IMG/VR virus record: IMGVR_UViG_3300002231_000705
Location: 1-21,197 of that record
Strand: one strand, 5' to 3'
Source: a virus
DNA length: 21,197 nt
Shown here piece by piece: positions 1 to 21,197 of this stretch. Position 1 is the stretch's first letter, and each line of letters opens with the position of its first letter. The position numbers and the translations under genes were made by a program. Below the pieces are notes generated by a model. That model saw only the letters and a program-made list of their open reading frames with translations, had not been told where the DNA came from and ran no database searches.

Positions 1-2
1 GA

Positions 3-311
3 TTAGCTTTGGCCCAAAAGATCCTAGAAGGATTGCAACAAGCGTCTAAAGATTCATTAGCAAGTGGTAGAGAATACAGTAAAGCAAAAAAAGATCTAGC
101 CTCCCATGAAGAAAAGATTAAAAATGCCGAAGATGCTCACCGTGTTTGGGCTACAACTAGGCAGAAGGAAAGATCAGTTACAACTGCGGCAAACAAGCAC
201 GAAGCAGACAAGAGAAAGATCAAAACAAAGGGCAAAAGGGCATTAGAGAGACCAGTAACTAGAGCACAAACCACCGCTAGAACAAACCGTAATAAAAACG
301 AAAGAAAGTAA
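3..311 (+). CDS. Basic hypothetical protein, 5' end outside the window
   Basis: The frame is open to the left edge of the window, so the TTG at 9 need not be the true start and the gene is treated as 5'-partial. The visible 100 or so residues are very rich in Lys, Arg, Ala and Glu, with few hydrophobic residues. The heptad-like charge pattern suggests a helical or disordered, nucleic-acid- or scaffold-binding protein. No known domain is recognised. It ends in TAA at 309-311 and the next gene starts two bases later (TAATCATG), the same junction type as before the tail sheath gene, so the two are probably co-transcribed. The next gene has a similar composition, which suggests a related role. 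Function unknown; an internal virion or prohead-core protein is only a possibility. Confidence 0.55.
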   Translation, partial: LALAQKILEGLQQASKDSLASGREYSKAKKDLASHEEKIKNAEDAHRVWATTRQKERSVTTAANKHEADKRKIKTKGKRALERPVTRAQTTARTNRNKNERK

Positions 312-313
312 TC

Positions 314-1813
314 ATGGCAAAGCCCTCAACAAAGTCCGCTAGGGAATCCCTTGCACAAATAGCAAGAGTCCGTGTAAACGAGGGGCCTGCCAACTGGCCT
401 GGGCTAAAGCAGCTATTCTCTACACTTGGGGGAGCTAAAGCACGTAGACTCGCAAAAAGAAATCCCAGTGATCCTAGGATTGGACATCAAGGTAGAAAAC
501 TTAGATCTACTTCAAATCCAGATACGGGGGCGGGAGAGGTTAACCCTAGATGGCAACCCTCTAGAGGAACAGGTAGACGGACGACAACTGGCTACCGTGG
601 GAAGATCAAAAATGAGGTGGCAAGAGGAAGAGGAAAGGACTGGAGAGGGTCGTATCTTCCTAAAGATGTTGTAAGAAATGAATTAGGTGACTGGGAATCA
701 AGAAGAAGTATTTTTAAAAGGCGGAAGAAAGAAAGAAATCAAAGAGGCGAAGATAGTAGGCATCTTAGATTTAAAGAGCTAGAAGGAGAGCGAAAACGCG
801 CACGAACGGCTGATGCTCTCAATGCTGATCGTCGTATTCAGGGGGATAGACAGCGTGCGGATCAAGCTAAAGAAGAAGCCGAACGGAAATCTCAGCAGGC
901 GAGGGCAGAGAGCCCAACAGTTCTTAGACGTAGGGATTACCTTGCTAAAAAAGAAAAGCAAGCGCAGCAGGACCGGCAGAGAGGCAGGGTTCTGGATAAA
1001 GCTGCACGTAAAGTGGCAGGGGCGGATGAACCCGGTCCTTTCGGGAACCTTAATCCTAAAGCTGCTGCTATCAATCCTGACCCCCTACAGGATATTGCTA
1101 TACGCATGAATAAACAGCGTGCTGCGCCTCGTCCCCTTGGAAGCGGAGGTTCGCTCGATGTACGATACGATGCACTTAAGAACCAACTTGCTAAGGAATA
1201 CGCCCCATGGCGCAAGGGGTGGTGGGAGGATCCAGAGGATGAAGAACAAAGGAGTTCAACTAAAGTGATTAGAGGCTCAAGACAGGCTCTTGCCGAGATG
1301 GTTCTCGACAGGATTTTTGAAGCACGCAGAAGAGACACTGCGGTCAGAGACCTTGATCCAGGGGATTTAGAGAAGCTTGATAAGGGCTACAAGAAAGCAG
1401 CCCCAAAACGAAAGACTAAAGCAAGGCCAAAGGAAGAGCCTAAAGAATCCCCAAAGCGTAAGGACACAGGGAGACGAGCAGCTTTAGGTAGGGGAGGAGG
1501 AAAGTATAAGAGAGTTAGAAAGGAAGGGAAGCCTACCAAACAAATACCTCTTAACAAGATCTCCTCGGGTGGTGGAGAGAATTTCCAACAGGGCACAAAA
1601 ACTGCGCCAATGCCTATAGATCAGATTAACCAGATGGGAGTTAGAGGTCATGAGGAGAAGATTGCTAAGAAGAAAGGAGCAATGAAGGACTACATGTCCC
1701 AACAAATTCTAAGAGCAAGAAAGAAAGCAGGAATAAAAGGAAAGGGAAAGTCCCTTCCTGCAACATTTCATTCAGACTTAGGAAAGAAAGCTAAGGATAG
1801 ATTCGATAATTAA
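314..1813 (+). CDS. Very basic, low-complexity 499-residue hypothetical protein
   Basis: The ATG at 314 follows the upstream stop by two bases, with GAAAG as a weak ribosome site. The protein is dominated by Lys, Arg, Glu, Ala, Gly and Gln. The N-terminal third is Arg/Gly rich (short RGRG-type stretches). Residues from about 140 to 240 form a charged, probably coiled-coil segment. A small more ordered part with several Trp lies near residue 300 (APWRKGWWEDPEDEEQR). The C-terminal part is Lys-rich. There is no signal peptide, membrane segment or recognised domain. The composition fits a protein that binds DNA or RNA by charge, such as a packaged DNA-condensing or internal head protein, but this is inference. 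Its TAA directly abuts the stop codon of the convergent polymerase gene at 1814, leaving no room for a terminator between them. Confidence 0.75.
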   Translation: MAKPSTKSARESLAQIARVRVNEGPANWPGLKQLFSTLGGAKARRLAKRNPSDPRIGHQGRKLRSTSNPDTGAGEVNPRWQPSRGTGRRTTTGYRGKIKNEVARGRGKDWRGSYLPKDVVRNELGDWESRRSIFKRRKKERNQRGEDSRHLRFKELEGERKRARTADALNADRRIQGDRQRADQAKEEAERKSQQARAESPTVLRRRDYLAKKEKQAQQDRQRGRVLDKAARKVAGADEPGPFGNLNPKAAAINPDPLQDIAIRMNKQRAAPRPLGSGGSLDVRYDALKNQLAKEYAPWRKGWWEDPEDEEQRSSTKVIRGSRQALAEMVLDRIFEARRRDTAVRDLDPGDLEKLDKGYKKAAPKRKTKARPKEEPKESPKRKDTGRRAALGRGGGKYKRVRKEGKPTKQIPLNKISSGGGENFQQGTKTAPMPIDQINQMGVRGHEEKIAKKKGAMKDYMSQQILRARKKAGIKGKGKSLPATFHSDLGKKAKDRFDN

Positions 1814-2884
1814 CTAAAGCTCATACTCCACACCATTACCAAAACTAGAACCAACTTCAACATCGACTGCTAGAGGAACCCTCAAGTTGATGTTGAAGTT
1901 TTCTTTTAGGTAGTGATAGTTTACCAACTCGTCAGAAACAATCTTGATAACTTCCTCAGTCTCCTCCTTCGGACTGATCAACTCAATGGAGTCATGCACA
2001 GTTGCGACAACCTTAGCCTTGTAGGGCTTGAGCTTATTGATAACTCCCAACATACCACACAAAAGGATGTCGCTAGCCGAAGATTGAATAGTAAAGTTCA
2101 GACCTTGTCGGAAAGCCTCTCTCCTAACCCTCTTAAAAGGAGAAGTAATGTTAGGTAGGTGACGGAACCTTCCGAAGATAGTCTTGGCAAACTTATGCTG
2201 CTTGATGTAATCATCAGTCATCTCCATATAACGTCCCACTCCAGGAAAAGCAGCCAACCAACTATTGATGATCTCTTCCGCTCTCTCCTCAGGGATGTTA
2301 CGCTTTGATGCAAGGGTAAATGCAGTCCCTCCATACACCGTCAAGAAGCTAACTTCCTTAGCAATCTGCCTCTCCAGCTTCGATACCTTAGATGGATCCT
2401 TCTTAAAAGTAAGGCCAGCAGAGTAGCTGTGAAGGTCTACACCGGACTTGAAAGCATGAATCATGTTCTGCTCATTAGCCACATGTGCAAGAACACGGAG
2501 TTCCATAGCCTTCATATCAATCGTAATAAAATCATGCCCAGGTGGGGCAACCACATAATCACGAATATTTACAGAAAGGCTCTCACGGGGCAACGTATGG
2601 AACGACACACCTATCCTATCACTAGCCTTACGACCAATTCTAGCTCCAGAGTTAGAGAGTCTTCCTGTAACTGTGCCGTCAATCCTGTAACTCACATACA
2701 TCCTACCGTTACCAGTGTTCTCTAGCGCACGGGAAGCACCTTGGATATACACAGAGTGTAGCTTGTTAAGTTTCTTATACTCAGAGAACTTATCTACAAA
2801 CCTCTTAACCTCTAACAACTCCTCATTAGACTTAGAGGCCAGAACAGCTTTAGCGATACTTACTTCTTCGTTACGGTTATTCAC
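1814..2884 (-). CDS. Family A DNA polymerase, palm/fingers (catalytic) subunit
   Basis: This 356-residue protein is the catalytic part of a Pol I-type replicative polymerase. Visible motifs are TGRLS near residue 73, motif A IDMKAMELR with catalytic Asp123, and motif B RQIAKEVSFLTVYG with Arg172, Lys176, Phe180 and Tyr184. QSSASD lies at 267-272, and motif C VHDS has catalytic Asp298. Phe180 sits at the E. coli Pol I 762 position. Motif C has Ser where most family members have Glu (HDE). The N-terminal 60 residues correspond to the end of the thumb, so the protein is not a complete polymerase alone. The GTG start overlaps the upstream gene's stop (GTGAATAA) and has AGAGGG seven bases before it. 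A stop in its own frame lies directly before the GTG, so the start is firmly bracketed. It probably works in a complex with the next two proteins. Confidence 0.93.
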   Translation of the reverse strand: MNNRNEEVSIAKAVLASKSNEELLEVKRFVDKFSEYKKLNKLHSVYIQGASRALENTGNGRMYVSYRIDGTVTGRLSNSGARIGRKASDRIGVSFHTLPRESLSVNIRDYVVAPPGHDFITIDMKAMELRVLAHVANEQNMIHAFKSGVDLHSYSAGLTFKKDPSKVSKLERQIAKEVSFLTVYGGTAFTLASKRNIPEERAEEIINSWLAAFPGVGRYMEMTDDYIKQHKFAKTIFGRFRHLPNITSPFKRVRREAFRQGLNFTIQSSASDILLCGMLGVINKLKPYKAKVVATVHDSIELISPKEETEEVIKIVSDELVNYHYLKENFNINLRVPLAVDVEVGSSFGNGVEYEL

Positions 2885-3404
2885 TCAGCAACCCTCTAGA
2901 CATACACTCTTCGTCGATCATGGATTTAAGTTTCACAATGGTCTCTTCGCTGGTGGAAGGAGAGCCCTTCTTAGTGAACTCAAAAGGATACAGCCCAAAG
3001 CCGATGTTGTCAACTACTTCCCACTCTGCATCCGTAGATTCTCTGGCTAGAGAGTAGAGGATCTTGATCAAGTCCTTTGTTGAGCGTAGGTTATACGTAT
3101 CATCAATCTTTGCAGATTCCGCTAGCTCCTTGTGGGCTTTTCCAATCTTATCTAATAGCTCCTTACCTAACTCCCCCATCTTATCTGTATCAATAAGGAG
3201 ACCTTCGTATTCGATGTCCCTAAAAGCTACGGTGAGAGGAGAGATAAGTTTCTCGTAAAGTTTTTCTAGCTTCTTCTCCCGCAATGCATTTAAAAGAGTT
3301 AGGTAGACCTTTGCAGTTGCATACGTATCCTTCGCATTACCATCAGCACAATCAATTAAAGGGATATTCTTCCAGTCAAAGTTTTTGCCTTCTACAGTGA
3401 GCAT
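2877..3404 (-). CDS. Family A DNA polymerase, middle subunit (Exo III motif and thumb)
   Basis: This 175-residue protein carries the piece of a Pol I-type enzyme between exonuclease motif II and the palm. NAKDTYATAKVYL (residues 23-35) matches the Exo III region, with Asp26 as the likely metal ligand. The usual Tyr four residues before it is Gly22. The rest (EGLLIDTDKM, then NLRSTKDLIKILYSLA) follows the thumb-domain pattern in which the template-binding region precedes the palm. The ATG at 3404 lies one base after the upstream stop (TAATATG) with AAGGA ahead of it. The frame is open further upstream to 3500, but that part merely overlaps the upstream gene in another frame. A single protein continuous with its neighbours is the norm in this family. 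The split could also reflect a frameshift, although the coupled start sites argue for separate genes. Confidence 0.85.
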   Translation of the reverse strand: MLTVEGKNFDWKNIPLIDCADGNAKDTYATAKVYLTLLNALREKKLEKLYEKLISPLTVAFRDIEYEGLLIDTDKMGELGKELLDKIGKAHKELAESAKIDDTYNLRSTKDLIKILYSLARESTDAEWEVVDNIGFGLYPFEFTKKGSPSTSEETIVKLKSMIDEECMSRGLLSE

Positions 3405-3405
3405 A

Positions 3406-4446
3406 TTAGAATTCTTCCTTGGGAATGTAGTAGTAAACCAGATCAGCCAATCCCTTAGGGACCTCCTCATTATACAGATGTTGCAGGAGCTTTGTATCAA
3501 AAATATTATTTACTTCCTCAACACCATACCTTTTGAGGAATTTCAGATCATAGTTCGCTCCTTGAAGGATCTTACGATTCTTCTTGTTAGCCATTACCTT
3601 AACTATAAAATCCAAGAACGCACCTTTAATCTTATAGCCTAGCTTTGCTTCCTTGTGGTCAATAGGCAACACAATTGTCTCTAGGATTTCGTTGGTATCC
3701 GAATCCAGCCTCGTAAGAGAAATAGTATGGATTGTATCAGATAGAAAGTTCAATCCAGTGGCTTCAATATCCACGGCAATATCCTTCGTGGTATCAATGA
3801 ACTTATCTTTCACCTTGTCCAACTCCTCGATGGACATCACTAGATTGTAGGGAACCTCAACCGCAGTGGACCTATGTAAAAGTTCGCTATTGATAGCGTT
3901 TTCAATATCCTTCCTAAAGAGGTAGGCATTCTTTGGTTCGGACACTACCTGGAATGGGTGAATGATTGGTACAAATCTGAACTCGTGGCCCTTCTCAGTC
4001 TTCATAGAGTCAGCCTTACCCCGAACCTTGGAATGCATCTTTACCTTCCCGTAAACCATTGTAGACGCCACCTGACCACATGCAAAGATCAACTTAGGCT
4101 TAAGCTGATCAATGGTATCATGGAGATGCGCCTGACAGGTCTTCCTAATGGCAGGCGTAAGGGTATCCATAGTAATGCCTGGGCACTTTACAGATGTGCT
4201 AAATGCAACCTTCCAATCATTCAGATTGATGTCTAGTGCAACTAGAGCTTTTGTGATCGCTACATATTCTTGAGAGCGAAATGCAACATACTCCCCCTCA
4301 TGTAACTTTGGATGATCAGAAAGAAAAAGGATGTCGCACTCTTCCTGATACTCATAATCCAGGATGGTATGGGTTGGGAGAGGCTTATCTAAAACTGGAC
4401 AACCGTTACACTTAGGGTTGGCTTCGCGAAAATCTAGTTGAGGCAT
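3406..4446 (-). CDS. UDG-like (4Fe-4S) domain fused to DnaQ-type 3'-5' exonuclease, N-terminal polymerase subunit
   Basis: Numbered from the ATG at 4446 (346 residues). The first 190 residues resemble family 4/5 uracil-DNA glycosylases: a CxxC pair (Cys13, Cys16) plus Cys88 and Cys104 with the spacing of the Fe-S ligands, KLIFACGQVAST, and a late HP motif (His163-Pro164). The usual catalytic GE-x-PG segment is replaced by LSDHPKLHEGE, so glycosylase activity is uncertain. Residues from about 215 on form a DnaQ-like proofreading exonuclease: Exo I DIEATGL (Asp226, Glu228) and Exo II GANYDLKFL (Asp300). Exo III lies in the next gene. UDG-exonuclease-polymerase chains occur in phage Pol I enzymes (SPO1 type, from memory). 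A TTG at 4470 would add eight residues, but the ATG is preferred because it has a TATGAT box six bases upstream and leaves room for the divergent sigma gene. Confidence 0.85.
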   Translation of the reverse strand: MPQLDFREANPKCNGCPVLDKPLPTHTILDYEYQEECDILFLSDHPKLHEGEYVAFRSQEYVAITKALVALDINLNDWKVAFSTSVKCPGITMDTLTPAIRKTCQAHLHDTIDQLKPKLIFACGQVASTMVYGKVKMHSKVRGKADSMKTEKGHEFRFVPIIHPFQVVSEPKNAYLFRKDIENAINSELLHRSTAVEVPYNLVMSIEELDKVKDKFIDTTKDIAVDIEATGLNFLSDTIHTISLTRLDSDTNEILETIVLPIDHKEAKLGYKIKGAFLDFIVKVMANKKNRKILQGANYDLKFLKRYGVEEVNNIFDTKLLQHLYNEEVPKGLADLVYYYIPKEEF

Positions 4447-4449
4447 GGG

Positions 4450-4460
4450 ACTATCATAGT
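4450..4460. promoter_or_regulatory. Palindromic divergent -10-like element (ACTATCATAGT)
   Basis: This 11-base near-perfect palindrome lies between two divergent start codons. On the plus strand it presents TATCAT six bases before the GTG at 4464. On the minus strand it presents TATGAT six bases before the ATG at 4446. Neither start has a convincing Shine-Dalgarno site. The symmetric spacing suggests one element giving two leaderless or nearly leaderless transcripts. No clear -35 box was identified on either side. This is inferred from sequence only. Confidence 0.4.
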
Positions 4461-4463
4461 AAG

Positions 4464-4643
4464 GTGACAAACTACATAAACAACAAAAGATTCGAGGAAC
4501 TCATACAAGCCTACCGATCAGGAAATAGAGAGCATGAAGAAGAACTTTTCCGCATGTTCGATCTCTTGATTAATAGGCTGATGGTTTCGTTCAAATTTAA
4601 TGTTGATCATGAGGAAGCTAAACAGGAGTGTTTACCTTCTTAA
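4464..4643 (+). CDS. 55: gp55-like late sigma factor, N-terminal part (frame-broken)
   Basis: Begins with GTG at 4464 and runs 59 residues to TAA. VTNYINNKRFEELIQAYR matches the start of T4 gp55 (NYVNNKELLQAI as recalled). The later MVSFKFNVDHEEAKQEC matches the gp55 segment before the promoter-binding region. gp55 is the phage sigma subunit that directs host RNA polymerase to TATAAATA late promoters. The frame stops within CLPS, while the continuation of the gp55 match lies in the -1 frame beginning about 4622-4628. One extra T in the TTT run at 4631-4633 would join the two parts. Either a sequencing or real deletion, a translational frameshift, or a gene split could explain this. The only usable in-frame start is the GTG; it has no Shine-Dalgarno site. 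Confidence 0.65.
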   Translation: MTNYINNKRFEELIQAYRSGNREHEEELFRMFDLLINRLMVSFKFNVDHEEAKQECLPS

Positions 4644-4831
4644 TACTAAAAGTCCTGAATAACTTCAAGAGAGGATCGGGACAAGCCTTCAATTATTTTA
4701 CGACAGTAATTCTAAATAATCTCAGGCTCATCTATTCCAAAAACAAAAGATACAACGACAGGCTAGCTGCCTATATTTCGCACAAAACTGGAAACTATAT
4801 CCCCAGTTCAGCGCCAACCGAGCCGTTGTAA
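4628..4831 (+). CDS. 55: gp55-like late sigma factor, C-terminal part (frame-broken)
   Basis: The 67-residue frame has GTG at 4628, with GAGGAAG at 4611-4617 as a possible ribosome site. It contains FKRGSGQAFNYFTTVILNNL followed by RLIYSKNKRYNDRLAAYI. This is the characteristic sigma region 2-like segment of gp55 homologues, which binds RNA polymerase and the -10-type late promoter element. It overlaps the N-terminal fragment by 16 bases in the -1 frame. It also overlaps the end of the convergent minus-strand gene by 37 bases. Together the parts give about 125 residues, shorter than T4 gp55 (about 185), with the missing length at the C-terminus. If translated separately it could form a two-chain sigma; if not, the gene is a pseudogene or contains a sequencing error. 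Confidence 0.65.
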   Translation: MFTFLILKVLNNFKRGSGQAFNYFTTVILNNLRLIYSKNKRYNDRLAAYISHKTGNYIPSSAPTEPL

Positions 4832-5166
4832 GTCACAACTCGCGGGAACGACTTATGAATTACCACCAGTATAGGTAGTTGATCATACCTGTTCAAGCAC
4901 GAAGTTGAGATAGTTTCCCGATAGGACTTAATGGCAGACTTGATGACATCAAGAGCATTAGGCACATCAAAAATATCTACAACATTTAAATCCGTAATTC
5001 CGTCGTTAGGAAGCGAACTGCGGAAATGATTACTTATTTGGTCCCACTGATTTAGAATCAAGTAGTAGGAAGTATTCTTCTCCTTAATGTTAGAAGAGAC
5101 AACAGACTCCAAATGTTTAGAGTTCTTTATACTATAGGATCTAAAACTAGCTTTCTGCTTGCTCAT
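4795..5166 (-). CDS. Hypothetical protein, 123 residues
   Basis: The ATG at 5166 is chosen over the GTG at 5175 because GGAAGG lies eight bases before it. The gene overlaps the end of the upstream 93-residue gene by 20 bases, so translation is probably coupled. The N-terminal 40 residues are polar and basic. The remainder (TDLNVVDIFDVPNALDVIKS, then LPILVVIHKSFPRVVTYNG) looks like a small alpha/beta fold with hydrophobic strands. No catalytic motif or family is recognised. The end overlaps the convergent sigma-factor gene by 37 bases. Its position beside gp55 and the polymerase suggests a role in replication or late transcription, but nothing in the sequence proves it. Confidence 0.65.
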   Translation of the reverse strand: MSKQKASFRSYSIKNSKHLESVVSSNIKEKNTSYYLILNQWDQISNHFRSSLPNDGITDLNVVDIFDVPNALDVIKSAIKSYRETISTSCLNRYDQLPILVVIHKSFPRVVTYNGSVGAELGI

Positions 5167-5428
5167 CTGATTCACCTTCCGCTGTTTCTTTTTCTGCCTT
5201 ATGCTGTGCTACCATTTGCTGGATTTGATCGAACATGGTATTGCATCCTGCGAAAAAGATCTGCTTGTAGAAGGTCTCCTCATCGAGTTCATCGGGCTTT
5301 ATTAACATAAAGTTCTTGAAACCTTCAGCTTCTTCTTTGCTTAATTTGATTTGAATTTTCATACGACCTCTGCTTCTTTCAGTTACTTTTACCTTTGCGT
5401 TATCTACATTAAATGACACATTGTCCAT
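5147..5428 (-). CDS. Hypothetical acidic protein, 93 residues
   Basis: It starts at ATG 5428 without a Shine-Dalgarno site. A TATAAT box ends five bases before the start, the same arrangement as at the 851-residue gene. The first 25 residues are basic and strand-like (VKVTERSRGRMKIQIKLS). The middle (EEAEGFKNFMLIKPDELDEE) is helical and acidic, and the tail is Glu/Asp/Ser/Gln rich. No family is recognised. A small acidic protein next to gp55 could recall the T4 co-activator gp33, but I see no sequence support for that. It is the first gene of a short operon with the 123-residue gene and is divergent from the nuclease gene, with only 27 bases between their start codons. Confidence 0.65.
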   Translation of the reverse strand: MDNVSFNVDNAKVKVTERSRGRMKIQIKLSKEEAEGFKNFMLIKPDELDEETFYKQIFFAGCNTMFDQIQQMVAQHKAEKETAEGESDEQAES

Positions 5429-5433
5429 TGCCT

Positions 5434-5439
5434 ATTATA
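5434..5439 (-). promoter_or_regulatory. TATAAT box five bases before the 93-residue gene (leaderless promoter candidate)
   Basis: On the minus strand CTATAAT-aggca-ATGGA closely matches CTATAAT-gagtt-ATGGA at the 851-residue gene. There is no ribosome site between the box and the ATG. If used, transcription would begin at or next to the A of ATG. The same bases read TATTAT on the plus strand, 17 bases before the nuclease ATG, which does have a strong GGAGGAAGG site. Confidence 0.4.
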
Positions 5440-5455
5440 GCCTGGAGGAAGGGCT

Positions 5456-5983
5456 ATGGGTGATGATTTTGATATAAGTCTTCTAAGAAAGAAAAAGAAG
5501 GTAAACTCTAGAGCTAAAGGTAACCGATTTGAAAACAAGATAGCTAAGTCTTTGAATGAAAGATTTAATACTAAGGAGTTCTGTAGAACTCCAGGCTCAG
5601 GAGCATTTGCAACAACACATAAATTACCTGAATACTTAAAGATCTATGGAGACTTAATAACACCAAAAGACTTTAAATACATTATTGAATGCAAGAAAGG
5701 ATATAACGAAGAACAAATAAGTGATTTACTCAATCCAAAATCAAATATTTCAAATATGATAGCGCAAGCCTCAAGAGATTCAAGAAAATGTTCTAAACAT
5801 TTTTTCTTGATTATTGGTCAGGATAGAAGAGATCCAGTGGCTATAACCAACGATCTAACCCTTCCTATAGAGGGGAACAAGTTCTTTGGAAGATCGGGTG
5901 ACACTGATGTAGTAATTGTAAGTTTAAAAGAATTACTACTAATAGGAGACTTCCATTTTTTCGAGGAGGGTTCCCATCCTTGA
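5456..5983 (+). CDS. PD-(D/E)XK nuclease, Holliday-junction-resolvase-like
   Basis: This 175-residue protein has the core of the archaeal Hjc / PD-(D/E)XK family in the usual order. SRAKGNRFENKIAKSL has Glu26 in the first helix, and FCRTPGSGAF has the conserved Arg and Gly-Ser-Gly. KIYGDLI has Asp66, and YIIECKKGY has Glu78 and Lys80. These would bind Mg2+ and cut DNA, most likely branched recombination or replication intermediates before packaging. The role of T4 endonuclease VII would be comparable, but the fold is different. The ATG is preceded by a very strong GGAGGAAGG. The last 45 bases overlap the convergent 851-residue gene. A trimming or restriction-like nuclease role is an alternative. 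Confidence 0.75.
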   Translation: MGDDFDISLLRKKKKVNSRAKGNRFENKIAKSLNERFNTKEFCRTPGSGAFATTHKLPEYLKIYGDLITPKDFKYIIECKKGYNEEQISDLLNPKSNISNMIAQASRDSRKCSKHFFLIIGQDRRDPVAITNDLTLPIEGNKFFGRSGDTDVVIVSLKELLLIGDFHFFEEGSHP

Positions 5984-8494
5984 GAGTAGGAAACCCAGTT
6001 CTTGGTTTAGGTTCTCTTTAATGGATTTCCTATTATACATTTCCATTACTGCCCTGTTCACCTCAAGACTAAAGTTGGTATGGTGCCCTTTAATCTTACC
6101 AGTATCCCCTGCTTTACTTAACACAAACTCATTCTTTAATGTTATTTTCATGTTACCCGAAGATAATTCTGCTTGACCTGTAGTAGAGTTAACCGTAAGG
6201 TCCCAGGAGTTCCCCATCTGATCTATTTCACCGTTTAGTACTGATCTCCAAGCATCTCTAAGGGGGTCATTCTGCTTGAACACATAATTTTTAGATCCAA
6301 TTAAATCTCTATAGTCACACACTAGTTGATTATCATCCGACCCTCCTGCGTGAAACATCTTATGAGCGATCTGCAACTGTGCAGATCTCCTGACAGTGGG
6401 ATCCTCAGACTTTAAATCGTTAGCCACCCTATCAGCTTGTAGTAGAGTTACTGTCTGGTTTTTCAAAGAATCAAACGCGGCACGCAACTCATATTTAGTG
6501 CCTGTTCCTTTTATAATTTTTCTAGCATTTTTCTCTAGATCTGTAAGAAGTCCTGGGCTAGTATCATAACCCAAGCTCCTAAGTTTATCTAAAATGGATT
6601 TAGAGAATGTTTTAGGGGTATCTTTAGTGTTTATTTTTTTACCATCTTTAGTAGTAACTATGGCTTCGGTTGGGAGATCAAAAGCAGCGGTAGCTATTTT
6701 GTCTAACTCATCAAAGTAACCTTTAACAGCAGTTCTATCAGAACGAGACATTTGGAGATTACTAGATATTGTTTTTAGTAAACTTTCCTTGGTATAACTC
6801 TGCCTCATTAAGCCATCCTTACCAGCAAAAGTATTAGCAGCCCCACCTCCATACTTCGCTGTGTTTAAACTCATATAGTTTTTCAAACTTACCTTTAAAA
6901 CTGAAACTTCTTGTCCTGGTGAGTAAACTCCTGCGGCTATTAGTGCATCAAGTTCTTCTAAATGTTTATCCCCAAACGCTTCTTCAATAGGCATACTGTA
7001 AGGCTCCACCTCAAGCCCAGACTTTTGTGCAGCTATCTTTGCTTCATCTAAATCATTATACAGTTCTAAAACATCTTGCCTCTTACCCCTTCCTACTTGA
7101 TCCCCAACTGAAAGTGCATACTTTGGGCTTCTAACCCTCAAGGATTCAGCAGAGTGTTTTAACATGCTTTCAAATAAACTCTTGGACGCTTCCCCTTCAC
7201 CCAGAACCTCATACAATTCTCTTGCTAACTCCTTAGTATCAACGTCAATGCCCGCTTCAACAGTTCTCGATACCCAACCTTCAGAATCAATCTTTGCCTT
7301 GATTAACTTTTGGGAAATAGTGCTTACCATCTGGGCTCGCAACATCATGAGAGGTTCCGGTAGGCTCCCATCTTTCCCTCGAAGTAACGCTAGAGAAGCT
7401 ACTGTTAATATTTGCTCCATTGCCACTCCCCTTACGTTGTTAGTAGAACCTGTGCCTGTAATGGGAGGTCTAACAGTCATTGTCGCAAGCTCATATGAAG
7501 GATCAGCTTTCTTACAAATGGAAGTAGCTTTATCTAACAGATCTTTAATAAAAGCCCCTCTTCCTGCTCCTCCATCAAAACTTAATCCCCTAGAGGCATC
7601 TCCTGACCCTTTTACTACAACGTCCCCCCGGTTAGTTACGGCAAAATTAGACAGAACATTCTTACATTCATCGGGAGTTAAAGCTTCTTTACTATCTTTA
7701 ACAATAACGTCCACAAGGTCTCTAAACGATCTGCTTATAAGAGAAGTTTGAGCTTCTTCTAAGGGCTCCTCCTGAGAGACCCACAAACCATCTTGCATAC
7801 TTAGAGAGAACTTAGGGGATAGTAAAGCTCTCTGAAAAGACCAAGTTGAGTCCCCATAAAAGTAGTTACCATAATGAGCAGCCCCTATAAGCTTGTCCCA
7901 TTTCGTATCCTTGATAGGTCCTGGGATGTAGTTTTCACCTTCTTCTTTAGACTTCTCCCATTTACCCATAATTTTCCATATATCTTTTTTTAAACCAAAA
8001 ATATTTCTAAAGTCTTTCTCCACTGATCTAATAGTATCCTCCGAAAGGCCAGTCTGACTGAGCATTAGCTGTTGCTTCCCAATGAAGTCTACATCCCCTG
8101 GAGTAAGAGGAGGTACAATCTCCATCTGCTGTTCTTCCTCTGGAGAGTCTACTTGAGAGCCTTCTTCGCCCTCTCCTGCCCCTTCCTGAGGGAGATTGGG
8201 GTCTGTAGCACTCCCGAAATGGCCCACAAAGTTGTCCCAGTTCTTTCTTATCGGTTGCGCGTAGGACTTGTTTGGGTTGGTCGCAAACATTGCAACCCCA
8301 TCATCATTGTTCCATACATAGAGAGCTTTGCCTGAAGGGGTGGATACCGCAATAGGAGCTTGCCCAGGTGCCGGGACTTGGTCCAGAGCCTGATTGGCTA
8401 ATGTCACCGCTTCTAGATCTTGCTGCTCTAATAACCTAAGGTCACGGTTGTGAATACGGCTAAAACTCTCTAGTATTTCTTTGTAAATATCCAT
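5939..8494 (-). CDS. Large hypothetical protein, 851 residues, downstream of the tail genes
   Basis: Not recognised. Residues 1-90 form a mixed region (ALYVWNNDDGVAMFATNP). An acidic, Pro-rich linker follows at about 95-130 (EGAGEGEEGSQVDSPEEEQQ). A long globular part comes next, with a Gly-rich stretch (GDASRGLSFDGGAGRGAF) near residue 300 and many charged helices. The end is helical (NQELGFLLSRMGTLLEKM). There is no signal peptide, membrane segment or enzyme motif I can name. In T4 the portal gene 20 follows gene 19, but nothing here resembles a portal. It has its own start signal: TATAAT ends five bases before the ATG and there is no Shine-Dalgarno site. A terminator separates it from the tail tube gene. 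A virion-internal or injected protein is possible by size and location only. Confidence 0.8.
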   Translation of the reverse strand: MDIYKEILESFSRIHNRDLRLLEQQDLEAVTLANQALDQVPAPGQAPIAVSTPSGKALYVWNNDDGVAMFATNPNKSYAQPIRKNWDNFVGHFGSATDPNLPQEGAGEGEEGSQVDSPEEEQQMEIVPPLTPGDVDFIGKQQLMLSQTGLSEDTIRSVEKDFRNIFGLKKDIWKIMGKWEKSKEEGENYIPGPIKDTKWDKLIGAAHYGNYFYGDSTWSFQRALLSPKFSLSMQDGLWVSQEEPLEEAQTSLISRSFRDLVDVIVKDSKEALTPDECKNVLSNFAVTNRGDVVVKGSGDASRGLSFDGGAGRGAFIKDLLDKATSICKKADPSYELATMTVRPPITGTGSTNNVRGVAMEQILTVASLALLRGKDGSLPEPLMMLRAQMVSTISQKLIKAKIDSEGWVSRTVEAGIDVDTKELARELYEVLGEGEASKSLFESMLKHSAESLRVRSPKYALSVGDQVGRGKRQDVLELYNDLDEAKIAAQKSGLEVEPYSMPIEEAFGDKHLEELDALIAAGVYSPGQEVSVLKVSLKNYMSLNTAKYGGGAANTFAGKDGLMRQSYTKESLLKTISSNLQMSRSDRTAVKGYFDELDKIATAAFDLPTEAIVTTKDGKKINTKDTPKTFSKSILDKLRSLGYDTSPGLLTDLEKNARKIIKGTGTKYELRAAFDSLKNQTVTLLQADRVANDLKSEDPTVRRSAQLQIAHKMFHAGGSDDNQLVCDYRDLIGSKNYVFKQNDPLRDAWRSVLNGEIDQMGNSWDLTVNSTTGQAELSSGNMKITLKNEFVLSKAGDTGKIKGHHTNFSLEVNRAVMEMYNRKSIKENLNQELGFLLSRMGTLLEKMEVSY

Positions 8495-8499
8495 AACTC

Positions 8500-8505
8500 A
8501 TTATA
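8500..8505 (-). promoter_or_regulatory. TATAAT box five bases before the 851-residue gene (leaderless promoter candidate)
   Basis: TATAAT at 8505-8500 is followed by five bases and ATG, with no purine-rich ribosome site in between. It lies directly after the T-run of the preceding terminator. The arrangement equals that at 5428 and resembles those at 4446 and 4464. Confidence 0.4.
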
Positions 8506-8507
8506 GT

Positions 8508-8542
8508 AAAAAAGCCTTCTCCCTATATTTAGAGAGAAGGCT
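8508..8542 (-). terminator. Rho-independent terminator after the tail tube gene
   Basis: A perfect 9-bp stem (AGCCTTCTC / GAGAAGGCT, 8513-8521 and 8534-8542) with a 12-base loop is followed on the minus strand by a T-run. It lies 25 bases after the tail tube stop codon and would end the neck-tail transcript. The loop contains TCTAAATA on the minus strand (8533-8526), one mismatch from the T4 late promoter TATAAATA. Confidence 0.8.
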
Positions 8543-8567
8543 AATCTTAGTGCTCACTTATCCTTTA

Positions 8568-9191
8568 TTAGAATCCTGGACCGGCAAGACCAAGATCTTG
8601 ATACTTACCATAGTCAACGAAATCGTATCTAAATGTTACTTCAAGGGTTGAGAACTCATTTGTGGAATAGTTCTTTTCAGAGAATCTAGTAGCCGTGGGA
8701 TACACACCATACATCTCTACATAAGCATGAGGAGTATTTGTATTATCCAACTCCACGATAGTCATCCTCTGAGCCTTGAAAGGAGTAATAGGGGTGCCCG
8801 CAGGATCAGCGACCTTAGTTACTTCACCCGTAATAGGGTCATACATCGACTTAAACCATCTCCACAAGGAAGGGGTAGCCTGACTAAGAAGTTGGTTATC
8901 AAAGGTAATCTGCACAGTTTCAGGAGTAAACTTCCCTGGATAGAATACCTTATCATTAACCCTGTCCACCACGATATCCTCTATTTGGCCTCCAACTGGA
9001 CTAACCTGCTTGGCAGCTGCGACAAGATCGGTGTAAGCTGTTACGCCTTGAGCGAGAAGACCATAGAATCTCACTTCAAATTGATAAGCTCTTACAGAAT
9101 CAAGCTTAGTTGATATCTTTGGAAGTTCAGACCCAGGTCTAAACGTCCCTCTCACTTCATTTTTATAAATTCCAGGAGGTATACTAGTCAT
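8568..9191 (-). CDS. 19: Tail tube protein, gp19-like
   Basis: The 207-residue protein follows the sheath gene by five bases, the invariant order in T4-like tails. VRAYQFEVRFYGL near residue 33 and the ending TLEVTFRYDFVDYGKYQDL match the beta-barrel tube fold of gp19 homologues. It is somewhat longer than T4 gp19 (163 residues), with an extended N-terminal arm (PPGIYKNEVRGTFRPGSELP). It would stack as hexamers inside the sheath to form the DNA channel. The start ATG has only a weak upstream site (GTAAGAAAT), so translation is probably coupled to the sheath gene. A terminator follows. Confidence 0.85.
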   Translation of the reverse strand: MTSIPPGIYKNEVRGTFRPGSELPKISTKLDSVRAYQFEVRFYGLLAQGVTAYTDLVAAAKQVSPVGGQIEDIVVDRVNDKVFYPGKFTPETVQITFDNQLLSQATPSLWRWFKSMYDPITGEVTKVADPAGTPITPFKAQRMTIVELDNTNTPHAYVEMYGVYPTATRFSEKNYSTNEFSTLEVTFRYDFVDYGKYQDLGLAGPGF

Positions 9192-9196
9192 ATTTC

Positions 9197-11242
9197 TTAC
9201 CCATTAATGGTAGCCGATTGGCTTGTTAGGTTAACTTCAAAAACAATCGTTTCAGCAGCCTTTGTCGGCTTGATTGTAACTGAGCACCATAGTTCATTTC
9301 TATCTACTCTTAAAGGAGTGTTCGTAGTAGAATCACATATTACCGCACCTTCAACAATGGCTCTTCTTGCTAGGAGATCACCGATAAATGGATCCAAATT
9401 GGCCTTTACTTGCTCCCAGGTAAATTGGTCATTAGGCTCAAACTGGAAGGGCTTCCCTAATTGTAATAATGTCTTACGGATAAAGATCATTAACCTTCGA
9501 ACATTAACTCGGTCCAAAGCACTTGGCTTTCTCTGAGTAGTTCTTTGCCCAAAAATTACAATCCCTTCCGCTGGATCTTTCACAATAGGGTTCAAGGAGT
9601 TAGCATAAAGACTATCTTTATCCCCTTGGTTGAGGATGGTCTCAGTATCCGTGGGCTTTGTTAGCCTACCTCTATTGATACCTGCTGGAGCAAACCAGGG
9701 CTCACTCACAGAGTCAGTGAATACGCATTGTCTAGCAGCGAAGATTGCTGGGTCATACCATTCTTCCGCCCCAGCGAAGTAGTTGAATACTTGCACCCAA
9801 GGCCAGTAAGCAGCTGCATAAGAGGAATTCAAAGCAGCGGTTCTAGTGCCCTTGCCATTAATCCAGTCCGTCGCATCCTGAACCTTACCAACAGCAAGAG
9901 GAGGGGATACAAGTGCTAAGAAATTCTTTGAGGACTCAGCAAGGGTCACCAGCTCGTTCTGAACAGCATCGTCAGAAATTCCAGGAACTGCTGCTAGTGA
10001 AATGTTTAAGGAATCATCATTTAAAGCATGGATCCCAGTCTTGTTAGTAGCACTACCCTTCAAAGCAGAGATCCCAGAACCAGTATATCCGCTCTTCCCA
10101 GAAGTAAAGTTATAAGTGCCTTCTATTGGTTTAACAAATCTTGGAGTAAGGGCATCGGCCACAGCGACCTCCCCGGATCCCGCGATTCCTACCGCCACAG
10201 GTAGCGTATCACCCCACACGTTGGGGAAGCTTGCATAATCTGTCTCTGCTACAGGTATTGACGCGGCATTCACATATACGTAATCTGATTTGGCATTTAG
10301 CTCGTCATTAGTGAGGAGTCTCTCAAAAGAATCTGCCGATACAGAGGCTAGCTCCCCCGTGAAAACTTCAGCTTGGGCACCATCTGAATTCACCACAAAC
10401 CGGTCGAGGACTGATCTGTTAGTTACTTCTACTGAAATTCCTTGAGTTGAGCCATCTCTTAAACCACTTATATTATAAGCCGTCCCTGGATACAAGGAGT
10501 AAGCAACTAGTCCTATCGAGGATATATCAAAGCCACGAATAGTAACGTCACCCGCTTCAGGGACTTGTCCAGTGATGCCGTTATTAACGGCACTAACGGC
10601 CCCGTTCGCCCGAATCGGTTGGAACCTAAGACCTTCGTTGCCATCCACGCCCACTGTACTTGATAGGCGTAAAGTAGCCCCAGACCCGGCAAACCTAGAT
10701 GCTAAAACAAAAGCACCTGCTGCCGCCGCAGATTCATAGGCGATTAGGGGCTGATCATCAGTCAGTTCAGGATTAAATGCATTAAAGAGAACTTTTCGCC
10801 GGGTATTATGGGTCGTAGTGCTAGCCGGGATGACTACAAGGCCGCTCGTGGAAAAGACTCCTTGATTATCGTTAACTTGATAATAAAGCGAAGAAGGCGC
10901 AACAGGATCCCAGTTCCCAGAAACGAATGCAGCTGGAGCGGCCCCTAAAGGAATAACAGCACTAGCTGCCGCCGCACTTTCATCAGCCGCTCTTACAAAG
11001 TATAACTGATTGGTTGCTTCAAGAATCTCTAAGGAACCTTCGAGCCCCTGTCCAGGCATATCCGTGTTAGGTCTCCCGAAGTTCTTAAGAAGGTTTTCTT
11101 GGCTCGTAATTAAAGTTGCCTTATTAGTTGGGCCTTTGTCAGCGAATCCAACAATTCCCACAACACTTGAATTGACGTTAGGGGTATAAATTGAAACATC
11201 ATTTTCAAGTACTACAACGGAAGGACTAGTAGGTATTGCCAT
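9197..11242 (-). CDS. 18: Contractile tail sheath protein, gp18-like
   Basis: 681 residues, close to T4 gp18 (659). The N-terminus VVGIVGFADKGPTNKATLIT, followed by NLLKNFGRP, is the standard sheath start. Near the C-terminus NVRRLMIFIRKTLLQLGKPF, then WEQVKANLDPFIGDLLARRA, is the conserved domain that holds neighbouring sheath subunits together. The middle is a variable, Ala/Ser/Gly-rich surface region of about 300 residues, as usual in this family. The protein forms the outer helical tube that contracts to drive the inner tube into the host. The ATG lies two bases after the upstream gene's stop (TAATCATG), indicating coupled translation. Confidence 0.95.
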   Translation of the reverse strand: MAIPTSPSVVVLENDVSIYTPNVNSSVVGIVGFADKGPTNKATLITSQENLLKNFGRPNTDMPGQGLEGSLEILEATNQLYFVRAADESAAAASAVIPLGAAPAAFVSGNWDPVAPSSLYYQVNDNQGVFSTSGLVVIPASTTTHNTRRKVLFNAFNPELTDDQPLIAYESAAAAGAFVLASRFAGSGATLRLSSTVGVDGNEGLRFQPIRANGAVSAVNNGITGQVPEAGDVTIRGFDISSIGLVAYSLYPGTAYNISGLRDGSTQGISVEVTNRSVLDRFVVNSDGAQAEVFTGELASVSADSFERLLTNDELNAKSDYVYVNAASIPVAETDYASFPNVWGDTLPVAVGIAGSGEVAVADALTPRFVKPIEGTYNFTSGKSGYTGSGISALKGSATNKTGIHALNDDSLNISLAAVPGISDDAVQNELVTLAESSKNFLALVSPPLAVGKVQDATDWINGKGTRTAALNSSYAAAYWPWVQVFNYFAGAEEWYDPAIFAARQCVFTDSVSEPWFAPAGINRGRLTKPTDTETILNQGDKDSLYANSLNPIVKDPAEGIVIFGQRTTQRKPSALDRVNVRRLMIFIRKTLLQLGKPFQFEPNDQFTWEQVKANLDPFIGDLLARRAIVEGAVICDSTTNTPLRVDRNELWCSVTIKPTKAAETIVFEVNLTSQSATING

Positions 11243-11244
11243 GA

Positions 11245-11520
11245 TTAATTACTCTCTACTTTGTTTTGGTTTCTGACCTTTGCAGGCTTTACTATTTTCT
11301 TACCTGGAGGAGTAGGAGATACCACCTTTGGAGGGGGATCTTCTACAATACGCACTTTAAACATTCTTCTCTGAACAAGATTATCCAAGACCGTGCTTTT
11401 CCAGGAATTAGGGGTTTCAATAGTTTTTTTGGAACCTATAAAGACATACTTTATTTCTCCACTTGAGAGATTAAAAGGTACTGAAACCCCTTGCATACAA
11501 GTATTCTTAATAATTTTCAT
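11245..11520 (-). CDS. Small hypothetical protein before the sheath gene
   Basis: 91 residues. Residues 1-60 look folded (VPFNLSSGEIKYVFIGSKK, then TPNSWKSTVLDNLVQRRMFK), probably a small beta-rich domain. The last 30 residues are Pro/Lys-rich and likely disordered (KVVSPTPPGKKIVKPAKV). The ATG at 11520 has AGGAG nine bases upstream. It is separated from the gp15-like gene by 65 bases that contain a TAAATA box, so it may head a sheath-tube transcript. Function unknown; its position between tail terminator and sheath suggests a small virion or assembly protein. Confidence 0.7.
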   Translation of the reverse strand: MKIIKNTCMQGVSVPFNLSSGEIKYVFIGSKKTIETPNSWKSTVLDNLVQRRMFKVRIVEDPPPKVVSPTPPGKKIVKPAKVRNQNKVESN

Positions 11521-11538
11521 ATCTATAAGCTCCTACTA

Positions 11539-11544
11539 TATTTA
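11539..11544 (-). promoter_or_regulatory. TAAATA late-promoter-like box before the 91-residue/sheath genes
   Basis: CGTAAATA on the minus strand matches six of eight positions of the T4 late consensus TATAAATA. It lies 18 bases before the ATG at 11520, with AGGAG in between. Similar boxes at similar distance precede the scaffold and the first neck gene. Confidence 0.3.
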
Positions 11545-11580
11545 CGTCTAAAGAGGGATCATTTCTATTAAATTTATTCA

Positions 11581-11607
11581 AGACACTATTCTACTAGTGT
11601 AGTGTCT
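11581..11607 (-). other. Inverted repeat overlapping the stop codon of the gp15-like gene
   Basis: AGACACTA (11581-11588) and TAGTGTCT (11600-11607) can form an 8-bp hairpin with an 11-base loop covering the last codons and stop of the gp15-like gene. No T-run follows on the minus strand, so it is not a standard terminator. It may protect or end the transcript, or be chance. Confidence 0.3.
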
Positions 11608-12260
11608 ATGTTGGTATCAATCTCAGTAATCTCGCCTGTATTCGTAAACATAAATTTAGGACTAGGTATATAGGTTTCCAAGGAAACTTGAATAGACTTT
11701 TGAATTATTCGATCACTAGTATCCGCCGCAATCATACTTCCTAAATCCATTTCAGACACAAGAAAAGCTTTATTGTAATCTGAAAATTTTGTTCGAATAT
11801 CCATATCAGGATTGAACAACGAGAAGATACCCGACCTAATCATATCCATATCCGCTTTATACTTACACCAGATATTAACTTCATAATTAATATTTATAGC
11901 TCTAGGTGCAAGACTTAAAATTCTTACTGCTCTTAATTTTTTGGGATCCCAATACGATTCATGCATTAAAATGGGGTTGTATCTTCTTCTATCATCAGAG
12001 TTTTCAGTGGACTTCTCCACAATAGTGAGCATGGGGAGAATTAATGTGTTGTCTGCTTTCAACTTACCCGCGATTCTCTCGGGGTTACCATGAGAGCACT
12101 TTACTTTCACCCTATTGTGATTTCCGTCAATATAGTAAATGTTACTAAAGATATGTAGCATCTGCCTTAGACTATCCTTATAGACGTTATCTATCACCGG
12201 CAGAAGCTTAGTTTTAGTCATACTTGCAATTTGATTTCTAGGGTCAGTGTTTACGCTCAT
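11586..12260 (-). CDS. 15: Tail terminator / sheath stabiliser, gp15-like
   Basis: 224 residues (T4 gp15 is 272). The order and motifs follow gp15: a helical start with LRQMLHIFSNIYYI, then KVKCSHGNPERIA where T4 has its first strand, then ILPMLTIV. The segment INYEVNIWCKYKADMDMIRS followed by LFNPDMDI aligns with the T4 segment MIYELSIFTRYEDDMFQIVE and its following FQPHF. gp15 caps the completed tail as a hexamer and contacts the neck. The ATG overlaps the upstream stop (ATGA) and has a strong GGAGG site in the end of the gp14-like gene. The similarity is judged from memory of T4 gp15, but the gene order gp13-gp14-gp15 supports it. Confidence 0.78.
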   Translation of the reverse strand: MSVNTDPRNQIASMTKTKLLPVIDNVYKDSLRQMLHIFSNIYYIDGNHNRVKVKCSHGNPERIAGKLKADNTLILPMLTIVEKSTENSDDRRRYNPILMHESYWDPKKLRAVRILSLAPRAININYEVNIWCKYKADMDMIRSGIFSLFNPDMDIRTKFSDYNKAFLVSEMDLGSMIAADTSDRIIQKSIQVSLETYIPSPKFMFTNTGEITEIDTNIDTTLVE

Positions 12261-12802
12261 AACTTACCTCCAACATCATCCACCCTATCAAATCTATCTT
12301 CATTATAAATATCCTCGGTATCGCGAAGAAGTTTAGCGTGAACTAATAGGTGATAAACCCCATAGGCTTCAAAGCTATCCTCCTGGACTTCGTAAACCTC
12401 AAACTTCATTTCCTGAAATTCTGGTCGAAGAACGTCACCAATTTTAATTGTCCTACCTAAGGTGTCTTCGGTATAAGATTTATTAAATACAAATACTTGA
12501 TCTATTTGCATCTCCACACCAAACTGAGAAAGGTTTTCTTCTATAGGTCTGGGGTCGTAGTGAGCCCATAGGGTAATCGGCTCAGAAGCTATTGCTTTTT
12601 GTCTAGACTCCTGATAAACGTCATCTATATCCTCACTCTTAACATACTCAAATACCTGGACCTTGGACCCAGAAAGCTTGATGTTTTCTGCATCTATCTT
12701 ATTGAACAAGTTCTTATCATTTTTCTTATTAAATAATGATAAGCGAGTGTTCCTAACTTCAGGAAAGTTAGTAGGAGGAGTATTTACTTTAAATCTGGAC
12801 AT
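12257..12802 (-). CDS. 14: Neck protein, gp14-like
   Basis: 181 residues, shorter than T4 gp14 (256). KKNDKNLFNKIDAENIK resembles the gp14 beginning. The later block FGVEMQIDQVFVFN, then IGDVLRPEF, then EVYEVQEDSFEAYGVYHLLV has the gp14 layout: a strand pair, a 'GD-hydrophobic-P' turn, a Phe-Glu strand and a final strand pair. gp14 sits between gp13 at the portal and gp15 at the tail, closing the head and forming the connection. The gene starts inside the upstream stop (TAATG), and its own stop overlaps the gp15-like start (ATGA), so all three are tightly coupled. Assignment relies mainly on synteny plus the fold pattern. Confidence 0.72.
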   Translation of the reverse strand: MSRFKVNTPPTNFPEVRNTRLSLFNKKNDKNLFNKIDAENIKLSGSKVQVFEYVKSEDIDDVYQESRQKAIASEPITLWAHYDPRPIEENLSQFGVEMQIDQVFVFNKSYTEDTLGRTIKIGDVLRPEFQEMKFEVYEVQEDSFEAYGVYHLLVHAKLLRDTEDIYNEDRFDRVDDVGGKL

Positions 12803-15800
12803 TATGTTATATCAAATAGCGGTGGTCCTTCGATACCACTTACTAGCTCCTCTAAAAGTTTTTCTTTCTCTAAGGCAGCTTCTCTGATTAGGGAATCCCC
12901 ATTCAGTTTCGTCCCTCCTCCTGGTCCCGGTAGGGTTTGGTATTTATTTCTAATCCCACCCAAGATCTCCTTAGCTAGGCACAAAGAAAATCTCTCCACC
13001 CAATTCTTATAAGCATGGTGAATAGTTTTCGGGTCAAATGCTCTAAACTCCAACAATACCGTTTCTGTATTGTTTTCAGGAACCGGCCACACATGTAGAT
13101 ATCTATTCCCAATCAACTGCCATGTAGACATCTGCCCTAGAACATTCTTTACTTGCTTTAGGTATTGCTGCATTAACAGGTATTGGCTTACATTGTAATT
13201 ATTGAACAGCCCAGTGTTGGTGAAGAACATAATGGCAAAATCATATTCTAGTGAACCAGGGCTCGCCCCAAACTTAAAGAAGTCTCGTTTGTACCAAACA
13301 TCATTTAGGTTATCAGCCACCGCAGCGGGAAGATCGTATACATTGATACCTCCTGAGGTTTGGAAAGTAGCATACTGAGTCATCCAGTCGGGGGCATGAT
13401 ACTCAAGACGAGAAATCGCTTCATCTATACAAGTTTCAATTTGGAAATCTTCAAGCTCCACATCAACAACGGGATACCCAAGCCTAGAAAGAATATAATC
13501 TTTAATAGTTCGTTGGAAATCCTTGAACTCTACAGTGCCCTTAGCGTCTTTATTATTAAGATCGTCTGGTCTTGGGGTATCATAATCCTTAAGCTTATTA
13601 CCCCCGTATTTACCGTAAGAGGAACCGTAAGACCTTACTATGGGGGTTCCAATTTTATTAGATGTTAGCACCTCTGCCTCAGATTCTGATACTATGCCTC
13701 GGGTAGGAGGACCAGGATCAGGGAAAGGACTATCATTTCGCAAAATCATCTTGTAGGCATTAGTCGTCAGAAATGGAAGATCATTCTGATCGTAAAAAAC
13801 AGCCTGTATCCCATACCCATTAGTCGAGAAAGGACCCCCATAAGGTTCGGGAGGCATTGCCATCCTATGGATAATTGTTCCATACCTAGACGCCTTAGTT
13901 AAAGTATCATCCATATAAGATTGTTGGGCTGGAGCAGGAGTTTGATCAACATAAATATACTGTCCATTACCTAAAGCCGAAGGAGTTGATAATATTTCTC
14001 CTCCAAGAATCTTACAAGTAGTATTAGGTGGACACTGGAATATCTCCCAAGTTACTTTATTAGTCCCTCCCTCCCCATTAAAAGTGGCATCTTCATTGGT
14101 TGCCAAATAAGGGCCACTAAAATCTGCCATCCCTATAACCTTTTCAAAGCCCTGGGAATATAGGCTATTAGATGTCTGATAGTCTAGTAACTCATTAGAT
14201 ATTCTATATTTTCTGTAGTAATAAGCAATATAGTTCCTATCATCACCACTGACTAAGCCACTGATTCCGTAGGAATTAATAGTAACTGAACTTCCTGGGA
14301 ACATGCTTGGGGTGTCCGACTCGTAATCATTGATCCACCTCGCATTGGGGAGGTGATTAAAACCAGCGGTCGTAGCATCTGTATAAAAAGGTCGAGTCCA
14401 ACCATAAGTATTTTGGGTAGTCCATCCTAGAAGCGGCAAACTCCACTTCGGCCCCAACCCCAAAGCCTGCATAAATAGGGCTTGACCCATGGAGCTTTGG
14501 TTCCTAAAAGTCCACCCATACTTAAGGAAATGGTCCCCATAGTTACCACCTACTGTCCTCCACTGGGAAAGATTGGGATCATCTTTAGAATACTTATACA
14601 TATCTGCCGAAGCAGGACCTAAATAGGGCGCATTCCCAGGCCGGAAAGTCCCAATGGGGAGTCTTCCTGGGGTATTGCTCTTCCCAGGATACCAAGGGGA
14701 AATCCCACTAAGCCCTGGCCCCAATTCAGATGCATATTCCGTATCCCACTTACCTCCAGAAGGGTGTAACTGTTGGAACCCTACACAGGCTGAGAGACCA
14801 TAAGAGGAAGTTGCAGTATGGTTATCCCCCCAATACCACCCATTGAACAAAGCTGAAGGAGTAATCACATCTATGGGCCTACCAACCCCATATCGGGGAT
14901 CCCAAGGGTTGCTAAAATGTCCTTGCCCGGAACAGAAAGTATGGGCTTCCCCAAATCTCCCTAAGCCTATATCGTGCTTTGGATCGTCGTATCTTGTGGG
15001 GCCGAGATACCTATCAGGATCCTTCATCTCTTCATTGTTTAGAAGAACACCCGCAGCCATAATCATAGCTTTTTTAGCTTGGAAATGACCTCCATTAGAT
15101 TTCTGATCTCTTCCATCCTTCCATGCACTCCAATAATCAATACCAGCCTGGGTTAAAGCTTTTAAAGTTTTAGTACGAAGTTCTTGCTCACTCTCAGGAA
15201 CAATCATTAACGATTTAAGAAGAACTAAGTTAATTAACTCTCCCCACCCTTGACCATACCCAGGTTGGTGGAATCCTGCATGAATAGCCTCGGAACCCCA
15301 CTTTTGGTTATCATCCCCAAAATAGTATCTAATAGCATTATATAGATCTTCCCAATAAGGCTTAACTACAGGAGAAGGAGTGTTAACCGACCCAAATATT
15401 TTAGCGTAATACCCACTAAAAGTGTTCCCACCACCGGGCTGCTCTTCTGTGAGAAACTGAGGTATTCTTGAGGCATCAAACTCAGACATATAAAATTGTA
15501 TTTTATTATTAATCCTTCCTTGATGCCAATAGGCTCCTGGTCTAAAAGTTAGGGTCTCCTCTAACCCCCCTCTCCCATGTGTTTCAGTGTCCAAAGGGGG
15601 AATTCTATCAAGGAAGGTTAAGGGCATCTTACAAGAAATAACTGTCCTAACCCTATCCTTAGATAACGCATAACTAAACAAAGCAGCTGTACCCACTCCA
15701 CCTAAACCATCAACCGAGCTAGGGATACCAGAGGCCATAACTACCATATCATGGGGGACACAACTCAGAGGTAGTGATTGGTTATAGGACGCAACATAGG

Positions 15801-16107
15801 GTATCCTCGCATTCGCTCTCTCGTCGTAGCCCTGAACTGCCGCATGTCCTGGCACATTCATCATAATCCCATTAACATCTTTGTAGCCATTAAATCCAAA
15901 TTCTCCATTGAAAAGCCAAGATTCTTGGGGAGGGGTAGTAGAGACTATCGCAGCCGAGAAAAACGGATCATGTGTAGTAGGGGCAATCCAAGGACTTCCA
16001 TCAATATATTGGCCGGAAGTCATCGCATAGGTGGAAGACACAGTAGCAGTAATTCCGCTAACATCAGTGATACTTGGATAAAAACAACCAACAGTGATTT
16101 GAGCCAT
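12802..16107 (-). CDS. 13: gp13-like neck protein with large N-terminal toroid (polysaccharide-lyase-like) extension
   Basis: 1101 residues. Residues 820-1101 are a complete gp13 neck domain (TIKDYILSRLGYPVVDVELE; later LAKEILGGIRNKYQTLPGPG and LIREAALEKEKLLEEL), matching T4 gp13 over its length. Residues 1-220 form a Gly/Pro/aromatic-rich beta region. Residues 240-460 contain helical hairpins with GQGWGELINLVLLKSLMIVP, a central NGGH (338-341) and IMAAGVLLNNEEM. This pattern resembles alpha/alpha-toroid polysaccharide lyases and related glycan enzymes, but no family is assigned with certainty. Residues 460-800 are rich in Trp, Tyr and Gly, as in glycan-binding or beta-sandwich modules. There is no signal peptide. 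The ATG overlaps the stop of the paralogous upstream gene (TAATG). Expected location: the phage neck, with the extension pointing outward. Confidence 0.85.
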   Translation of the reverse strand: MAQITVGCFYPSITDVSGITATVSSTYAMTSGQYIDGSPWIAPTTHDPFFSAAIVSTTPPQESWLFNGEFGFNGYKDVNGIMMNVPGHAAVQGYDERANARIPYVASYNQSLPLSCVPHDMVVMASGIPSSVDGLGGVGTAALFSYALSKDRVRTVISCKMPLTFLDRIPPLDTETHGRGGLEETLTFRPGAYWHQGRINNKIQFYMSEFDASRIPQFLTEEQPGGGNTFSGYYAKIFGSVNTPSPVVKPYWEDLYNAIRYYFGDDNQKWGSEAIHAGFHQPGYGQGWGELINLVLLKSLMIVPESEQELRTKTLKALTQAGIDYWSAWKDGRDQKSNGGHFQAKKAMIMAAGVLLNNEEMKDPDRYLGPTRYDDPKHDIGLGRFGEAHTFCSGQGHFSNPWDPRYGVGRPIDVITPSALFNGWYWGDNHTATSSYGLSACVGFQQLHPSGGKWDTEYASELGPGLSGISPWYPGKSNTPGRLPIGTFRPGNAPYLGPASADMYKYSKDDPNLSQWRTVGGNYGDHFLKYGWTFRNQSSMGQALFMQALGLGPKWSLPLLGWTTQNTYGWTRPFYTDATTAGFNHLPNARWINDYESDTPSMFPGSSVTINSYGISGLVSGDDRNYIAYYYRKYRISNELLDYQTSNSLYSQGFEKVIGMADFSGPYLATNEDATFNGEGGTNKVTWEIFQCPPNTTCKILGGEILSTPSALGNGQYIYVDQTPAPAQQSYMDDTLTKASRYGTIIHRMAMPPEPYGGPFSTNGYGIQAVFYDQNDLPFLTTNAYKMILRNDSPFPDPGPPTRGIVSESEAEVLTSNKIGTPIVRSYGSSYGKYGGNKLKDYDTPRPDDLNNKDAKGTVEFKDFQRTIKDYILSRLGYPVVDVELEDFQIETCIDEAISRLEYHAPDWMTQYATFQTSGGINVYDLPAAVADNLNDVWYKRDFFKFGASPGSLEYDFAIMFFTNTGLFNNYNVSQYLLMQQYLKQVKNVLGQMSTWQLIGNRYLHVWPVPENNTETVLLEFRAFDPKTIHHAYKNWVERFSLCLAKEILGGIRNKYQTLPGPGGGTKLNGDSLIREAALEKEKLLEELVSGIEGPPLFDIT
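12805..13657 (-). repeat. gp13 domain, copy A of a tandem gene-level duplication
   Basis: About 283 codons roughly 80% identical in protein to copy B at 16110-16961, counted by eye. In a sampled 110-base stretch about 16 bases differ, all silent and mostly G or C here against A or T in copy B. Both copies start at KIG-(T/I)-P and end with LFDI(T/L) followed by the same TAATG junction. Confidence 0.9.
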
Positions 16108-18134
16108 TATAATATATCAAACAAAGGTGCCTCTTCTATTTCAGTTAGAAGTTCCTCTATAAGCCTTTCTTTTTCTTGTGTTGCTTCTTGAATTAAAGCC
16201 TCTCCATTTAAGGAGGTTCCGCCACCGGGACCTGGAAGGGTTTGATATTTGCTTCTAATCCCACCCAGAATCTCCTTTGCTATACATAGAGAATATCTCT
16301 GTATCCAGCTTTTATAAGCATGGTGAATGGTCTTTGGGTCAAAAGCTTTAAATTCCAAAAGTACACTTTCTTTGCTGGATTCGGGAATAGGGAATATATG
16401 TAAGTATTTATTATTTACTAATTGCCATGTAGACATTTGACCTAAAACATTCTTTACTTGCTTTAAGTATTGTTGCATCAATAAATACTGGCTTACATTA
16501 TAATTATTAAAAAGACCAGTATTAGTAAAGAACATAATAGCAAAGTCATATTCTAATGACCCTGGTGAAGCCCCAAACTTAAAGAAATCTCGTTTGTACC
16601 AGACATCTGTTAAATTATCTGCTACAACTTGAGGAATCTCGTAAACATTAATGCCGCCTGTTACCTCAAAAGTAGCATACTGAGTCATCCAGTCAGGAGC
16701 ATGATACTCAAGACGGGAGATCGCTTCATCTATACAGACATTTAATTGAAAATCTTCAAGCTCTACATCGACAACTGGGTAGCCTAACTTCGCTAATACA
16801 TAATCTTTTACTGTCCTGTCAAAGTCCCTAAATTCTACGGTATCCTTGGCATCCTTGTTATTAAGGTCATCTGGACGAGGAGTCTTATAGTCCCCTAACC
16901 TGTTGCCTTTATAAATCCCATAAGATGATCCGTAGGATTTAACCGTAGGTATACCTATTTTGCCCGCAGTAGTTCCTTCAGTAGCAGCAAAAGTAGCACC
17001 CGGAGCAGTACCAGTCATGTTGGATTCAGAGGTTGTAGCAGTCTGGCTTTGTAATGTAGGGGAGGGTAAAGGAAGGCTCGACAAAGGATAGATAATATTC
17101 GAAATAGCAGCACCCAAATTAAAAGCACCAGACAAGTCGTAGTGTACCTTATCCTCTGCTACTGAATATACTGCGTTTGGAGTGCCTCCCGCACTTGTAA
17201 AATAATTCCATACTGTTTCTGTCCCTGTGGTGGGAAGGAAATACGTATCAGTTTTTCCTAACAAATTTAAATCAATAGACGCATTGTAGGTACTAGTCCG
17301 AATGGTATTAAACCTTTCTTCTTCCCCTACCCTAGTCCCATGGTCATACTGATCGTGAGTACCCACTAGAACAGTTGTTGGTCGGGTTCTCCTATAATCA
17401 AAATTATTTAAGGTGCATCCAAACTCTTCTAAAACATCATAAATATTTGTTACAAAATCAACAAGAAGACCCCTATAAGCTCTAGACCCATAAGGGGCTA
17501 TCGCGTCTAAAGTCCCCATAACAACATACATGCCATCAACGACTACAGTATTTGTACCTGCTGCCGATAAATCAGCAACTGCCGCTGATAACTGATTAAA
17601 TAATCCGTATTTCGCATTCGGAGATGGGATAGTAAGAAAATTAGAATCTTTAGTCAGAGGCCAAAGGCTGGCGTAGTCTATCCCCCCAGCGTTGGGGTTA
17701 CCAAAAAAGTCTAGAGTGTTATCCCATTTTAAAAGACTAGTTTGATACTTCGATCCTTTAAAAAGATGCACATCTACACCAGAGGGTAACGACGCTGAGA
17801 CCTCGCCCGCAACCGGAATAGTTCCTGGCGATAGCTTTTTTACTCTCCTCCCCCAATACCCTGAAGCTAGCCACCTTAAGGGAAACTCAGGCCCCACGAC
17901 CGCACTTTCCCAGTGGGTATTTGCACTGAAAATATTATAGTTCTCCCATTCCTGCTGTCCTGGTTCGTAATTCCAAATCTTAAGTTGTGTTTGTTCTGCG
18001 AGATGGGCAGAAAGGTTTATAGTCGCGATATCAGGAATCCCAGGGTGAGGAACGGTAGCAGACAAAGAAGAGGCAGCAACGGCACCCGCACAATTAGAAT
18101 CCCCTATACCAATAACTAGCCTCTTCTCAGCCAT
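16107..18134 (-). CDS. 13: gp13-like neck protein with N-terminal SGNH esterase domain
   Basis: 675 residues from the ATG at 18134, with AGAAAGG upstream. An earlier in-frame ATG at 18170 is rejected because it lies in the terminator hairpin. Residues 1-350 have the SGNH hydrolase blocks: GIGDSNCAGA (nucleophile Ser13), LFKGSKYQTSLLKW (block II-like), YVVMGTLDA (block III-like) and EDKVHYD (catalytic Asp328 and His331). This layout resembles sialate/acetylxylan O-acetylesterases, which remove acetyl groups from sugars. A Ser/Thr-rich linker at about 355-392 leads to a full gp13 neck domain (393-675). This would anchor the esterase at the head-tail junction. The substrate is unknown; acetylated host surface polysaccharide is the obvious guess. 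Confidence 0.85.
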   Translation of the reverse strand: MAEKRLVIGIGDSNCAGAVAASSLSATVPHPGIPDIATINLSAHLAEQTQLKIWNYEPGQQEWENYNIFSANTHWESAVVGPEFPLRWLASGYWGRRVKKLSPGTIPVAGEVSASLPSGVDVHLFKGSKYQTSLLKWDNTLDFFGNPNAGGIDYASLWPLTKDSNFLTIPSPNAKYGLFNQLSAAVADLSAAGTNTVVVDGMYVVMGTLDAIAPYGSRAYRGLLVDFVTNIYDVLEEFGCTLNNFDYRRTRPTTVLVGTHDQYDHGTRVGEEERFNTIRTSTYNASIDLNLLGKTDTYFLPTTGTETVWNYFTSAGGTPNAVYSVAEDKVHYDLSGAFNLGAAISNIIYPLSSLPLPSPTLQSQTATTSESNMTGTAPGATFAATEGTTAGKIGIPTVKSYGSSYGIYKGNRLGDYKTPRPDDLNNKDAKDTVEFRDFDRTVKDYVLAKLGYPVVDVELEDFQLNVCIDEAISRLEYHAPDWMTQYATFEVTGGINVYEIPQVVADNLTDVWYKRDFFKFGASPGSLEYDFAIMFFTNTGLFNNYNVSQYLLMQQYLKQVKNVLGQMSTWQLVNNKYLHIFPIPESSKESVLLEFKAFDPKTIHHAYKSWIQRYSLCIAKEILGGIRSKYQTLPGPGGGTSLNGEALIQEATQEKERLIEELLTEIEEAPLFDIL
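16110..16961 (-). repeat. gp13 domain, copy B of a tandem gene-level duplication
   Basis: Paralogous to 12805-13657. The central block, from DVWYKRDFF to QMSTWQL (62 residues), is identical in protein between the copies while its codons differ at many silent positions. The N-terminal extensions of the two genes are unrelated. Confidence 0.9.
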
Positions 18135-18151
18135 AAAATACCTTTCTAAAG

Positions 18152-18157
18152 TATTTA
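18152..18157 (-). promoter_or_regulatory. TAAATA late-promoter-like box before the first neck gene
   Basis: GGTAAATA on the minus strand lies between the upstream terminator and the Shine-Dalgarno site, 17 bases before the ATG at 18134. It matches six of eight positions of the T4 late consensus. Transcription from it would start close to the AGAAAGG site, giving a very short leader. Confidence 0.3.
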
Positions 18158-18165
18158 CCCTTAAA

Positions 18166-18200
18166 CACAAAAAGGGTTCGGATTATAATCCGAACCCTTT
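18166..18200 (-). terminator. Terminator after the capsid gene: perfect 30-base palindrome
   Basis: 18171-18200 is a perfect 30-base palindrome (AAAGGGTTCGGAT, a central TATA, and its complement). On the minus strand it is followed by a T-run (TTTTTGTG). It lies 23 bases after the capsid stop codon and would end the scaffold-capsid transcript, separating capsid from neck expression. The plus strand has no gene here that would use it in the other direction. Confidence 0.85.
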
Positions 18201-18223
18201 CGAAGCTAACTCCTACCTAAGGA

Positions 18224-19903
18224 TTAGGTGGGAGCACCACCGTAGGCAGTCACATCATGACTGTTGGCAGTCCCATTACGGAAGATTTCCTTCGTAATGA
18301 AGTCAGCACCAGTTCCGATCAATCGAATAACTCGATAGAATCTTGAAGCTGGCTGAACTGCAACCTTACCATACCGGGTCAAGATACCCTTTCTTGGTTG
18401 GAAGGTCTCAGGATCTACAACCGTATCCAATGGCTGGAGTGGGACATATGGGCAATAGAAGAACCCAGCATCCATTGGGCTGCTACCCTTGTAGCCGACA
18501 ATGATCTCGTCTTCAGGGAACATTGGGTCAACAATCAAGTCATACTTGCCAGCAAACTTGCCCTTATACTGAATCTGAGTTCCCGTGTTGGTCGTTGGAC
18601 CAGCGTCAGAAGGTAGACCACCCTCAAGCTTCGCAGCCGACTCTAGTAGTGAAGCGATCACAGGAGAGGTGACTAGGACATTGCCAGGACCCCGAAGAGT
18701 TGTTCTGTAAATGTCAGTGCTAGCAAAGTTAATCAGTGCTAGAACATTTGAATACATGTGACCCAAGTGCTGTGGGGCAAATGTAGTGGTTGACTGGACA
18801 AATCTACCAAGATCCATAACATAGATGTTGGAGTATCTACGGCTAATACCTTGGCTTCCACCGTCCTCAAAAGCACCCTCTTCTGCGGTCAGAGCAGCAT
18901 CGAAATCATATTGGTATGCGCCAGCAACGAATGCACCACCGTTCCCAGTCGTGCCAGTGCCCCCAATGTCAGGGAAATCGTCAGCAGGACCACCGTAGAG
19001 CGACCGTAGATACCAACCATTGTCCCCATCAGTGCCAAAAACACCTGGGCCGTAAGCGATCATGCGAATGTCTTCGATCAGTTCGCGGTCGATTTCAAGG
19101 TTCATTTCCTTGGAGAGGAGATCCGTCAGTTCGGCTTCCATATCCAAGTTGTGGTAAGCCTTGAGATCCTGCGCGGCTTCTAAGGTCCACACTGCTCTCA
19201 TCTTACGTTCGCGAGCTTGCACAGTCTGCTTCTGAATGTGCATTGAGATTTCTGGGATCAGATCCCCACGAAGTCTCTCAGCAGCAGAAACGCTATAGCC
19301 AAGAATGGAAGTGCCACTTGGGAAAGAAGCCAACTTACCGCCCATGGTAGTCGATGGGGAACCATTATTGTAACCCAGGACGTTAGACATGTCATAAGCA
19401 GAAGTCGTAATCTGATCATAGGTGAGAGCACTTGCAGACTCGTTCTGCTGGAGCCACCGCTGTAAAGCTGCGGCACTCTCAGGACCCTTACCGAGATTCG
19501 ACCCATCGAAAGACCCAATACCCGAAGCCACCAGATTACGTGGAGTAATGTTGAACTTCGAATACATTAACTGGGTGACACCATTATGGTGCCGGGAGTT
19601 ACCCATATAGAAGATTTGCGAAACCGGGCCATCCATTGCCTGGGTTGCACCAATCTTGTTGAACAATAAGCTCGTGGATACATACGACGAATGGAGGGGG
19701 AAAGCCCACTTTTGGAAAGTGCCAATCTTACCCGTAGTCGTAGCATTAACGCTTAATGACTCTTCATCCATTCTGCTCTTGGTGAACTCCTTAGCTTGGT
19801 TCTCCAATAGACGAGCAGTCTGATATGCGATGTGATCATCCCCGATACCTTCAAGGAGTGGCTCCCAACGCTTTACTAAACTGTTTCTATCAATTGCGGT
19901 CAT
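18224..19903 (-). CDS. 23: Major capsid protein, gp23-like
   Basis: 559 residues (T4 gp23 is 521). Conserved segments are MDGPVSQIFYM near residue 90, and EISMHIQKQTVQARERKMRA followed by WTLEAAQDLKAYHNLDMEAE at about 218-258. IDRELIEDIR is near 271 and IYRTTLRGPGNVLVTSPVIA at 398-417. All are hallmarks of the HK97-fold T4-type capsid protein. The first 60 or so residues are polar and helical, as expected for the part removed by the prohead protease in T4; I did not locate a certain cleavage site. The ATG lies one base after the scaffold stop (TAATATG), with AGAGG upstream, giving coupled scaffold-capsid translation. A strong terminator follows. Confidence 0.95.
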   Translation of the reverse strand: MTAIDRNSLVKRWEPLLEGIGDDHIAYQTARLLENQAKEFTKSRMDEESLSVNATTTGKIGTFQKWAFPLHSSYVSTSLLFNKIGATQAMDGPVSQIFYMGNSRHHNGVTQLMYSKFNITPRNLVASGIGSFDGSNLGKGPESAAALQRWLQQNESASALTYDQITTSAYDMSNVLGYNNGSPSTTMGGKLASFPSGTSILGYSVSAAERLRGDLIPEISMHIQKQTVQARERKMRAVWTLEAAQDLKAYHNLDMEAELTDLLSKEMNLEIDRELIEDIRMIAYGPGVFGTDGDNGWYLRSLYGGPADDFPDIGGTGTTGNGGAFVAGAYQYDFDAALTAEEGAFEDGGSQGISRRYSNIYVMDLGRFVQSTTTFAPQHLGHMYSNVLALINFASTDIYRTTLRGPGNVLVTSPVIASLLESAAKLEGGLPSDAGPTTNTGTQIQYKGKFAGKYDLIVDPMFPEDEIIVGYKGSSPMDAGFFYCPYVPLQPLDTVVDPETFQPRKGILTRYGKVAVQPASRFYRVIRLIGTGADFITKEIFRNGTANSHDVTAYGGAPT

Positions 19904-19904
19904 A

Positions 19905-20558
19905 TTAACCTCTATAATTGTTGAGTTTTTCGATCACGCCTTGATGTATCCACTCGCTACCGTGGACAGCGTGGTTTTCATTTAACTTTTCGCTAGCTTC
20001 CTTCACATTGAAGTTATCTTCACTAACGACGAGTGCCGAATCAGAGAGTTGTCTCTCTGCGTTTTCCGATTCACGTATACTTGAAACCTCATTCTTAACA
20101 GAATGAAGAGCTTCCTCAAGCTTGGTGGTTTTATCATTTGAGACCTTAGCTCGACGCTTCAGGTTAACATTCTCCTTTAGAAGCTTATCAACCTGACGAA
20201 GAAGAGCTTTATTCTTCTCCTCTTGCTGTTCTCCAAGGGAAGCAAGAACATCCATACCATTTAATTCATCTTGGTTGGTGCTCTCCAAAGCAAACATAGA
20301 GCGAACTGTTTCAAACATTTGAGCGTTGCGGAACGTCTCATTTTCTAGCTCTAGCTCCTTAAGGGCTTGTTCTTTTAGCTTCTTAATATTTCCACGAATA
20401 AAAGATTGGACCTTCGTGGATAGATCACTTACTCTTTCCTCAACTCGATTTTCGATGATAACAGCGACAAGCTCAGATACCTTCTGAAGGGTGTCCTCAT
20501 CGAGCCCTTCGGGAAGATACTGAGCCACCGAGTCTATAATTTCATTGCTCTGTGACAT
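19905..20558 (-). CDS. 22: Prohead scaffold (core) protein, gp22-like
   Basis: 217 residues, a little shorter than T4 gp22 (269). The protein is almost entirely charged helix: VAVIIENRVEERVSDLSTKV at about 32-51, then long Glu/Lys/Leu coiled-coil segments (LRQVDKLLKENVNLKRRAKV). It ends in a compact segment (GSEWIHQGVIEKLNNYRG) that in relatives contacts the capsid protein. It lies immediately before the capsid gene, as in T4-like phages. Its role is to form the temporary core around which gp23 assembles, later cut to peptides by the prohead protease. The ATG has AGAGG upstream and a TAAATA box 19 bases before the start. Confidence 0.82.
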   Translation of the reverse strand: MSQSNEIIDSVAQYLPEGLDEDTLQKVSELVAVIIENRVEERVSDLSTKVQSFIRGNIKKLKEQALKELELENETFRNAQMFETVRSMFALESTNQDELNGMDVLASLGEQQEEKNKALLRQVDKLLKENVNLKRRAKVSNDKTTKLEEALHSVKNEVSSIRESENAERQLSDSALVVSEDNFNVKEASEKLNENHAVHGSEWIHQGVIEKLNNYRG

Positions 20559-20577
20559 AATTTGACCTCTATATAGT

Positions 20578-20583
20578 TATTTA
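20578..20583 (-). promoter_or_regulatory. TAAATA late-promoter-like box before the scaffold-capsid genes
   Basis: ACTAAATA on the minus strand matches six of eight positions of the T4 late consensus and lies 19 bases before the scaffold ATG. A further TATATA occurs between it and the AGAGG site. The surrounding 47-base gap is very AT-rich, has no hairpin terminator and contains no other recognisable element. Confidence 0.3.
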
Positions 20584-20605
20584 GTGGTTAGAAATATATT
20601 TAATA

Positions 20606-21034
20606 CTAATTTTTACCCTTTTTAGGAGTCTTCCGATACTTCTTCTTGCAAGCTTCCTTCAAACCCTGAAGAATAGAGTTACCTACATAGGTCATTGAGA
20701 CGGGATTCTCCTTTGGGTGAGTCCCTCTGTAGTCTTCTTTACGGTTCTCCTGCTGGGAATCTTGCTGGGCTTTCTTCTGCTTCTTTTTCTTAGCAGCAGC
20801 AACAGCAGCCCTGGCTTTGATGTGTGTCTCGTCCTTGCCGGTGTAGTTCCGTCGTCGCCAGTCGTCTAACGCTTCTGTGTTATGGACGGGCTTGCCGTCT
20901 ACCATTATATAATTATCTGGGGGCTTTTTTCTCTGGGTCAGCTGCTCTAGCGTGTGTATGGTCTTTCGTACCTCCGATTCCCCGGTGGTGCCGGTGTTTA
21001 GCAGTACCCTGACCCCCCTTCCGTTTATCCTCAC
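20606..21034 (-). CDS. Basic protein upstream of the scaffold, possibly a frameshifted extension of the gp21-like gene
   Basis: Up to 142 residues from a GTG at 21034. The N-terminal half (TIHTLEQLTQRKKPPDNYIM, then VDGKPVHNTEALDDWRRRNY) looks like a folded segment. The rest is Lys/Ala/Gln-rich (ARAAVAAAKKKKQKK) with a basic end (KKYRKTPKKGKN). It overlaps the gp21-like frame by 122 bases, far more than other overlaps here. A run of six G (minus strand, 21013-21018) lies in the overlap, and a +1 shift there would fuse the two frames. It is either a separate prohead-core-type basic protein, as T4 has between or near genes 21 and 22, or the C-terminus of the upstream protein. No domain is recognised. 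Confidence 0.55.
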   Translation of the reverse strand: MRINGRGVRVLLNTGTTGESEVRKTIHTLEQLTQRKKPPDNYIMVDGKPVHNTEALDDWRRRNYTGKDETHIKARAAVAAAKKKKQKKAQQDSQQENRKEDYRGTHPKENPVSMTYVGNSILQGLKEACKKKYRKTPKKGKN

Positions 21035-21197
21035 CCTCGACTAGAGCATCATCAATCTTGCTTTCAAGCATAGTAAGGAGAGTACGTTGCTTCTTATGCT
21101 TTGAAACAATATCCTGAGCACGTTGGCTATTCTCTCTTATAGCTTCGGTCAATTCAGGGAAGGCTCCCTTAGTAGAGGGGTCGGACACAAGATCAAA
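20913..21197 (-). CDS. 21: Prohead protease (gp21-like), C-terminal end, partial at window edge
   Basis: The frame is open to the right edge of the window, so the GTG at 21188 is probably internal. FDLVSDPSTKGAFPELTEAI resembles the conserved end of T4-type prohead proteases (peptidase family U9), where relatives read ADIVADPSAPDAFV (from memory). The position directly before scaffold and capsid agrees with T4 order 21-22-23. After this motif the chain has a charged helix (AQDIVSKHKKQRTLLTMLES), which would be an added tail. The last 35 residues (GGQGTAKHRHHRGIGGTKDH and on) have odd composition and may be out of frame after the G6 run at 21013-21018. The catalytic residues would lie outside the window. 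Confidence 0.6.
   Translation of the reverse strand, partial: FDLVSDPSTKGAFPELTEAIRENSQRAQDIVSKHKKQRTLLTMLESKIDDALVEGEDKRKGGQGTAKHRHHRGIGGTKDHTHARAADPEKKAPR

Follow-up and report, generated by a model that had tools for sequence, protein, structure and literature searches.

The family A DNA polymerase encoded on this viral contig appears to be the replicative enzyme in a lineage of T4-like phages, divided permanently among three genes and acting as an obligate heterotrimer; from comparative sequence evidence, we place the probability of this reading at about 0.84. Family A polymerases usually carry exonuclease, thumb, palm and fingers on one polypeptide, although this layout does not strictly define them. 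On the minus strand of the window (the whole 21,197-nucleotide stretch of IMG/VR record IMGVR_UViG_3300002231_000705 analyzed here), the open reading frames instead distribute a UDG–exonuclease–polymerase over three consecutive genes, and the pieces occupied separate genes in 107/107 distinct three-piece loci.

An initial annotation, made from the letters of the window, had proposed a polymerase divided over three consecutive genes at 1814-4446, and three open frames do lie there. Subunit 1 (3406-4446, minus strand, 346 aa) comprises a UDG-like Fe-S domain and a 3'-5' exonuclease with the motifs Exo I (D226, E228) and Exo II (D300), lacking Exo III. Subunit 2 (2877-3404, minus strand, 175 aa) supplies the Exo III helix, in which D26 corresponds to D501 of E. 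coli Pol I, together with most of the thumb. Subunit 3 (1814-2884, minus strand, 356 aa, GTG start) contains the end of the thumb, the palm and the fingers, with motifs A (D123), B (R172/K176/F180/Y184) and C (D298). The earlier assignment of the thumb to the second gene thus holds for most of that domain, but its last part belongs to the third. Pfam models UDG and DNA_pol_A_exo1 scored over the cut-off in subunit 1, and DNA_pol_A (PF00476) matched subunit 3 with 239 bits (cut-off 34.3); a Pfam search with subunit 2 returned no match. Taken in order, the three pieces tile both the PHROG phage polymerase family phrog_17 (profile positions 477-786, 795-921 and 925-1237) and E. coli Pol I (residues 329-454, 482-617 and 626-919 for subunits 1, 2 and 3).

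The first break separates Exo II from Exo III and lies immediately ahead of the Exo III helix; the second is inside the thumb, between E. coli Pol I residues ~617 and ~626. Across this second break, ~69 residues lie between the PST and KLxxTY motifs, of which subunit 2 contributes its last 26 and subunit 3 its first 43, as compared to roughly 30 read off the E. coli Pol I sequence, and the extra residues may be docking tails. The structural model of subunit 1 (pLDDT 85) matched the folds of family 4 UDG/UdgX (1l9g, 1ui0, UdgX) and of the PolA exonuclease. Its final 20 residues were modeled with low confidence in the lone chain (pLDDT 57-65), which fits an absent partner but proves nothing. Subunit 2 was modeled as all-helical (pLDDT 85), with family A polymerases as its only credible fold matches, and the best sequence matches of the palm/fingers piece were to the Bst, Taq and Klenow structures.

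We searched IMG/VR with each piece and then with alignments, counting a locus if all three pieces were present. Each of the 79 distinct loci recovered in this way, and of the 107 after another search, had its pieces in three separate open frames, far more often than chance would produce. Identity to the window ranged from 84% down to ~44% in the polymerase piece and reached down to ~35% in the other two. The initial annotation had pointed to related phages as the place to look for the same breaks, or for an uninterrupted gene: all 107 distinct loci carried the breaks, and no fused member of the clade was found, so that this check did not refute the split. The fused relatives that were recovered are other phage and cellular polymerases, with ~30% identity or less. 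No cultured relative was found in the phage collection searched, where the best record was ~31% identical. In a tree of the polymerase, 51 three-piece representatives formed one group (SH-aLRT 99) on a long stem, apart from 23 fused polymerases, several of which sit on very long branches. The three-piece state maps to one change on this tree, and since its members form one clade, the sequences point to both breaks having arisen once, although the long fused branches call for caution.

The lineage appears to be widespread, uncultivated, mostly marine and T4-like, and is known from metagenomic contigs. A T4-like Gp23 capsid gene was present in the window and in 12/12 long three-piece contigs (60-131 kb), and the closest cultured capsids, at ~33%, were those of Synechococcus T4-like phages. 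The sole hint of a host comes from one relative, whose 130-kb contig belongs to a single-cell assembly of Prochlorococcus. Of the twelve long contigs, nine (68-131 kb) contained exactly one DNA_pol_A match each and no match to DNA_pol_B or DNA_pol3_alpha; a second polymerase of family A, B or C in these phages was rejected, as none was found in these nine. Elsewhere in the window, two adjacent minus-strand genes (12802-16107 and 16107-18170) share a nearly identical C-terminal stretch of ~250 residues while their N-terminal parts are unrelated; the latter gene begins with a GDSN motif resembling that of SGNH hydrolases. A PDDEXK_15 phage endonuclease gene lies at 5456-5983 on the plus strand, opposite to the replication genes.

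A DEDDy 3'-5' exonuclease uses four catalytic carboxylates and a tyrosine four residues ahead of the last Asp. All four carboxylates are present in the three-piece enzyme, supplied by two genes: D226, E228 and D300 were invariant in subunit 1 (alignment of 64) and D26 in subunit 2 (alignment of 67). In the alignment of subunit 3, D123, R172, K176, F180 and Y184 were likewise invariant, and D298 was retained in at least 90% of sequences. The invariance of the carboxylates across two genes supports the earlier proposal that the first break divides exonuclease motifs which would have to complement each other. The tyrosine is missing, its position (E. coli Y497) being occupied by Gly22 of subunit 2 in 67/67 sequences, whereas several fused phage relatives retain it. 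Because glycine replaces the Exo III tyrosine, proofreading may be weakened. In the UDG-like domain, the Fe-S cysteines C13, C16, C88 and C104, as expected of family 4 UDG/UdgX, were invariant (alignment of 64), and the catalytic motif GExPG was missing, with SDHPK or similar in its place in the five three-piece members examined. With the cysteines kept and the glycosylase motif altered, the sequence suggests a role in uracil sensing or in structure rather than ordinary excision.

These substitutions are also what might be expected if the polymerase consisted of subunits 2 and 3 only and the UDG–exonuclease piece worked independently, for example in repair or nucleotide salvage, with no proofreading in trans. 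Both the glycine in Exo III and the Fe-S UDG-like domain with its altered active-site motif would suit such an arrangement, as would the greater frequency of extra DNA at junction 1 (28 of the 107 loci) than at junction 2 (6 loci). An independent subunit 1 is harder to square with the invariance of D26 in subunit 2 alongside that of the Exo I and Exo II carboxylates in subunit 1. The distances of subunits 1 and 2 also correlate (r = 0.95), though linkage alone would yield much of this value. We consider an independent subunit 1 unlikely, and favor the heterotrimer.

The junctions themselves bear on how three products would be made. In the window, junction 1 (3402-3408, minus strand) reads TAATATG, that is, the stop TAA, one base and the start ATG, with a Shine-Dalgarno-like AAGGA for subunit 2 at 3416-3420 (minus strand, duplex energy -5.4 kcal/mol). 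Junction 2 (2877-2884, minus strand) reads GTGAATAA, where the start (GTG) and the stop (TAA) overlap by 8 nt, with a Shine-Dalgarno-like AGAGGG for subunit 3 at 2892-2897 (minus strand, -6.3 kcal/mol) that is strong across the clade. Both junctions and their ribosome-binding motifs are where the initial annotation had put them, the third frame begins exactly with this GTG, and TAATATG recurs, as it had noted, at the scaffold-capsid junction of the window. The typical form of junction 1 is a different one, however, with TAATG (a 1-nt stop/start overlap) in 58/79 loci as against TAATATG in the window.

Across the 107 loci, the third gene starts with GTG in 50, ATG in 39 and TTG in 18, a tally somewhat biased because we took whichever start codon lay closest to the expected position; the frames and the inserts carry more weight. 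Shine-Dalgarno pairing ahead of the third gene had a median of -6.0 kcal/mol, versus -1.5 kcal/mol at internal codons (p ~3e-28). For the second gene it was moderate (p ~3e-6 against internal codons at junction 1), and it was missing in loci with a junction 1 insert, which makes equal synthesis of the subunits uncertain there. The suggestion that these are real translation-coupled starts is upheld by many relatives as regards the boundaries and the starts, but coupling does not extend to the whole clade, since more than a quarter of the loci have an intervening gene or other DNA at junction 1.

Extra DNA at junction 1 measured 118 to 2403 bases, and counting both junctions, genes (some on the opposite strand) or other DNA separated the pieces in 31/107 loci. 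Changes of insertion state on the tree numbered at least 14 at junction 1 and at least four at junction 2. One locus, L018, carries an HNH endonuclease gene exactly in junction 1, the only HNH insert; the others are unrelated genes, including a glycosyltransferase (L179), 2OG-Fe(II) oxygenase-like and DUF6445 genes (L108), a nucleotide-kinase-like gene (L235, L237, L238), small membrane proteins and several opposite-strand genes. In loci with an opposite-strand junction 1 insert, we observed a TA-rich motif (TAATATATAG, TATTATATAG or near) 2-3 bases ahead of the second-gene ATG (L103, L107, L110, L111, L113, L114, L119, L179, L180, L182, L243, L246, L319, L343, L349, L353 and L360), perhaps the promoter of the opposite-strand gene. 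In L319, which has 1565 bases in junction 1, the middle piece is itself in two frames, representing another break or an error.

Since unrelated genes or DNA separate the pieces, a single fused product is impossible in the insert-bearing loci. This bears directly on the possibility that programmed frameshifting, or bypass of the stop codons, joins the frames at each junction into one full-length polymerase, their separation being only apparent. In the tight loci the frames do overlap by a few bases, like some frameshift sites. Among the 79 loci, however, the frame relations fell into classes of 61/9/9 at junction 1 and 57/18/4 at junction 2, and the window's own junction 1 frame is unlike that of its kin. 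Such variation between relatives is incompatible with one conserved frameshift. The start codons also keep their Shine-Dalgarno pairing, and the inserts refute frameshifting outright where they occur, so that we find it very improbable overall. An intron-interrupted polymerase was rejected as well: there was no Rfam intron match in the window, L018, L108, L111, L237 or L184, and most junction 1 sequences are direct stop-start overlaps, with the pieces too tight to hold an intein.

Sequencing or assembly error in one intact gene has a superficial appeal in that the window contig contains another apparent frame break. A sigma-factor-like gene (Sigma70_r2, weak) at 4464-4831 on the plus strand lies in two frames, broken at ~4620-4640, whereas it is uninterrupted in 101/102 related loci with a match; this suggests either an error or a mutation private to the window. 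Given this break in the same contig, the TAATATG of the window could be private, but not the split itself, as independent contigs with 44-84% polymerase-piece identity all carry the same breaks. These comparisons confirm that the split is real and not a sequencing artifact, and leave error a negligible explanation. Equally negligible is decay of the genes, with replication left to the host or to another polymerase, for which we found no supporting point: all three pieces are under strong purifying selection judging by dN/dS near 0.03 (medians 0.036, 0.033 and 0.023 for subunits 1, 2 and 3 in moderately diverged pairs), their catalytic residues are invariant, and no other polymerase family matched in the nine long contigs.

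In the heterotrimer that we propose, ribosomes at the tight junctions would terminate and re-initiate with Shine-Dalgarno help, such that the pieces are made together. Subunit 2 would have two partners: its docking on subunit 1 would place the Exo III aspartate beside the Exo I and Exo II carboxylates, and its docking on subunit 3 would make up the full thumb, which holds the primer-template. As to origin, two insertions, probably of homing endonucleases or similar free-standing genes, may have interrupted a single ancestral UDG-PolA gene ahead of the radiation of the clade. Most inserts would since have been lost and the breaks retained, with junction 1 remaining a repeated landing site for genes. 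We infer the homing-endonuclease origin from one HNH insert in 28 and from precedent. More tentatively, and at somewhat below even odds, the lineage may combine a proofreading site assembled in trans within a fixed three-subunit replicative PolA, the capacity for exonuclease-bearing and exonuclease-free polymerases to coexist in an infected cell according to the supply of subunit 1, and a junction 1 that serves as a landing site for passenger genes.

If the heterotrimer reading is right, the polymerase would have to be put together anew from its pieces in each infected cell, and this three-piece enzyme is what an entire lineage of uncultivated, largely marine T4-like phages appears to depend on. 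The enzyme represents a natural split polymerase ready for testing how enzymes survive fragmentation. It could also show whether subunit supply tunes proofreading, and offers a system for studying how mobile-gene insertions turn single proteins into complexes. Automatic annotation will label these genes as fragments or errors.

Two-piece phage polymerases are known from a handful of isolates, where they count as curiosities, and split phage genes are as a kind already familiar. A lineage-wide, three-piece family A enzyme with its breaks in the exonuclease site and the thumb was not found described, in what was a limited test: the literature searched, with most subscription papers outside its reach, held no description of a three-gene or split PolA. 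The nearest fused relatives, with homologous UDG-PolA enzymes of ~30% identity or less, are those of Lysinibacillus phage LysYB1, Streptomyces phage Zuko and L192; unlike the three-piece members, such fused relatives have one gene and retain the Exo III tyrosine. SPO1-type UDG-PolA genes (e.g., Bacillus phage Goe26, L273) share the UDG-exo-PolA order and have an HNH endonuclease gene at an interruption. That interruption, however, sits within the pol domain, around profile position 126, and involves an I-HmuI-like intron-type endonuclease, whereas the window and the five three-piece relatives scanned gave no Rfam intron match. The initial annotation had drawn a parallel with Rhodothermus phage RM378, which is T4-like and does have its exonuclease (p024) and polymerase (p092) in separate genes. 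Both of these are family B, ~57 kb apart and cut between whole domains, so the parallel stands as an analogy only and RM378 was rejected as an instance of the same split; over its first 50 kb, the RM378 genome showed no relative of the window polymerase genes.

Closer precedents come from other T4-like systems. In phage Aeh1, nrdA is split by the HNH endonuclease gene mobE and the enzyme is fully functional (PMC2988022). As in L018, an HNH gene is lodged in the gene of an essential enzyme, and the Aeh1 pieces reassemble into a working enzyme, as we propose for the polymerase studied here; unlike that polymerase, the Aeh1 enzyme is a ribonucleotide reductase with one break and the endonuclease still present. 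The passage on split polymerases in the same source describes gene 43 of Aeromonas phages 25 and 44RR as a family B polymerase in two pieces, 43A and 43B, and the pieces from phage 25 as co-purifying with polymerase activity (PMC2988022, citing Petrov, 2010). These phages thus also divide a replicative polymerase between genes, and the gene 43 break contains a homing endonuclease or an untranslated insert. Their division, however, is of a family B enzyme into two pieces in a few T4 relatives, whereas the one described here is of a family A enzyme into three, fixed across a deep clade.
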